Shown: in pieces, positions 1-64,000 of the stretch
How positions within the stretch are numbered: position 1 is the first letter of the stretch
Layout: each line of letters starts with the position of its first letter
Origin: an uncultured Rubripirellula sp.
Lineage (GTDB): Bacteria > Planctomycetota > Planctomycetia > Pirellulales > Pirellulaceae
Assembly: GCA_938075415.1 (NCBI GenBank)
Contig: CALJHC010000040.1
Location: 1 to 64,000, forward strand
Length of the DNA stretch: 64,000 nt
Direction of reading: 5' to 3'
Notes under the pieces: generated by a model
Database searches by the model: none
Told to the model about the DNA's origin: nothing
The model's input: only the letters and a program-made list of their open reading frames with translations
Made by a program: the position numbers and the translations under genes

Positions 1-1
1 C

Positions 2-1435
2 GAGCCAGTCACGATAGGTCCCGGCAATACGATGGGAACCTTGATACTGACCACCTCAGACAACGCGCCACCCGCGACGACTAATTTAACGGTCAAGGCG
101 ACTGCTGTTATTGATGGTAAAGCGGTGACTCGTAACGCCCGCTATGGCAACTCGGTCGGGACTTCACGGTTTGCACAACCTAATTCGAATCTGCCAAGCG
201 TCATGTCGCGGATTGTTGACGGACTTCGCGTTTGCGTGACGGATTACGATCCAGCGCCCATCAAATTGACGATCGGTGAGGGTAAAACGTTGAAGACATC
301 GCGTGGTGGCAAGCTGAAGATTCCGTACCAAGTCGAGAAAGTCGAAGGGTCAACCGGGAATCTTAATGGGTTCGTCCTCGATTCGCCTCCTCAGACAACT
401 GTTCCCCAAGTCAATATTGGAGCGAATGCAGAAGGTGAATTTGAACTGACCGTCAGAGCATTGACGCCGCCGGGGGTCTACACCTTTTATTTGGCTGGGT
501 ACAGTCAGGGGTATCGTTACGCTCGCAATCCTGAAATGGCAGAAGCGGCAAAGACACGGCAAGATCGCATTGCCGAAATTTACGCCAAGTCCCAGAAAGA
601 TGTGCAAGAGAAGACCGCCGATGCCAATAGTAAGTCGACGGCGGTTCAAACCGAGACAAATAAGCTGACCCAGGAAAAATCAAAGTCATTGCAGATGGTT
701 GCAGTTGCGACTGCGGCGCAAGCGGCGGCTGACAAGGCAACCGCTGAATTGAAACAAAAAGAGGATGCTTTTGCCTCGAATCGTGAAGATAAAGCACTGG
801 GGCAAATGGTCGCCCAATCCAAAGCCGCTGACCAGCAGGCAAGGCAGAAACTAACGGAGGCAATGAAGGCTGCTGACCTCGCATTGAAGGCTGTCGAAGA
901 TGCTGAAAACAGTTTGAAGGTTGCGCAACAGGCCAAACTCACCGCTGATGAAATATTGGCATCTGCGCGTGAGTTTCAACAACAGGCACAGCAGGAAAAA
1001 CAGAAAGCTGATCAGTTTGCATCTCAAAAAAAATCAGAATCGAATCCTCGCAACATTAACTTTCATGTGCCATCGAATTCGTTGACCATCAACATTGATG
1101 AGTTTCCGATTCAAGTCGACTCCTTGACTGACAAGCTGATGGTCAAGCAGGGTGAGAAAGTTGAAGTGCCCATTAAGCTGACGCGGCTTTATGACTTTGC
1201 CGCAAATGTCAGTGTTCAGACACAGATTCCGAGTGGCGTGAGTGGCATTTCTGGCCAATCAATCACGATACCTGCGAATAAAAGCGAATTGAAATTTCTG
1301 ATCACCGTGCAGGATAACGCAACGGTTGGTGATCACCAATGCTCTGTGCGTTTGCAAATGAACTTTAATGGCCAAAACCTCACCATGGATCGACCTCTGT
1401 CGTTCACCGTGGTTGAAGTGAAAAAAGAAGAGTGA
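2..1435 (+). CDS. Secreted Ig-like/coiled-coil protein, 5' end missing
   Basis: The frame is open to the left edge, so the start lies outside the window and the ATG at 32 is internal. What is visible is a beta-rich segment resembling bacterial Ig-like or pre-peptidase domains (about 2-540), an Ala/Lys/Gln/Glu-rich stretch of roughly 160 residues predicted as coiled coil (about 545-1040), and a second beta-rich domain (1050-1430) ending in a lysine/glutamate tail. No catalytic motif is seen. The stop codon overlaps the GTG start of the next gene (GTGA, 1432-1435), which implies translational coupling. The neighbour also carries an Ala/Lys/Glu-rich coiled coil, so the two proteins may assemble together in the periplasm; this is inference. 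In planctomycetes such proteins commonly sit beside cytochrome/WD40 genes. Confidence 0.8.
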   Translation, partial: EPVTIGPGNTMGTLILTTSDNAPPATTNLTVKATAVIDGKAVTRNARYGNSVGTSRFAQPNSNLPSVMSRIVDGLRVCVTDYDPAPIKLTIGEGKTLKTSRGGKLKIPYQVEKVEGSTGNLNGFVLDSPPQTTVPQVNIGANAEGEFELTVRALTPPGVYTFYLAGYSQGYRYARNPEMAEAAKTRQDRIAEIYAKSQKDVQEKTADANSKSTAVQTETNKLTQEKSKSLQMVAVATAAQAAADKATAELKQKEDAFASNREDKALGQMVAQSKAADQQARQKLTEAMKAADLALKAVEDAENSLKVAQQAKLTADEILASAREFQQQAQQEKQKADQFASQKKSESNPRNINFHVPSNSLTINIDEFPIQVDSLTDKLMVKQGEKVEVPIKLTRLYDFAANVSVQTQIPSGVSGISGQSITIPANKSELKFLITVQDNATVGDHQCSVRLQMNFNGQNLTMDRPLSFTVVEVKKEE

Positions 1436-4400
1436 ATCGCAAGCTGATGACCTCATTCACCGACCAACAAAAACGCGAATTTAGCTCCCTGTGCAGACAC
1501 CATGCCGCGCAGTTCACTGATTCGGTTGTACCCGTCCGGGGTGCACTGAAAGCTTATTGGTGGATCTTGCTCGCTTTGTCATGCGTGTGTGCGTGTCAGG
1601 CTGAAGCTGGTGATCCGATTACGATTCAGGATCTTCAGCGAACGCATCCTGTCTCGTTTGAGAAGGAGATTCTTCCAATTCTTCGACAGAACTGTCTGGC
1701 CTGCCATTCTTCGAGCGAGGAACAGGGCAGTTTGGTACTCGAGTCACCCCAAAGTTTGCTTAAAGGCGGTGACTCTGGTCCCGGTGCGATTGCGGCAAGA
1801 GGGGCTGAAAGTTTGATTGTCAAATTGGCTGCCCATCAGGATGGACCTGTTATGCCACCAGAGGGCAATGACGTAGCTGCAAAAAACCTGTCGTCCGCGG
1901 AACTTGGACTGCTGAAACTTTGGATTGATCAAGGTGCCAAAGGCAGCAGTGGGATCGATTCACTATCACCCAAGCAGTGGCAACCGCTGCCACCGGGTGT
2001 TCATCCTGCGCAGGCGATTGCCTTGTCAGAGGATGGTCAGTTCGTCGCTTGCAGTCGTGCCAATCAGATCTACCTGTACCATGTTCCAACTGGACAGCTT
2101 GTCACCAAGTTGTCTGACGAAACACTTGACTCTGAGCAAAGCACGGGAATCGCACATCGTGATATGGTGCAATCATTGGCGTTCAATGTTGATGGAGACA
2201 TGCTGGCGTCTGGTGGCTTTCGCGAGGTCAAACTATGGAGACGACCCGAGGATGTTCAGCGGTTGAAGCTAAATCTTGACGCGGCAGGCTCGGCCGTCGC
2301 TGTCAGCCCCGACAAGCAATGGATCGCCGTCGGAACAGAGGATCATCAAATTCAACTTTTCAGTAGCGAGAGCGGTGAACCGGGTTCACAACTCGCCGGA
2401 CATACAGGAAAGGTGACCGGCCTGCGGTTTACTCCCGAAGGTCAAAGACTGATTTCCGGTTCATCCGATGGCACGGTGCGGATCTGGGACGTCGCCGACG
2501 GAACACCGGTCGGGATTCTTGAGACGCCAGCAGCGGTCAATGCGATTGAACTGGTGGACATGGTATCGGACGACGAAGAGAGAAGGCAGTTGTTGGTTAC
2601 CGGTGACGAAAGCCATCTAGTCAAAACGTGGGAGCTTCCCAGTGCAATGCCTTCTAAGGTTGCCGACGGCGGCAAGCCGATAACCCCGTCCTCTGACATT
2701 GTGAAAATGGCCACCTCGCAGGATGGAACCTGGTTGGCGCTGTTGCGCAAGGATAACACCCTTGAGATTCTTGCTTTATCCGAGTTGGATGGCAGTGCTG
2801 AATCAACCGTCACCAGTTGGAAGCCTGACGACGCGGTCATTTCCATGTCGTTTGTTCCAGGTCGGGAGGGTGGAGAATTTTTGATGACGGCCACCGCTGT
2901 CGGCTCGTTGCAAACTTGGAGTCTTCCGGATCACGCCTTGGTGGCAACTTGGTTCGGCAATCCAGTTCCAACGACATCCACCGCCGCTTCTAGCGACGGC
3001 AATCAGGCAGCAACGGGTCACGCTAACGGTGCGATCACTTTGTGGGATATTGATCGGTCTGGTTTTGAACATTCGCCAATAACTGTGGAAACGAATGCGG
3101 CGGTTAGGGTTGCAACACTCAGCCCGACCAGAAAGTTAGTCGCTGTTGGTGGGCTGCAGGACGGTAAGCCGGTGGTTTTTATTAGGAATATAGAAACCGG
3201 AAATCTTGTTTCCGTTCTACGGGGTCATGCCGGCGCGATTACGAGTCTTTCCTTTTCAGCCAATGAAAGTCGGTTGGCGTCAGGTTCAGCCGATAAAACC
3301 ATTCGCGTCTGGGACCTCGGCAACGCAGCGACGCCGCAAATCGGTCTCTTGCAATTAGATTCATCAGCAACAACCATTGCCGTCAATGTTGATGGAACTC
3401 AAGTCCTTGCTGGATTTGAGGACAAGGCATTCCAGTTACACCAGCTTGCAGATGGCGAAGTACTGCAGGAGTTCAGTGGCCACAACGGTGGTTTGCTTGG
3501 CTGTGGCTTTCTGGGGGCTCAGCCTTTTTCCATCGCCTCTGACAAATCCATTCGATTCTGGAATGCTGCTGATGGGACAATACTAAGGACCTTTTCTATG
3601 CCAACCGAAATCACCTGTTTGGCAGTTTCAGATGACCAAGCTCGTATGGCTTTTGGATGTGCAGACAATCAGGTCAGGGTGGTTCAGGCGGATAACGGGG
3701 CGGTTCTTCAGACGCTGCAGAGTCCCGATGGACCGGCAACAGCAATCTCGTTTTCTCCCCAGGCTAAGTTCCTATCCATTCTCACCAGCAGCGGTGCCGT
3801 GTCGATCTTGGACGTCGAAACGGGTGATTTTCGAGAGTCAATTCTGGATCCAACTCTAACAGCAGCCTGGTTTGAGACCGACCCGTCACAGTTGGCGGTG
3901 GGCACCCGCAATGGACAAGTTTCAACTCGCAAACTGAGATACCGTCGCAATTTGATTTCAGGAACAAAACCGGTCAACTCGATGATCTTTCAGAACGACG
4001 GCCTGATGATTTTCATGGCGGACGCCGATGGGGGCCTGAGAGGATTCAATACCGAGACCGGCCAGCAGGCCTTTTCCACCTCGCATGGTTCGAAGGTCAA
4101 TGACCTCGCTATCTCTCCGGACCAGAAGATTTTGGCAACGGCAGGTGAAAATGGAGTCTTGAAACTTTGGCAACCTAATGGCAGTGGTTTTGGACCTTCG
4201 CAGATTACCGGCTTGCCCGGACCAGTCCAGTCTGTTGCATTCTCGGCTGACTCGAAGAAAGTGATTGCCAGCATCAAGGGAGATCATCACGCGGCCCATG
4301 TTTTTGACGTTTCAGCGGGTTCACTTCTACAGAAATTTAGCTTGAGGGATGAGCCAATGATCGGCTCAATCTCGCTGCCGCTCGGCAATGCGAATGCCCA

Positions 4401-6420
4401 ATCGAACCCTGAAGGTGAAGACGCCGCGACGACAGTCAGGATTCTTACAGTGACAGAATCGAGCCTGCACCGCTGGGAGGCAACCGCTGTGAAGATTATC
4501 GCGGGGCACTCACAGCCAGTCACATCACTGGCTGCCGACCCGGGGCGACCGCTTCATTTGTTCTCCGGAAGCCTCGATGGAAGTATTCGATGCTGGAACT
4601 TGAGTAATGGCCAGTCAGTCCAGCAAATCAGTCACGGTGGGCCAGTGGCATCGATCGCTATCAGTCCCGATGGTCAACGTTTGGCATCGGCAAGTGAAAA
4701 TCAGACAGCGAAGTTGTTTCGGATGAATGGTCAGCTAATCAGTGAGATGCGTGGTGACCTAAGATTGCAGGTTGAACTGCAAAGAAGGCAACAGGAGAGT
4801 CGAAGTGCCGCTGCTCGTTTGGTCATTACTAAACGCCTATTGGAGGAGGCTGAAAAAGATGTACCGAAGAAAACGGAGGCTGAAAAAACCTTGTCAGACA
4901 GTCTAGCCGCAGCCAATAAGGAAGTCACAGAAAAGCAGGCCAAGCTGACCAAAGCTAATGCAGAAAAAATCGCAGCTGAAAAGAAAGCCATCGAAGCATC
5001 TTCCGCTGCCAAACTGGCGTTGGCCGAGAAAGAACAAGCTGAACTGCTGGCGAGTAACGCAACAGCAGCAATGCAAATGGAACAAGATCGGTTGAGCCAA
5101 TTACAAGCGGCTTTGCGATCACAACCCGACAACGAGGAAATTAAACAGCTTGCCAGTCAGACGCAACAGGCTGTAACAGTGTCTCAGCGGGAGTCACAGA
5201 GGCTCACCAAAGGAATCCAAGCTCCGACCAAGAAAGCGGCGGAGATGTCCGAGACCGCCAACAATGTGGCGAAAGTCGCGAGTGATCTTCAGAAACCTTA
5301 CAACGACGCAGCGAGTGAACTGAAGGTTGCAGAGTCAGCACAGAATCTGATTTCGCAACAGCATGCGATTGCTGCAAAGGAGCTCAAAGTCGCAAGCGAT
5401 CTTGTACCTATCCGCAAAGCATCCCTTGGCCGTTCGGAGGCTGCAAAAGATGCGGCGGAAAAATCGGTAACACTTGCAACGGAAGCGGCAAAGAACTCAG
5501 AACGACCCATGCGTTCGGTTGTGTTTTCCCCTGATGGCTCATTAATTGCGACAGCAGGAGATTTTTTGAACTTTCATACTTGGGATGGAGCTACGGGGAA
5601 ATCAGTCGCTGCGTTCGGTGGGCATGAGAAAGAGTTAAGTCAGTTGGTCTTCCTTGATGATGCAACCATTGTCTCGGCGTCGATTGACCAGTCCTGCAGA
5701 GTTTGGGAGGCCAATCCAAGCTGGGTGTTGGAACGCACAATTGGCAAGTTTGACAATCCAGATTTGATTACTCACCGAGCAACTGCAGTCGATTTCAATC
5801 GGGAATCCACTCAGCTCATTGTTGCCAGCGGAGTTCCATCGCGAAGTGGCGAACTGTATGTCTTTGAGGTGAATGATGGAAGTCGCACGGTCTATCTCCC
5901 CCAGGCCCATGATGATGTGATTTACGCCGCAAAGTTTTCTCCTGATGGAAAACGAATTGCGTCTGGTGGGGCTGACCGTTACCTGCGGACATTCGATGTT
6001 TCAAGCAGCACGGAGTTGCGACGTTTCGAGGGACACACCAATTACGTGCTAGGGGTCTCTTGGAAAAGTGATGGAGAAACAATCGCAACCTCATCGGCTG
6101 ACAACACCATTAAGATCTGGCAAGCTGAAACTGGAGATCAACAGCGAACGATCAACCAACAACTGACAAAACACGTCACTGGGATACAGTTCATTGGCGA
6201 TAGCGAGAATGTGGTGTCCAGCAGCGGTGATAAACGCGTGAGAATTCACAATGGAAGCAACGGTGGAGTTGCTCGCAGCTTTCCGGAGTCATCAACTTGG
6301 CTCCATTGCGTTTCCATAACACCGGACAGTTCAGTGGTCGCAGCGGGCGATGCGAGCGGCAACATAACAATTTGGAACGGAACAAACGGGCAGGAGCTCC
6401 AAAAACTCTCACTTGAGTAG
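1432..6420 (+). CDS. Planctomycete cytochrome c domain / WD40 repeats / coiled coil giant protein
   Basis: A 1662-residue protein. Residues about 40-58 form a hydrophobic export or anchor segment. A planctomycete cytochrome-type domain follows, with one haem-binding CLACH motif at residues 88-92. Next is a long array of WD40 blades (about 185-1095; for example SGSSDGTVRIWD and SGSADKTIRVWD), an Ala/Lys/Glu-rich coiled coil of about 250 residues (1105-1355), and a second WD40 set (1360-1662). The blade count fits two or more propellers. The GTG at 1432 overlaps the previous stop by 4 bp, and an ATG at 1447 is an alternative start. The likely role is a periplasmic haem-bearing scaffold; the electron partner and ligand are unknown. 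The coiled coil splitting two propeller regions is the odd feature. Confidence 0.9.
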   Translation: MNRKLMTSFTDQQKREFSSLCRHHAAQFTDSVVPVRGALKAYWWILLALSCVCACQAEAGDPITIQDLQRTHPVSFEKEILPILRQNCLACHSSSEEQGSLVLESPQSLLKGGDSGPGAIAARGAESLIVKLAAHQDGPVMPPEGNDVAAKNLSSAELGLLKLWIDQGAKGSSGIDSLSPKQWQPLPPGVHPAQAIALSEDGQFVACSRANQIYLYHVPTGQLVTKLSDETLDSEQSTGIAHRDMVQSLAFNVDGDMLASGGFREVKLWRRPEDVQRLKLNLDAAGSAVAVSPDKQWIAVGTEDHQIQLFSSESGEPGSQLAGHTGKVTGLRFTPEGQRLISGSSDGTVRIWDVADGTPVGILETPAAVNAIELVDMVSDDEERRQLLVTGDESHLVKTWELPSAMPSKVADGGKPITPSSDIVKMATSQDGTWLALLRKDNTLEILALSELDGSAESTVTSWKPDDAVISMSFVPGREGGEFLMTATAVGSLQTWSLPDHALVATWFGNPVPTTSTAASSDGNQAATGHANGAITLWDIDRSGFEHSPITVETNAAVRVATLSPTRKLVAVGGLQDGKPVVFIRNIETGNLVSVLRGHAGAITSLSFSANESRLASGSADKTIRVWDLGNAATPQIGLLQLDSSATTIAVNVDGTQVLAGFEDKAFQLHQLADGEVLQEFSGHNGGLLGCGFLGAQPFSIASDKSIRFWNAADGTILRTFSMPTEITCLAVSDDQARMAFGCADNQVRVVQADNGAVLQTLQSPDGPATAISFSPQAKFLSILTSSGAVSILDVETGDFRESILDPTLTAAWFETDPSQLAVGTRNGQVSTRKLRYRRNLISGTKPVNSMIFQNDGLMIFMADADGGLRGFNTETGQQAFSTSHGSKVNDLAISPDQKILATAGENGVLKLWQPNGSGFGPSQITGLPGPVQSVAFSADSKKVIASIKGDHHAAHVFDVSAGSLLQKFSLRDEPMIGSISLPLGNANAQSNPEGEDAATTVRILTVTESSLHRWEATAVKIIAGHSQPVTSLAADPGRPLHLFSGSLDGSIRCWNLSNGQSVQQISHGGPVASIAISPDGQRLASASENQTAKLFRMNGQLISEMRGDLRLQVELQRRQQESRSAAARLVITKRLLEEAEKDVPKKTEAEKTLSDSLAAANKEVTEKQAKLTKANAEKIAAEKKAIEASSAAKLALAEKEQAELLASNATAAMQMEQDRLSQLQAALRSQPDNEEIKQLASQTQQAVTVSQRESQRLTKGIQAPTKKAAEMSETANNVAKVASDLQKPYNDAASELKVAESAQNLISQQHAIAAKELKVASDLVPIRKASLGRSEAAKDAAEKSVTLATEAAKNSERPMRSVVFSPDGSLIATAGDFLNFHTWDGATGKSVAAFGGHEKELSQLVFLDDATIVSASIDQSCRVWEANPSWVLERTIGKFDNPDLITHRATAVDFNRESTQLIVASGVPSRSGELYVFEVNDGSRTVYLPQAHDDVIYAAKFSPDGKRIASGGADRYLRTFDVSSSTELRRFEGHTNYVLGVSWKSDGETIATSSADNTIKIWQAETGDQQRTINQQLTKHVTGIQFIGDSENVVSSSGDKRVRIHNGSNGGVARSFPESSTWLHCVSITPDSSVVAAGDASGNITIWNGTNGQELQKLSLE

Positions 6421-6678
6421 CCTCTTGTGCGATGCAATGAGCGTTCTTTCAGAATCGACAACGCCTGGAAAAACGCCATTTTCTGTCGTTCCTTATTGCC
6501 CCTTCTTTTCTGCTTTTGTTTTCAGCACCACTCAGTTACAACTTCAACGCATGGTGGACGGCTCAAAAAATGGTTTTCGGGAGTTGCTCAATCAATTCTG
6601 TAAATTGAAAAAGATCACTCTGTTTTTTATCCCAAAGAAGCGACCGCAGTTTTAGGATAATCTTCGCATTCGGAATGA

Positions 6679-7884
6679 ATGATGCATCAAGTTGTTTCTG
6701 ACCAACCTTACCAGTTTGTGCCACCATATCATGGGCGATTCTGGCCTTGGCTGTTGCAGAAATTCGTTCCCCACCAACGACGAAGCAGGTTTGGACTTCA
6801 GCAGGTGGAATTTCACGGAGTTGAAAAGCTTCGTAATTCGTTTGCCTCCGACGCTTCAGTTTTAATAGCGCCGAACCATTGCCGTCCTTGTGATCCATTG
6901 ATCATTAACGAGCTTTGCGTTCAAGCTGGTAAGTTCCCCTTTACGATGGCAAGTTGGCATCTCTTTATTGAAAGCCGGCTACAGCGATTTGTCCTGCGTC
7001 GAATCGGAGCGTTCAGTGTCTATCGAGAGGGACTTGACCGACAGGCGCTAAACGCTGGTGTACAGATTTTGTCGGAAGGCAAACGTCCTCTGGTGATTTT
7101 CCCCGAGGGGGTGATCACCAGAACAAACGACCGATTATTGGCGTTGATGGATGGTGTTTCATTCGTGGCTCGCTCGGCCGCGAAAAAACGTGCCAAACAG
7201 TCGCCAAACAAAAAGGTGGTGATTCATCCCGTTGCGATTCGTTATGTCTATGAGGGCGACCTCGAGAAGACTTTGCATGATACGTTGGACGACATTGAAC
7301 AACGACTTTCTTGGTCTCCAAAACGCGAGTCCGATCTTACCGCCAGAATTTATCGAGTGGGTGAAGCGCTGTTGTGGTTGAAAGAGATTGAGTTTTTTGG
7401 GCGACCGCAAGCGGGCGAAGTGTTTCCGCGTTTGGAACGGCTGATCAATGGTATTCTTGATCCGCTTGAGCACGAATGGCTGTCGGGACGAAGTGGTGAA
7501 CACACCGTCGCTCGGGTCAAGCATCTTCGGACCGCAATTCTGCGAGACATGATTGGTGGTGAACTCGGCAGTGATGAACGCTCGAGACGGTGGAAGCAAC
7601 TTGCAGATATCTATTTAGCTCAACAGTTAAGTCACTATGCACCTGACTACATTCGCTCCAATCCGACCAAAGAAAGGCTCTTGGAGACTGTCGAGAGGTT
7701 CGAGGAGGATCTTACTGATCATGCTCGAATTCATGGCTGCATGTCTGCCACCGTCAGTGTGGGTGATCCGATTGAAGTAGCACCCAAGCGGGAAAAGGGT
7801 TCAGGGGAAGATCCTGTGATGGTTGAGTTGGATCGGCAGTTGCGCGATTTGCTGGGCATTTCTTTTGCCGTTGATGGCGATTAA
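6679..7884 (+). CDS. PlsC-type 1-acylglycerol-phosphate acyltransferase family protein
   Basis: A 401-residue protein with the acyltransferase hallmarks: the HX4D motif NHCRPCD (residues 66-72, His and Asp catalytic), the substrate-loop segment around GAFSVYREG (110-118) and the FPEG motif (141-144). Family members transfer an acyl chain to lysophosphatidate or another acceptor at the inner face of the cytoplasmic membrane. No signal peptide or clear membrane segment is seen. The 150 or so residues after the catalytic domain are not recognised and make the protein longer than a typical 240-residue PlsC. ATGs at 6679 and 6682 are both possible starts. The acceptor cannot be inferred from the neighbours, and the gene seems to be transcribed alone. 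Confidence 0.85.
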   Translation: MMHQVVSDQPYQFVPPYHGRFWPWLLQKFVPHQRRSRFGLQQVEFHGVEKLRNSFASDASVLIAPNHCRPCDPLIINELCVQAGKFPFTMASWHLFIESRLQRFVLRRIGAFSVYREGLDRQALNAGVQILSEGKRPLVIFPEGVITRTNDRLLALMDGVSFVARSAAKKRAKQSPNKKVVIHPVAIRYVYEGDLEKTLHDTLDDIEQRLSWSPKRESDLTARIYRVGEALLWLKEIEFFGRPQAGEVFPRLERLINGILDPLEHEWLSGRSGEHTVARVKHLRTAILRDMIGGELGSDERSRRWKQLADIYLAQQLSHYAPDYIRSNPTKERLLETVERFEEDLTDHARIHGCMSATVSVGDPIEVAPKREKGSGEDPVMVELDRQLRDLLGISFAVDGD

Positions 7885-8220
7885 AAGCCTCTGGTCCCAC
7901 TGATCCGCGTTCAAGTCGCAGCGTCGCTTTGGGCCCTCGCAATCTGAAGGACTTGTTGGCAATTTGCTTGACGGTTACTAGTGTCAATTGGTGATGACTG
8001 CCATTTTTTTGATGATTCGCAAAAGAGAGGCGATCACCAATTCGTCGCTGGCACTGTAAGTTAGGTTAACGATTTGATATTTTCAGTATTTAAACGGAGA
8101 GCGAAATCCTTGCCTGAAAATTTCAATCACCCGGATCTATTTCCGCCTGCTCCGTGCGACAGTCATTCCCTTATGCTTATTTGCTATTCAAATTTGAACT
8201 CTCGATTGCATTATTCTTCC
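7885..8220. other. Intergenic, 336 bp
   Basis: The open frame of the next gene extends upstream into this stretch (from 8074), but that part has no signal-peptide character. I treat it as leader DNA. No RNA gene or clear hairpin is seen. Confidence 0.5.
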
Positions 8221-9633
8221 ATGAACAAAACACTTGCGATAATCACCCTGTTTTTGCTCGGGTTGCCTCCGCTTCATCCGATGCAGATTAAAGCGGCCGA
8301 CGTCTTTGACATGGATGCGATTCGTGATCCGTCCACACTTGATATCGAAGTCCTGCAAGACTGGCGAACGGTGGCGGGTCCCATCGTGACTCGACAAAAA
8401 TTGGTCACCATAAATGTCGGCGAAATTTGGCCGGGGCAGGATTACCGTTTGCCGGTACGAATGGTGGTTCCTTCGGATCGTAGGGCACGTGGCTTTCACC
8501 TGACAGGAGGGAACTCACCAAGGAATCTGGAACGGGAAACGAGGCCCAGAGGGATCGACCTTCAGTTGCTTCAGGGTGGCGTGGGATTAGTCATGACGGT
8601 CGTTCAAGAGCCCGGATCGTACGGCGAGCCAGAATTGTCAGGGCGTTCGGAGGCCCTGTTCGCCAAGTCATTGGATCCTCATTATAAAATCCAGTATTGG
8701 GCATGGCCGGCTACGCTGATGCGAGCAATCACGACGGCTTATGCCGAGACCGATCATTTCGAAAAAGGCAAGGTCGCCGTTACTGGTGGATCAAAAAACG
8801 GAGCCTCGCCCTCAATGGCGATTATTCACGACGATCGTATGACGGCCCTTCACGCCTCGGTCTCACCAATCTGGGATTCGCCACTTCGACTCTGCGACCC
8901 GAAGGCATGGGACAGGCATCTTGCCGAGGGAGGTCAGCAACGAGGGTTCTCCGGTGGGCATTTCGGTCCAAATTTCAATCGACGTGCTATGGATGCCGGC
9001 CATTCCTGGGAGGAGCTGCAAAACTTTGCAAAAGAGATTTCTGATCAGGTCTTCATCTCGCGAAACCTCCCAGCACTTCGCAATCGGGGAGTCGAGATGC
9101 TGTTTCATCCCGGCACTCATGACATGGTTGCCTATGACATCGCTTGGGGTGGAAGGCATCATCCATCGATTCCGCTTTATCTCGGTGCAAACAGTGGCCA
9201 CGGAAAAAAAGGGCACGAAAAAATGGAGCGGGATCAGCAGAACAAGGCGGCTCTGTTACTTCATCACTTTTTTCCAGACAGCGTCAGTGAATCCTTTCTC
9301 GCTCCGCCGACGATGAAGACCAAAATCAACAATCAAAAGCTAACAGTGACGGTCCGTTTCGCGCCTGGAAGTGGTGACGAATCGGGGCGAATTTGGTGGA
9401 TGAATGATCGTGCTCGCGATGGAAGCCCACGCTATCTCAATGAATTGATACCCAGGGAAAACACCAAAGAAATGGACTTTGATTCAGAGAATGGTGTGTG
9501 GACCGCCGAAATCATGATCGATTCCGACGCGTCAAGAATCGATCTCTTCAGCAACCATCGCAAAACGATCAAGTATCGTGGCAACAGCTATCCGACTTAT
9601 CTATCCAGTCCTTACACGCGAATCGAATTGTAA
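8221..9633 (+). CDS. Secreted alpha/beta hydrolase, PhoPQ-activated-pathogenicity-related type
   Basis: A 470-residue exported protein. The ATG at 8221 is preferred over the in-frame start at 8074 because a signal peptide begins there (MNKTLAIITLFLLGLPP, cleavage near KAADV). The nucleophile elbow is GGSKNG with Ser191. An acid candidate lies in GTHD (Asp301) and a base candidate in SGHG (His327). A C-terminal beta-rich domain of about 100 residues follows, as in PhoPQ-related hydrolases, which have been compared with periplasmic peptidases or esterases. The substrate is unknown. The assignment to alpha/beta hydrolase is well supported by the motif order; the subfamily is my recollection of similar planctomycete proteins. 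No partner gene is adjacent. Confidence 0.75.
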   Translation: MNKTLAIITLFLLGLPPLHPMQIKAADVFDMDAIRDPSTLDIEVLQDWRTVAGPIVTRQKLVTINVGEIWPGQDYRLPVRMVVPSDRRARGFHLTGGNSPRNLERETRPRGIDLQLLQGGVGLVMTVVQEPGSYGEPELSGRSEALFAKSLDPHYKIQYWAWPATLMRAITTAYAETDHFEKGKVAVTGGSKNGASPSMAIIHDDRMTALHASVSPIWDSPLRLCDPKAWDRHLAEGGQQRGFSGGHFGPNFNRRAMDAGHSWEELQNFAKEISDQVFISRNLPALRNRGVEMLFHPGTHDMVAYDIAWGGRHHPSIPLYLGANSGHGKKGHEKMERDQQNKAALLLHHFFPDSVSESFLAPPTMKTKINNQKLTVTVRFAPGSGDESGRIWWMNDRARDGSPRYLNELIPRENTKEMDFDSENGVWTAEIMIDSDASRIDLFSNHRKTIKYRGNSYPTYLSSPYTRIEL

Positions 9634-10943
9634 AGAGTGATCAGTGGTTCCAGATCGGACCGTCGCTGCCATTGTTTGAACCGCAGGCAGATTTCAAAGA
9701 GAATCCAAAGCTGGTTCTTATGAAAACCCAGCCGCAAAGAAAGTGGTCATAACCCTTGGTGTTCGGTGCTGCGATGCAATGCTGGATAAAGCACGCAGTC
9801 GGTTGTTACGCAAACCTATAAAATTTGATCGAGCTTGAGGGTGCTTCAATTTTGTACGGTCGCGTGGTCGCCAAGGGTGACCGGCAACGCAAGGTGATCA
9901 TCACCGCCATGTACTGCCTGTGTGGCTTGCGATTCAAGGTTGTCTGGATCGTCAGGAATCGAAGTGATGGTGGAAATTGGCGATCGGTGATGCGTTTTCG
10001 CGAACGTTGGAGTCGAGGCGAAGGAATGACATCCATCCAATCCGCTTCGATGAACTGGTTTGCGTTTTAACGTGTGCAGACATTGACGACGGCCTTTATC
10101 CTGATCAGCCCATTCGTGATCGCATGCAATAGCCTTTCGCCGGCTCTTTTTCTTTTGGAGGGAGCGGGGGTTTGTTTTTGGATCATTCGTCATGTCTTGG
10201 AGAATGTTACTGATTATCCGAAGGATCGTTTTCGCAAGAGTGGCGTGTCGGAGTTGGCGTCTGTCGATAATGACTCCGGAAATGAAGTCGATATCCGAGT
10301 TGTTTTTTTAATTCCTCGTATGGGTTGCCTAGGCACTTTTTGTGATTTCAACGATTACCAATTGGATCGATGCGGTCGGGCTAAATTGCGTTCTGCTTGT
10401 TGCTAGCTGACCCAGATGTTGACCGCTTGGAATTCATTCTGATCATTGGGTCCAATCCTCTGGTGTCCAATGGAAGCGTCATGTCGGCTCCGAATCTGCA
10501 TAAGCGTTGGAAACGCAATCCATCAGCGGGGGGGAAGGGGAGATTCTTTGTCGTTGATCCAAGAAAACGGAAGCTGCCGAAAGAACAGATGATCATCTGT
10601 TCTTTCAGCCTTCGACAGACGCGATGTTTCTACTGTCGCTTTTGCACTGCATCGACAATGATGAACGTTTTGCAAAAATTGACCGTCGTTATCGGGGGGG
10701 GGAATGACCGTATCGATCGATCAAATTTTGTCGTTCGCCGGGGACGAATTAGATTTCAAAGCGGCTTAAAAGTATTAGACCGAGACGACACCAACCGGAG
10801 AAAAATCACCGATGGTTTGAGTCAATCTTGATCGGCGTCATCCCTCGAAGTTGCAAGTCCAGATAGGTCGCTCAAGCGTTTGCAACATCAGCATTGGCTG
10901 CAGTGAACCATTGCGAACAATAAACACTCAAGTCGACGCTTGC
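9634..10943. other. Gene-poor intergenic region, 1.3 kb
   Basis: Open frames here (for example 9825-10070, 10074-10406 and 10397-10831 on plus, 9846-10193 on minus) overlap one another, lack ribosome sites and give no protein-like pattern, so none is called. The region holds a perfect palindrome (10579-10606) and two G-runs (seven at 10528, nine at 10694). It may be decayed coding DNA or hold an unrecognised RNA. Confidence 0.5.
10579..10606. repeat. Perfect 28-bp palindrome
   Basis: GAAAGAACAGATGA is followed directly by its exact reverse complement, with no spacer. After one mismatch a further 2 bp pair outside. No T-tract follows on either strand, so it does not look like an intrinsic terminator. 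It could be a dimer-binding operator, a cruciform or a small mobile palindrome. Confidence 0.85.
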
Positions 10944-12380
10944 TTAGCTGGTCATGATTTCTTGCAGTGGGCCAGTGAGGTCGAGGTCCCTCAGGTTTGA
11001 ATCCATTTGCCCAAAGGTATCTTTGGTAGGCACCCCTGCTGCCTGCAAGAGTGAGAGATAGAGATTCCCAACCGTGCGGTGCCCCTTATCGCCGTATTTG
11101 GGGTACTCAAGGTAGCGACCCATTTTTAGCTTGTTGTCCATTCCACCCAACAGAATGAAGGGCCAGTCGTGACCACCGCAATGATGGTCACCGGAGGAGC
11201 AGGACATGTAGACAATCATTGTGTTGTCGAGCATGGTTCCATCACCCTCGGGAATCCTGTCAAACTTCTCTGCCATTCGTTTGATCTGTTGCAAATGCAG
11301 TTTTTCAATCTCCATTCGCGCTTGATGGCCCGTCCAGCCGTTCGACGCGGTGTTTTCTTGCAGATGGCCGATGGAGTGAACTGAATTAGAGAGTCCTAGT
11401 TCCGCGTACTTCACTCCCAGAGTATCCGGCCGCAAAGTGATCACATTAGTCAGTCCAGCGATCAGAGCGGCCGATGCGATTTCAAAGTGTGATTCAATTC
11501 GTGCCGACGGTAGCGGGGAATCATAGCGATCGGATAATTGCGGTGCGTGTTGCTGGACTTGATCCGTGAGTTTAGCTTTCTTTTCCTCGATCTTTCGAAG
11601 CGAATCAAACGATTCCATGTAGAGGGCAAATCGTTCTTTATCGTCTCCGGACAGTTGCCTCTCAACACGCCGTGCATCTTTGCTCAGAAAGTCCATCAAG
11701 TTGCCATTAAGCGTAAGTTTTTTTTCCAGTTGCTCGGGGCTTGCGACCGCTGCGCCGAAGAGTTCCAGAAATGCTTTTCTCGGTGATCCCTGAAAGGCAA
11801 CCGGTTTGGCGGGGCCGTAGGCGGATAGATTGGGATAACAGTAGGTGTCTTCCGGCTTCCATCCAGTTTCCAGTAATCGTCCGTTCATGGCCATCCCGTA
11901 CATAGGGTAGGGTCCGTTGGAAAGGTGCTGGCCGAGCAGGCAATCCAGCGTCGGCGCGACGGCGATTTTTTCTGAATCGTGAAGTGACAGGGTTCCAAAA
12001 CCCTTTGTGTGATCACCTCGGAATCCTACACCTGACAAGCTTTGGATAATGGTCAGACGGTTCTTGAACGAATCAAGAACGCGGAGTTTTTCTGGCAGTG
12101 TTTGGTCTGCAATGGAGGCGTTGACTAGCGGGCCTTGCCGTCGACCTCGGTTGCCAAGTTTCTTGCCATCGTCCGGATTGACAAAGTGATTTTCAAAACC
12201 GTTCGGGACGAGATTATATTTATCAATTCCGGATGACTTCACCACAAAGACAAACCGTTTGGGCAACCCGTGTTCTGTCCCGGTTGCGTGAGCCTGAATC
12301 GAACGCAAACACGAGGCCATTCCCAAAGACATTCCACCAAGTGAAAGATCCTGAATGACTCGTCGTCTAGTGAATAGCAT
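10944..12380 (-). CDS. DUF1552 family secreted protein
   Basis: A 478-residue protein of the planctomycete/verrucomicrobial DUF1552 family. The N-terminus (FTRRRVIQDLSLGGMSLG) has a twin-arginine-like start followed by a hydrophobic stretch, so folded export by Tat is likely. Family features include a beta strand carrying KSSGIDKYNLVPNG near the N-terminus and the metal-ligand-like SCSSGDHHCGGHDWP segment (about residues 393-407), recalling alkaline-phosphatase-fold proteins. The function of the family is unknown. The gene begins 61 bp after the DUF1592-type gene on the same strand, the standard pairing in this phylum, so both are probably co-expressed and act on the same periplasmic process. 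Confidence 0.92.
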   Translation of the reverse strand: MLFTRRRVIQDLSLGGMSLGMASCLRSIQAHATGTEHGLPKRFVFVVKSSGIDKYNLVPNGFENHFVNPDDGKKLGNRGRRQGPLVNASIADQTLPEKLRVLDSFKNRLTIIQSLSGVGFRGDHTKGFGTLSLHDSEKIAVAPTLDCLLGQHLSNGPYPMYGMAMNGRLLETGWKPEDTYCYPNLSAYGPAKPVAFQGSPRKAFLELFGAAVASPEQLEKKLTLNGNLMDFLSKDARRVERQLSGDDKERFALYMESFDSLRKIEEKKAKLTDQVQQHAPQLSDRYDSPLPSARIESHFEIASAALIAGLTNVITLRPDTLGVKYAELGLSNSVHSIGHLQENTASNGWTGHQARMEIEKLHLQQIKRMAEKFDRIPEGDGTMLDNTMIVYMSCSSGDHHCGGHDWPFILLGGMDNKLKMGRYLEYPKYGDKGHRTVGNLYLSLLQAAGVPTKDTFGQMDSNLRDLDLTGPLQEIMTS

Positions 12381-12441
12381 GGGACGTACTCTTGGGAGGG
12401 CTCGGACGTGGGTTATCTGGTTGGGATCAGCTTACTTGCAA

Positions 12442-14754
12442 TTAGCGTCGGTACAGAAACGAATCAGAACTTAGCAAAGAAACAACCAACGACTTGAAGC
12501 TTCCGCCGTTATCCAGGTAAGCCTGCTCTGCGTTGATGAGGGTTTTGGAATCGCTAAGCATCTCGTTTCGCCCCATGAAATAGCGAAATAAATGCCGGAT
12601 GAACGACTGACGCACGCGGTCTGAATCCCCCAGACGATGCATCATTTCGATTGCGTTGTTGACATCTCCGTCAATTTCCGGATCACCCGAAAACGCGATG
12701 GTACCAGACGCGTCAATTTCGCGAGTCGTAAGCTTACCATCGGCCAACTTGCGGTCGAAATCTCCGTCGCGTCGTTTGTAGATTTCACCGTTCTCATCAA
12801 AGTAAAGATGTGTGCGATGTCGTCCCCAATCATCAAATATCTCGAATGGCTCACCGAGCGGATTCATCTTGCGATGGCATTTCCAACAACGCTCCGACCG
12901 CAACGGTTCCATGCGTTCCCTGAGGGTCAGGTGCGGATCGGTTGGCACCGAAGCATCCACATCCGGAGGCACATCGCCCAGCACGCCAGCTAACAGATGC
13001 TCATAGATCCAGATTCCACGATGAATGGGATCGTTCTCTTCGTTGAGCGAATACGCCGCCAACCATGCGGGGTGGGTTAGCAGACCTGCCCGTTGTTCCT
13101 TGGGCATCTTCAATGGTTGCTTCAAAGGCCAATCCCATTTCTGTTCGGCAATGCGATTGCTGCTCGGCAGATTGTAGGGCTCGATGTAAATCAAATCTGC
13201 AATACCACGCGACTTGGACGAAAAGGGATATCCCGGGTGTGGAAACATTTCGTTCTCCAACGCCACTTGGAATTTTGCGACGGTTGTTTCGGCATCTTTT
13301 CGCGCGGCTTCCAATGCACGCTCAGCCTTCTCCGGCATATCGACGAAATTGAAATCCTTTTTAATTTGCTCGCGACGCTTCTCCACCTGCGCTGCGACAA
13401 AATCCGGATCTGTGACCTCAGCGAGCCGTTCCTCGTAGTGGGATCGGGCATACTGATTGTCACCTGGATGAGCGACAAAGTACTCGTTCGTCGTCAGTAG
13501 TGTTGCGATGACGTCTTGGTCGTTCCCCAGCACATGCTCGATAAGCATACGTGCATCATGGATCAGCATGTTCGTGTTCCATTGCGGGATCTTTTCAGCA
13601 TGTCGCCGATCATTGTCCTTGAACACGGTTCCGGCTCGATGGAATCCAAAAAACTCGTCGAAGAATCGCATGATCCTTGGCAGGTCCTTACGGTCCCAGT
13701 GTCCCGACAGAAGTTGTTCATCAAGTAGCTGCCGAACAAGGCGAGCCACATCTTCCTTGGTCTTTAATTTATCCTTCTGCATGGCTTCACGAATGAATTG
13801 ATTGCGGTCTGGCCCATGATCGGTCAACACATAGGCCAACGCATGGGCCAGTTCCTCTTGGGCTAAATGACGACGTCCATGTTCATCCACGTCGCCCAAG
13901 CCAAACTCCATGCGGTAGATCGATTCCGGGCTCAGAAACATCGCTTTGATCGTCGTCTTGAGGCCGTCAAGGTTACCCCCGGTTTTGATGCTCTGCTTGA
14001 GAAAGTTCAGATACTTTTCCTGCTCTTGTTCGGTAGGCCTACGCCCTATCACTCGCAAATACTCACGTTGGATTACCGCCCGCAGAGCCTGCTGTTCAGG
14101 TTCGGACGCTTGCTCTGCGAAATCGTTAAATTCGCCGCGTCGTTCCCGATCCGCCAAAAAAGAATCCGCCACGATCATCATCATCTGCACAGTGCTTTGA
14201 TCGGCCACAGACATTGCGGCATAGTCACGAATCCCGCGTTCCGATGTCACATAGGTGTAGGGACTTTTCGCATTTCCAAAGCCCTTATGGCTAAAGATTT
14301 CTGGGCTGAATCGCCAAAGCCGTGATGGTGAAAACGGCATCGTATCGATCTCGCCGGAAAATAACCTTTCATGGTTCACCCAGTTTCCGTATTCGGGCGA
14401 AAGTAATTTTTTGCGGTACGCGTCACCTGACCCAGCGGTTAGTAACTGACTGTCAATCCACTGAACCACTTTGCTGCGTTCTGCATCACTCGGCTGATTC
14501 TCTTCCTCTGGCGGCGGCATGTCACCAGTTGTCAATTGCTCAAGAACTTGAAGCCAAAGCTCGGAAGTCGCTGCCTTTGCAAAATCCAAAGGTGCTTTGG
14601 CGAGAACCAAGTCACCTTCTTGCTTGCCCTCACCGTGGCAGCGGATGCAATGGGAGTCGAGAAAGTGGGTGCCAAAGCTTTCGGGTTCTACACCGGTTGC
14701 CGAGACAGCTAAAGCTAAGGTCAGCAGCCAGACTTTGAGAATTTGGGACGGCAT
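12442..14754 (-). CDS. DUF1592/DUF1588/DUF1585-type cytochrome protein
   Basis: A 770-residue exported multi-domain protein. The ATG at 14754 is chosen because it opens a signal peptide (MPSQILKVWLLTLALAVSA); the upstream TTG at 14805 is less likely. An N-terminal planctomycete cytochrome domain has CIRCH (residues 36-40). The middle matches the helical DUF1587/1595/1592 region. A second haem-type motif, CWKCH (623-627), precedes MNPLGEPFEIFDDWG, the DUF1588 signature, and the last 70 residues (FMGRNEMLSDSKTL onward) fit DUF1585. Two haem sites suggest periplasmic redox activity, but no substrate is known for these proteins. It is the first gene of a two-gene unit with the DUF1552 gene downstream. 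Confidence 0.92.
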   Translation of the reverse strand: MPSQILKVWLLTLALAVSATGVEPESFGTHFLDSHCIRCHGEGKQEGDLVLAKAPLDFAKAATSELWLQVLEQLTTGDMPPPEEENQPSDAERSKVVQWIDSQLLTAGSGDAYRKKLLSPEYGNWVNHERLFSGEIDTMPFSPSRLWRFSPEIFSHKGFGNAKSPYTYVTSERGIRDYAAMSVADQSTVQMMMIVADSFLADRERRGEFNDFAEQASEPEQQALRAVIQREYLRVIGRRPTEQEQEKYLNFLKQSIKTGGNLDGLKTTIKAMFLSPESIYRMEFGLGDVDEHGRRHLAQEELAHALAYVLTDHGPDRNQFIREAMQKDKLKTKEDVARLVRQLLDEQLLSGHWDRKDLPRIMRFFDEFFGFHRAGTVFKDNDRRHAEKIPQWNTNMLIHDARMLIEHVLGNDQDVIATLLTTNEYFVAHPGDNQYARSHYEERLAEVTDPDFVAAQVEKRREQIKKDFNFVDMPEKAERALEAARKDAETTVAKFQVALENEMFPHPGYPFSSKSRGIADLIYIEPYNLPSSNRIAEQKWDWPLKQPLKMPKEQRAGLLTHPAWLAAYSLNEENDPIHRGIWIYEHLLAGVLGDVPPDVDASVPTDPHLTLRERMEPLRSERCWKCHRKMNPLGEPFEIFDDWGRHRTHLYFDENGEIYKRRDGDFDRKLADGKLTTREIDASGTIAFSGDPEIDGDVNNAIEMMHRLGDSDRVRQSFIRHLFRYFMGRNEMLSDSKTLINAEQAYLDNGGSFKSLVVSLLSSDSFLYRR

Positions 14755-15584
14755 TGGAATTCGGCAAATGAAAGAGAATCTCGCCGGTAACAGGGGATGA
14801 GCCAAAGACGAGTGCGAAAGCCCAATTGTAATGGACGAAGTCTTGCATCATACGCAGAAATCCTGTTTTTGCGGGACCGTAGTCCCGCCCGCTGGCATTC
14901 GACTCATTCTAAAATTCGAAAACCTCCGCTGTTGGAACCACTCTCGTTGTCTTTTTCAGTCCATGAAAACGTGTCTCAGGCTTCTCGGAAATTGAGTGGG
15001 CTCTCATTGCGGGGTAGACGTGCGATAAGCGTTGGTGAACCGGTGGGGCTGACGTATTTAAGTGCAGTGATTGCGATGCAACTTTGCGGTGCACTATTTT
15101 GCCTCGGCGTTTGAACTTTGAAACATTTGAAATCGAACACAGAGAGAGTAAACCTTGGGCAGCGTTTTCTCTCTGTTGATGTTCGCTTGAGGTTCGGCCG
15201 AGGCTGATCCACAACCGAGCCACTTCGGTTGGGAAAGTTTTTCTGGGGAGGATGGGTAAACAGGGGGGGGAGTGTGTTTTGTTCGAATTCGCTTGGGTGC
15301 CCATCAGAAATTGAATCCGATCAATCTGATACCGGAATGAATTCAATTTGATGGCGCGATCCATCAGGGGTTTTCCGCCGCACTGGCCCCAAGCCACGTT
15401 GTTTTTTCTTTTTAGAAGCCGTTTTTCAATTGATCACGACCCTGCCTCTGGTTCTGTGGACTTTTTGGCATGGATGATGCATTCTAAGTGTGACGCGGGG
15501 AAAGGATTTCCCAAAAGTCGCTTTGAAGGATCAGACGCTTAACCAATCATTGGCGACGAGCAATCACCTTTCAGGAAATTCGAC
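14755..15584. other. Intergenic, 830 bp, divergent promoters expected
   Basis: It separates the minus-strand DUF1592 gene from the plus-strand His-rich gene. A short inverted repeat, GCGGGAC-CGTA-GTCCCGC, lies at 14871-14888, and eight G occur near 15263. The 162-residue minus frame at 14909-15397 lacks domain or signal character and is not called. Confidence 0.5.
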
Positions 15585-15977
15585 ATGATTCGCAATGTTT
15601 TCGTTACCGCTGCCGTAGTTGCCGCCATCGCCATGACCACTAGTTCCTCTGCGACTGCAGACGACCCCTCTCATGTCCTGCTGCACCAGATCCTGCGACG
15701 TAACGAGTTGCATCGCCAGCAGGTGCATGCTTACCAACACATGTTTCCGCAGACACGACTCCAGCACTTTCGTCTGCATCAGAATCTCAATCACGACCGG
15801 TTCCACGACATAATGTTTCATCATTCCTATCACCACTATCAACCGCCGCAGTGCTACAACCTAAGACGTTACAACGCGGTGCGTCCCAATTACATTCGCT
15901 ACAACTCGGCCCGCTATGGATCGGGGTTTGGCCTCGGGATTTCTAGCCACGGAATCTCGTTTCGAATTGGCCATTAA
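15585..15977 (+). CDS. Small secreted His/Tyr-rich protein
   Basis: A 130-residue protein with a clear signal peptide (MIRNVFVTAAVVAAIAM, cleavage near ATADD). The mature part has 15 histidines in about 104 residues, several in pairs (FHHSYHHY), and 8 tyrosines, mostly in the C-terminal half. The high His content suggests metal binding or pH-sensitive adhesion in the periplasm or envelope; no family is recognised. An AGGAA sequence about 10 bases before the ATG (tcaggaaattcgacATG) is a plausible ribosome site. It stands alone, with divergent or distant neighbours. I am confident that it is a gene and have no firm view of its job. Confidence 0.75.
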   Translation: MIRNVFVTAAVVAAIAMTTSSSATADDPSHVLLHQILRRNELHRQQVHAYQHMFPQTRLQHFRLHQNLNHDRFHDIMFHHSYHHYQPPQCYNLRRYNAVRPNYIRYNSARYGSGFGLGISSHGISFRIGH

Positions 15978-16206
15978 TGTCTGAGTAACGGTGATTCAAG
16001 CAGGTGTAAAATGAGAGATGGTTCGCAGCACCGCGTCGGCTGCCTTTGCCAATTACTCAACACACCCAAACCGATTCTTTGCTTCACGACGAATGGCAGT
16101 CATCGCAAACAAGGCTGACCAGAAAATTCGGAATCACATCAGACCTGGCGGTCCACCGTTTGTTTGATCCATCCAGTATTTTTTTGACTTGGATGACTGT
16201 CAGTCA

Positions 16207-17211
16207 TTACGGGACGGCCTGAAGGACTTGATTAATGACAAGTCCATCTTTTGTGGGGGTAATCTCTAAATCGAAAAAACCGCCGCCTTCTTGCTTATGA
16301 TTAAAAGAAACAGATGCACTCTCTCCTTGTTTTCGGAATGCCAGCGGATTGCCCCAGTTGATCTGATCCAAGCGATTCTCGCTAACCGAAGGCCCGCATG
16401 TATATTTTGCGGTCAGAAATCGTTCCAGCAATACTTCGCATTCTTTGATGCTTAGACCCTGAATCGTTCCGGTCCGATACTTCGTTCCGCCCACTTCCAA
16501 AATTATCTTCGTTTGCAACGTGGGCTGGCCGGCCCAAAAGTCACCGATCTGATGGTCACCCTGACGAGGTAATTCATTGGAGTGACACCAGTCCGCAAAT
16601 TTTACCTGCAGGACTTGGCAGGAAACCTCTTGACCCTCGACTTTCTCGACTCCTTGCACGGAGATGCCGATAGCGGCGCTTGGAAAAAGATTGTAGCTGG
16701 AGATTCTGGCTATTCTTTTGATGCCACACTTCTGCGCTAGATCCACGACGACCTTTTCTTGGTCTGTGGTGAGCGTACCTCGCTGCACGTACTGCCTTTC
16801 AAAGTCATGCCCACTTAAGATGCTGACGGCTTGCCCAGCCAGTGTGGCGTCATCAAAAGTGTCGGCTCGAAGCCAGTAGCGTTTCTCGAGCGAGGGTTTT
16901 AGCAACGCCAGCCCCACTTGATTCTCCACCGCATCGAAGCGGTCCATTACGGGCCGCCAAACCACGGGGATCAACTGACCCACTTCACATCCTTTGATGG
17001 CCCTTGTTACCTTCAAATCTGCGTGACACCAGTCGCCATCGATCAGTTTTCGATTGATTACCAAGCCCACGAATACTTTATCGGCCTCTTGCACTCGAGT
17101 CGCCAAAGGTTTGGCCGTTGCAAGATTATCAGCCCTCACAAGGAACGCGGGCAGCAACATACTTGCCGAAAAGATAATAGTCGCCACGGCAGGGATTGGT
17201 CTTGGATTCAT
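16207..17211 (-). CDS. Secreted protein of unknown function
   Basis: A 334-residue protein. The start at 17211 is chosen because it opens a signal peptide (MNPRPIPAVATIIFSASMLLP) and is preceded by a good ribosome site (GAGGAAA, about 7 bases before the ATG); the frame itself runs to 17250. After cleavage near VRADN the first 100 residues look like a compact beta domain (ADKVFVGLVINRKL, then DLKVTRAIKG and a VVWRP strand). Planctomycete proteins with this type of start are often described only as hypothetical. The C-terminal 60 residues resemble a small periplasmic beta unit (GGGFFDLEITPTKDGLVINQVL). No catalytic motif or known family is recognised. It is separated from both neighbours by more than 200 bp. 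Confidence 0.7.
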   Translation of the reverse strand: MNPRPIPAVATIIFSASMLLPAFLVRADNLATAKPLATRVQEADKVFVGLVINRKLIDGDWCHADLKVTRAIKGCEVGQLIPVVWRPVMDRFDAVENQVGLALLKPSLEKRYWLRADTFDDATLAGQAVSILSGHDFERQYVQRGTLTTDQEKVVVDLAQKCGIKRIARISSYNLFPSAAIGISVQGVEKVEGQEVSCQVLQVKFADWCHSNELPRQGDHQIGDFWAGQPTLQTKIILEVGGTKYRTGTIQGLSIKECEVLLERFLTAKYTCGPSVSENRLDQINWGNPLAFRKQGESASVSFNHKQEGGGFFDLEITPTKDGLVINQVLQAVP

Positions 17212-17738
17212 AACTTGATTTCCTCGTGATCTGCAATGAACCTTCGGCACGACTCACCTCAGTAATGGCCTCGCTTCAGAGGGGGCAATCACTGGTCCAT
17301 GTTGGAAGGCTGGTATTATCTCCTGTTCTATGGGTGGAAGTCTAACATGGTATCGGAATCGAGGAAAACAATTCGCAGAGTTAGCGTCTAAGGTCAGAAC
17401 TTGGGTAATGGTTCTTTCGAGGAACAGATTCTCGACGAGCGGGCAAGAAGCGGGGTCGTTGTTTTTCAGCCAAAATCCTGAACTCAATCTGTGCGACAGT
17501 TAATTATCGACCACGCCATCAAGCGATTTGGCCTCGGACTTTGGAGGCATCCAGGTGGATTGAATGCAATTGGTGGAGGCGCTCTTTTACTCTGAGCTGT
17601 TCAGCTGGAGCAGAATAATGCGGGAAATGCTCGCCTGAAGTGATTCGTGAAAACGCTAACGAATTTCCTGAACCCGAGTTGTGAATTTGGTATCCTTTTT
17701 TGTGTCAATTTTAACTCCACAACTCAAGAAACTCCCAG
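17212..17738. other. Intergenic, 527 bp, divergent
   Basis: It lies between the divergent unknown secreted gene and the acetylesterase gene, so promoters for both should be here. The minus frame at 17254-17487 gives no convincing protein. No repeat or RNA gene is seen. Confidence 0.45.
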
Positions 17739-18809
17739 ATGATCAAGAAACGATTTTCGGTGCATTCTGTTCTCTTCAGCATTCTCGCTGCTGTCTTGGC
17801 ATTTACCATCAGTTTTTCTGCCAAGGCTGACGAAACCGCAGCACCCCAAGGCAAGTCTGCCGACATGTCAAAGCCAGTGCAGGTTTACATTCTGATGGGT
17901 CAATCCAATATGCTGAATTTCGGCAAAGTTAAAGGCGGTGACGGTTCGCTTGAAACCGCCATCAAGGAAAAAAAACTCTACACGTACTTAATGGATGATG
18001 ACGGTAATTGGATCGTCCGTGGTGACGTTCGCAATGTTCGTGTGATGGGCAGTGGTACGGGAGGAATGCGACAGTTCAACAACGAATGGATGACGATCAG
18101 CGGGAACGTTGGTGTCGAAATCGGAATTGGGCACGCGGTCGGTGATGCGACGGATGCACCTGTGATGATCCTCAAAAGCGCTATTGGAAATCGCGCCTTG
18201 GGATGGGATTTGTTGCCACCCGGCAGTGAAGGTTTTGAGTTCACGGATTCCAAAGGGAAAACTTGGGTGCATCCGGGTTACAAAGGATCCCCCGAGCGAT
18301 GGGAAAAAGGAACCGAGCCTAAGAAGATCGGTTGGTATGCCGGGATGCAATATGATGGCGACGTCACGCGTGCGAAGAATGTTTTGAGCGAACTAGACAA
18401 GTACTATCCCGGTGCGAGTGGTTATGAAGTTGCAGGATTCTTCTGGTGGCAGGGTGATCGGGATAGCCGCAGCGAGGCATTGTCCAGTCGCTACGAAAAG
18501 AATCTTGTTCATCTCATCAAACAACTGCGCAAGGAATTCGATGCTCCCAATGCGAAATTTGTTTGTGCTTCGCTAGGGCAGTCTGAAAAGGGAGCCACTG
18601 ATGGTGGTGGGAAGATTCTCGATGCCGTATTGGCTGTTGACGGTGCTTCGGGCAAGTACCCTGAGTTCAAAGGAAATGTTGCTGGTGTCTACACTCATCC
18701 GCTTTCCAAGGGCAGTAGTTCAGGCAGCCATTATGGTGGGAATGCCGAGACCTACATGAATGTTGGTGAAGCAATGGGTCAGGCCATGGCCAAGCTGATG
18801 AAGGATTAA
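17739..18809 (+). CDS. Secreted SASA-domain (DUF303) carbohydrate acetylesterase
   Basis: A 356-residue exported SGNH-type hydrolase of the sialate O-acetylesterase-like (SASA, DUF303) family. A signal peptide covers residues 1-30 (ends FSAKADE). The block I motif is VYILMGQSNM with nucleophile Ser56. A FFWWQGDRDS block lies mid-protein, and a C-terminal GVYTHPL...GSHYGGNAETY region supplies the likely catalytic His. Such enzymes remove O-acetyl groups from sugars or polysaccharides. The gene opens a run of hydrolase and sulfatase genes reaching 27.8 kb, which suggests a role in deacetylating a complex glycan. The exact sugar is not readable from sequence. Confidence 0.88.
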   Translation: MIKKRFSVHSVLFSILAAVLAFTISFSAKADETAAPQGKSADMSKPVQVYILMGQSNMLNFGKVKGGDGSLETAIKEKKLYTYLMDDDGNWIVRGDVRNVRVMGSGTGGMRQFNNEWMTISGNVGVEIGIGHAVGDATDAPVMILKSAIGNRALGWDLLPPGSEGFEFTDSKGKTWVHPGYKGSPERWEKGTEPKKIGWYAGMQYDGDVTRAKNVLSELDKYYPGASGYEVAGFFWWQGDRDSRSEALSSRYEKNLVHLIKQLRKEFDAPNAKFVCASLGQSEKGATDGGGKILDAVLAVDGASGKYPEFKGNVAGVYTHPLSKGSSSGSHYGGNAETYMNVGEAMGQAMAKLMKD

Positions 18810-19339
18810 TCATCCAGATGATGGTGAGCGATGCATGCTTGACTCCATTAAGGGGAAGGTGGCTAGACCATTGTGCCGCTTAAGCGTCGTCCCCTTAAGC
18901 GACGTCCCCTTAAGCGATGTCCCGTTACGCGACGCCCCTTAAGCGATGTCCTGATTGCTGATTGAAGCAGTTCTGCGAAGGAAACGTTCGCGACAGTGAC
19001 CAATCAAGCTCATGGACATCCATCATTGAGCCGTTCCATATGCGAATTCGCAGCGTGACGGCGGTGGTTGAGGACCTCTGTGACATTTCGCCATGGCAAT
19101 CTGAGGGAGAGCACGCGAACGTTGGGATGATTTTTTTGGGGAAATTGCAAGCTCACAAAAACTGCAAAGCCGGGTTTTTCGTCAAACCTCTATCAGGATT
19201 AATTACTCATTCCTTGAAAGATTCGAATGCCCACGCGAGGGAAAACATTTTTTAAGTTATCACTCCGGGTGAAGTCCCTTCGATATGCAACCACGAGAAA
19301 ATCGTGTTCCGCCTCAAAGCACTTATGAGAAACTGTTCA
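18810..19339. other. Intergenic, 530 bp, with tandem repeat
   Basis: It contains the 15-bp repeat array listed separately. The plus frame at 18962-19255 lacks protein-like features and is not called. The sulfatase frame extends back to a GTG at 19304, considered under that gene. Confidence 0.45.
18879..18952. repeat. Five-copy 15-bp tandem repeat
   Basis: The unit is CTTAAGCGACGTCCC. Copies begin at 18879, 18894, 18909, 18924 and 18938. The fourth is the most diverged (GTTACGCGACGCCC, 14 bp) and the others differ at one to three positions. Each intact copy contains the palindrome CTTAAG. It lies 70 bp after the acetylesterase stop. Confidence 0.9.
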
Positions 19340-20779
19340 ATGAAGTCGAATCATTCACCACTGACCGCCATTGTGTTTGTGCTCGCGGTCTTGGCTCTTG
19401 TTAGCTCGGTCAGGGCGGATCAAGCAGGAGTGTCAGTCGATAAGAAAAAGCCCAATGTTGTCCTGATCTACATCGATGACTTGGGCTACGGTGATATTGG
19501 TGCCTACGGGTGTAAAGACATCCCCACACCGAATATTGATCAGTTGGCTACCGAGGGTGTGCGTTGCACGGCGTCTTACATCACGAATCCACCGTGCTGT
19601 CCCAGTCGCTGCAGTTTGGTCATGGGGCAGTATGGACAACGCTTTGGCAAATACGGGATGTCCCGAGGTTTACCAATCCCCAGGGATCGTCCAACGATTG
19701 CACAGTTCCTGCAAAATGCGGGATACCTCACCGGACAGATTGGCAAATGGGACATCGGAACGAAAAGTCAGGGACCTTTTTACACCGGATTCCAAGAGGT
19801 TGCCGCCAATCCTCCGAGAAAAAAATATACCAAGTCGGAGATTGCGGAATTGCCCAAAAAGGTTGGAGACGCAATCAAACGGAAGGGCGGGAAATCCAAA
19901 TATTTTTGTGTCAACGAATCAGGTGAAACCATGTGGTTGACTGACTACGACGGCGACATGATGACCAGATTTATTGACAATCATCAAGACGAGCCATTTT
20001 TTCTTTACTGGTCACCCGAAGCGGTCCATTCACCGAGCATTGAGTCACCCGAGTATTTGATGCGGAGGACGACCGCCGAAGGTAACAGACGCAAGCTTGC
20101 CGGTGCGATTGTTTCAGTCGATGACCAAGTTGGCAAACTGATCAAGGCGTTAGAAAAGCACAATCTCAGAGAAAACACACTTGTTATTTTCTCCAGCGAT
20201 AATGGTGCCAACGGGGGTGAAGGAGGTTCATCAAGTCCTTACACCGGCGGCAAAGGATCGGGGACGCAAAAAGAAGGCTGGGTTCGAGTACCGACCATCT
20301 TTTCAATGCCAGGAACGTTACCCGTTGGTAAACAGTTTGACGGCTTGATCGCCAACTTCGATTTCTACTCGACCGTTGCTGCACTGGTCGGTGCGAAGGC
20401 ACCAGATCACTGCGATGGTGTGGATTTATTTCCTTACTTGCGAGGTGACGTGGCCGGTGATCCACATCAGTATTTATTTTGGCTCAACAATGAGCCCGGT
20501 GACGCCGTCCGCCGACACTTAATCGCGGTCCGCTGGAAAGATTGGCGGTTGTATAAAAAGTACCAGAAGGACCCGTGGCAACTTTTTAACCTCGAGTCTG
20601 ATCCGCGTGAAGAGAAGAACGTTGCCGCGCGGCATCCGCAAATTGTGCGACAAATGGCCGCTCAGCACGCAGCCTGGGAAAAAACGCTTGAGCCCCTGAG
20701 GGAAATCCCTGAAATCAATAAACAACTGCCGGTCATTCCCGACGGTTTTGGCTGGACAACTTGCCTCGGTTTTCTTTGA
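19340..20779 (+). CDS. Secreted sulfatase, CCPSR type
   Basis: A 479-residue sulfatase of the alkaline-phosphatase fold. The ATG at 19340 opens a signal peptide (MKSNHSPLTAIVFVLAVLAL); a GTG at 19304 and an ATG at 19325 are alternatives. The metal-binding start is VVLIYIDDLGYGD. The formylglycine motif is CCPSR with the modified Cys at residue 86, followed by CSLVMGQ where the usual TG is MG. A FSSDNGANGG segment gives further metal ligands. It should cleave sulfate esters from a sugar or polysaccharide after Cys-to-formylglycine conversion by an enzyme not encoded here. It sits between an acetylesterase and an alpha/beta hydrolase on the same strand, and a second sulfatase lies 5.5 kb downstream. 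Confidence 0.93.
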   Translation: MKSNHSPLTAIVFVLAVLALVSSVRADQAGVSVDKKKPNVVLIYIDDLGYGDIGAYGCKDIPTPNIDQLATEGVRCTASYITNPPCCPSRCSLVMGQYGQRFGKYGMSRGLPIPRDRPTIAQFLQNAGYLTGQIGKWDIGTKSQGPFYTGFQEVAANPPRKKYTKSEIAELPKKVGDAIKRKGGKSKYFCVNESGETMWLTDYDGDMMTRFIDNHQDEPFFLYWSPEAVHSPSIESPEYLMRRTTAEGNRRKLAGAIVSVDDQVGKLIKALEKHNLRENTLVIFSSDNGANGGEGGSSSPYTGGKGSGTQKEGWVRVPTIFSMPGTLPVGKQFDGLIANFDFYSTVAALVGAKAPDHCDGVDLFPYLRGDVAGDPHQYLFWLNNEPGDAVRRHLIAVRWKDWRLYKKYQKDPWQLFNLESDPREEKNVAARHPQIVRQMAAQHAAWEKTLEPLREIPEINKQLPVIPDGFGWTTCLGFL

Positions 20780-20898
20780 GATCGATAGAGATGACCAAGA
20801 AAGTTGCTGAGTTCGTATCGCGTGATGGGATCGGAGATGGATTTCTGAACGCAAATTGATTGCACAGTGTCAAAATCACCAACCTGCCCGAGATCAAG

Positions 20899-22725
20899 AT
20901 GCAGCTTTTTAGAATCTTCTTACTCACTAATCTACTGAACCTGTCGCTGTGTGGAAACGAAACGTTCCAACCTTACAAGACGGTCGGTGATGTACCCCGA
21001 GACGCAGTCGAGCTATGGAGAGGCTACGACGCTAGGGCCGAGCCACTTGATGTACGCATCATCAAGCAGTGGAGTGAGGATGGAATCGTTACTCGTTACG
21101 TGACCTTCAGGGTCGGAACGTTCAAGGGAGCGGAGTCCCGAATTGCGGCTTATTATTCTTACCCGGATAATGGCGCAAAGAATGCAGGCTTTGTCTGGAG
21201 TCATGGTGGTGGGCAGCGAGCAGAGCGGAATCGAGGACGGTATTTTGCCACGCAGGGCTACGCCACGGTTGACATCAATTGGCTCGGTCGTCCGATGGAA
21301 AGCGACATCGAAATCAACACCGACTGGGGAAAAGTAGATCCCACGCAAGGTCCCCGTTTTTACTCCAAAGCCTTGCGTTCAGGATGGAAACGGAATTTAC
21401 AGCCGGATGAGTTTTCGATTGACCCGGTTGCCAGCCCTCGAAATGCTAACTGGTTCCTTTTGGCAGTCGCTGCACGTCGCGCCATCACCTTCCTCGAGCA
21501 GCAACCCGAAGTCAACGCATCACAACTTGGTTTTTCCGGTTTCTCCATGGGGGGAATGATCACCGCTTTGACGGCGACGGATGAAAGACTCAAAGCGGTG
21601 GCTCCGTTCGTTGGAGGCACCGGTTTCAAGCATCTCAACTTTCCTGGGGATGTACGTGGTAGTGGCAGTGGGGCGCATTTTAAAGACACGGATCTTTACA
21701 GCAAAACGATTGATGCGAGCGCCTATTGGCCATTTGTCAAATGCCCGGTCATGTTCATCAGTTCATCGAACGACTTTCATTCTGCGTTCGATCGCATTTA
21801 TCAATCAATGGCTCTGTTGAAGCACCCCAACTGGCGTGTCAGCACCAATATGCATCAGAACCACGGCCCTGGGCCGGAGCAGTGGGTACTGTTGAACCAA
21901 TGGTTTGACCAATATCTGAGGGGATTGAATCCTTCCATTCCGCCCACACCACCTTCAACATTTTCTGTCAGCGACGGCCTCGCAACCTTTACGGTCACAC
22001 CCAAGAACCAAGACAGATTGTTGGACACGGAAGTCTATTTCAGCTATGACCCCAATAGTCGGACGCGTTTCTGGAACCACGCCAGTACTCAAAAAACTGG
22101 CGACACGTGGTCGGTTCAAATACCAGTGCATGAAAATCTTCCTCTGTACGTGTTTTCTCTGTGTCGTTACCGACTCAATCAACCTGTTCAACTCCAGCGT
22201 GAGCAAACAGCAACGTTTGCCCTGAACTCGTTGGAGCATGCCTTGATTCCTGAGATCGTGGATCGAAAGCAACTTTCACAACTGCCCAAAACACGTGATG
22301 TATTTGAGGACTTTCAGTTCGGAACCCGGGATTGGTCCAGTCGGGACCAACGCAGCATCAAGACCTATAAATTCCAGACTCCTGACCTTGATCGGTCGGA
22401 TAGTAATCAGCTCTCAATCCGGCTCAACCCCCGGGGGAAAAGACTCGCACTGCGTTTGAACGCGGGAAGCAAATTTTTAAGTCAGGAAAATAATCTTGGT
22501 GACTTTTCGTACGTGATAAATTTGCTGAGCAACGAACCGCAGGAAATTCTGGTTAACCGTCATGATTTCAAAAGCACTGAGGGTAAAACACTTGAATGGT
22601 CCAAGGTTGCAACCTTTGAGGTCACGCTTGTGGACCGCGATACAAACGAGAAGGTCATGCTGACTTCCAAAGCAGGCCAGGGGTTCATTGAGTCAATCAA
22701 ACTGAAGAAGATCGACAACCAATGA
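20899..22725 (+). CDS. Secreted alpha/beta hydrolase (acetyl-esterase/dienelactone-hydrolase-like)
   Basis: A 608-residue protein. The ATG at 20899 is chosen over the TTG at 20860 because it starts a short signal peptide (MQLFRIFLLTNLLNLSLCG). The oxyanion-side strand is GFVWSHGGGQ, the nucleophile elbow is GFSMGG with Ser216, and later acid and base candidates lie in SSNDFH and NHGPGPEQW. The C-terminal 200 residues form a beta-rich module, perhaps carbohydrate-binding (ends with a GQGFIESIKLKK strand). It follows the sulfatase after 119 bp on the same strand, so joint expression is plausible. The likely role is de-esterification of a glycan or peptide side chain; the substrate is unknown. 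Confidence 0.8.
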   Translation: MQLFRIFLLTNLLNLSLCGNETFQPYKTVGDVPRDAVELWRGYDARAEPLDVRIIKQWSEDGIVTRYVTFRVGTFKGAESRIAAYYSYPDNGAKNAGFVWSHGGGQRAERNRGRYFATQGYATVDINWLGRPMESDIEINTDWGKVDPTQGPRFYSKALRSGWKRNLQPDEFSIDPVASPRNANWFLLAVAARRAITFLEQQPEVNASQLGFSGFSMGGMITALTATDERLKAVAPFVGGTGFKHLNFPGDVRGSGSGAHFKDTDLYSKTIDASAYWPFVKCPVMFISSSNDFHSAFDRIYQSMALLKHPNWRVSTNMHQNHGPGPEQWVLLNQWFDQYLRGLNPSIPPTPPSTFSVSDGLATFTVTPKNQDRLLDTEVYFSYDPNSRTRFWNHASTQKTGDTWSVQIPVHENLPLYVFSLCRYRLNQPVQLQREQTATFALNSLEHALIPEIVDRKQLSQLPKTRDVFEDFQFGTRDWSSRDQRSIKTYKFQTPDLDRSDSNQLSIRLNPRGKRLALRLNAGSKFLSQENNLGDFSYVINLLSNEPQEILVNRHDFKSTEGKTLEWSKVATFEVTLVDRDTNEKVMLTSKAGQGFIESIKLKKIDNQ

Positions 22726-23010
22726 GACAGATTGGCTTGTTTTGTAAGCATCCGGGATCCATCACCGGAGGATTGCTTCATTTATCCTACTTGGATCATA
22801 AAGTCGATTGTCGCGTGCCCCGGGCCAAAACAAAGCTTTGGACGAATCAGGATAGCCTGGGATTGGGTCCAACCTGCCGCTGCACGAACGACGAGATTAA
22901 CAACTGCCAATCCAGTGAAAGAATTTTCTATCAGGTTTGGCAATTGATGCTAGTCAATCGATAGATTGCACACTGAATTGATCAGAGTAGGACCGCACTG
23001 AATTGTATTT

Positions 23011-23940
23011 TTATCGGCGCACGGTGGTGGATGTCGATTGGTCAGCGAGCCACTGCGTGATCTTGTTGGTGACCAAATCCGGAGCGTCCTGCTGCACAAA
23101 ATGACCTGCGTTTGGAACCGTTACGAGAGTGAACGTATTGTTGATGTGACGCCAAGTTCCATTGAGTCCTTCAGAGAGAAGGGCGGTGTCCTGCAGGCCG
23201 TGAATCATCAGAACCGGACACTGAACTTTTGGGAAATCGGTTTGCTCAGTGTACGGCTCTCTTGGGTAGTTAGCTTTGTAATAGTTCAGCATTCCACTTA
23301 GTGACGATCTTTTCATCGCCTCGAGATAGCGTTCACGGGCCTCCGAGTCTTTGACCCAGAACGTCAGACCCTCGGCTGATAACTTGGAAGCAGCGTCTGG
23401 TTGTTGGAAACGTCTAGCGTAGGCGGATGCGGTTTGCTGTGCCGGGTTGTTCGCGAGCTCGCGGGTCAAACAGGCAGGGTGAGGCAGATTCAAGATGATT
23501 AGCTGTTGAGTCATTTTAGGATTTTGCATGGCAAATGACCAAGCGACCATGCCGCCCCAATCATGGCCAATGATTATCGCTTCAGTGCGATGGAAGTGAT
23601 TGATGACGGATTTGACGTCGCTGACCAGTTTTGGCATCGCGTAATCCTCTTCCGCGTCAGGTTGATCGCTTTTGTTGAAACCTCGCATGTCGATCGCCAC
23701 CACCTGATAGTTTTTTGCGATCGCCGGCATTTGCTTTCGCCAGGTGTACCAATAGTCGGGGAACCCGTGCAGCATCACGACCAAGGGGCCTTCGCCTGCT
23801 GTCACAAAATGAATTTTGACATCCGCGTTTTCCGCGTAACCGTGAGTGCCAAGTTCAGCCGCAACTGCTGCTGAGGTGACAGAGAAAAATAGAAGAACGG
23901 ATGCGACGCCCAAAAGCTTTCTGAAAGGAGTGTCGATCAT
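23011..23940 (-). CDS. Exported epoxide-hydrolase-like alpha/beta hydrolase
   Basis: A 309-residue protein with a signal peptide (residues 1-28, ends AAVAAEL). The [11 protein letters not shown] segment (58-68) is the oxyanion motif typical of epoxide hydrolases, and GHDWGG (125-130) carries an Asp nucleophile, Asp127, rather than Ser. The catalytic His is probably in [11 protein letters not shown] near the C-terminus. Epoxide hydrolases open an epoxide to a diol; related haloalkane dehalogenases usually have HGNP instead of HGFP, so the epoxide assignment is favoured. The export signal is unusual for this group, most of which are cytoplasmic. It is transcribed opposite to its neighbours. Confidence 0.85.
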
Positions 23941-24787
23941 GGTTAACCCTGTTGTTGCAACAACGTGAAAGAAAGTCGTCCAGCGGGTGGCCGTTTGAAA
24001 AGGTGGTTGGGTATCCGCTGCAGGAGACTTCCTTGTCTAGCTGCCGAGCTTTGCCGGCAGATAGTGGTGTCTTTCGCTGCATCGAGTCCGAATCGTGAGG
24101 ACTAATCTACAATATGAGTTGAGTTAGACAAACAATCAGATGTCATCTTTCACTGCTTTGTTGGCGTTTGTAAGCAATCACGGAGATTCAGGAATCCGTG
24201 GTCGTTGTCGGACGCGGGTATTGATCGACACAATCGTCGAGAACAAAGTGTTGGCTGCTAGCGGTGTTCGGATCCAATCGCACTGCATGGACGTGAAGTG
24301 GCATGGGACTGCTGCGTGGTTGAAGCGGAAGCCAAGTTTTTCCAGGCCGACACCTCACATGATGTCCTGTTTTCCGACTGTTGCTGGTAACAATAGCTAG
24401 TCAAGTTCTTGCGTTTTATTGTGGTGGCTACGAGTGCGCTTTCTACCAATCGTTGTTAGCCGTGAACACAGATCAGACTGCCATTGTCAGGTGAGCGTCG
24501 ACTTGGACAATTTTTCCATATTGTCTGTGGACCATAAATGAGCTGGAGGAGGCATTTTAAATGGCGTTAAGGCCTAGCCTGAATGAACCGTTCAGGTGTT
24601 GCGAAACGCAAGGATGCCAAATATGTTCGGTTCCCTTCCTGAAAAAGCAGCAACAACTGCGAAGACACTCAAGCAGGTAAGATCTTGGCAAGGTAGACGA
24701 GAATGGAGACTGAATCCACTGCCGAGGTGTTGCGACCTGTTCTTACTTTTCCGTTGTTTTATTCCGTTATTAAATTTAATTACCGCC
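23941..24787. other. Intergenic, 850 bp, divergent
   Basis: It lies between the epoxide-hydrolase-like gene and the BNR gene and should carry promoters for both. The BNR frame extends back to a GTG at 24596, but that part has no signal-peptide character. A weak inverted repeat CCTGAA...TTCAGG lies at 24578-24596. No gene is called. Confidence 0.45.
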
Positions 24788-26185
24788 ATGCATCTCAGCG
24801 ATCTTATTTCCCCGCTAGCTCTTGGCTTGCTTTGTGTGTCTGCACCTTGGGCCGCGGGCCAGAGTGCCAATCAGAAATCGCGACCGTTTGCAGACGCAGG
24901 CAAATTTAAAATGTTGTACGACGTCAGGCAGCGCCCGCAGTCGGTTTTTCTGCATGATCGGTTGTATGTCGTTTACAACGGGGACGCCAAGCCGAGCGCA
25001 AACGGCAAGGGCAGCGCGTACCCAATGATGATTAGCTACGAGCCAGCTAGCCGGACTTTTTCTGAGCCAGTTCGACTCGGAGCGAATCGCAGTAGTGATC
25101 ATCACTTCAGCCCAATTATTTGGGCAGATGAAGACGACCACCTGCATGTGCTACACGGCTGCCACAGGACTCCTGGCAAGCATTTGATTTCGATGCATCC
25201 TGCCGTGAGGGGGCGAGCGTCCATTCATTGGCAAGAAGCGCCGCAAATCGCACCGCAGTTGTCCTACCCCACTGTTTTTCAAGTCGTTGGTGGTCGCCAG
25301 TTGATCTATTACCGCACGGGCGGTCATACAAGCTCGTGGACCTATCGGATCAGCGTTGACAATGGAAAAACCTGGGTCGGTCCCGAGAATGATGTGACGG
25401 ATCTTGATTCGAAGGGGCGTTTAGATTGGTCCTCCTATCAAACCAAACTGCCGAGTGCGGATGGAGAGCACTTGCATGTTGTTTACACCGACTATGACGA
25501 CAACAAGAATTGGCCGGACCCTAAACGGTTCTTCAATCCGCGTTATGACAGAGAGGTTTCCAATGAATGGAAGTACAACCTTTCGTACCTGAAGATCAAT
25601 CTGATCACTCAGGAGGTCTGCAATATGGATGGACGAAACATGGAAACGCCCATTGATATCGGCAACTCGAAGTCGCATTGTGAAATTTGGGACACCGAGG
25701 GACGCGGTGCAGGAGTTCCCCCTGCAGTTGTTCTTGACGAAAACGGCGATCCCGCCTTCCTGCATGTTTTGTCAGAGGAATCGTTAACATCTCATCGTTA
25801 CTATTATGTTCGTCGCGTTGCGGGTGACTGGAAACAGTCACCGATTACGCATTCTAACCATCAGTGGAACAGCGGTTATCTGTTGAGAGAGACCGATGGC
25901 TCGCTGCACGCCTACCTGATCACCGGTGCGGGTTATCTTGAGGGTGGCTACATGGATCGGCACGGCGGCGGGCGCATCGAAGAGTGGGTCTCGACTGACG
26001 AAGGAAATCGTTGGTCGAAGCGGCGTGATATTTCCCCCACGAACGAGCAGTATTCTGGTTGGCGATTTAATAATGTCCAACCAGTTGTGCGACCGGATGG
26101 AAGCGTTGTTAATGAGATGCTAATCTTCTATGGTTGGGCTGCCGAGCAAAATCCAGAAGCGACAGCTTTCCTGTTTCACGAATGA
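24788..26185 (+). CDS. Secreted BNR-repeat propeller protein, PL24/PL25-like candidate polysaccharide lyase
   Basis: A 465-residue exported beta-propeller of the BNR_4 type. The ATG at 24788 opens a signal peptide (MHLSDLISPLALGLLCV...AAGQS); the longer frame from 24596 is rejected. Asp-box-like turns occur (SVDNGKTW, STDEGNRW). His106 in SSDHHFSP, His126 in LHGCHR, Tyr160 in LSYPTVFQ and Arg176 in YYRTGG follow the order His-20-His, Tyr-16-Arg that I recall for the catalytic residues of PL24/PL25 ulvan lyases, which share this fold. A sulfatase gene follows after 61 bp. I infer a lyase acting on a sulfated uronic-acid polysaccharide; a non-catalytic sugar-binding propeller is the alternative. 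Confidence 0.72.
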   Translation: MHLSDLISPLALGLLCVSAPWAAGQSANQKSRPFADAGKFKMLYDVRQRPQSVFLHDRLYVVYNGDAKPSANGKGSAYPMMISYEPASRTFSEPVRLGANRSSDHHFSPIIWADEDDHLHVLHGCHRTPGKHLISMHPAVRGRASIHWQEAPQIAPQLSYPTVFQVVGGRQLIYYRTGGHTSSWTYRISVDNGKTWVGPENDVTDLDSKGRLDWSSYQTKLPSADGEHLHVVYTDYDDNKNWPDPKRFFNPRYDREVSNEWKYNLSYLKINLITQEVCNMDGRNMETPIDIGNSKSHCEIWDTEGRGAGVPPAVVLDENGDPAFLHVLSEESLTSHRYYYVRRVAGDWKQSPITHSNHQWNSGYLLRETDGSLHAYLITGAGYLEGGYMDRHGGGRIEEWVSTDEGNRWSKRRDISPTNEQYSGWRFNNVQPVVRPDGSVVNEMLIFYGWAAEQNPEATAFLFHE

Positions 26186-26246
26186 GATCGTTGCGAATTG
26201 CAATTAGTTTTTCTGCCCATCGAAGTTTACATTGAAGAACAAGAAC

Positions 26247-27809
26247 ATGAATATCAGAGCCTTTCCATTTCTGTTTTCGTTTTTGGGGGGCCTGCTGGTT
26301 TTTGGGAACCTGGCAGACAATGCCAATTCGCAGTCACGCCCCAACATCGTGGTGATCATGGTGGATGATATGGGTTGGTCTGATATCGGTTGCTACGGAT
26401 CAGAAATTGAGACTCCCAATATTGATCGCCTCGCCTCAGAAGGACTGCTATTCACTCAGTTTTACAATAACGCCAAGTGCACCACGACGCGGGCATCACT
26501 GCTCACCGGTCTTTACCCTCGCAATGGCGGTCGTGGTCAGGATGAATTGATCACCAGAAATATGCTCACCCTTGGCGAGGCGATGCGACACGCTGGTTAC
26601 GCAACCGGCATGTCAGGAAAATGGCACAACGGCAAGAAAGTGGGGACTCGTCCATTTGAACGCGGATTTGATGAGGCATACGGATTGTGGGACGGTTGTT
26701 GCAATTTTTTTAATCCCAAGATCCCTGATCCGGACTTCAAGGGAGGGAGAGTCCGTCCCTTCGGTCATAATGACGAAATGCTCGAGTTGGAAGATTTTCC
26801 CGATGACTATTACACAACCGACGCCTTCACCGATCACGCAATCAAAACCATCACGGCGCATTCTTCAGCAGGCAAGCCGTTTCTCCATTACCTCTCGTAC
26901 ACGGCACCTCATTATCCCCTGCATGCCAAGCCGGCCGATATTGCAAAGTACAGAGGCAGGTACGCGGCCGGCTGGGATGTTTTGCGGCAAGAGCGTTTGG
27001 CAAAGCAAGTCGAGCTCGGTCTGGTTGATGAAAACTGGGTCGTTGCTGACCGTGATGACCTTGCAAGCGAATGGCAACAGGCCAAGGGTGTCAACGAGCA
27101 ATGGCAACAGCTTCGCATGGAGGTCTATGCGGCCATGATCGACTCGGTCGATCAGAACATTGGACGCTTGCTTGATTCCCTTGATGCCATTGGGGCTGCC
27201 GAAAACACATTGGTTCTCTTCCTTTCCGATAACGGAGGGTGCGCCGAGACGCCGGGTGGAAATAATCCGCAGCATGTTCCTGGCCCAAAGGAGTTTTACA
27301 GCCATGTCGGTCCCGGCTGGGCGACGGCATCTAATACACCATGGCGTCGCTACAAGCAATATTGTCACGAAGGCGGCATCTCGACCCCGCTTTTGGCCCG
27401 TTGGCCGGCGTGTATTCAATCGGGTTCACGTTCCGATCAAGTAGGACACATCATTGACTTCCTGCCCACCTTCCTTGAGATGGCCCAACTTGATTACCCA
27501 GATCAGCATCCGGCTTTTGGCGAGAAAACCATACCGCTTGATGGAAAAACGCTTGTGCCGATTTTTAAGGGTGAGCAGCGAAAGTCCAGTGACAACCTCT
27601 ACTGGCATTGGTCGACCAACAAAGCCGTTCGACAGGGGGATTGGAAACTAGCTTGGGACAAGCATGAGAAATCTTGGGAGCTTTATGATCTTGGTGCCGA
27701 CCGCACCGAAGCTCACAACCTCGCCTCGGAACACCCCGACCTTGTCGACTCACTGGCCCGCAAATGGGATCTGTGGGCTAAAAAGACTGATATCAAAGGA
27801 AAGAAGTAG
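26247..27809 (+). CDS. Secreted sulfatase, CTTTR type
   Basis: A 520-residue sulfatase. The ATG at 26247 opens a signal peptide (MNIRAFPFLFSFLGGLLVFG); the TTG at 26232 is less likely. Metal-binding start is VVIMVDDMGWSDIG. The formylglycine site is CTTTRASLLTG with Cys78, in which the usual Pro or Ala at the third position is Thr, a variant common in planctomycete arylsulfatases. FLSDNGGCAETPGG supplies further ligands. It lies 61 bp after the BNR propeller gene, so the two probably form an operon: the lyase would cut the chain and the sulfatase remove sulfate from products. The substrate is inferred only from this pairing. Confidence 0.93.
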   Translation: MNIRAFPFLFSFLGGLLVFGNLADNANSQSRPNIVVIMVDDMGWSDIGCYGSEIETPNIDRLASEGLLFTQFYNNAKCTTTRASLLTGLYPRNGGRGQDELITRNMLTLGEAMRHAGYATGMSGKWHNGKKVGTRPFERGFDEAYGLWDGCCNFFNPKIPDPDFKGGRVRPFGHNDEMLELEDFPDDYYTTDAFTDHAIKTITAHSSAGKPFLHYLSYTAPHYPLHAKPADIAKYRGRYAAGWDVLRQERLAKQVELGLVDENWVVADRDDLASEWQQAKGVNEQWQQLRMEVYAAMIDSVDQNIGRLLDSLDAIGAAENTLVLFLSDNGGCAETPGGNNPQHVPGPKEFYSHVGPGWATASNTPWRRYKQYCHEGGISTPLLARWPACIQSGSRSDQVGHIIDFLPTFLEMAQLDYPDQHPAFGEKTIPLDGKTLVPIFKGEQRKSSDNLYWHWSTNKAVRQGDWKLAWDKHEKSWELYDLGADRTEAHNLASEHPDLVDSLARKWDLWAKKTDIKGKK

Positions 27810-28426
27810 CACAAGGCAATCCGTTGAAATTCTTCTTTGACTCACCCCGAGAAACGATGGGCGCCGATGAGTTTGTCGTTGTCGAAGCGTAAGTTCAACC
27901 GGGAATGAATCAGTTGCTGACGCTGCTCGTTCTCGAGTGATTGCCTGCACTGCCTTCCATCTCAGCTTTTCACTCGGGAACTTGCAAGCCAATGAGGGCA
28001 AGTTTGATCAGCGAGCACCCAACACGATTTTATCAGTCGTTGATTGCTTTAACTGGGTCGACTCTCATGCTGCATGAGTGGAATTTTTGGGCGTAAAAGA
28101 ACCGCTTTCACACTTGGTCTTTGATCAATCCTGACTAGCCGACCCTCGCTCAAAGTTGGGTCAACGAATCTTGGCCAATGTTGCTCGCAGTCAGAGCCAG
28201 TGTATTTGGCTTAACGTTTTCATTTGAATACTGCTTTATTTCATCAGCAAGATACAGCAGGCGAGGCATTGAGCCTTCGCCTGCATTCGATTTCACTACA
28301 AATTTGTGAGGAATGCTCACAGCGGTGCTATTTCCCTACGGGAAGGATTCTGTTGAGCAAATTCATTCGGGCCGATTTGCCTTGGTCATTTCCATGACAA
28401 CGTATTTATCGACTCGCTCCAAAACA
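27810..28426. other. Intergenic between convergent genes, 617 bp
   Basis: It lies between the convergent sulfatase and lipoprotein genes and contains the hairpin at 28257-28284. Frames found here overlap neighbouring genes or lack protein-like features. Confidence 0.45.
28257..28284. terminator. Hairpin between convergent genes, possible terminator
   Basis: GCAGGCGAGGC, a five-base loop ATTGA, then GCCTTCGCCTGC form an 11-bp stem with one bulged base. No T-run follows on either strand, so the terminator reading is weak. It lies 143 bp past the lipoprotein stop. Confidence 0.35.
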
Positions 28427-28627
28427 TCACTCTTCGGCATCTTCTCCTGCTTCCGCTTCCAAGTCAGCGTCATCCATTCCCTCAGCCTCTGCGATTGCCT
28501 GCTCGTAGGCGGCAATGTCATCCGCCGTGGCACTATCCGTCGCTCTAGCGTTTTCTTCACCACCACATCCAGCGACTAACGTCACCAATAAAACAGCGAA
28601 CAAGCAAGATAAGAGTGAAACTTTCAT
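28427..28627 (-). CDS. Small acidic lipoprotein
   Basis: A 66-residue protein with a lipoprotein signal (MKVSLLSCLFAVLLVTLVAGC, lipobox LVAGC). The mature part is short and acidic, rich in Ala, Glu and Asp (AEGMDDADLEAEAGEDAEE). It lies downstream of the DUF1559 gene on the same strand after 106 bp. A similar lipoprotein accompanies the second DUF1559 gene at 48.4 kb, so the pairing recurs in this window. The role is unknown; membrane tethering of an acidic tail near the pseudopilin-like protein is a guess. A ribosome site is suggested by GAGGTTATCGA just before the ATG. Confidence 0.75.
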   Translation of the reverse strand: MKVSLLSCLFAVLLVTLVAGCGGEENARATDSATADDIAAYEQAIAEAEGMDDADLEAEAGEDAEE

Positions 28628-28733
28628 TCGATAACCTCAAAGAAGGGTAGAAGGGGATTAGATGAATTCAAAAATAAAACGGTAACGCAAACCATTGGCT
28701 TGCGGATCATCGGCCAAGAACCATGATTGAGCG

Positions 28734-29981
28734 TTACTGGTTGAGTTGCTCTTCAATCGTCTCTTTACTTGCACGTGTGCCCAACGCACCCCACAGGCCA
28801 TAGGGACTTGCCGACCCTGGTGCCTGAGGCCCGGTACCGTTCAACCACACCATTCCAGCGCTCGAGTCACCAGCCTCGATCGAATCCGTAACGAAAATGA
28901 CAGCTCCATCACCCATCAGGACGTGAGCCCCGCCCTGGTGCCGACTGGACATTGTTGCAACCAAGGTTGTACCGAGTGTGTTGTAGGTTCCACAAATCTC
29001 ATTGTTGGGTGGCAAGATGGTGGTGCAACCTGTAAAGAATGCACCTTGGTCTGCCCATCTGAACCCGCGAGCAAAATTAGCTCGGGTAACCCGGTGATAG
29101 TCGGGATGCCAAAAACGCGGTTTCTCTGGGTTGATAAATGGTTTGCAGACCGAGGGGTTGTTTCGGATAGAATTAAAATTCACACCGGGGGGATTTCGGT
29201 TCCGCCCATTTTCTGTTGTCTGACTGCGAATGTCGCTGTCACCGAGGTCAGTAATAATTTCACCCATCGCAATCGTGTTGGACAGACCGTCAAGGCAATC
29301 GCGGAATCGAGAGACCTGCAGTGGTTTGAAGAAACCTCGGTGTGCCGCTCTGGCGTGTCTTGTGCGTCCTGTCGTCACCGCTGTCCGATTATTATTCATG
29401 GTTCCAAAATGGAGTCTCCATTGCGAATCTCCAAGACAGGCCGCGTAGTTCGTTCGCCCTAATGCTGGAAGTCCAACCCCGGGATCACTTGGGCAACGGT
29501 AGGTCGGAATCTCGGTCACCCAGGGGATGTATTGAATCCGATCAGGTGTGGGGCCCATTGCCGGCCAAGGATTGGCTGGCGTTCCGATCGAACCGCTGGG
29601 GTTTCCATCAGTTCGCTTCGCGTTGGGGTTCGCAATTTGTTCCCACAGAGCCTGTTGCTCGATAAAAGGAAGAATTGGAACCAGAGCACTCAAACGAATG
29701 CGATTGCCTTGGTTAGACCAAGTAAACCAGGGTCCCGGTGCTCGCCGTCCAGTTCCCGGGTTCGTTCCCGTGCCGTGTGTTGGCATCTGCTTATATGCCG
29801 AGTGATAGTTTTGAATTCCAAGACCAATCTGCTTGAAATTATTACTGCAACTCATTCGCCTAGCGGCTTCTCTGGCGGCCTGCACTGCGGGAAGCAAAAG
29901 ACCCACTAAGATGCCGATGATGGCGATGACGACAAGAAGCTCCACCAGTGTGAAGCCTTGTCTTTTTCGGTCATTCCTCAT
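28734..29981 (-). CDS. DUF1559 protein with prepilin-type N-terminus
   Basis: A 415-residue protein of the DUF1559 (SBP_bac_10-like) family expanded in planctomycetes. The ATG at 29981 (MRNDRKRQ) places the prepilin cleavage and methylation motif [15 protein letters not shown] directly after a short basic leader, as expected; the 40-residue extension to 30101 is rejected. The conserved [19 protein letters not shown] segment follows the helix, and the C-terminal [14 protein letters not shown] motif is typical. Such proteins are thought to be exported by a type II/IV pilus-like route and to form surface structures. It shares its whole layout with the protein at 48953-50176. The lipoprotein gene lies downstream. 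Confidence 0.93.
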
Positions 29982-31228
29982 ATTAGTTCCTATGCAAAAA
30001 GCGATTGTTTCGTTGGCGAAAAGATTACGAATCATTGGAATACCGCCGAATCGGACGTCAACGATAACTAATCCCCTTGACGTAATGTTGTTGAAAGTCA
30101 CTAAAACGGCCGTGAGCGGCGTTTTTTGCTTCGTTGCAATGTTTTGAGTGTTTCTCGAAAATCGGGAACATCAGGTTGATTGGATTGGTGAACTAAACGC
30201 TGATCGGAGAAGAGGATCGAGGCCGGGGTCAGACGACACCTCTTGGTTTCAACTCAACCCATCACGGTCCGGATTGAACTTAGATCTTTGAGCGGAAAAG
30301 CAGGCGTTGCGGTGGCGAAAGCAAGTTTGAGAGCTCCCAAGTTGCAAGGAGATCAGTCAGGCAAGCTGCGGCTGACCGCTCATGGCTTGGCCCTAGTTAT
30401 TGGGCGTCAGGTAGCAGTTGTCAGCTCCGATTTCGAGCCGAGTTCCAGACCTAACCTACGCCGCCATCGGAGGAAATGAACGTCGCTCAAAACCGGAACT
30501 CGCTTCTGCTTCATCTGTTGACATGGTTGTCGAGTGGCCACTGGCATGTTGAAAAAGATCGGGCGCGAGGTAATCAGGAGATAGGATTCTGCTCAGCAAT
30601 CGCAACGATTCCGACATAAGCATCAAAAGGATTTTGCTAACTAAAATTGGATTTTCTGATTGCAAGATTGAGAATTCGGTCAGAAACCACTGGTCTAAGT
30701 GTTCCTTTTTTTGAGAGCTCATCGCTCCTTTCAACTCGCAATGGTTTCGGAAAACTGACAAGCAAACAGGAAGATTCTCCATCGCTTCATTTGATCAGGG
30801 ATGGGAATGTTTGCGTGACTGACAAATTGATGGCAAAATCTTGCTTCTCGACGGGGCTATCGTTTTCGTCGAATGCAGAAAGCCATTGGAGACAGAATAA
30901 ACACGTGCATTCTCAAGCGAACTTGGGTACCAGCACTCAATCCGGCCGCTCTGATATTGCGTGATTGATTTGCGTCAAGATGAACCCGTTCATGACGTTT
31001 CACCGCTAGCGACCCGATACGCCGCTGTCGGTTCGTCGAACGGTGCGGTCGAGGTGCAAAACGCTAGAGTTCAAGAAGTGGTCGTTACACTCACAACCGG
31101 TGCTGCTAGCCCGTCGAGGAGATCCAAGATCTTCTCATAGAATGGAATGAAAAGCCTGCTGCAATGTCAATAAAAAAATCGACGTTGTCTTGAACTCGTC
31201 AAATGGATCTCAACTGAACGTGCTGTGT
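29982..31228. other. Divergent intergenic region, 1.25 kb
   Basis: It separates the minus-strand DUF1559 gene from the plus-strand TPR gene. A hairpin with a T-tract lies at 30103-30127. Frames at 30243-30479, 30456-30782 and 30647-30964 are short, overlapping and unconvincing. The TPR frame reaches back to a TTG at 31190. Confidence 0.45.
30103..30127 (+). terminator. Terminator-like hairpin with no upstream gene
   Basis: AAAACG-G-CCG, loop TGAG, CGG-CGTTTT with one bulged G, followed by T to give six in a row (30122-30127). On the plus strand no gene precedes it. On the minus strand it lies about 120 bases before the DUF1559 start and would sit in its leader, where it could act as an attenuator; the minus-strand T-run is only four. 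Confidence 0.5.
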
Positions 31229-34200
31229 ATGATTCCCTTTATCGACGCTCTCCGCAAGGAACCATTGCTGGGAAGAAAGCCGCCAGCGAATGACCGGTCG
31301 AGGGCTTGTGAATTGCCAATCATTTTGTTGATGGGGATTTCATGTCTTTTGTGTATCGCTTGTGGCCATGAAAATTCGACGGTTGATGTTTCCGAATCTG
31401 CAAATGATCAGAAGGGGGCAACGGACAGTCTAGAGCAAGCAAATCAACTCATCTTAAATGGTCAGTTTGATGCTGCTCGCAAGGTTATCGAGCAGCATCT
31501 CGACCAGCACCCAGAAGATATCGCTGCGTTAACGATGGCCGGTGACGGAGCGATGCAGTCAAGCAATTTCTTGAAAGCATCAGATCATTACGAGGCTGCT
31601 GTCGCCAAGTCGAATCATCCACCCCAAGAACTTTGGTTCAAATGGGTGGGCGCGACCATGGCAGCTGAGCAGCCGTTCGAAACAATCGCTGTATTGAGGG
31701 GTGCGGTCAAGCAATATCCCAATGCCATGCAAATCAGGCAGAACTTGGCAAGCTTCCTTTCGCGGGTCGGCATGCAAAATGAGGCTGCGGAGCATTTGAT
31801 TTGGTTGGTGCAACGTCAACAGGGTAGTCTGAGCGTCCTATTGCAATTGTCCGACCTGACCCGTCCCTCCACGGATGAGGCAACATGCCGTGCCGCTCTC
31901 CTTCAGCATCCAGAAGATTTACGCCCTTTGCACTCGCTTGCCCTTCTTAAGGCAGAGCAATCGGATTGGGCCGCTGTCAAAGAATCGGCAAAGCAAGTTT
32001 TGGGGCAACGACCCGATTTCGTTCCCTCGCTTGCTTTGTATGGTCGAGCTTTGGTGGAACTAGGCGAGCCGGAACAGATTCTGCAGTGGATACAGTCATG
32101 CCCCGTTTCCATCGAGGATCAATCGCATTACTGGATGGCGGCGGGAAACTGGGCGACTCGTCGAGGATCCGCAAAGCAAGCAGCTCGAGCTTATTGGTTC
32201 GCCGCGAGATTAAACGAAGACGATCCAGAGGCTTTAAACGGCTTGTCCCTTGCGTTGAACAAGCTGGGTGAAACGGAGCAAGCGAGGTTGGTCTCGCAGC
32301 GATTGCAGAACCTGGTCGCCCTGAAAAGTCACGTCAGTCGGTTAGCGACCTGGGATTTTGATTCGCAGACTGGCGCGGTGGATTTGGCCCTCACACTGAA
32401 GAAACTGGGGCGTTTATGGGAAGCGATGAACTGGTTGACGATTGCTGAGTCCATGAAGCAGCAACCCGATTCAAGATGGGCGTCGGTGTATCAGGAGATC
32501 CGAGGTGGAATGACGGTGGAAACGCCGTGGCAGTTGCCAACAAAAAAAGTCACCACACGGCTGGACCTCTCCGCTTGGCCAGAAATAGTGTGGCAAACTG
32601 AACCAGATATCTCTTCGCCTTCTGCCCCGATTAGCTTCGGACCCAAGTTTCGTTTTCGTGACGAAGCGAAAACGAGGTCCTTGGTACACGTTTGTGACAT
32701 CGGAAAAAAGGGAGACACCGAGTCGGGGTTAATGATTTTTCAATCGGGTGCGGGTGGCGCAGCTGTCATTGATATGGATCTTGATGGTTGGCCAGATATT
32801 TACCTCACCAGAATGGACGGAACCCCGAACAGTCAAGACTCGCAATCCAACGGTTTTTATCGGAATTTGGACGGCATGTTTTCTGCCATCACTGCACGTT
32901 CTTCACTGATCGATCGCGGGTTTGCGCAAGGATTAACGGTTGCCGACTACAACTGCGATGGCTGGCCCGATGTGTATGTGGCCAATATTGGGGTAAATCG
33001 ACTCTATCGAAATAATGGTGATGGAACCTTTTCCGATGTCACTGAAGCGTCCCAACTTGCCGGTGCTGGTTGGACCACGTCGGTTGCAATGGCGGATTTG
33101 AACGGAGATGGGAATGTCGATGTGTTCGAAGTTGGATACTGCCATGGCGAGGAACCTTTGACTCAGGACTGTCCACTTCCAGCAATCGGTGAGCCGAGAT
33201 CCTGCAACCCGATCGCTTTTAGTGCCGAGCCTGACCGGCTTTGGCTTGGGAAAAACGATGGAACGTTTCGAGAGGAAACTCATCGCTTAGGCAGCCACAC
33301 CTTAGGACGCGGGTTTGCTCTGGTGATCGGTGACTTCGATCAAAAAGGTGGGTTGGAGACTTATGTGGCCAACGACATGACGGGAAATCACTACTGGAGC
33401 TGTTCAAAGGATGGTGAGCGTTTTGAATGGGCCGAACAGGCCGCGGTTCGGGGACTGGCGTTCAATCGACGATCCTTAGCACAAGCGTCCATGGGGATCG
33501 CTGCAGCTGATGCCGATCAGGACGGTGATGTTGATTTCTTTCTGACCCACTTTGTGGAGGATCATAATACGTTCTATCAGCAGATTGCTTCGGGAACTTG
33601 GTCAGACGAATCGCAGGCAACGGGCTTTGTGGAACCATCTCAGTCTTTACTTGCCTACGGGACACAGTGGATCGACGTTGATAATGACGGGACCCTAGAA
33701 GTATTCATTGCCAACGGGGATATCGATGATTTTCAATTCAAGGGAAGAGCCTTCCGGCAACCGGCTCAGCTAATGGCTCAAGTTGCTACTGGAAAGTGGG
33801 AGGTGGTGAAACCGGATGAGTTGGGGAAATATTTTTCGGAGAAACGTTTGTCTCGCGCGGTGACGGTGCTGGACGCCAACCGAGACGGAAGGTCCGATTT
33901 GCTGGTCACTCATTTGTTTGATCCGGTCGCCTTGTTGGTGAATCAAACGGAGTCCGAAGGTCAACAAACACGATTCTTTTTGCGGGCAACCTCGACACAT
34001 CGCGATGCGATTGGAACTCGAATTCGCTGCATGCTTGATGACCGGATGGTTGAGCAACAACTTATCGCTGGCAATGGATTTCAGTGCGCCAATGAGGCCT
34101 GCATTGTGTTGGGGGGAATCAAAGGAAAGAACCTTGAGGAAGTTAGCGTGCTTTGGCCAAACGGAAAAAAAGAATCGCTTGGTTCGCTGCCGGTGGGTCA

Positions 34201-34249
34201 GGATTACTTGGTCGTTGAGGGCTGGTCGGCAACCCCGTTAGAACGCTGA
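31229..34249 (+). CDS. TPR / FG-GAP / ASPIC-UnbV lipoprotein (CRTAC1-like)
   Basis: A 1006-residue protein. The ATG at 31229 is preferred to the TTG at 31190. A hydrophobic segment ending LLCIACG is a probable lipobox, though it starts unusually far in (about 30 residues). TPR-like helical repeats fill residues about 65-400 (for example LNGQFDAARKVIEQHLDQHP). A propeller of FG-GAP/VCBS repeats follows with calcium-type loops (DMDLDGWPD, DYNCDGWPD, DLNGDGNVD, DQDGDVD, DVDNDG, DANRDG). The last 90 residues match ASPIC/UnbV (VLWPNGKKE). Such TPR/CRTAC1 proteins are abundant in planctomycetes and are thought to be surface or periplasmic binding proteins. The ligand is unknown. Confidence 0.88.
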   Translation: MIPFIDALRKEPLLGRKPPANDRSRACELPIILLMGISCLLCIACGHENSTVDVSESANDQKGATDSLEQANQLILNGQFDAARKVIEQHLDQHPEDIAALTMAGDGAMQSSNFLKASDHYEAAVAKSNHPPQELWFKWVGATMAAEQPFETIAVLRGAVKQYPNAMQIRQNLASFLSRVGMQNEAAEHLIWLVQRQQGSLSVLLQLSDLTRPSTDEATCRAALLQHPEDLRPLHSLALLKAEQSDWAAVKESAKQVLGQRPDFVPSLALYGRALVELGEPEQILQWIQSCPVSIEDQSHYWMAAGNWATRRGSAKQAARAYWFAARLNEDDPEALNGLSLALNKLGETEQARLVSQRLQNLVALKSHVSRLATWDFDSQTGAVDLALTLKKLGRLWEAMNWLTIAESMKQQPDSRWASVYQEIRGGMTVETPWQLPTKKVTTRLDLSAWPEIVWQTEPDISSPSAPISFGPKFRFRDEAKTRSLVHVCDIGKKGDTESGLMIFQSGAGGAAVIDMDLDGWPDIYLTRMDGTPNSQDSQSNGFYRNLDGMFSAITARSSLIDRGFAQGLTVADYNCDGWPDVYVANIGVNRLYRNNGDGTFSDVTEASQLAGAGWTTSVAMADLNGDGNVDVFEVGYCHGEEPLTQDCPLPAIGEPRSCNPIAFSAEPDRLWLGKNDGTFREETHRLGSHTLGRGFALVIGDFDQKGGLETYVANDMTGNHYWSCSKDGERFEWAEQAAVRGLAFNRRSLAQASMGIAAADADQDGDVDFFLTHFVEDHNTFYQQIASGTWSDESQATGFVEPSQSLLAYGTQWIDVDNDGTLEVFIANGDIDDFQFKGRAFRQPAQLMAQVATGKWEVVKPDELGKYFSEKRLSRAVTVLDANRDGRSDLLVTHLFDPVALLVNQTESEGQQTRFFLRATSTHRDAIGTRIRCMLDDRMVEQQLIAGNGFQCANEACIVLGGIKGKNLEEVSVLWPNGKKESLGSLPVGQDYLVVEGWSATPLER

Positions 34250-34978
34250 TTGCAAATTCAGCAGTCGGAATCACCACTGGCAACAGGTTGTTGGTCGGAC
34301 AAGAAAGTCCATTCGCTTAGTGTGGAATCACGCCAACGAACCACCATTACAACGAACCACCATTACGATGCATAACCATGGCGCGCATCCTGTTTCGGTC
34401 TGCGTTTCAGCGTTTAAACTCAGGGCAGCCAACCCAAGGCAATCACCGGTACGATTGACGGACTTGAACACCACGGAGGATCGTTTTACTCAAACGATCA
34501 AAAAGTAATCTGCAACTAGGCTTCCTGCCTATGATTGACGAGCATGGACGTTGCCCCGCTCGCCACTTCCCTTTCACCAATCCGGCGAACAGACACAGGG
34601 CAACAGAAACCATTATCTAGCGATACATCGAGGCAATTTGTCCTAGTGGGAAATAGGTCTAACCTTTGTTTCCGCATCATTGAGGACGATTGAAGCAAGG
34701 TTCAGGGATTGCCATGCACCACCACTTGTGATCAAGAATTGTCCTGCGAGCAGCCCACCAAGGTCTTTCCCTATTCAGGCTGAAAAACGGCAGTCGATTT
34801 GCGTGCGGGAAGCTCTGGAAATGCCCAACCGGATTTGGTGGGTTCCCCTCCACGTTCACTGTCGAAGCGTGCGGAGGTTATGTGAGGAGCGTGAAAGCTG
34901 CGTTAACGACAGACTACCGATAAATCAGCCAGCGTCGTGTTAGCTGCAATCGATCAAAATGTCCATCATGTTGAATCT
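34250..34978. other. Intergenic between convergent genes, 729 bp
   Basis: It contains a perfect 16-bp direct repeat (34335-34366) listed separately. Frames here (34320-34508, 34680-34943 on plus; 34516-34698, 34677-34859 on minus) overlap each other and have no protein-like character. Confidence 0.45.
34335..34366. repeat. Perfect two-copy 16-bp tandem repeat
   Basis: AACGAACCACCATTAC occurs twice head to tail at 34335 and 34351 with no mismatch, 85 bp past the TPR gene. Confidence 0.9.
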
Positions 34979-37486
34979 TCAACGAACAGCCAGCCACTGC
35001 AGTAGATCGAAAATCTCATCTCGTTTTAGCGTATCAAGCAGTCCTGCTGGCATGAGTGAGGTGGTGGATGGTGTGATGGTTTCAACACTGTCGGCGTTGA
35101 TTTTGGTTAGTTTCCATGGTTCCATCTGATTGGTTCGAACGGACATACCACCACCCCCATAATTCACGACCTGACCAACAATGACTTTTCCATCTTCGGT
35201 CAATATTTTCACTGCCTGAAAATCATGAGGAATGGTCTTGCTAGGGTTTAAAATAGCATCAAGTAAATCGTGTGGACTGAAACGGCGAGTGGCTCCCGTC
35301 AGGTTGGGGCCAACACGACCTCCTTGTGCCCGTACCTGATGACACCGATTGCACATCGCGGCGGAAAACATCTTCTCACCCCGCGCCGCATCGGTCTTCA
35401 TTGCTCGGACTGCCTCCCAGGTCAATTCGCGATTGGGAATCAGATCGGCAACCGTCCATTTTTTCACGATTGGACGCGACTGAGCGACGGGCTCGCGATC
35501 TGACCGATGCTCAAGGCTATCGAGCAGGTTCTCTAATTCCTTTCGGACAGGCTCGCCAAGGGTCGCTTCTGCGTCTCGACGAATCTGACGAGTCACCTCG
35601 CCGCCGGATCGCCCACCGTTAAACTGGTTGGCGCGTCGAAACCACTGAAAGTATCGCTGTCTTTGGTCAAGGGTCCACCCTTGGTTCAGCGTGCGCAGCA
35701 CAAGGGCGATGTGCATCTGGTCATCGCGGGCTTCAGAATTCTCGAGCGATAGCAACAGCGGTTCGATCGATTCAGCGTTGCCCAGGTACGCAAGCATACG
35801 ACTCAATTCCCGATTCACTGAGGAATGATTGGAGGGGAAAAATGCCAGCAGGGATTTGCTTAAGTCGTAGGCGACTGCTTGCGAAGGTTGGCCATGTCGA
35901 ATGAAGACTAGTCCAATTGCACGCAATTGTTCTAACTGGATTTCCGGACCAAGGTCTTGGATTGGCAACTGAAGAAGCTTGTGTTGAAGAGAAGTGGAGA
36001 AATGATCAGAACATCGAGATAACGCAATCGAAGCGGCAATAATGGTTTGCGGATCGGTTTCCGGAAAAATTCGGCTCTGCCAATGCTCCACCGGTTGGTG
36101 TTCCAAAGCGATTCGGGCAGCGTATCTGATGAATCGGTCAGGATGACTAAGCTGCGGCCAAATCCGATCGATCGCAGTCGCGTCGGACGGTGCATGCAAT
36201 TGCTCCAAGAGGCGACGTTGCGCGTGCAATTCGTCGGCTTCAGCGTTAGGCGCTGTCTTCGTGATACCGGCGGTGTTTTCCGTCGAACCATCGACACCCT
36301 GATAGCGAATTCGGTAGATGTGCGACTGGACACCACGACCACCTGTGACAAGATAGAGCGATTGGTCCTGTGGGTGGACAATGAGATCGACGACGGGCAA
36401 CGGTGCAAAGCTGGCGAACAACTGAGAGTCACCGCTGTAAGTGGCTCCTGACTTTTTCAGATCGGTGGTGTAGATGCGTCCGTAACTCCAATCGCAAAGA
36501 AATAACTTATCGCGATAAGGTGCTGGGAAATTTGTTTCGTACCCAAAGGTGACGCCGGTGGGGGATCCAAGTCCGATGTCGATCGCGGATGGCAAGCTGT
36601 CGGGATAATAGGCCGGCCATTTTCCTGAACCGTTGCGCCATCCAAACTCACCACCACTGACCACGTGGCAGACTCGCGTCGGCCGATACCAGGGCGCTCC
36701 GAGATCGAATTCCATATCGGCATCGAAGGTAAATAGATCGCCTTCCCGATTGAATGCAGCGTCGTAGACATTTCGAAATCCGCTGCATACCAATTCCCAG
36801 TGTTGCCCGTCCAAGTCAGTTTTAGCGATCCATCCCCCTGGTGCCATGGTATTTGAGGCATGTCCACCACTGTCAGGCAAACTCGGCAGCAATTGGTCTT
36901 CGCCCCAATTCAGTGGCACCCGACTGCTGTCAAATCCACCCACCGGTTCACCAGCCATGTTTCCGCAGATGAGATACAAAGATTGTCCATCCGGGCTTGG
37001 CACGATCGCGTGATTGCCATGTCCGGCGCCCGGTTTCCCGGGTGGCCTAATACCACGCAGCAACTCGACCGAATCAAACTTGTCATCCCCGGTGGTATCT
37101 CGGACACGGTACAGGCCGGGTCCATCAGCTGATGAACCGTTGACCATTACGTAGAGCGAATCCTTGAAGTAGAGCAATCCCATGGCCATGCCAATACTCA
37201 CGTCAATTTTTTCCACCCTTACCGAATCGCTGCTATTGGAATCCGGCACCCATAGCCGATACAGGGATCCCCGTTGGTCCGAAGCGATTAAGCGACCGCG
37301 ATCATCGGCAGTTAAGCAGATCCACGATCCCTGCTCTGCGTTCGGAACTTCATAAATCTCTTCCGCGATAAATCCAGCAGGAAGTGTGAAGTTGACGGTC
37401 TTGATCTCCGCCAAAACCGATCGAATCGAGAGAGCGATCATTACGGTGAAGAGAAGGGTGAAGCGGAATATCGAATATCGAATCAT
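34979..37486 (-). CDS. Secreted propeller / helical repeat / haem-binding (TIGR02603-type) protein
   Basis: An 835-residue protein. The ATG at 37486 opens a signal peptide (MIRYSIFRFTLLFTVMIALSI); the upstream ATG at 37546 is less likely. The N-terminal 400 residues form a sorbosone-dehydrogenase-like propeller (SLYVMVNGSSADGPGLYRV, VTGGRGVQSHIYRIRY), then a helical repeat region, and a C-terminal cytochrome-type domain with CNRCH (35341-35357) followed by VGPNLTGATRRFSPHDLLDAIL, the signature of the planctomycete/verrucomicrobial haem-binding domain. It probably oxidises a sugar or alcohol in the periplasm, with electrons passed to the haem; the substrate is unknown. The 21-bp repeat pair lies just upstream. 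Confidence 0.9.
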   Translation of the reverse strand: MIRYSIFRFTLLFTVMIALSIRSVLAEIKTVNFTLPAGFIAEEIYEVPNAEQGSWICLTADDRGRLIASDQRGSLYRLWVPDSNSSDSVRVEKIDVSIGMAMGLLYFKDSLYVMVNGSSADGPGLYRVRDTTGDDKFDSVELLRGIRPPGKPGAGHGNHAIVPSPDGQSLYLICGNMAGEPVGGFDSSRVPLNWGEDQLLPSLPDSGGHASNTMAPGGWIAKTDLDGQHWELVCSGFRNVYDAAFNREGDLFTFDADMEFDLGAPWYRPTRVCHVVSGGEFGWRNGSGKWPAYYPDSLPSAIDIGLGSPTGVTFGYETNFPAPYRDKLFLCDWSYGRIYTTDLKKSGATYSGDSQLFASFAPLPVVDLIVHPQDQSLYLVTGGRGVQSHIYRIRYQGVDGSTENTAGITKTAPNAEADELHAQRRLLEQLHAPSDATAIDRIWPQLSHPDRFIRYAARIALEHQPVEHWQSRIFPETDPQTIIAASIALSRCSDHFSTSLQHKLLQLPIQDLGPEIQLEQLRAIGLVFIRHGQPSQAVAYDLSKSLLAFFPSNHSSVNRELSRMLAYLGNAESIEPLLLSLENSEARDDQMHIALVLRTLNQGWTLDQRQRYFQWFRRANQFNGGRSGGEVTRQIRRDAEATLGEPVRKELENLLDSLEHRSDREPVAQSRPIVKKWTVADLIPNRELTWEAVRAMKTDAARGEKMFSAAMCNRCHQVRAQGGRVGPNLTGATRRFSPHDLLDAILNPSKTIPHDFQAVKILTEDGKVIVGQVVNYGGGGMSVRTNQMEPWKLTKINADSVETITPSTTSLMPAGLLDTLKRDEIFDLLQWLAVR

Positions 37487-38200
37487 CGTGAAAATTCGTG
37501 GTTGGTTATGATTTTGCCGACTTATCATTGAGGCCGCAGTATACAAGGGGATTCAATTACTATACGAGGGGATTCAATTACTCTGTTTGATGGAGGTCCG
37601 TTCTCACAGAAGATTTTCACAAAGTGCAGTTGCGAGAATTTTGGTGTTAGAGTCTCGAGGCGAACCTGATCCACTGACGTAACGCTCGGGATAAGAGCCA
37701 AGCGGCAAGAACGATTCAAAGCAGGTTTCAAATGGATTCCTCTGCAGGTGTCAGCTTTGCTGCTTGGTTTGATGACTAAGTCTGCCCCACCACCGCCCTG
37801 GCCAATTCATCTGGCGTGAACCTTTGGCCAAGCCGCTGGAATTCACTTACCACCTTGACCATGATTAAGCGGCCACTCGAAGGAGACTGCGGTGATGAGG
37901 GATGTCCTTTTTCAGTGAACAGGTGGCAGGGTGCCGTCAAGTAAGCGGGCCTCTTTTTCTTTTCAGGAACACGCAAAGAGGTGATCTGCTTCGTGCGAGT
38001 TGCTGGTGGGTTTTCATTAAAGCACCAGCTGCTATTTACCAACGAGTAGAACGTCATTCATCATCCCATTGGCCCCAACACCCTCCAAGCTCATCTTCAT
38101 CCAACCTGACCGTTTCTGACGCCCTCGTAGAGGTTGAGAAGGAGATGCTCTGATACGATACTAAGCAAAGTCAGTTATCTTTCCCCACGAGAGAAAACCA
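37487..38200. other. Divergent intergenic region, 714 bp
   Basis: It should carry promoters for the haem protein and the metallopeptidase-like gene. It holds a 21-bp direct repeat (37540-37581). Frames at 37776-38057 (minus) and 37902-38153 (plus) overlap each other and neither shows recognised features. Confidence 0.45.
37540..37581. repeat. Two-copy 21-bp tandem repeat upstream of the haem protein gene
   Basis: Two adjacent copies differ at a single base (position 6: TATACA against TATACG, then AGGGGATTCAATTAC in both). They lie about 55 bp upstream of the start at 37486, so they fall in its leader or promoter region. Confidence 0.85.
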
Positions 38201-40069
38201 ATGCAGTTGCGGCCAATTACTTTTATCACCACTTCGTTGCTTGCGATTTCAGTTTGTGCGGATGTGGCATCGGCGCAGTTGATCGTCGAGGAGATGATTT
38301 CAATGGTCGGTACCGTTGAATCTGTTTCCAATGACTTATTGGTGGTCAAGGATGATACTGGCGAGGCCCATTCAGTGCGTGTCCAATCAATTGGCAAGGA
38401 AAGCGTGCGTTTGGCAGGCGGCCAGTTTCTTCGATCACCCGCTCAGATCGTCGTGACTGGTCGTTTCGAAGTGGATGACCTTCGGCCGGGTCAGAATCTG
38501 AGCCTCCAGTGCAAGATGAATCGACTTGGACGCACGTCAGGTGTCGTCGGAGAGATTTCCCTTGTGACGGGGAAAGGCGAGCCCAACGGCATTACGGTTG
38601 TCGAGGAGGGAAGCAAGCCCAGCGATCACTCAACTTGCAAGGTCGTCGCACAACTTAGCCGACTGACAAACGGACGTTTGATTGTCAAAGTTCCGCCCAA
38701 TAATGGCTTCACGCGAATGTCAACGCTATCTTTTTCGCTGGCGAAAGATGCGACTGTGAGTTTCGTGAGCGATGCCATCGATCGTGCCGGAGCAGGTTCT
38801 AGGGTAACGAAACTAGTCGCCAAACGCCTGAACACGGGAGACATTGTGGCGCAAAGCCTTGAAATCGAGGTCTCTGGTGAAACCACTGCACCGGCAAGTG
38901 TTGACGATAGCTTGCTTACCAAATATCGACATCTCTCTGACGAACCGCTACCGCCACGGCTAATTCGATCTCAGCACTATGCATTCATGACAGATGTGTC
39001 AGAGCGTCAAGCAAGAATCATTCTTGACAAGCTTGAGACGATGACTCTTCTTTTGTCAAAATACTTTGGTCAGGTTCCCAGCGGTGTCGTGGAGGGATTC
39101 ATTGTTCGAGATCTCTCGGGCTGGCCAGATGGTTTGCTGGAAGAACCTGCCGGTGTCGCAAAAATACAAGATGACGCTGGGATCTGCTTCAATACGTCGC
39201 TCGGCAATCGGTATCGCGCCGTGCTTTACTCCTGCGATGATCACGGCGTGATTCAACACGAGTGCACTCACGGATTCTGCCATCTTACTTTTGGATCAAC
39301 TGGCCCGACTTGGCTGGCGGAAGGCATGGCTGAAATGGGTCAATACTGGAAGTTCGATCAACCGGCCGTCGATATTAATCCCGTGGTGCTCAATTATTTG
39401 CGAGGCAGCGATCCGAAAAGACGGTTGCTTGAAATCGCAGTACCCGGACGCGTTGATTCCGGGTCTTGGAGAGACTATGCGTGGCGCTGGGCGTTGTGTC
39501 ATTTGTTGGTCAATAACCCTAATTATGCGGATCGCTTCAAGCCGCTTGCGATTGCCCTGATGAAGAATCGAGAGGGTGCCACCTTCGAAGCGGTCTATGG
39601 TCCCAGTGGGCGGCAACTTGCTTTCGAATACGCATTATTTCTTGAAACAATGGATAATGGATACCGAGTTGATCTGTGTGCGTGGCAGTGGAACCGCAAG
39701 TTCTCAACACTGGCAGGAAGGCGGCGAACACAAACCAAGGTTGCAGCAAGGTTCGGCTGGCAGGCGACCGGAGTGAGTCTCGAAAAAGGAGCGGCCTATG
39801 ACCTAGCCGCCATCGGAAATTGGAAGATCGCGAAAGACGGTGGCGAGTATGACGCGGACGGTGACCAGGTCGGACGCGGCAAACTGGTTGCCGTGATTTT
39901 TAATGAATTCCAGCTTTCGGAAGAATTTCCAGTTGGCAAATTGAGCGAGGGGTTTGTCTCGCCAACCAATGGACAGCTATTCCTTCGATGCCGTGATGAT
40001 TGGAACCAGCTAGCGGATAATGCAGGAGAGCTAACCGTGCACATTCGAAAAAGTCCGGAAAATTTGTAG
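38201..40069 (+). CDS. Secreted HECTH metallopeptidase-like protein with lectin-like C-terminus
   Basis: A 622-residue exported protein; signal peptide residues 1-25 (ends ASAQL). The N-terminal 200 residues form beta-rich repeats (MVGTVESVSNDLLVVKDDTGE). A gluzincin-like zinc site follows: HECTH at 353-357 and the third ligand Glu374 in WLAEGMAE. The spacing suits a metallopeptidase, but no close family is recognised, and Cys at the third position is unusual. The C-terminal 120 residues (WQATGVSLEKGAAYDLAA to FLRCRDDWNQLADNAGELTVHIR) resemble the PA-IL-like galactose-binding fold, which would target the enzyme to a glycan. It stands alone on its strand. Confidence 0.75.
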   Translation: MQLRPITFITTSLLAISVCADVASAQLIVEEMISMVGTVESVSNDLLVVKDDTGEAHSVRVQSIGKESVRLAGGQFLRSPAQIVVTGRFEVDDLRPGQNLSLQCKMNRLGRTSGVVGEISLVTGKGEPNGITVVEEGSKPSDHSTCKVVAQLSRLTNGRLIVKVPPNNGFTRMSTLSFSLAKDATVSFVSDAIDRAGAGSRVTKLVAKRLNTGDIVAQSLEIEVSGETTAPASVDDSLLTKYRHLSDEPLPPRLIRSQHYAFMTDVSERQARIILDKLETMTLLLSKYFGQVPSGVVEGFIVRDLSGWPDGLLEEPAGVAKIQDDAGICFNTSLGNRYRAVLYSCDDHGVIQHECTHGFCHLTFGSTGPTWLAEGMAEMGQYWKFDQPAVDINPVVLNYLRGSDPKRRLLEIAVPGRVDSGSWRDYAWRWALCHLLVNNPNYADRFKPLAIALMKNREGATFEAVYGPSGRQLAFEYALFLETMDNGYRVDLCAWQWNRKFSTLAGRRRTQTKVAARFGWQATGVSLEKGAAYDLAAIGNWKIAKDGGEYDADGDQVGRGKLVAVIFNEFQLSEEFPVGKLSEGFVSPTNGQLFLRCRDDWNQLADNAGELTVHIRKSPENL

Positions 40070-40422
40070 CTGCGGGTTCGTCCCGTTCATTCTCTTGTTT
40101 ATCGGATCAAACAGAGGTGGCAACCAAGGATAGGCGTCGTCTGTTTTTTCGCATGGCAATCGTGTTTACCCCCGATAGAAGTTGGCCATCGAGAAATCTT
40201 TTCCATCTCGTTTTCTCGATTCGGAAGTGAAACGGACCGATTTGAAATGGCTTGCGTTCTGGCGATCAATCTGTGGCTCAACGGTTTCAGAGATTTCTAC
40301 AGAGGTTTTTCCAGCGGACCTTGATTGCATCACTCCGACTCAATGGGCCATTGATGGTTCAACACGCAAGCATGCTGATTTGATGCAGGTCTCGCCGATT
40401 GACGCTGCTGGTTTCAGGGCAG
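40070..40422. other. Intergenic between convergent genes, 353 bp
   Basis: Nothing recognisable is seen. The frame beginning at 40182 runs into the kinase gene on the other strand and is treated as chance. Confidence 0.45.
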
Positions 40423-43400
40423 CTAGTTGTTGGCGAAAGCTTCTTTCGCCAACCATTGGGAGATTACATCATAAACATCGTTTGCGTCGGGGAGGTGATC
40501 CGCAGGGAAAAGCACATGCTTCTTGTTTTCGCTTCCCAGGTCCGAGAACATTGTTTTTTGGGACGTCTCGAGTGGGAAAACTTGGTCGGCAGTACCGTTG
40601 ATCATAAGTGTGGGTTGTTTGACGTGGGGCGTGAACTGATATTGTTGGATTTCAGGCCTCAGTTTGTGCCAAGGCACGTAACCTCCCGCAAGCAGGATGC
40701 CTGCTTTGAGGCGTGTTTCCGTGCTCAAGCATATTGGCGCCCGAATTGCGCCGTTGCTTAAACCGAAGTAAATGAGTCTTTCAGGATTTACTTCCTCTCG
40801 GGTCAACAGGTAATCAACAGCGCGTGAGACATCCATGCTTACTTTGATGTAATCGTTTCGGGCCTGAATCGGTGCCGTTTCAAATTGCTGCGTGAGTGTA
40901 CTGCCTCCCCATCTCTCATAGGTACCTTTGTAAATGGGAAAGCAAATCATCCTTCCATTTTCAACCAGCGGAATGACGTATCTCATCAACTTGAGTTTTT
41001 CCGCGGGGAAGGGGCCTCCGTTCTCCCAGGCGCTTACCCCAGGCACAAAGATGAGTGTTTCAAAAGGTCCGTTATTTCCCTTGGGAATGAACAGGTGCAG
41101 GCTGAATCTCTCTTCGTCGTATGCCGCGTTGATCTCCACCGACTCGACACGATAGTTGTTTCTGATTTCACCCTGATTGGGTGTCTCGATAAACCTTGGT
41201 GCTAGGGGGATATTGGGATCATAAAGGTATTGTGATCGCAACACATCAAACGGTTTTCGTTCGCCGTCGAAAACGAGGGGGGAGGGGCGATTGACGACTG
41301 CGATGGATTCTTGACTGGGGGTCTTTTCAATGGGATGGACCGAGCAGCGAAAGCCATTCACGGGTGACCGATCCCAAGGCGAGCGGACTTTGTTTTCAAC
41401 GAACGAGTATTCTTCCGACTTCCAGTCGCCACCCAAAATGTATCGGTCACCGTTTTCATCTTCATTCCAGCACCATTCCGAGACATTACCCGCCATGTCT
41501 CTTGCATCAAATCTTCCGATTCCAAGTGATTCGCCGCACCGCATGGGTGCTCTGCTGGCAAAGTTGCCTTGGGACGCGTCGACACCCGGTTGGTCGGTGC
41601 TGGCAGCCCACTTCCAGTGATGCATCGTGGGGAGTGCTTTGGATCGGTACGCTGCATAAGCCTTGGCTTCGTACCAGCTAACACCTGACACGGGATAGTT
41701 GCCTCGGTTGAGCGGGTATGTCCCCCCTTTCCACGTCGCCGGCCCTGCATGTCCGGTCTGATCCCGAAACCTTTCCATCGCCTCGGACCACTTCATCTCT
41801 TTGCCATCTTTTCGGAAGTCCAAGCTGCTCCAGAAATCTGAGTTTTCGTAAGCTCCCGCATCAACAAATTCTTGGTAATCAGCGTTGGAGACTTCGAAAC
41901 GGTCAATCCAAAACTCTTGGAGAATCTTGGTTCCTTTACCCGCCTGATCTTGGTTTCCATACACCCAAACCATGTTTTCTTTCTGTTCGTGTTCGGACAC
42001 AAGATATTTGTTAGCAAGTGTGTCAAACGCATCAGGATTCTTAAGTTGGAACTCTCTTGTGACATAGCCCTGGTTTTCAAATCGAACACGAACAACACCG
42101 CTGGGGAAATCGATGCCACTTAACGGGGTTTTGCCAAGGTTCGCCCATTTTTTGGATTCACTGTTTCCGTCGCATATGCTGACACTGGTTCCCTGTGGCA
42201 GTTCAGTGAAGCTGGCGGTTAGCAAAAACCGATCTGAGATTTCCCTAAACTCGGGATCATCTCCTAAAAGGGGCTTCAAGGATTGGGTCATGTTGAAAGC
42301 TGCAATCGGATGTTGATCATCAATGTATTGTTGCAAGCTTGGTAGCAGAGCACGTCTGGCCTCTTGAGCCTCCCGAATATTGTTCAGCTTGGTGTCGGCG
42401 TCGGCCAGCTCCGCTTCACGCTCCTTGCGTTTTGTATTTTCGCTGACCGCATATCTGATGGTTGTTGTTGTCATGGCCAACATCACCACCGTCAGTAGAG
42501 AGATGGCCATGAAGACCGGATGACGCTTTGAGAAAAGCAACGTTTTCCTTGCCAACGAGGGAGGGCAAGCGATCGTCGGAAGATTTTGAATGTGATATTC
42601 AATATCCCTCGAAAAGTCTTGTACCGTCGAGTAGCGACCTTCTGGTTTCTTTTCCAACGCCATAGCGACGATCCAACGCAGGTCCTCATCTAATGGATAG
42701 ATGATTGCCGGCACCGTGGTTTTCCTCTGACGTGCAATTACCTCTCTGTTTTCAGACTGACGGAACGATTCCCATATTGGCGGTGGGATCAAGTCGCAGA
42801 TAAGTTCCAGTTTTCGCCCAAGCGATTCTGCATCGCGGAATTCTGCCGCAAAGGGGATTTGACCGACAAGCAGTTCATGCAGAACAACTCCCAACGAGTA
42901 GACGTCGCTGCGAGTGTCAAGCATCCCATGCTTTGCCAGTGCTTGCTCCGGACTCATGTATTCAAGCGTTCCCACAAGCTGATTAGCTTGTGTGATGGGT
43001 TCCGCATCCCTTCCGGCACGACCAGGGATTTTTGCGATACCGAAATCAATGATCTTGGCAACGGCTTGGTGGTCGTTTTCCACCACTAAAATGTTAGACG
43101 GCTTCAGATCACGATGGATGATTCCCTTGAAATGCGCGTGCTGAATTCCGTTGCAGGCTTGACGAAAGAGCTGGAGTCGTTCGTCGATTGATAATCGTTG
43201 ATCATTGCAATACTTGGTAATCGGAATCCCATCAATCCATTCCATTGCGACGTAGGGTCGACCGCATTTGGCGGTTCCGGCTGCAAAGATCGATGCAATA
43301 TTGGGATGATTCAGGGAACCAAGTATCTGTTTCTCAGCTTCGAAGCGACTTGATGCCTGAGGAAGATCATGGTTGGCCGAAAGCAACTTGATCGCAACTT

Positions 43401-43767
43401 TGCGCCGGATTGGACGAACCTGCTCTGCAAGGTAAACCGCTCCCATCCCCCCTTCACCAATTTTCCGAAGAACCTTGAACCCGTTGATCTGGATCTCGCG
43501 TTCTGACTCAGGAAAGATCTGCGATTCAAGTTGATTTTCATTAATCGGGGGCCCCAGCAACTTCGAATCATCTTTGTCAGCTTGAAGTAGCATCCTCAAG
43601 CGATTTCGCATAACGGAGTCATCGCCGCACACCTGATCGAGGTAAACCTCTTGAAGCGGTTGCGATTCTATTTTTGCCGCAACACGAAAAATTTGTTCCT
43701 CAGAAAAATCTGGCATGCTTCCAAACCAATTTGCGATATTGAGTCGTTTTTCAAACGCCGATTTCAT
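40423..43767 (-). CDS. Ser/Thr kinase fused to SUMF1-like and alpha/beta hydrolase domains
   Basis: A 1114-residue membrane protein. The cytoplasmic kinase has GEGGMG (104-109), VAIK Lys127, HRDLKPSN (218-225), DFG (241-243) and SPEQ, so it looks active. One membrane segment lies at about 416-437. Outside it are a short coiled coil, a PEGA-like beta segment (525-575) and a formylglycine-generating-enzyme-like domain (598-810; NVSEWCW, GFRCSV). That domain lacks the paired copper-binding cysteines of true FGE, so it is probably a binding module. A C-terminal alpha/beta hydrolase follows: GLSNG Ser1004, Asp1061 in GTADQ and His1091. It starts 61 bp after the ECF sigma gene. The three-part fusion is unusual. 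Confidence 0.92.
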   Translation of the reverse strand: MKSAFEKRLNIANWFGSMPDFSEEQIFRVAAKIESQPLQEVYLDQVCGDDSVMRNRLRMLLQADKDDSKLLGPPINENQLESQIFPESEREIQINGFKVLRKIGEGGMGAVYLAEQVRPIRRKVAIKLLSANHDLPQASSRFEAEKQILGSLNHPNIASIFAAGTAKCGRPYVAMEWIDGIPITKYCNDQRLSIDERLQLFRQACNGIQHAHFKGIIHRDLKPSNILVVENDHQAVAKIIDFGIAKIPGRAGRDAEPITQANQLVGTLEYMSPEQALAKHGMLDTRSDVYSLGVVLHELLVGQIPFAAEFRDAESLGRKLELICDLIPPPIWESFRQSENREVIARQRKTTVPAIIYPLDEDLRWIVAMALEKKPEGRYSTVQDFSRDIEYHIQNLPTIACPPSLARKTLLFSKRHPVFMAISLLTVVMLAMTTTTIRYAVSENTKRKEREAELADADTKLNNIREAQEARRALLPSLQQYIDDQHPIAAFNMTQSLKPLLGDDPEFREISDRFLLTASFTELPQGTSVSICDGNSESKKWANLGKTPLSGIDFPSGVVRVRFENQGYVTREFQLKNPDAFDTLANKYLVSEHEQKENMVWVYGNQDQAGKGTKILQEFWIDRFEVSNADYQEFVDAGAYENSDFWSSLDFRKDGKEMKWSEAMERFRDQTGHAGPATWKGGTYPLNRGNYPVSGVSWYEAKAYAAYRSKALPTMHHWKWAASTDQPGVDASQGNFASRAPMRCGESLGIGRFDARDMAGNVSEWCWNEDENGDRYILGGDWKSEEYSFVENKVRSPWDRSPVNGFRCSVHPIEKTPSQESIAVVNRPSPLVFDGERKPFDVLRSQYLYDPNIPLAPRFIETPNQGEIRNNYRVESVEINAAYDEERFSLHLFIPKGNNGPFETLIFVPGVSAWENGGPFPAEKLKLMRYVIPLVENGRMICFPIYKGTYERWGGSTLTQQFETAPIQARNDYIKVSMDVSRAVDYLLTREEVNPERLIYFGLSNGAIRAPICLSTETRLKAGILLAGGYVPWHKLRPEIQQYQFTPHVKQPTLMINGTADQVFPLETSQKTMFSDLGSENKKHVLFPADHLPDANDVYDVISQWLAKEAFANN

Positions 43768-43828
43768 GCCGATAAAACAAATCTCGATCCCACTCCGGTG
43801 AGGAGATCAGGTTGCGTTTAACCGTGAT

Positions 43829-44407
43829 CTAACTTCCGTCGATCGAGATTTTCAGCCAAGCTCTTGCGTATCTCCAGTCTTCATCTCCCGTCGAGGTGGA
43901 GATTCCCAAAACCTCCGCTGCTTCTCGATGTGTCAGGCCTGCAAAGAACCGCAGTTCTACCAATTTCGCTTTTCGTGGATGCTCCGCTTCAAGTTTCGTC
44001 AGAGCTTCATTGAGAGCGAGAAGGTCTGTTGCCGGTGGTAGCCACTTTTCTACTGAATCACTGATTTGGATTCGATTCCAACCTCTGCCAGCCCGCATGC
44101 TTTTCTTATGCCTAGCCCGCTCAATCATGATGCGACGCATGGCGGTTGAGGCGGCTCCGAAAAAATGGCCGCGGCCATTCCATTTTTGCTTGCTTCCGTC
44201 GCCCGCGATTCTCATGTAGGCTTCGTGAACCAGTGCCGTTGCTTGAAGCGTTTGACCAGATGGCTCGTTTGCGATTCTAGATTCAGCTAGTTTGCGGAGT
44301 TCCAGATAAAGAACTTGAAGTAGCTCTTCAGACGTTTGGAGTGCCCCGGATTTCGCGGCCTCTAATGTTGCATTGAATTTTTCTGCTGACTCTGGTGTAT
44401 CAGTCAT
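43829..44407 (-). CDS. ECF sigma factor, TIGR02999-type
   Basis: A 192-residue sigma-70 family factor. The ATG at 44407 is chosen over the start at 44605 because the extra residues are not sigma-like. Region 2 reads LVHEAYMRI, then FFGAASTAMRRIMIERARHKK; region 4 reads KLVELRFFAGLTHREAAEVLGIST, giving a helix-turn-helix for promoter recognition. The FFGAAS/MRRI pattern is that of planctomycete TIGR02999 ECF factors, which are usually coupled to Ser/Thr kinases. Here the kinase gene follows after 61 bp, so phosphorylation-based control of the factor is likely. No anti-sigma gene is visible. Confidence 0.92.
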   Translation of the reverse strand: MTDTPESAEKFNATLEAAKSGALQTSEELLQVLYLELRKLAESRIANEPSGQTLQATALVHEAYMRIAGDGSKQKWNGRGHFFGAASTAMRRIMIERARHKKSMRAGRGWNRIQISDSVEKWLPPATDLLALNEALTKLEAEHPRKAKLVELRFFAGLTHREAAEVLGISTSTGDEDWRYARAWLKISIDGS

Positions 44408-44694
44408 TTTTGCCGCATCTGCATTCTGTAATTGAAAGCACTCTTTGGTCCTTGCCAGCTGAAAGTCCGATGTCGATAAGCTGGTGCATTGAACCTCGGC
44501 AAACACCCTGGCAGCCGACCTGTTGTGTGGCGAAATTGTAGCTGAATCCCCGACTGAATACCAATCCCGCCAACGCCACGGTCGACCATCGTTCGTTAGG
44601 GCCAAGCGAGTTTATTTAGGTGTCTTTATCGCGAATGCTCGGTTTGCATAAATAAGTTGTAATGGCCGCAGATATGATGGGGTTCAGCCGCACT

Positions 44695-44754
44695 CAGATT
44701 CTCAAGTACCAGATTCTCAGGTATCAGATTCTCAGGTATCAGATTCTCAAGTGC
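44695..44754. repeat. Four-copy 15-bp tandem repeat
   Basis: The unit is CAGATTCTCAGGTAT. Copies start at 44695, 44710, 44725 and 44740. The inner two are identical; the outer two differ at two or three bases near the 3' end. It lies about 290 bp upstream of the ECF start. Confidence 0.9.
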
Positions 44755-44857
44755 TAGGCGTTTCGTGTTTCTTGATAGTTTCGAAGGGCGTGGTCATGGA
44801 AATGCGGGTTGTCGATGAACCTTTGCTGGGGAACGGCTTAGGATTGCCAGGCAATCA

Positions 44858-44895
44858 ACAATCGTTTCAAACAATCGTTTCAAACAATCTTTCAA
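44858..44895. repeat. Three-copy 13-bp tandem repeat
   Basis: ACAATCGTTTCAA occurs at 44858 and 44871 without change, then as a 12-bp copy lacking one G at 44884. Confidence 0.8.
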
Positions 44896-45063
44896 CGTCT
44901 GAGTATGTGTCTCATCGATCCGCGTAAGGCAGGGAAATAAACGCAACCAAACTCCGTTGCCGTCGACACTCGGCTAGCTTTTGCTCAGGTTGCAATCCTG
45001 CCGCAACGCGAGCATTTCATTGTCAGATAATTTTCTTGCGGAGTTCTCTGGCTGACTGGCGAG

Positions 45064-46029
45064 CTAATCTTGTTTTTGCAAGACAATGGTCTGTCCGGCT
45101 TCTTTGGTGGGGACACCGTTGAGCGATCGGCTGATGATTTTGTGTATGAAGACGCCGGGTTCCGAAAAATCGAATTGGCAGAATTCGTGAATGCTTCCCG
45201 CTGGTCCTTCTCCAGTTCGCTCCCAAAGCATTTTCTTGCCCTCAACGTTGACGAGCACGCCCGTCATCATCACACCGGTCGATGTGTGGTACTGCTTAAT
45301 GATTGTCTTGTGTTTAACGCTATAGCTAAAGACACCGCGTGCCTCGAATGCATCTTCCGGATTGGCGTCGATTGGGAGACTGGTCCATTGATGGGTGAGC
45401 ACCGTTCCGGTGGGGCTGAGTGTCCCTGACGTCTTGATTTGCTGCTTTGCTTTACTCGCTCCATAAGCCTCACTACCTAAATGATCGTGCTCGCCTGAAT
45501 ACGTTTCCAATAATGGCTTAAGTACGTCAAGTTTTGAAGCATCGACGACAGCAGACTCACCATCAACCTTTCGCCAAATCCACATTTCCTGATCAAGTCC
45601 GATGCTGGCGTAAAGCTGGTTCCCAGCGCGTTGAGCGATGAATGAAAATCCGAACGGGCGCCAGTCGTGCGTTTTATCCTCGGGAAGCACGCGTCGGTTC
45701 TCGGTGTAATTCAAAGCAACCATTCGTTTGCCCGCAGGCTCGATGATGAACTTTGCTTCCCAACGCGAGGTGACTGCCTTGTTTTCATCTAATACTTCCC
45801 ACACGTGCTCGTACGTATCCTCTTCTGCCCCGGGCTTTAACTGCAGGTTGTGCGTGACTAGTTTTCCCTCGCTATTTACCTTGCTTGTTTCCCAGGTCCC
45901 TAATACCTGGTCTGCGGTCGTAATCGTCATTGATTGCTGGGCAAAACATGTGCATTCTGCCATGAGCAAGGCAAGCGTCATCGCCAAGGGTCGGACAGGT
46001 GACACGGAGATTAGTTGGTCGAGTTTCAT
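45064..46029 (-). CDS. Secreted protein of unknown function, lipocalin-like beta structure
   Basis: A 321-residue protein with a signal peptide (MKLDQLISVSPVRPLAMTLALLM, cleavage near CFAQQ). Mature strands such as LGTWETSKVNSEGKLVTHNLQL and WEAKFIIEPAGKRMVALNYTE suggest an antiparallel beta barrel of the type seen in small lipocalin-like planctomycete proteins with a GTWE start. The C-terminal half repeats a similar pattern (SGTLSPTGTVLTHQWTS, MTGVLVNVEGKKMLWER), so the protein may be a tandem of two such domains. No catalytic residues stand out. It is upstream of the ECF gene but 0.65 kb away, so co-expression is uncertain. Confidence 0.75.
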   Translation of the reverse strand: MKLDQLISVSPVRPLAMTLALLMAECTCFAQQSMTITTADQVLGTWETSKVNSEGKLVTHNLQLKPGAEEDTYEHVWEVLDENKAVTSRWEAKFIIEPAGKRMVALNYTENRRVLPEDKTHDWRPFGFSFIAQRAGNQLYASIGLDQEMWIWRKVDGESAVVDASKLDVLKPLLETYSGEHDHLGSEAYGASKAKQQIKTSGTLSPTGTVLTHQWTSLPIDANPEDAFEARGVFSYSVKHKTIIKQYHTSTGVMMTGVLVNVEGKKMLWERTGEGPAGSIHEFCQFDFSEPGVFIHKIISRSLNGVPTKEAGQTIVLQKQD

Positions 46030-47039
46030 TTAACCTGATTCCTATTGAATGACAAGAATTGGCCTGATTGTTCGGTGTAAAACGCCGAAATTATTGATTC
46101 AATCAGGAGGCAGGCGGGACTGGGAAGTTGACCGCACAGGTTGGCTCATGGTGATTCGGCAGATGCTGTCGTCACAAACACAGATGCTGGCGTCACGAAC
46201 CTTGTTCAGTGCGTCCCTTGCCATCGTCATACCCTCCGAATAGTTACGGGTTTGTTGAATTATCTCTGTTTTGGCTGTTTCCCGATCCTCCGCGGGCAGA
46301 TTTTGACCAGGCCAACAGCCGGCGAGAACACTTCATTAAGTGGCTGCATACCTTTTGATTGTCACGAAGGACGTTGGTGAGTTGACTGCCCACGTGGAGA
46401 ATTGGTGTTGTGATGCTCTCGACAGCGATTTCATTGATGCATCCGCCAGGAGATGGCAATCAAGATGCAGAGCCGAGATCAATCCGCTGACCGGGTGGGT
46501 TTGGCCCAGAGTGTTGGGCGCTGGCTTAATGTGTCAAACGAACTGACGTTCGCCAGTTCGCTGGCTTGGATTGGTGAATTTCGCTCAACCTTCGTGATTC
46601 ACCTGAAGACATGTGGTGAGGAAACCTGTGGAAAAGGTATCGTCGACTGGGATTGTCCGGTTTGTTTTGTCTTTCGGAAAGATTCTGCATGGCGACAGAG
46701 AGACTTAGGACGCACTACAAACCAAATAGTAAATTTGATCCAACCAATCGATAGCACCCCGTCCGGGAATCAGATGCGTTGTCGCGTTGAAACGAAACGC
46801 CGGTGGCGGGTGAATGTCGCGGCCGCTGTTTGATGAGTGTTCTCAAGCGAGAAGATTGCAAGGTGCGTTCACGACTCGTGACGCTGCACCTGATTTAACG
46901 CTTTGGATCTAAGCCGAGTGCGGGATGAAACTGAGTACGGGACGAAACTGGGTTAGGATTGAGGTCTCTTGCCGCTTCGGTAGGCGTCGTGTTGGTCAGA
47001 ATTCGTGAAGATTGGATCAGTTAAGATCAGGAAACAAGA
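46030..47039. other. Divergent intergenic region, 1.0 kb
   Basis: The plus frame at 46453-46833 has no signal or domain and unnatural composition, so it is not called. A 17-bp tandem repeat lies at 46916-46949, about 90 bp before the membrane protein start. Confidence 0.45.
46916..46949. repeat. Two-copy 17-bp tandem repeat
   Basis: GAGTGCGGGATGAAACT is followed at once by GAGTACGGGACGAAACT (two differences). It sits in the probable promoter or leader of the membrane protein gene at 47040. Confidence 0.85.
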
Positions 47040-47501
47040 ATGTATCAAGGCCATAATCTGAGGAGTCGTCTGGGGGTCGTGATGGTTATGTTTTCCGCTT
47101 TGTTGGGGATCCAATCAGGAATCCTTTTCCTTTTCGTGTTTCATGAACAGCGGGAATATCATTCTATCGTCTCGGGGGTAAGTTGGCCGGACTTGTCCAT
47201 TGGTATGCAGACGGTTATCTACGGTATCTTGAAAATTGTAGGTGGGGGGTTCATGGCGTTCGGTGCGGGAATGGCATGCTTGGTCTTTCCCATCGCAAGG
47301 GGAGACAACTGGGCTCGCTGTTGTGCGTTATGCCTTTCAGCATTTGTGTGGCTACCTACCCTCTACGTTTGCTTTGTATTTTTGGACGTTAACCCTGCGT
47401 CGAATCCGCCTGTGCTTCCTGCTTTGATGATGTTTCTTCTGCCCGTCGCGGGGACTCTCCTATCCTATCGTCCCGCGATATCCGATCTCGCTGAAACTTG
47501 A
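47040..47501 (+). CDS. Small four-helix membrane protein
   Basis: A 153-residue protein with four hydrophobic segments (about 12-34, 54-84, 90-114 and 126-143). A ribosome site AGGAAA lies about 6 bases before the ATG. Charged loops separate the helices (FHEQREYHSI, ARGDNWAR). No family is recognised. It stands alone between two long intergenic regions. That it is a real gene is supported by the ribosome site and the regular hydrophobic pattern. Confidence 0.72.
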   Translation: MYQGHNLRSRLGVVMVMFSALLGIQSGILFLFVFHEQREYHSIVSGVSWPDLSIGMQTVIYGILKIVGGGFMAFGAGMACLVFPIARGDNWARCCALCLSAFVWLPTLYVCFVFLDVNPASNPPVLPALMMFLLPVAGTLLSYRPAISDLAET

Positions 47502-48382
47502 CAGCTTTGTCACCTCCTTCGCCAATTTCTGAACTGGTTGTGCCCGCTGCTATTCATGAATGCTAGTACGGTGTTTGGTGAGACAAGAGGAATTAGTCAT
47601 GGTTTTCCCTTTGTGATAGTGACGTGAAGAGTTCGTGATAGTGACGTGGAGAGACTGTTGACTCGCCAATACCTTGTCTCACAGAGGTCGCGATCTGTTT
47701 GCGGTTACCATCGGTTCATCCTGCTTGTGCGGAAATTTTGGTCAAGTCTCATGCCAACTTAAGCCAGTCCTGTAGCGACCTTGCCCATCTAGACCTCGAG
47801 TCCTTGAAATGTCTTGCGGATTGGCTGTCAGGCGATTGTTCGTGATTGCGGATTTCGGTATCTGAATCTCGGTGAATATGAATTGGATCACATCGCTTGG
47901 AGATTGAGTCGGGTAAATCACCTCCAGTCATCGCTACGCCCCGTTGCTTGGACTGGATATCGCCGGGAAGTTGTGATCCGAGTTATCCGATCACACGCCG
48001 GACGCCTCAAGCTCGGATCGTTTTGCCACTCATTTCGCGTGGCCATGGTTGGACCGGCGCAAGGCTGATACCGTGCCTCCATCCTTTGAATTTCCTGCGT
48101 ATTGCGTCGGTCAACTCTCCCGGACGCTCCTTGCACTAAGCCGGAAATGCCTGGTACTGTCACGATTCGAAAGTAACTTGAAAACCGTCAACGTCACGCA
48201 TATCAGCGTCTTTCTCACTTCCCAATGGCGAAAGGGTCAGGCTTGCGTCGTTCGTGCCCCCCCAAAAAAAATCTCATCAAACCAGCGTGTTTTTGACATG
48301 AGTTCTATCAGGCTCTATGCTCGGGGCTAAGTTTAGTGCATCTGTGCCCCTCATGAACGGAAGTTTTCACGTGCGTATTTCC
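47502..48382. other. Intergenic, 880 bp
   Basis: It holds a 22-bp tandem repeat (47613-47656) and a run of seven C followed by eight A near 48257. Frames at 47814-48163 on both strands overlap and look random. Nothing else is recognised. Confidence 0.45.
47613..47656. repeat. Two-copy 22-bp tandem repeat
   Basis: Two adjacent copies beginning GTGATAGTGACGTG at 47613 and 47635, differing at few positions (GAAGAGTTC against GAGAGACT at the end). Confidence 0.8.
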
Positions 48383-48595
48383 ATGCAATCCTCTATTCGT
48401 TTTTTCTTGCACATGTTCATTCTGCTCGCATTAGTCTTCGGTGGTTGCAGCAGCGAAGACATGACGCCGGTTCAGACCACTGGCGACGAGATTGACCAAT
48501 TCCTTCAAGAAAACCCGGAGGAAAACTACAGCAGCGATGGCGCGGAATCGGAGGAGGCAGACGAAGATAGTGATGAAGATAATGTGGGGGAGTAG
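48383..48595 (+). CDS. Small acidic lipoprotein, second copy of the type
   Basis: A 70-residue protein from the ATG at 48383 (MQSSIRFFLHMFILLALVFGGCSSED); ATGs at 48353 and 48317 are alternatives. A lipobox-like LVFGGC precedes a very acidic tail (SEEADEDSDEDNVGE). It lies about 360 bp before the second DUF1559 gene on the same strand, mirroring the lipoprotein next to the first DUF1559 gene, though there the lipoprotein is downstream. The function is unknown. Confidence 0.7.
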   Translation: MQSSIRFFLHMFILLALVFGGCSSEDMTPVQTTGDEIDQFLQENPEENYSSDGAESEEADEDSDEDNVGE

Positions 48596-48952
48596 CCCTC
48601 GTGACGACTCTCGCAGAATGTCGGTTTCAGACTCATGCGGCGAGTCGGCTACCTGAACCCCGGTTTGGTGAGGGCCGTGGTTTAATCCCACAGATGGCTG
48701 CAAGTTGATCGATAGCGTGATCAACCTGTAGCTCCAAGTTTTTTGGAGGTTCGCTGTCCAATTCGCGTGTCTCGTTGGAAGTAACCTATGAGACATGAAC
48801 GAAAACACCGAACATCCTCGACCGAATCCTGCCAACCAGCAGGAGTTTCTGAGGGTATTTCTCGCCACCCTCGCTTAAGATGTGATCACTGATTTTTTCA
48901 ATTATCTGCATTTCTTTTCTTTTATTTACCTTATCACGTGGCGGATCTTCTT
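48596..48952. other. Intergenic, 357 bp
   Basis: It precedes the DUF1559 gene and is A/T-rich just before it (around 48890-48930), consistent with a promoter. No other feature is seen. Confidence 0.45.
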
Positions 48953-50176
48953 ATGCAAAAGTATCAGAACAGGCTGGCCTTCACCTTAGTCGAATTGTTG
49001 GTCGTCATTGCAATCATTGGAATCTTGGTGGGACTGTTGTTGCCTGCTGTGCAATCCGCGAGAGAAGCGGCGCGACGAATGAGTTGCAGCAACAACTTCA
49101 AGCAGATCGGTCTCGGCATTCACAACTACCATTCCACTTTTAAGCGTTTGCCCATGATGCGTGGTGGTTCCGTTAGACCACCTGGCACTAATAACTTAAT
49201 GGCCCGAAGACCAGTTGCACCCGGATCATCCGGAGGTGGAAACAACTTTCATAATCTGAGCATTCTCGTTCCGTTGCTTCCTTTTGTTGAACAACAAGGC
49301 TTGTGGGAAGAAATCAGCAACCCGTATCAATCGAAACAGACTCCCGGACTCTTTTTTAATCCGATGGGACCGCAAGTCGCCATGTCATTGGCTGACCATG
49401 CTCAGCACCGATACGATCCTTGGCTTGTCAATATTCCGACCTATCGATGCCCCAGTGATCCCGGCAACGGATTGCCAGCTCAGGGTCGCACAAATTATGC
49501 AGCGTGCATTGGTGATTCGATTCAGTTTCAGAATACTGGGCCGAAGAATCAAACAGGCATCGTCGCTAGAGTCCGCGCAGGACGTTGCCGCGTAACAAAT
49601 CGAGGAATGTTCCGACCGCGAACGCTATGTAAATTCCGCGATGTACTTGACGGGCTCGCCAACACCATCATGGGTGGTGAAATCAACACTGATCTAGGCG
49701 ACAACGATATCACCACTCGCGTCATCGAGCAGCGTGGGATCTTGCACGATCCCAGTATCTGTTACCTTCAAATTGATCCCGAACGCCCGCGATACTGGAT
49801 TCCAAGCGGTGACTTCGCAAGCAACAGCGTGCAAATCCAACGTGGTTACAAATGGATGAACGGAATGGCAGTCAACACCGGAATCACCACCATCATTCCA
49901 CCCAATGGGCCAGTGTGCAGTAATGGCAACAATACCTTTACCATCGGCATCTATGGGCCCAGCAGTCGACACGTCGGAGGTGCCCACATTCTGATGGGTG
50001 ATGGAGCGGTGATTTTCATGACGGACTCAGTGGAAGCTGGCGATCGCACGGTCGGCAATGTTATTTGGAATGGAACAGGTCCCCGTGCCCCCGGCAGCAA
50101 GAGTCCCTATGGACTTTGGGGCGCGCTGGGAACACACCAAGGTAACGAAGTGATTGACGAAACACTTAACCAGTAG
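48953..50176 (+). CDS. DUF1559 protein with prepilin-type N-terminus (second copy)
   Basis: A 407-residue DUF1559 protein. The ATG at 48953 gives the leader [19 protein letters not shown], with Ala in place of the usual Gly before the Phe of the prepilin cleavage site; the GTG at 48938 is an alternative start. The conserved [20 protein letters not shown] segment and the C-terminal [14 protein letters not shown] motif match the protein at 28734-29981, as does the ending ([11 protein letters not shown]...EETLNQ/DETLNQ type). The two are clear paralogues. An acidic lipoprotein gene lies upstream and a hairpin downstream. A surface or pseudopilin-like role is inferred from the family. Confidence 0.93.
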
Positions 50177-50674
50177 CCGGAGGGGGATCCCGCTGCCAGA
50201 GGCAATCTGATCGCCGTCATTTCGAACGAAGCCGGAACACCGCCACAGGCGATTAGTACGGCAACGCCGATTTTGTCAGTTCCTAGCTTGTTGTTCGTTG
50301 CTGAGGATGCCTGGCAAGCGGTCAAGCCACCAATCCACCAAGCCACCAAGCCAAAACGGTTGTGACCAATAAGCGGTTTAATTCAAATGCCAAGCCTCAT
50401 GGTTTGGCATTTATCTACCGTTCAAGTGCTGCCTGTGAATTCGGCAGAATAGCCAAGCATGTTCTTGAAACAACGTGAAAGACAAGATCGATGCCAGTGT
50501 TCTGCAGGTAGGTGCCTTGGGAAAGCACAATGGTGAACCATTCAAGTCAACGGTGGGCTCAGTACACCTTGTCGCCCTTTTTCACGGGGTTTTGGTTACA
50601 TAAGAAAGAGGTTGGTTTGGTTAATGCGACTGATAATTCTTTAGTTTCCTGGTTCTCCGCAAAAAGCATCGTGT
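50177..50674. other. Intergenic, 498 bp
   Basis: It contains short CAAGCCAC-type repeats at about 50322-50354 and the hairpin at 50385-50412. No gene is called. Confidence 0.45.
50385..50412 (+). terminator. Strong hairpin downstream of DUF1559 gene, probable terminator
   Basis: AAATGCCAAGCC, loop TCAT, GGTTTGGCATTT form a 12-bp stem with one G-U pair. The stem ends in ATTTAT rather than a long T-run, so it may also be a transcript-stabilising hairpin. It is 208 bp after the DUF1559 stop. Confidence 0.5.
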
Positions 50675-51196
50675 ATGAATCGAATCCATGTACTACTGCC
50701 GATATTACTTTTGCTGACTCTTGGGTGTGAGGGCAACAGACCGACAGGAAATCGTGGTTCTGTGAAGACACGTTCGCTTGAGGAACTGGGTAGCGCAAAA
50801 CAGGGCGGCAACACAGAAAAAGAACTGATTGAAAAAAATAATGTGGCGGACATCGCGGTGACGCACGCAGATCTTGATTCGCAAATCTCACGCAGCAAGG
50901 ACCAATCAACCTGGCATTACGGCGAAAGAACCCCCGGTGAGCTAGCGGGAATCTGGACTTCAGTGGATGGCTCCGGTGACCGCCTTGTGTTTGGTGCTGA
51001 CGGATCGTTTAGTGAGGACTTGGCCGGAAATATGACCCAAGGCGTTTATGCGATTTCCGATAAGGGTCGTATTCTCTCATTCTCGAAGTGGAATGAAACA
51101 GGCCTTCGCTCTCATTTTTGGTTGGATGGTGAAAAAATCCGAGGCCCACGTGGACCAATTCCAAATGCCTACTGGGAACGAGTGGAGACTAAGTAG
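50675..51196 (+). CDS. Lipoprotein of unknown function
   Basis: A 173-residue protein with a clear lipoprotein signal (MNRIHVLLPILLLLTLGCEG, lipobox LTLGC). A linker of about 70 residues precedes a small beta domain (ELAGIWTSVDGSGDRLVFGADGSFSED, then MTQGVYAISDKGRILSFSKW), which resembles a calycin-like or DUF-type GxW barrel fragment found in many bacterial lipoproteins. It ends ANYWER-like (NAYWERVETK). It is not obviously linked to its neighbours. No ligand can be named. Confidence 0.78.
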   Translation: MNRIHVLLPILLLLTLGCEGNRPTGNRGSVKTRSLEELGSAKQGGNTEKELIEKNNVADIAVTHADLDSQISRSKDQSTWHYGERTPGELAGIWTSVDGSGDRLVFGADGSFSEDLAGNMTQGVYAISDKGRILSFSKWNETGLRSHFWLDGEKIRGPRGPIPNAYWERVETK

Positions 51197-51641
51197 CGGC
51201 AAGCAACGGATCGAACGGAGACGCTTCACAACACCAACAGTTGCTGCTTCGGAGAAAAATCGCAGCAAGGATGCCACCGGTCAAACCTCGTTCGGACCAC
51301 CCGCGGTATTCTCAGGCGGTATTCTCAAATGGATCCCATCGGCCAACAAATGACTTCGCCCATCAGGCTGCCTCGGCAGCAATATTGAAAGCGAAATTGC
51401 AAAGGACTTTGTCGGAAACGGCCAAAGCACAAGGGCGATCTTTCTCAATTGGATAGGCAAGGCGGATTTCAGAATCGGTCACGTTGTGATCGAACAAAGA
51501 CTGCCATCAGAAGAACCAACCGACTGAAAGACCTTCGCTGTGATCACAGCGTGGCGATACCTTCAGCGGCATGCATCTGCGAAGTGAGTCAGCAACCTCA
51601 AACAAAAATCGAAGGCTCCACTGGCTGACCTTTTTGCGGCG
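51197..51641. other. Intergenic, 445 bp
   Basis: A short duplication GCGGTATTCTCAG occurs twice at about 51303-51328. Frames at 51241-51456 are not convincing. Confidence 0.4.
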
Positions 51642-51968
51642 TTAGTGATCAAAGGACAAGCATCGGGGAGTTCCGGAGATCCAAGTCATCGCAAGGGTTC
51701 GGCACCAACCAGACCCAACGGTGCCAAAGTACAGAAACCGGATCATGACCGCTGAGGTGAAGGTAGCTGCGGAATAAACAAGGAGACTTCGAAGGACGGA
51801 GACCTCCGCCAAGCCCGAAGGCGATTCCACTGTCGCTTTATCTGTCGGGCGAGTATTCAAAGAAAAGCAAATCACGAATCCGGCAATCGATCCTAAGATC
51901 GAAAAGACAAGCAGAATCAATCCCAGTGAAAAGGCGTACAGAGCCAATAGTTCATTCAAACCCTTCAT
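51642..51968 (-). CDS. Small membrane protein, two helices
   Basis: A 108-residue protein with hydrophobic segments at about 8-35 (LYAFSLGLILLVFSILGSIAG) and 64-84. No family is recognised. It starts 27 bp after the possible small gene at 51996-52124 on the same strand, which follows the zinc-ribbon gene, so the three may be an operon. Confidence is moderate because no strong ribosome site is seen. Confidence 0.5.
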   Translation of the reverse strand: MKGLNELLALYAFSLGLILLVFSILGSIAGFVICFSLNTRPTDKATVESPSGLAEVSVLRSLLVYSAATFTSAVMIRFLYFGTVGSGWCRTLAMTWISGTPRCLSFDH

Positions 51969-51995
51969 GCCGTCTGCCCAAACATTCCGGCCTAC

Positions 51996-52124
51996 CTAAC
52001 TTGCTGCGTTGGTCAACAATCCGAGTGTATCTCCCTCTGATCCAAAAATGGCACCTCTGATCCAGGCACAAAGCAAAAGGATCAGATGAATGGACATCGC
52101 TCCGGTCAGCACTCCCTTGATCAT
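51996..52124 (-). CDS. Possible very small membrane protein
   Basis: A 42-residue frame from the ATG at 52124 with one hydrophobic helix (GVLTGAMSIHLILLLCAWIRGAI); the frame continues to 52244, but the extra residues look random. It may be a real small membrane protein in the run with 51642-51968, or part of a decayed gene. The evidence is weak. Confidence 0.35.
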   Translation of the reverse strand: MIKGVLTGAMSIHLILLLCAWIRGAIFGSEGDTLGLLTNAAS

Positions 52125-52355
52125 CCCGGACCACGATGAAGATCGGGTACACATTCGTCGAAGAGATGGTTCATTGATTTCGCGTGTTTTATTGCACCAT
52201 TGGAGCGTGTTAGTTTCCGGAACCAGATTCTTCATCGAAGCCATGGCCGCGAAGCGTCAAGGAATCGGTGAGTCGGTCCCAGATATTGTGCTATCGCTAA
52301 GCTGGTGGGCGTCCAAAGGACAAATTTTGGAATCATCATCCGAGAACGGCCGGTG

Positions 52356-52691
52356 CTAGGAAACGCAAATGTGGTCAGGGTTAATACGAAAGGTCCCGTC
52401 CTTGCAAAAAGGACACCTTTTTCCTTCGAGCTGATACGTGTCTTGGAAATCTCCGGATTTGCACTCAGGGCACGCTTTGATTGGTTTTCTTGAATCGAGA
52501 ACGAGTTTTGCAGCACAGTTCAGGCACAGATGCTCAGAATCATTCCCTATGCAACGGTCCAGATTAAAGTGGTCCGGGTGATAGGCGTACTGCTTCTTGC
52601 CCTGAAGGTCGAGGTAGTACGGGTTGCCATCAGACCAAGCCTGTATCGAGTGATCACACTTGTCGCATATGTTCTCAATTTCCATTGCCAT
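52356..52691 (-). CDS. Zinc-ribbon protein with four CxxC pairs
   Basis: A 111-residue protein with CxxC pairs at 9-12 (CDKC), 56-59 (CLNC), 74-77 (CPEC) and 93-96 (CPFC), enough for two zinc-ribbon modules. No signal peptide is present, so it is probably cytoplasmic. The function is not known; small ribbon proteins of this sort often bind nucleic acid or act as adaptors. Possible small membrane-protein genes lie downstream on the same strand. Starts at 52691 and 52685 are both possible. Confidence 0.8.
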   Translation of the reverse strand: MAMEIENICDKCDHSIQAWSDGNPYYLDLQGKKQYAYHPDHFNLDRCIGNDSEHLCLNCAAKLVLDSRKPIKACPECKSGDFQDTYQLEGKRCPFCKDGTFRINPDHICVS

Positions 52692-53008
52692 AACGGTTCT
52701 TTCGGTATTGAACGAGGGATGTGCGGAATCTGTTAGTTGCCGTCAGTGTCACTTAGAAGCACCACCGAACCGAATTAAACATTGATGTGGCCGGTTTTCA
52801 TAGAATCGACTGACCACGGTAATGTTTTCTCCATGGCAATCAGTGCTGAGTTGCTAATCGTGTTCGCAGTTTAGCTAGTTGATTCCAGCACACCTGCGGT
52901 ACAGGGATGAAAGGCAACTTCGCTTACCAAATCGTAGCCCAAAATTACCCGCACTGGTTTTGACAATCCCGTTCCAAGGTACACAATAGCGTCAATTGCA
53001 ATTCACTT
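52692..53008. other. Divergent intergenic region, 317 bp
   Basis: It should carry promoters for the zinc-ribbon and third sulfatase genes. No repeat or RNA gene is seen. Confidence 0.45.
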
Positions 53009-54646
53009 ATGCTCAAACCAACGAGAATCAGATTGATGTGCCAGCGAGATCGATCATGGAAGGTTGCCGTCCTGATTCTGCTAGTGATCGGCACGTTGTT
53101 GCCATGCCGGACGGGTCTAACCGATCAACGAGTAACGACTTGCGTCACACCAATGACCAAGCGTCCCAACATCGTTTTGATCATGTCTGACGATATGGGC
53201 TATTCGGACCTCGGTTGTTTTGGTGGTGAAATCAAAACTCCCCATCTCGATCAACTTGCCAATGATGGACTGCGTTTCACCAATTTCTACAGCGAGAATA
53301 TGTGCTGGGTTTCCCGAGCAGCGATGCTGACGGGAGTTTATCACAAGACGTCGATGGTCAACGGTAGTTTGCACCAACATTGTCCTACCTTACCTGAGCG
53401 ATTGCACCCACTCGGGTACCAAACAGCAATCTCCGGTAAGTGGCACCTCGCTGGTAAGTCCTACCGAGTCTTCCCAAACGATCGGGGGTTCGATGACTTT
53501 TATGGCATTCTTGGTGGAGCTGCCAGCTTTTATGCACCGGCTCATTTGCACCGTAATCGCAAGAACATCGAAAATGAAGCAAATGATGATCCGAATTATT
53601 ACATCACCGATGCGATCAGCTCAGAAGCCACTCGCATGATTCGTGCGACACCTCACGGCAATCCTTTATTTTTGTACGTCGCCTATACCGCTGCACACTG
53701 GCCACTTCATGCCAAGCCAGAAGACATCAAAGCCTATCAGGGCCAATACGCCATGGGCTGGGATCAACTAAGAGAACAGCGTCTTCAGAAGATGAAAGAG
53801 CTGGGAATTCTCGGTTCACAGATTAACCTGTCACCTCGCCACCCTCAGGTGCCCAGTTGGGAGAAAGAAAGTAATCAACTCTGGCAACAACGCCGAATGG
53901 AAGTTTACGCCGCTCAGGTAACCGCGATGGATCGAGGTATCGGTCAAATCATCAAGGAACTTAAGGATACAGGTAAGCTTGAAAACACTTTGATTCTTTT
54001 TACCATCGATAATGGTGGTTGCCACGTGGAGTACGGAGCGAATCGCCAGGGTGATTACTTGCCCAAAAAAACTCGTGAGGGTAGACCGATGCGTCCCGGC
54101 AACCTTCCCTCCATCATGCCCGGCCCAGAAGACACCTACCAAAGCTATGGCTATGGCTGGGCCAATGCGTCCAACACACCCTTCCGAATGTTTAAACAGT
54201 TTGACCATGAGGGTGGAATTCGAACTCCGATGATCGCCCATTGGCCTGCCGGGATTGAATCCCCGGGAAGACTCGTATCCGCGGTCTCTCATCTTGTCGA
54301 TATCGCGCCCACGATTCAAGAAGTTACACACACTGCCGAGGATCCGAACGAGTCCAAGGAACAAACGGTGATTCCTCAGGACGGAAAGTCGCTGGCAGCG
54401 GCTTTCACTGGCAAGTTAGAACACGAGCGAACACTTTTCTTTCAACACGCCCGCGGTTCCGCATTGCGTCACCGTCATTGGAAAATTGTTCGAGAACAAA
54501 AGAAACCTTGGGAACTCTATCACCTGAGATTGGATCCGTTGGAACTTAACAACCTAGCCGACCAAAATCCAAACCGACTGGCTGAACTCACGGAGATCTG
54601 GGAACACGAGTCCAAGCGACTCAGTCGCCAAGCCAAGATCAAATGA
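53009..54646 (+). CDS. Secreted sulfatase with non-canonical CWVSR site
   Basis: A 545-residue sulfatase-fold protein. The signal segment is WKVAVLILLVIGTLLPC; the ATG at 53036 is an alternative start that shortens its basic lead. The metal-binding start is VLIMSDDMGYSDLGCFG. The formylglycine position is CWVSRAAMLTG with Cys99, where Trp and Val replace the usual small residue and Pro/Ala of C-x-P/A-x-R. FTIDNGGCHVEYG gives further ligands. Whether it is converted to formylglycine is uncertain, though the Arg and TG that follow are conserved. It is over 25 kb from the other sulfatases. Its substrate is unknown. Confidence 0.9.
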   Translation: MLKPTRIRLMCQRDRSWKVAVLILLVIGTLLPCRTGLTDQRVTTCVTPMTKRPNIVLIMSDDMGYSDLGCFGGEIKTPHLDQLANDGLRFTNFYSENMCWVSRAAMLTGVYHKTSMVNGSLHQHCPTLPERLHPLGYQTAISGKWHLAGKSYRVFPNDRGFDDFYGILGGAASFYAPAHLHRNRKNIENEANDDPNYYITDAISSEATRMIRATPHGNPLFLYVAYTAAHWPLHAKPEDIKAYQGQYAMGWDQLREQRLQKMKELGILGSQINLSPRHPQVPSWEKESNQLWQQRRMEVYAAQVTAMDRGIGQIIKELKDTGKLENTLILFTIDNGGCHVEYGANRQGDYLPKKTREGRPMRPGNLPSIMPGPEDTYQSYGYGWANASNTPFRMFKQFDHEGGIRTPMIAHWPAGIESPGRLVSAVSHLVDIAPTIQEVTHTAEDPNESKEQTVIPQDGKSLAAAFTGKLEHERTLFFQHARGSALRHRHWKIVREQKKPWELYHLRLDPLELNNLADQNPNRLAELTEIWEHESKRLSRQAKIK

Positions 54647-55133
54647 CGCAAGATTCGACAACCGAAAGGTTCGTCTTTAATTCTGCTTTTTTCGCAGCGG
54701 GACACAGATGGTGCGTTACCTGTCGGGAAAAGTCGTTTGGCAGTTCGGCTGCAATGGCATCCCGTCGTTCATTGAACGGATCGACATCCAACACAATCGC
54801 CTGACCGTCAGGCCGCATCACATCGCTTCCGTCATCATCAGCGATGACATGGAATAACGCTTTGCTCGGAAGCAACAGCGTGCTGAAACAGGCACCTCGT
54901 TTTCGGTTTTACCAAGGCTTATCCTCGGCAAATCCAGATCATTGATCAATCCTACTAACATCAGTGCTTAACATTAGGGCGTTGACCTGCATCGTTGATT
55001 GCTCGCAATATCTTGCGTAGGCTTCATACCCCTTCAGAATACTGCTTCAGTCGAACCGCACAGCATTCCTTGCAAAACATTGAATGGTATCCTGACCTAA
55101 TCAAACACGTGGACTTGCAGTTCGCTGCATCAG
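54647..55133. other. Intergenic, 487 bp
   Basis: A minus frame of 78 codons at 54639-54875 has partly protein-like composition (PDGQAIVLDVDPFNERRDAIA) but no ribosome site or known family, and its end overlaps the sulfatase stop. It is left uncalled. Nothing else is seen. Confidence 0.4.
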
Positions 55134-56690
55134 ATGAAATTCATAATCGTAGATCACGGCATGAAAGACAACAAAACGAATTTAGGATTTCAGGCCAAGT
55201 TCAGCCTTCGCCAATTCGCTCGGACCACGCGTCCGGCAATCCAGTTTTGCTGGACTGCCAAGGCTGCACATCGCTTCTCGTCATGCACGCCAAAATCTTA
55301 CGCGCTGTCATTTGTGCTACTACTCTTGCTGAACAGCTTTTTTACCCAGCCATTGGTCACTCACGCTGATGATTGGCAGCAATGGCTTGGGCCCAACCGC
55401 GATGGAACTTGGGCAGAGGATAAGATCCCTGAAACCTTTCCAGCCACTGGACCAGCCCTGCTTTGGAAACAAGCCATTGGAGGTGGATACAGTGGTCCAG
55501 CGGTTGCCTCGGGTTATGTCATACTGATGGACAGGGTCGTTACGCCAACAACGGGCGATGAAACATTCTTACACGAGGGTGAGATCCCAAAAAATGCAAA
55601 TTTCGTGCGTCAACGAATCCTCGGTAAAGAGCGCGTCCTTTGTTTTCGAGAATCCGATGGTAAGCCTTTGTGGCAACATGAATATGCCTGCCCCTACTCG
55701 ACGGTGACCACCTATGCGATTGGGCCGCGCGCAACGCCGACCATCGACGAAGATCGTGTGTATACCCTAGGTGCAGAGGGTGACCTGCGTTGCCTTCGTA
55801 TCGCTGACGGCAGCGTGCTTTGGACTAAAGATTTCAAGACGGATTACAGAGTTCCCACACCAAACTGGGGTTTTGCATCTCCACCACTTGTGGATCAAGA
55901 TCGTTTGATCTGCATTGTGGGAGGACCGTCCTCAGGATGTGTAGCATTTGATAAGCACACAGGCCGTGAATTGTGGCGAACTTTGTCGGCCGCAGAACCG
56001 GGTTACAGCGCGCCGGTGATCCGCAGCGTCGCAGGACATCGACAGTTGCTGGTCTGGGACAGCGACGCTCTTCATGGTCTCAATCCAGCCAATGGCAAAC
56101 CACTTTGGTCGGTCGCCTTCCCTTCAACCTACGCGATGTCGGTGGCGACGCCGCAAGTTTTAGACGATTCAGTTTTTATTATGTGCTACAACGGAAAATC
56201 ATGCGTCATCAAAGTTCGCGGTGATGGAATGTCTGCGAGTATTCGATGGGAAGGCGATCGACGAACCGGGATTGACGGTGTTCATAACACCGCTCAACTT
56301 GTCGAGGGTCATGCCTACGGGTGTGGTAACGGAGGTCGATATGTCTGCGCACGGCTGAGTGATGGCAAACGATTGTGGGACACTTTTCAACCGGCATCTG
56401 CGACGCGTCCTATCGCTTGGGGCAATGTCTTTACTGTTCGCCTTACCGCCTACCGAAATCGCTACATCCTGATCAACGATCACGGGGAAATTATCTTGGC
56501 AAAAATGAACCCTCAGGGTTACATCGAACAGGATCGGGCCCAAGTGATTACCCCCACACATCAGGCTGGCGGCCGAAAACTGATCTGGTCCCATCCCGCT
56601 TTTGCGAACCGAAGAATCTACTTGCGAAATGACGAAGAATTGCGATCCTATGACCTGTTCGGAGGCACTGGCAGCCCTGTCAGCAAGTAG
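55134..56690 (+). CDS. PQQ-type beta-propeller secreted protein
   Basis: A 518-residue protein of the PQQ-repeat propeller type common in planctomycetes. The signal-like segment YALSFVLLLLLNSF lies at about residues 56-69, unusually far from the ATG at 55134; no in-frame ATG falls between 55161 and that segment, so the N-terminus may be mis-read, use a rare start, or carry a frameshift. The mature protein opens DDWQQWLGPNRDGTW, the usual start for these proteins, and has propeller blades such as DEDRVYTLGAEGDLRCLRIADG and SVLWTKDFK. A cofactor has not been shown for this family. It follows the third sulfatase on the same strand, 490 bp away. Confidence 0.88.
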   Translation: MKFIIVDHGMKDNKTNLGFQAKFSLRQFARTTRPAIQFCWTAKAAHRFSSCTPKSYALSFVLLLLLNSFFTQPLVTHADDWQQWLGPNRDGTWAEDKIPETFPATGPALLWKQAIGGGYSGPAVASGYVILMDRVVTPTTGDETFLHEGEIPKNANFVRQRILGKERVLCFRESDGKPLWQHEYACPYSTVTTYAIGPRATPTIDEDRVYTLGAEGDLRCLRIADGSVLWTKDFKTDYRVPTPNWGFASPPLVDQDRLICIVGGPSSGCVAFDKHTGRELWRTLSAAEPGYSAPVIRSVAGHRQLLVWDSDALHGLNPANGKPLWSVAFPSTYAMSVATPQVLDDSVFIMCYNGKSCVIKVRGDGMSASIRWEGDRRTGIDGVHNTAQLVEGHAYGCGNGGRYVCARLSDGKRLWDTFQPASATRPIAWGNVFTVRLTAYRNRYILINDHGEIILAKMNPQGYIEQDRAQVITPTHQAGGRKLIWSHPAFANRRIYLRNDEELRSYDLFGGTGSPVSK

Positions 56691-57443
56691 CCTTTATGAG
56701 CAAATGTCGGCAGGGTTCTCCACACTGCAGGACCGTGGTTTTCTACTGACGCACAGGTCAGTCCTTTTTTCATCGCAAATTTGATAAATGACAGCGTGAA
56801 CAGATCGCCAGGGACTCATGGCTTCGCGATTATTCGAGTCATTGATCAATTGTTCATTCTGATGCTTGGATTGTGCATTTCCTTTGCGCGCATCCTGTCA
56901 GCCTTCAGTGAACGCCACCGACCGTGGCGTTCACTGAAAGGTGACGGGGGCGAAGAATTGAAGATCAACACCTGAAGCGTCATGATGCAATGGCCTCAAG
57001 TCAAGCGAGTTGCTTACTTCTTCACTGTGCACGTCGACTTGTTATCGGTTGCATGGCCGTCTGGTACGGCTTGGACAACTGGGGTGATTTCTTTGGGCTC
57101 AACCGTCATCGGAACATGAAATCCTGTATCGAGTGAGCTTTCAGGAATCGTTCAACCAAACATCTCGGTGGAGATAAGTTGTGTCTTGAAACCGCGTTTC
57201 TAAGGATTGTGAGCTGGTGAATTCTCAGCAACTCAAGAGACCGCATAAGCGGGAGTTGCCCTTTGGGCATCCGGCGACGTGGGATGAGTTGCATTAAGCA
57301 GATTTTCCCGCACGACACTGTTGGTATCACCTGAGGGCGTTATCTTATTGGGTTATGGGAAATCCCCAACGTTGTTCAGATCGCAAATCCCTGCGGTGGT
57401 TGAGTGCCGTTGCTGAAGAACATATGACCAGCTGAGAGATCAA
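56691..57443. other. Intergenic, 753 bp
   Basis: It contains the perfect hairpin at 56904-56938. Other frames here are short and unconvincing. Confidence 0.45.
56904..56938. repeat. Perfect 15-bp inverted repeat with 5-base loop
   Basis: TTCAGTGAACGCCAC, loop CGACC, then the exact reverse complement GTGGCGTTCACTGAA. No T-run follows on either strand. It could be a strong RNA hairpin past the PQQ gene (213 bp after its stop) or a DNA-binding palindrome. Confidence 0.85.
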
Positions 57444-58463
57444 ATGACGTGGTTTGAGCGACTCACCGGAATTAATGAAGAATGCCCCGAGCAGGTTCGC
57501 CAAGATTTGGCAGCAGACGGTGGTTGCATCATCTGCCCTGATGGAAAGCGGATCACTTACGGGCATTTGGAGACACCGAAACTATCTGAGCTGCGCGAAT
57601 CCATTTCGGGTATGACAAGTGGACTGAGGCGAAGTACCCTTCGGGAAGTGGTTGGCGACGTTGGCAAGTTGCACACCGATCCGGCCAATGCCGACGCAAT
57701 GTTCCAAGTCGCTTCGCAATTTAATTTGCTGGAAATGTCTGATCCGAGTATCACGCCCGAACATGGCGTCGGGATCTACGAGAACGATCACACGCAAGGT
57801 CCTGCGTGCGCCATCGCATGCGGAGCTGGGACGATCTATCGAAACTATTTTGCCCATGTCAACGGCCAAACCGGGCAATGTGCCGCCCGACAAATCGACT
57901 GTTCCGCCGATCTCGGACGTCTGCTTGGCAATGAAGTTGATCAGCTTTGGAAGATGCAGAATGGTTATCTGTTCCCGTCGGGGAAGGGCCTCGACGAAAT
58001 TTCCAAAAGAGTCTCAACCGCCGACGAAGCCGAGAGAGACGTATTGCTCGGCGAACTTCGTATTGGCCTGCAAGTCGATGCAGAGGTTACCCTTGAAGAT
58101 GCAGGCTCTGCTGTCACGCAAGCCTATTGTTCAGCGTTGCCCGTCGCGTACGGCAGACAGCCAGCTGAGCATTGGACCGCATTTGCCAAGCTTGTTCTTG
58201 ACGCGGCGTACGAGGCTACCTTGGCTGCTGCGGTGGCCAAGGCTGTCCGCACCGGTAACGATGTCGTCTACCTCACTTTGCTCGGCGGAGGTGTCTTCGG
58301 CAATCCAGATCAGTGGATCACAGATGCTATTGATCGTGCGTTCCAAAAATACATCAACCACGGTCTCGACATCCGCATCGTATCCTACGGTCGATCCAAG
58401 CCCGCCGTGGCTGAACTGGTCAGTCGTCTGGGTGTCACTCAATCAACAGACTTAATGAAATGA
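57444..58463 (+). CDS. Macrodomain-like protein of unknown function
   Basis: A 339-residue protein without a signal peptide. Segments resemble the ADP-ribose-binding macrodomain plan: a GDVGKLHTDPANADAMFQVASQFN strand-helix region (71-94) where macrodomains have their NAAN motif, ENDHTQGPACA (113-123) matching the G-x-A loop, and LTLLGGGVFGNP (277-288) resembling the glycine loop with following helix (WITDAIDRAF). Conserved Cys pairs and YRNYF suggest a distinct subfamily. If correct, it would bind or hydrolyse ADP-ribose-type ligands; this is inference. A GAGA ribosome site precedes the ATG. It overlaps the next gene by 4 bp (ATGA), so both are translated together. Confidence 0.6.
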   Translation: MTWFERLTGINEECPEQVRQDLAADGGCIICPDGKRITYGHLETPKLSELRESISGMTSGLRRSTLREVVGDVGKLHTDPANADAMFQVASQFNLLEMSDPSITPEHGVGIYENDHTQGPACAIACGAGTIYRNYFAHVNGQTGQCAARQIDCSADLGRLLGNEVDQLWKMQNGYLFPSGKGLDEISKRVSTADEAERDVLLGELRIGLQVDAEVTLEDAGSAVTQAYCSALPVAYGRQPAEHWTAFAKLVLDAAYEATLAAAVAKAVRTGNDVVYLTLLGGGVFGNPDQWITDAIDRAFQKYINHGLDIRIVSYGRSKPAVAELVSRLGVTQSTDLMK

Positions 58464-58918
58464 AAGCCGCAAAGATCAGCGATTTGAAGAAAGAGCTTGT
58501 TCTCTTGGACTACGATGATTTGTTAGATGTTTGCCTCAGGTTGGCCAAATTTAAAGTAGAAAGTAAGGAACTGCTGACGTACTTGTTAATGAAGGCTGAC
58601 AATGAAGTCGGTTACGCCAATGAGCTATGTGATGAGATCGATCAAGTCCTAAGCGTTCCTGGACAAATCCATAAAAAAACACTTCGCAAAGTCGTGCGTT
58701 GGATGGACAAGTCCTTGAGGTTCTCCGGAGACAAGGAAACTGAATTGCAGGTAAGGATTCACTTTTGCCGACGGATCAAAGTCCGCAAAATCAGTTTTGG
58801 TAAATGCCGTGTCAGTGCGAATATGTACGCTACCCAATTGAAGAAGATCGATAAGGCAATTGAAAAAGTTCATCCCGATTTGCAGTTCGACTATCAGCAC
58901 CAGATGGCAGGCCTCTAG
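58460..58918 (+). CDS. Helical protein, DUF6155-like, coupled to macrodomain-like gene
   Basis: A 152-residue, mostly helical and basic protein. Its layout (ISDLKKELVLLDYDDLLDVCLRL, then KVESKELLTYLL) recalls the DUF6155 family of small proteins known mainly from Bacteroidetes, but I am not certain of this. No catalytic motif or membrane segment is seen. Its ATG overlaps the stop of the macrodomain-like gene, which suggests that the two products work together, perhaps as enzyme and partner. No other gene is in the operon. Confidence 0.7.
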   Translation: MKAAKISDLKKELVLLDYDDLLDVCLRLAKFKVESKELLTYLLMKADNEVGYANELCDEIDQVLSVPGQIHKKTLRKVVRWMDKSLRFSGDKETELQVRIHFCRRIKVRKISFGKCRVSANMYATQLKKIDKAIEKVHPDLQFDYQHQMAGL

Positions 58919-58950
58919 CCACGCCCCGGACGACCTGCAGTGTTTCTTGT

Positions 58951-59220
58951 CTAAGGATTTTCTTGATCGGTATCCGGTTTGTTTTTGCCATGACGCTGAT
59001 CGTAACTGATTGAGTACAGATACAATTTCTCTACCTTTGCTCGTGCCCAATCAGTCTTCCGCAGGAATTTCAGACTGCTGTTGATGCTTGGGTCGTAGCG
59101 AAACGAGTCGATCCTGATGCGTTCGCCTAATCGCTCCCAGCCATACTCCGCGACGAGGTATTCAACCATCGCCTTGAGTGTAATTCCGTGTAATGGATTG
59201 TTGGGCTGTGACTGACTCAT
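58951..59220 (-). CDS. VF530 family protein (DUF2132)
   Basis: An 89-residue protein that matches VF530/DUF2132 almost throughout: [26 protein letters not shown] and [21 protein letters not shown] are its hallmark segments. A structure of a family member suggested DNA binding, but the role is unproved. The protein is cytoplasmic. It is convergent with the macrodomain operon, ending 33 bp after it. The start at 59220 has no clear competitor. Confidence 0.95.
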
Positions 59221-59715
59221 AGTTCAAACAATGCTTTTGCAGGCTCGTAGGATGTTGAGATGCGTTAAATCGAATGCTCACTTGCTCGATGCATCTTACC
59301 GTTGCGTCTGCGTTGGTCTACCGGTCTTTCGTTCGGTATTCACTGACCCATCATGGCACAGGGTTGGCTGAAACGTAATCGCCCCAGCCCCAAGGCAAGC
59401 ACCTTATTAAAATGAAGGGGCGGTTCGTTTTCGGAATTGAACTGAATTTTCGCCGAGTAAACAACAGTTGGGAATTGACTGCGTTTGCAAAAAGATCGGT
59501 TTCATCGTTTTAGATCAGGAAGATTGGCATCATGTTATCATTAAGCCCTGATGGCAGCGTTGCTGGATTCAGGCAGTTGCAATGTTGGTGGTTGTTGGTG
59601 ACAAGTCAATCATCGGATGGAGAAGCTGCGCACTTCGACCGGAAGGTACGGGGCTTGCCAATTTCGGGTATAACCTTCCGAAGTCTGAAAGCGGGTTGGA
59701 AGAGGAAAATCCTGA
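59221..59715. other. Divergent intergenic region, 495 bp
   Basis: It carries the probable promoter of the TRAP operon. The plus frame at 59532-59738 overlaps the DctP start and is not called. No operator-like repeat is seen. Confidence 0.45.
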
Positions 59716-60735
59716 ATGAAGAAAATATTTCTGGTTGATCGATGGTGGTGCCCGCTAGTGCTGACTGCGGTTTCGGTACTGTGTGGATGCGATTCTGACG
59801 AAGCGACGGATCAACCGTTGACCTTGAGGATGGCGCATGTCTACGAGGTCACTTCTCCGACTCACGCTTACGGAACGCAGCTTTTGTCAGAGCGGCTTCG
59901 GGAGAAAACGAAAGACTTGGATGTCACGGTTTACCCTGCGGCGCAGCTGGGCAGTGAATCTGAATTGTTGGAGCAATTGGTTGCGGGTGAGTTGGATTTG
60001 GCAATCACAGGTCCTTCGTTCCTTGCCATGTGGCACCCTCCGGTGGGAGTATTAGATGCCGCTTTTTCATCTCGGGATCTTGACCACATGCTCGAAATGG
60101 CGGGAAGCGAAGAAATGGCTCCAGAGTGGGACGAACTTCGCAAGCAGTATGATGCCCGCGTCTTGGATACGTGGGCTTATGGGTCACGGCATATCACGTC
60201 CAACGTGCCCATTCGACACCCAGACGATCTAGAGAGTTTTCGACTGCGTTCGCCAGGCGCAAGAATCTTTCAAGCATCAGCTGAAGCACTTGGCTCGAGT
60301 CCGATGCCGATTGCTTTCAGCGAAGTTTACCTTGCCCTGCAGCAAGGAATTGCTGACGGCCAAGAGAATCCCGTGCCCGTCATCAAATCGATGGGATTCC
60401 ATGAAGTTCAGAAGTGCCTGAATCTGACAGGTCACATACAGTCTTCGCTGCAAATCCTAGTCAATGAACGCACTTGGAAACGATTGACGGCGGAGCAGCA
60501 GAAAGCGTTAGTCGATTCGATTGAGGAACTCGGTGACGATGTCTATGAGGGACTGATAAAAGATGAAAAGAAACTGATCGACGAATGGCGAAAAGATGGA
60601 ACGATGGAAATCATCGAAGATGTGGACGTGGACGCTTTCCGAGAGCGATGTCGAAAGTATTTTTCGAAAGGATTCGAATTTAGCGATGTTTATAACCGCA
60701 TCACCGCAGAACCGTCAGAAAAGGATGGTCAATGA
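59716..60735 (+). CDS. dctP: TRAP transporter substrate-binding lipoprotein DctP
   Basis: A 339-residue extracytoplasmic binding protein. A lipobox LCGC (residues 20-25, SVLCGC) anchors it to a membrane. TRAP-P family features are LRMAHVYEVTSPTHAYG near the start, LGSESELLEQLVAGELDLAITG, and the FRLRSPGARIFQASAEALGSSPMPIAFSEVYLALQQG segment that contains the ligand-contacting Arg. AGAGG 10 bases before the ATG is a good ribosome site. It captures a small carboxylate-type ligand and delivers it to the membrane subunits. It overlaps the next gene by 4 bp, starting a three-gene transport operon. The ligand is not readable from sequence. Confidence 0.95.
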   Translation: MKKIFLVDRWWCPLVLTAVSVLCGCDSDEATDQPLTLRMAHVYEVTSPTHAYGTQLLSERLREKTKDLDVTVYPAAQLGSESELLEQLVAGELDLAITGPSFLAMWHPPVGVLDAAFSSRDLDHMLEMAGSEEMAPEWDELRKQYDARVLDTWAYGSRHITSNVPIRHPDDLESFRLRSPGARIFQASAEALGSSPMPIAFSEVYLALQQGIADGQENPVPVIKSMGFHEVQKCLNLTGHIQSSLQILVNERTWKRLTAEQQKALVDSIEELGDDVYEGLIKDEKKLIDEWRKDGTMEIIEDVDVDAFRERCRKYFSKGFEFSDVYNRITAEPSEKDGQ

Positions 60736-61376
60736 ACGCCGACAACGAAACGGGACCAAAAAACCCAGAACCCGACGAAACGCTCATTGATTCTGGCCTG
60801 CCGGCAGGGGACGCATCAGCAACCAACGACGAAAAACCGCTGCCCTTGGCAAACTGCGTGCGTTGGATGGTGCTCGGTGAAAAGACCATGGCTGCTTTTT
60901 TTCTGTTGGTCATTGTTTCCACGATGGCGGCACAAGTCTTTGCCCGCTATGTCTTTGGTGCTCCATTTCAGTGGAGCGAAGAGGTCGCTCGCCTCGCGTT
61001 AATCTGGTTAACGTTCATCTCGGCCGCATTTGTGATGGCTGAAAGGCGTCACATTGCTGTCGACATGATTTCGTCTCGAGTCGGTGACAGCGGTAAGCTG
61101 TTGATCGAGTGCTTGAGTTACTTGGTGGTCGCAGTTTCATGCCTTTTGTTGTTGATCGGCGGTGCCAATTTTGTTTGGTACGTTGGCAAAGTCGGATCGC
61201 CAGCTTTAGGAGTTCCCAAAAGTTGGTGGTACGGAGCGGGGATGGTGGGCCTGTTGCTCATGGCGGTTCATTCGCTCGTGAACCTTTTCCAAGTGTGGAA
61301 GACAGGGAAGCCTATTCCGCGGGAAACCCATGTTGAAGAAGATGCCTTTCAGCTGGAATTGGAGCAGAGCGAATGA
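60732..61376 (+). CDS. dctQ: TRAP transporter small membrane subunit DctQ
   Basis: A 214-residue protein with four membrane helices (about 52-74, 85-106, 128-150 and 165-187) typical of DctQ. FARYVFGAPFQWSEEVARLALIW and the ERRHIAVD segment are family hallmarks. An acidic cytoplasmic tail of some 45 residues precedes the first helix, longer than usual. It overlaps both neighbours by 4 bp (ATGA in each case), which implies tight coupling. It links the binding protein's transport to the DctM channel. Confidence 0.95.
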   Translation: MNADNETGPKNPEPDETLIDSGLPAGDASATNDEKPLPLANCVRWMVLGEKTMAAFFLLVIVSTMAAQVFARYVFGAPFQWSEEVARLALIWLTFISAAFVMAERRHIAVDMISSRVGDSGKLLIECLSYLVVAVSCLLLLIGGANFVWYVGKVGSPALGVPKSWWYGAGMVGLLLMAVHSLVNLFQVWKTGKPIPRETHVEEDAFQLELEQSE

Positions 61377-62650
61377 TTCTTGGTTTGTTGATCGTTGCAA
61401 TGCTGGTGCTTCTGTTCTTGCGTGTGCCAGTCGCCATTGGAATGCTGTTGCCGTGTCTTGCCTACGTCGCGTGGTCACCCGACATCACGCTTGGAGTTTC
61501 ACTTCAGCAGACGGTTGGGTCGGTTGATTCATTCCCGTTGCTAGCCGTTCCGCTATTCATCATGACGGGCTATTTGAGTAACGCTGCTGGTCTCGCTGAC
61601 CGACTGTTTCGCATGCTACTGACACTGTTCAAAAAGATTCCTGGCAATCTTGGATTTGTAAATGTCTTCAGCAGCTTGATGTTTTCATGGATGAGCGGCG
61701 CGGCCATCGCCGATGCTGCGGGACTGGGTTCCGTCCTTGTGCCAGCGATGAAAAAACGCGGCTATGACGAAAAGTTTGCGCTCGGTCTCACTGGAGCATC
61801 CTCGCTCATCGGGCCAATCATGCCGCCGAGTATCCCTGCGATTGTCTACGCGGTCTCTGCCGGAGTCTCGGTTGGATCTTTGTTTTTTGCGGGAGTGCTT
61901 CCGGCACTGGTTCTGACATCAATTCTTTGTATTTTCGTTTATCGAGATGCTCTACGAAACCCACTCCGTGAGGAGGCACTTGCACAAGACATCCCTCTCT
62001 TCAAGGCGATCACTTCGGCGCTGCCAGTTCTATTGACCCCTGTAATTATTCTTGGAGGAATTCTAGGCGGAATCTTCACACCAACCGAGGCAGCCGCCGC
62101 TGCGGTGATGTGGGTCCTGGTTTTGAGCTTCTTTTACCAGTCACTTTCCTTCAAAGCATTTAGCGGAGTCTTGATTAAGACGGCCACCACCACCGGATCC
62201 ATCATGCTAATTGTCGCGGCTGCCGGCCTGTTTGGCTGGGTTATCGCCCGTGAGCAAGGTCCTCAAGCGGTAACCGAGGCGATGCTGCAGTTCACAGACA
62301 ATCCAATTGTTTTTCTGTTGCTGATCAATGTTGTCTTGCTGATTACCGGAATGATACTTGAGCCCGTTGCAGGGCTCTTGATCACCGTCCCCGTTCTTCT
62401 TCCCGCCGCAATCGAATTTGGAATTGATCCGCTGCACCTCGGAATCGTCATGATTCTTAACCTGGTTCTCGGCTTGTTGACTCCCCCGGTAGGACTCGTG
62501 CTGTATGTGCTTAGCAGTGTCACGGGAAGCTCAGTTCAAACCGTTACACGTGGAACGATCCCGTTTCTGATTCCGTTGCTGATCACCTTGCTTCTCATCA
62601 CATTCATTCCAGGATTCAGCCTTTGGTTGCCCGGGCTTCTCGCTAAATAG
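61373..62650 (+). CDS. dctM: TRAP transporter large membrane subunit DctM
   Basis: A 425-residue protein with about 11-13 membrane helices. It has the DctM signatures VPLFIMTGYLSN, SWMSGAAIADAAGLGSVLVPAM, GASSLIGPIMPPSIPAIVY and a C-terminal GLLTPPVGLVLYVLSSVTG. It is the sodium-coupled transport channel of the TRAP system. The ATG at 61373 overlaps the DctQ stop by 4 bp. A dioxygenase gene follows 56 bp later, which suggests that the imported ligand is that enzyme's substrate. Confidence 0.96.
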   Translation: MILGLLIVAMLVLLFLRVPVAIGMLLPCLAYVAWSPDITLGVSLQQTVGSVDSFPLLAVPLFIMTGYLSNAAGLADRLFRMLLTLFKKIPGNLGFVNVFSSLMFSWMSGAAIADAAGLGSVLVPAMKKRGYDEKFALGLTGASSLIGPIMPPSIPAIVYAVSAGVSVGSLFFAGVLPALVLTSILCIFVYRDALRNPLREEALAQDIPLFKAITSALPVLLTPVIILGGILGGIFTPTEAAAAAVMWVLVLSFFYQSLSFKAFSGVLIKTATTTGSIMLIVAAAGLFGWVIAREQGPQAVTEAMLQFTDNPIVFLLLINVVLLITGMILEPVAGLLITVPVLLPAAIEFGIDPLHLGIVMILNLVLGLLTPPVGLVLYVLSSVTGSSVQTVTRGTIPFLIPLLITLLLITFIPGFSLWLPGLLAK

Positions 62651-62706
62651 ATCAGCTTGCTGGGTGTGACATTCGGGCCCGGTGATAGGAAAATTCTCAG
62701 GGGAAA

Positions 62707-63468
62707 ATGATGTTAACTCGCTCAGAAATTGAACAATACAATCGCGACGGGTATGTGTCGCCTGACTTTTGTTTGGACGAAGCAACGCTTGACCAGATTC
62801 GTGAAGCTCACTCTCGGTTGGTCAGTCATCATCCTGAATTCAGTGACTATTGTTCAGCGCTGCTGGCTTACGACACATGGTTCCTTTCGGTCGCTCGGCG
62901 ACCTGAAATTCTCGATATGGTTGAGCAGGTCATTGGCAGCGATTTCGCGCTGTGGAACTGCAGTTTCTTTGCCAAGCCGGCAAAAGTGGGAACGCGAACT
63001 CCCTGGCATCAAGACGGCGAGTACTGGCCTATCGAACCTCTGGCAACCTGTACGGTATGGATTGCGCTTGATGCATCCACAAAGGAAAATGGCTGTTTGC
63101 GAGTCATCCCCGGCTCACACAAGTCCAGGCAGCTAGCCAAGCACAATCGTAGTGATGCTTCTGACGTTGCCCTTAATCTGGAACTGGACGAAGCTGAGTT
63201 TGATGAATCAGAAGCTGTTGACATTACGCTAAAGCCAGGTGAAGTTTCACTTCATGATGTCTATCTCTACCATGGATCTGAACCCAACTTGTCGGATTAT
63301 CCGCGTCGTGGCATGACTTTACGCTACATGCCAACCTCGTCAATCTATTGCCACAATGACGAAACCCGATTTGAACGAGAGGGACGCTTGGATATGTCGA
63401 ACCGGACGATCTATCTAATGCGGGGCAATGACCAATCTGGCCGGAATGACTTTCGGATGCGTTATTAA
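62707..63468 (+). CDS. Phytanoyl-CoA dioxygenase (PhyH) family Fe(II)/2-oxoglutarate enzyme
   Basis: A 253-residue cytoplasmic enzyme. The iron site is HQD in TPWHQDGEYW (His and Asp), with the distal His in HDVYLYHGSEPN; a likely 2-oxoglutarate-binding Arg is in RRGMTLRYMP. Family members hydroxylate small substrates such as acyl-CoA, ectoine or phosphonates. Two ATGs, 62707 and 62710, follow an AGGGG ribosome site; the second has the better spacing. The gene starts 56 bp after DctM on the same strand, so it probably oxidises the ligand brought in by the TRAP system. Candidates are a betaine, amino-acid or phosphonate type compound, but sequence cannot decide. Confidence 0.9.
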   Translation: MMLTRSEIEQYNRDGYVSPDFCLDEATLDQIREAHSRLVSHHPEFSDYCSALLAYDTWFLSVARRPEILDMVEQVIGSDFALWNCSFFAKPAKVGTRTPWHQDGEYWPIEPLATCTVWIALDASTKENGCLRVIPGSHKSRQLAKHNRSDASDVALNLELDEAEFDESEAVDITLKPGEVSLHDVYLYHGSEPNLSDYPRRGMTLRYMPTSSIYCHNDETRFEREGRLDMSNRTIYLMRGNDQSGRNDFRMRY

Positions 63469-63936
63469 CTGGCCTGCCAAAGTACGACCAAGCCCAGCGG
63501 CTCGACATTCGCATCCCTGACCTTCCGAAGGAGCTTGATGCTAGGATTTTGCGTTGATGATCGGGGTATGATTAAAGTTGTCTTTGAACTGAAAAACCAG
63601 CTCAGGAATCCAAGGATCGTGCTGGAGGGCATTTTCACGGTGGGTATTTCTCGCGTTCCCAAGACGAGGCGGTTTCATGGATTCTGCCTGTCATTCATGC
63701 CGTTTGTGGTGCCACATGGACGTTCCGGCAACCCGGTGCTTGATGAACAGAGCACTTTTCTTTGGAGAGGCGATCGATCGTCGCTGCACAGATCTACCAT
63801 GGACTGAGGCGACGCGGGTCTGGTTGCCCATGCCCTCAGGCAGCACGCAAAGGCACCAGTCAAGGTTCCGTTTCGCGGAGGATGCAGTGGCTGCTTTGGC
63901 AGCACTGTTTTTATGAGGGTGGAATTTCGCGTCCGA
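63469..63936. other. Intergenic between convergent genes, 468 bp
   Basis: Short frames on both strands (for example 63535-63807 plus and 63675-63905 minus) overlap and are not called. Confidence 0.4.
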
Positions 63937-64000
63937 TCAAAGCTCCCGGATGCGGACGTTTCGAAAGGCCACTTTGCACCCTTTGCCGTGATCCTGTAAA
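63937..64000 (-). CDS. C-terminal end of a DUF1080 (3-keto-disaccharide hydrolase type) protein, partial
   Basis: Only about 20 codons lie in the window; the gene continues to the right on the minus strand and ends at the TGA at 63937-63939. The residues read LQDHGKGCKVAFRNVRIREL before the stop. That ending, LQDHG...FRNVRIREL, is the typical C-terminus of the laminin-G-like DUF1080 domain, common in planctomycetes and linked to 3-keto-glucoside hydrolysis. The rest of the protein cannot be judged. Confidence 0.8.
   Translation of the reverse strand, partial: LQDHGKGCKVAFRNVRIREL

Follow-up and report, generated by a model that had tools for sequence, protein, structure and literature searches.

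Does a beta-propeller protein encoded beside a sulfatase in a planctomycete genome, and carrying the His/His/Tyr/Arg layout of the PL24 and PL25 ulvan lyases, belong to either family, and is ulvan what it cleaves? The question is raised by an open reading frame at 24788..26185 (+) of the window, by which we mean the whole 64,000-nucleotide stretch of DNA from an uncultured Rubripirellula sp. that was analyzed. A preliminary description, made from the sequence alone, had singled out this frame for the spacing of four residues. When the codons were checked, the frame and the positions of His106 (25103..25105, +), His126 (25163..25165, +), Tyr160 (25265..25267, +) and Arg176 (25313..25315, +) were as described, and the distances of 20 between the two histidines and 16 between the tyrosine and the arginine are correct in the 465-aa protein. 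On the basis of Pfam, phmmer and Foldseek, we consider the protein a putative secreted BNR_4 propeller lyase related to PL25. Its match to Pfam BNR_4 (PF15892, E-value of 3.2e-15) scores 56.7 bits against a gathering cut-off of 27.3, and its N terminus is hydrophobic and reads, by eye, as a signal peptide, from which we conclude that it is probably exported.

No family of solved structures other than PL25 matches the protein significantly in sequence: a phmmer search of the PDB sequences up to an E-value of 10 returned only the PL25 chains 5UAM/5UAS (4e-10 and 3.1e-9), and a profile search gave PL25 at 2.3e-9. An AlphaFold2 model built from a 26-sequence alignment (mean pLDDT 80.5, pTM 0.83) leads to the same family, since Foldseek against the PDB placed four chains of 5UAM/5UAS first (E-values from 3.4e-19 to 8e-19, TM scores of 0.68-0.73). 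The earlier call of a BNR propeller is thus borne out by both the Pfam score and these top fold matches, with the caveat that the number of blades is taken from the match to the PL25 fold and not from counting. The next matches are a putative neuraminidase (4IRT) and GH145/PL42 chains (about 1e-14 to 1e-12). Lower in the list come Uly1 and the PL24 enzyme LOR_107 (about 1e-11 to 5e-9), as well as sialidases and lectins, the latter from 1.8e-9. An hhalign comparison with four PL25-type sequences, taken from named plasmids of Catenovulum, Alteromonas 76-1, Persicobacter and Halocatena, gave a probability of 99.5%, with 343 aligned columns and 21% identity, and placed the active residues alike. 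One Alteromonas reference of each family was itself verified against a solved structure (PL24 against 6BYP, E-value of 0; PL25 against 5UAM, E-value of 9e-252), while the other PL25-type rows were assigned by similarity.

The protein is one of a group of close relatives. In a single scan of contigs from GTDB genomes, 28 loci had orthologues of 57-70% identity, 15 in Verrucomicrobiota and 13 in Planctomycetota, including records titled Rubripirellula and Rhodopirellula, and the clade is found here only in these two phyla. Isolate codes suggest that the hosts come mostly from seawater. Within the genus, a close orthologue is present in 10 of 22 genomes, the window genome included, and one further genome (G008) has a 29% relative; across 294 genomes of the phylum, considering up to five candidates per genome, a good match is found in the window genome and one other (G260) and a marginal one in three. 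We found no description of this clade among the literature matches listed. The alignment comprises 26 sequences, namely the window protein and 25 of the 28 loci (58-70% identical to it), and leaves out L032, L035 and L036, which are cut by contig ends. The orthologue frame at L031:3891-6254 encodes 788 aa, extending about 350 aa further at its N terminus than the lyase, which may represent an extra domain or an over-long frame.

All 26 aligned sequences share His106, His126, Tyr160, Arg176, His180 (25325..25327, +) and Tyr217 (25436..25438, +). The four residues of the original layout, whose loss in homologues would have spoken against it, are therefore kept in each of the 25 aligned orthologues. 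With residue roles as given in PMC13193363 and PMC8377490, the catalytic residues of PL25, that is, His123, Tyr188 and the charge-neutralizing Arg204 (PMC13193363), have His106, Tyr160 and Arg176 as their counterparts by phmmer, MAFFT and hhalign. By phmmer and MAFFT, His126 falls on the second histidine of PL25 (His143) and His180 on its zinc ligand His208, while MAFFT places Tyr217 on the substrate-binding Tyr246, in a stretch where the phmmer alignment shifts by a few residues relative to that placement. Such invariance bears on whether the propeller is an enzyme at all. Photorhabdus propeller lectins do appear further down the Foldseek list, but a non-catalytic, lectin-like sugar-binding propeller is very improbable in view of the invariant catalytic set and of lectin fold matches that are far weaker, at best 1.8e-9 against 3.4e-19.

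While the residues are conserved, their spacing is a poor guide to family. Shuffling the protein 5000 times yields a loose form of the pattern (H-x19/20-H...Y-x15-R) in 1103 cases (22%), and 7 of 119 neighboring reading frames of 300-800 aa from outside the clade hold it too; we rejected spacing alone as weak evidence. Of 29 BNR_4 proteins from planctomycetes that fall outside the clade, 14 have the loose pattern as well. According to PMC8377490, the PL42 enzyme FoRham1, an L-rhamnose-alpha-1,4-glucuronate lyase, has His85/His105/Tyr150/Arg166, a quartet with the same spacing as in the clade, and GH145 members retain both histidines and the arginine. Because the layout recurs in PL42, largely in GH145 and in about half of those BNR_4 proteins, it marks a superfamily rather than PL24/PL25, and it should not serve on its own to call ulvan degradation. 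Of the PL24/PL25 assignment first proposed, the homology to PL25 stands on phmmer, profile, fold and hhalign comparisons; the diagnostic value of the layout does not.

Nor do the residues prove lyase activity, since the GH145 member BT3686 hydrolyzes its substrate, on the other face of the propeller according to PMC8377490, in a family that keeps the two histidines and the arginine. The protein might instead be a glycoside hydrolase, or an enzyme of another kind, built on the scaffold of a lyase, in which the lyase residues are a relic or serve binding; this would fit the precedent, the ranking of GH145/PL42 structures as next fold matches and the absence of GH88/105, which takes away the usual partner of a lyase. 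We nevertheless regard this GH145-like enzyme as improbable, because PL25 and not GH145 is nearest by sequence and fold, and because the conserved set includes Tyr160 and Tyr217. PL42/GH145 chains share the general fold with the clade; they gave no sequence match in the PDB, either by phmmer up to an E-value of 10 or by profile to an E-value of 1.

PL25 (PLSV_3936, 5UAM/5UAS; SH2L_Ulv3) thus offers the closest comparison, and it resembles the clade in its propeller, its His/His/Tyr/Arg set at spacings of 20 and 16, the equivalents of Tyr246 and His208 and its frequent position beside a sulfatase. The two differ at several levels. Identity is low, from 17% (Foldseek) to 21% (hhalign), and the C-terminal half of the clade proteins has motifs of its own, HQWNS and GYMDRHGGG, unlike PL25. 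The PL25 zinc site is not preserved: His208 is kept as His180, but His264, Cys266 and His278 are replaced, in the MAFFT alignment, by Asp235, Asp237 and Ser258. Asp237 and the adjoining Asp238 are invariant in the clade, and two planctomycete proteins, L011 and L073, likewise have an aspartate at the Cys266 position; the His278 position is a glutamate in a PL25-like Alteromonas fusion protein and is thus not fixed among PL25-like proteins. As for the substrate-binding residues of PL25 (Asn122, Lys125 and Tyr246), only the last is matched, by Tyr217, the others being His105, found in 26 of 26 sequences, and Ser108, found in 25 with one alanine. The Asn122 position is a serine in two PL25-type sequences as well. 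On the Alteromonas plasmid pAlt76, the protein encoded at L041:11524-14082 and annotated as heparin lyase I family has an N-terminal PL25-like propeller with the His/His/Tyr/Arg set.

The phylogeny agrees with a position beside PL25. The tree has 51 rows, for which 16 of the remaining 29 BNR_4 loci (L043-L071) were chosen by hand so as to cover their spread. Several rows have long branches, and L074 was left out of both the tree and the pattern list. The 26 clade sequences lie on one side of a single branch (99/98), the five PL25 rows form their own clade (100/99), which L011 and L073 join (97/88), and the very long-branched L050 joins the lyase clade (97/88), a join we consider unsafe. A further branch (98/92) separates the clade, PL25, L011/L073 and L050 as a whole from PL24 and the remaining BNR_4 rows. 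Homology to PL25, an invariant active-site set and separation as a clade are observed, and on the tree the clade appears as a neighbor of PL25 outside the PL25 clade. This is in keeping with the original suggestion of a diverged or new lyase family, and we regard the clade as a candidate for a new family, or deep subfamily, of putative lyases with PL25 as its relative. Membership in PL24, in contrast, was rejected, since hhalign against two Alteromonas 76-1 PL24 proteins gave a probability of 0.2% (E-value of 0.26). LOR_107/Uly1 of PL24 share the propeller, a histidine pair (His146/His167) and Tyr243/Arg259 at 16 residues, but their histidines are 21 apart rather than 20, and they fall on the other side of the tree and lower in the fold ranking. 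In PMC8377490, moreover, PL24 Tyr243 is equated with FoRham1 Tyr202, not Tyr150.

The genomic surroundings speak to substrate. Directly downstream of the lyase gene lies a sulfatase at 26247..27809 (+; Pfam Sulfatase, E-value of 1.3e-56), and the 61 bases previously counted between the lyase stop codon and the sulfatase ATG at 26247 were confirmed, with an in-frame TTG at 26232. Its nearest solved relatives are the arylsulfatases 7ALL and 1HDH. A homologue with 81% identity occurs near the orthologue in L038 and one with 38% in L019, and the idea that the sulfatase-lyase pair of the window is a conserved unit was rejected because a close homologue is found in L038 only. Upstream, a second sulfatase (19304..20779, +), which among solved structures matches carrageenan sulfatases best and whose membership in the cluster is uncertain, is followed by an alpha/beta hydrolase (DLH-like by domain search; 20860..22725, +) that sits between it and the lyase and has no PDB match at an E-value of 1e-5. 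A SASA-type carbohydrate esterase, also assigned by domain search (17739..18809, +), is a possible accessory enzyme, and a SASA gene likewise follows the orthologue in L019. In the window genome, a 5.96-Mb assembly that is 87% complete, sulfatase matches number at least 151; against this sulfatase-rich background, the window also encodes, at 40423-43767 (-), a 1114-aa fusion of a Ser/Thr kinase and a formylglycine-generating-enzyme-like (FGE-sulfatase) domain.

Sulfatases in the other loci were found with a profile built from those loci and counted as adjoining when within 1.5 kb. A sulfatase adjoins the lyase gene in 9 of the 28 loci in addition to the window, that is, in 8 of 13 Planctomycetota and 1 of 15 Verrucomicrobiota, counting L038, which has a full sulfatase reading frame 1.45 kb away and a sulfatase-like fragment in between. 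The density of sulfatases would lead one to expect such a neighbor for about 8% of genes, a figure that comes from the window genome only and is set against loci that are mutually related. The remaining 14 verrucomicrobial loci have no sulfatase in the sequence examined, several of these contigs being short. Sulfatase linkage of the lyase clade is thus recurrent in Planctomycetota.

Seven of the 28 loci (L015, L025-L028, L034 and L039), from both phyla, have one and the same sulfatase type beside the lyase; it lies upstream in three of them and downstream in the other four, with 59-85% identity among the pairs listed. The nearest matches of the L025 copy, the member tested, are 6HHM (E-value of 3.9e-57) and iduronate-2-sulfatase; 6HHM is the ulvan sulfatase P18_S1_7, which acts on 2-sulfo-xylose according to PMC9096561 and PMC11980604. 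We asked how this S1_7-like type is distributed over the 22 related genomes of the genus, using matches at an E-value of 1e-100 or better and up to 58 candidates per genome, and the outcome hinges on the identity threshold: at 60% or more, it is found in 7 of 10 lyase genomes versus 0 of 12 others (Fisher p 0.0007), and at 57% or more in 7 of 10 versus 3 of 12 (p 0.08). In one of these genomes (G009), lyase and sulfatase are on different contigs. In the window genome, candidates at 1e-100 or better have identities of 42-44% to this type, and none of them is a close copy.

Three of the S1_7-like sulfatases lie within very long open frames (L034:4555-7923, L015:1998-4952 and L039:4598-7798). Those of L034 and L015 contain two Pfam sulfatase stretches each, apparently tandem sulfatases in one polypeptide, and the N-terminal sulfatase part in L034 is nearest to the k-carrageenan sulfatase S1_16. 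A separate family of 420-480 aa, with 61-84% identity, adjoins the lyase or sulfatase genes at L034:9359-10792, L039:9453-10769, L025:11264-12535 and L026:11348-12772; searches of Pfam, NCBIfam and the PDB gave nothing for its L034 copy, nor did NCBIfam for its L025 copy.

Would the carriers be able to use ulvan? We searched for PF07470, which we take to cover GH88 and GH105, and for PF17389, presumably the GH78 catalytic domain. Neither has a match at an E-value of 1e-3 in the window genome, and an ulvan pathway in this host was rejected accordingly, although one genome at 87% completeness is no proof. The GH78 core is over cut-off in none of the 10 genomes of the genus with an orthologue (G020 has one weak match), and PF07470 is limited there to a fragment over cut-off in G005 and weak matches in G014 and G017; in the other 12 genomes, PF17389 is over cut-off in five and PF07470 in one. 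PL25-type genes keep different company, the clade having no visible GH88 or GH78 partner. The order on pAlt76 of Alteromonas 76-1 is sulfatase-PL25-GH88, with the GH88 gene adjacent; on a Catenovulum plasmid, a sulfatase and a GH78 gene follow the PL25-type gene within about 4 kb downstream, the latter at 3.7 kb; and on an archaeal plasmid of Halocatena marina (L081), a PL25-like gene with the quartet has short sulfatase-like genes and an alpha-L-rhamnosidase a few kb away. The shortage of GH78 and GH88 in orthologue-bearing genomes speaks against complete use of ulvan by the carriers, and with GH88/105 mostly missing, the usual enzyme for the unsaturated uronyl product is mostly absent.

A divergent PL25 ulvan lyase in function, cleaving the Rha3S-GlcA/IdoA bonds of green-algal ulvan, is unlikely for these reasons. 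PL25 is indeed the nearest characterized family, and the seven loci with a sulfatase type close to an ulvan sulfatase point the same way, but against this stand the altered substrate and zinc residues, the genomes that have no GH78 core over cut-off and no complete GH88 when PL25-type plasmids have them, and the window's own sulfatase, which is arylsulfatase-like and not S1_7-like by best match. Ulvan as the substrate, as the preliminary description suggested, is accordingly not supported.

Some loci contain what may be an oxidative module. A gene of the 3-keto-disaccharide-hydrolase type is present in 10 of the 28 loci by clustering, with Pfam checked on two copies. It lies upstream of the lyase in L025-L029 and downstream in L012, L014, L018 and L020, the two sets being 41-45% identical, and L033 has a further copy at the contig edge with 62-66% identity to the planctomycete set. 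A relative of the PVC-type heme-binding domain accompanies this gene in eight of nine loci, in both phyla, and some loci also have c-type cytochrome and azurin-like genes. The window has no such hydrolase-type gene adjacent to the lyase, and the link is only suggestive because the domain is abundant, with 37 matches in the window genome. One may conceive of the clade as a new family of polysaccharide lyases in Planctomycetota and Verrucomicrobiota, one that dispenses with the usual GH88/105 unsaturated-uronyl hydrolases and passes its products to sulfatases and the neighboring oxidative module. We rate this scenario as rather unlikely; if true, the 3-keto-disaccharide hydrolase, c-type cytochrome, PVC heme-binding and azurin-like proteins would constitute a different route for uronic-acid glycans.

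The reading we prefer, with moderate confidence, is that of an exported BNR_4 beta-propeller lyase in a separate, PL25-related clade, whose substrate is probably a sulfated uronic-acid glycan other than ulvan. We infer lyase activity, substrate and mechanism from the relatives and neighbors described above. By analogy with PL25 and PL42, Arg176 would neutralize the carboxylate of the uronic acid bound at subsite +1; Tyr160 and/or His106 would take the C5 proton and protonate the leaving O4, with His126 and Tyr217 in a supporting role, and the product would be a 4,5-unsaturated uronyl one. The neighboring sulfatase may open up the sulfated, uronic-acid-containing glycan for the lyase.

To our knowledge, it is mostly open which glycans so many planctomycete sulfatases serve. 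The sulfatase-linked lyase clade offers an enzyme that can be expressed, and its substrate would tell the purpose of some of the sulfatases in this genome.
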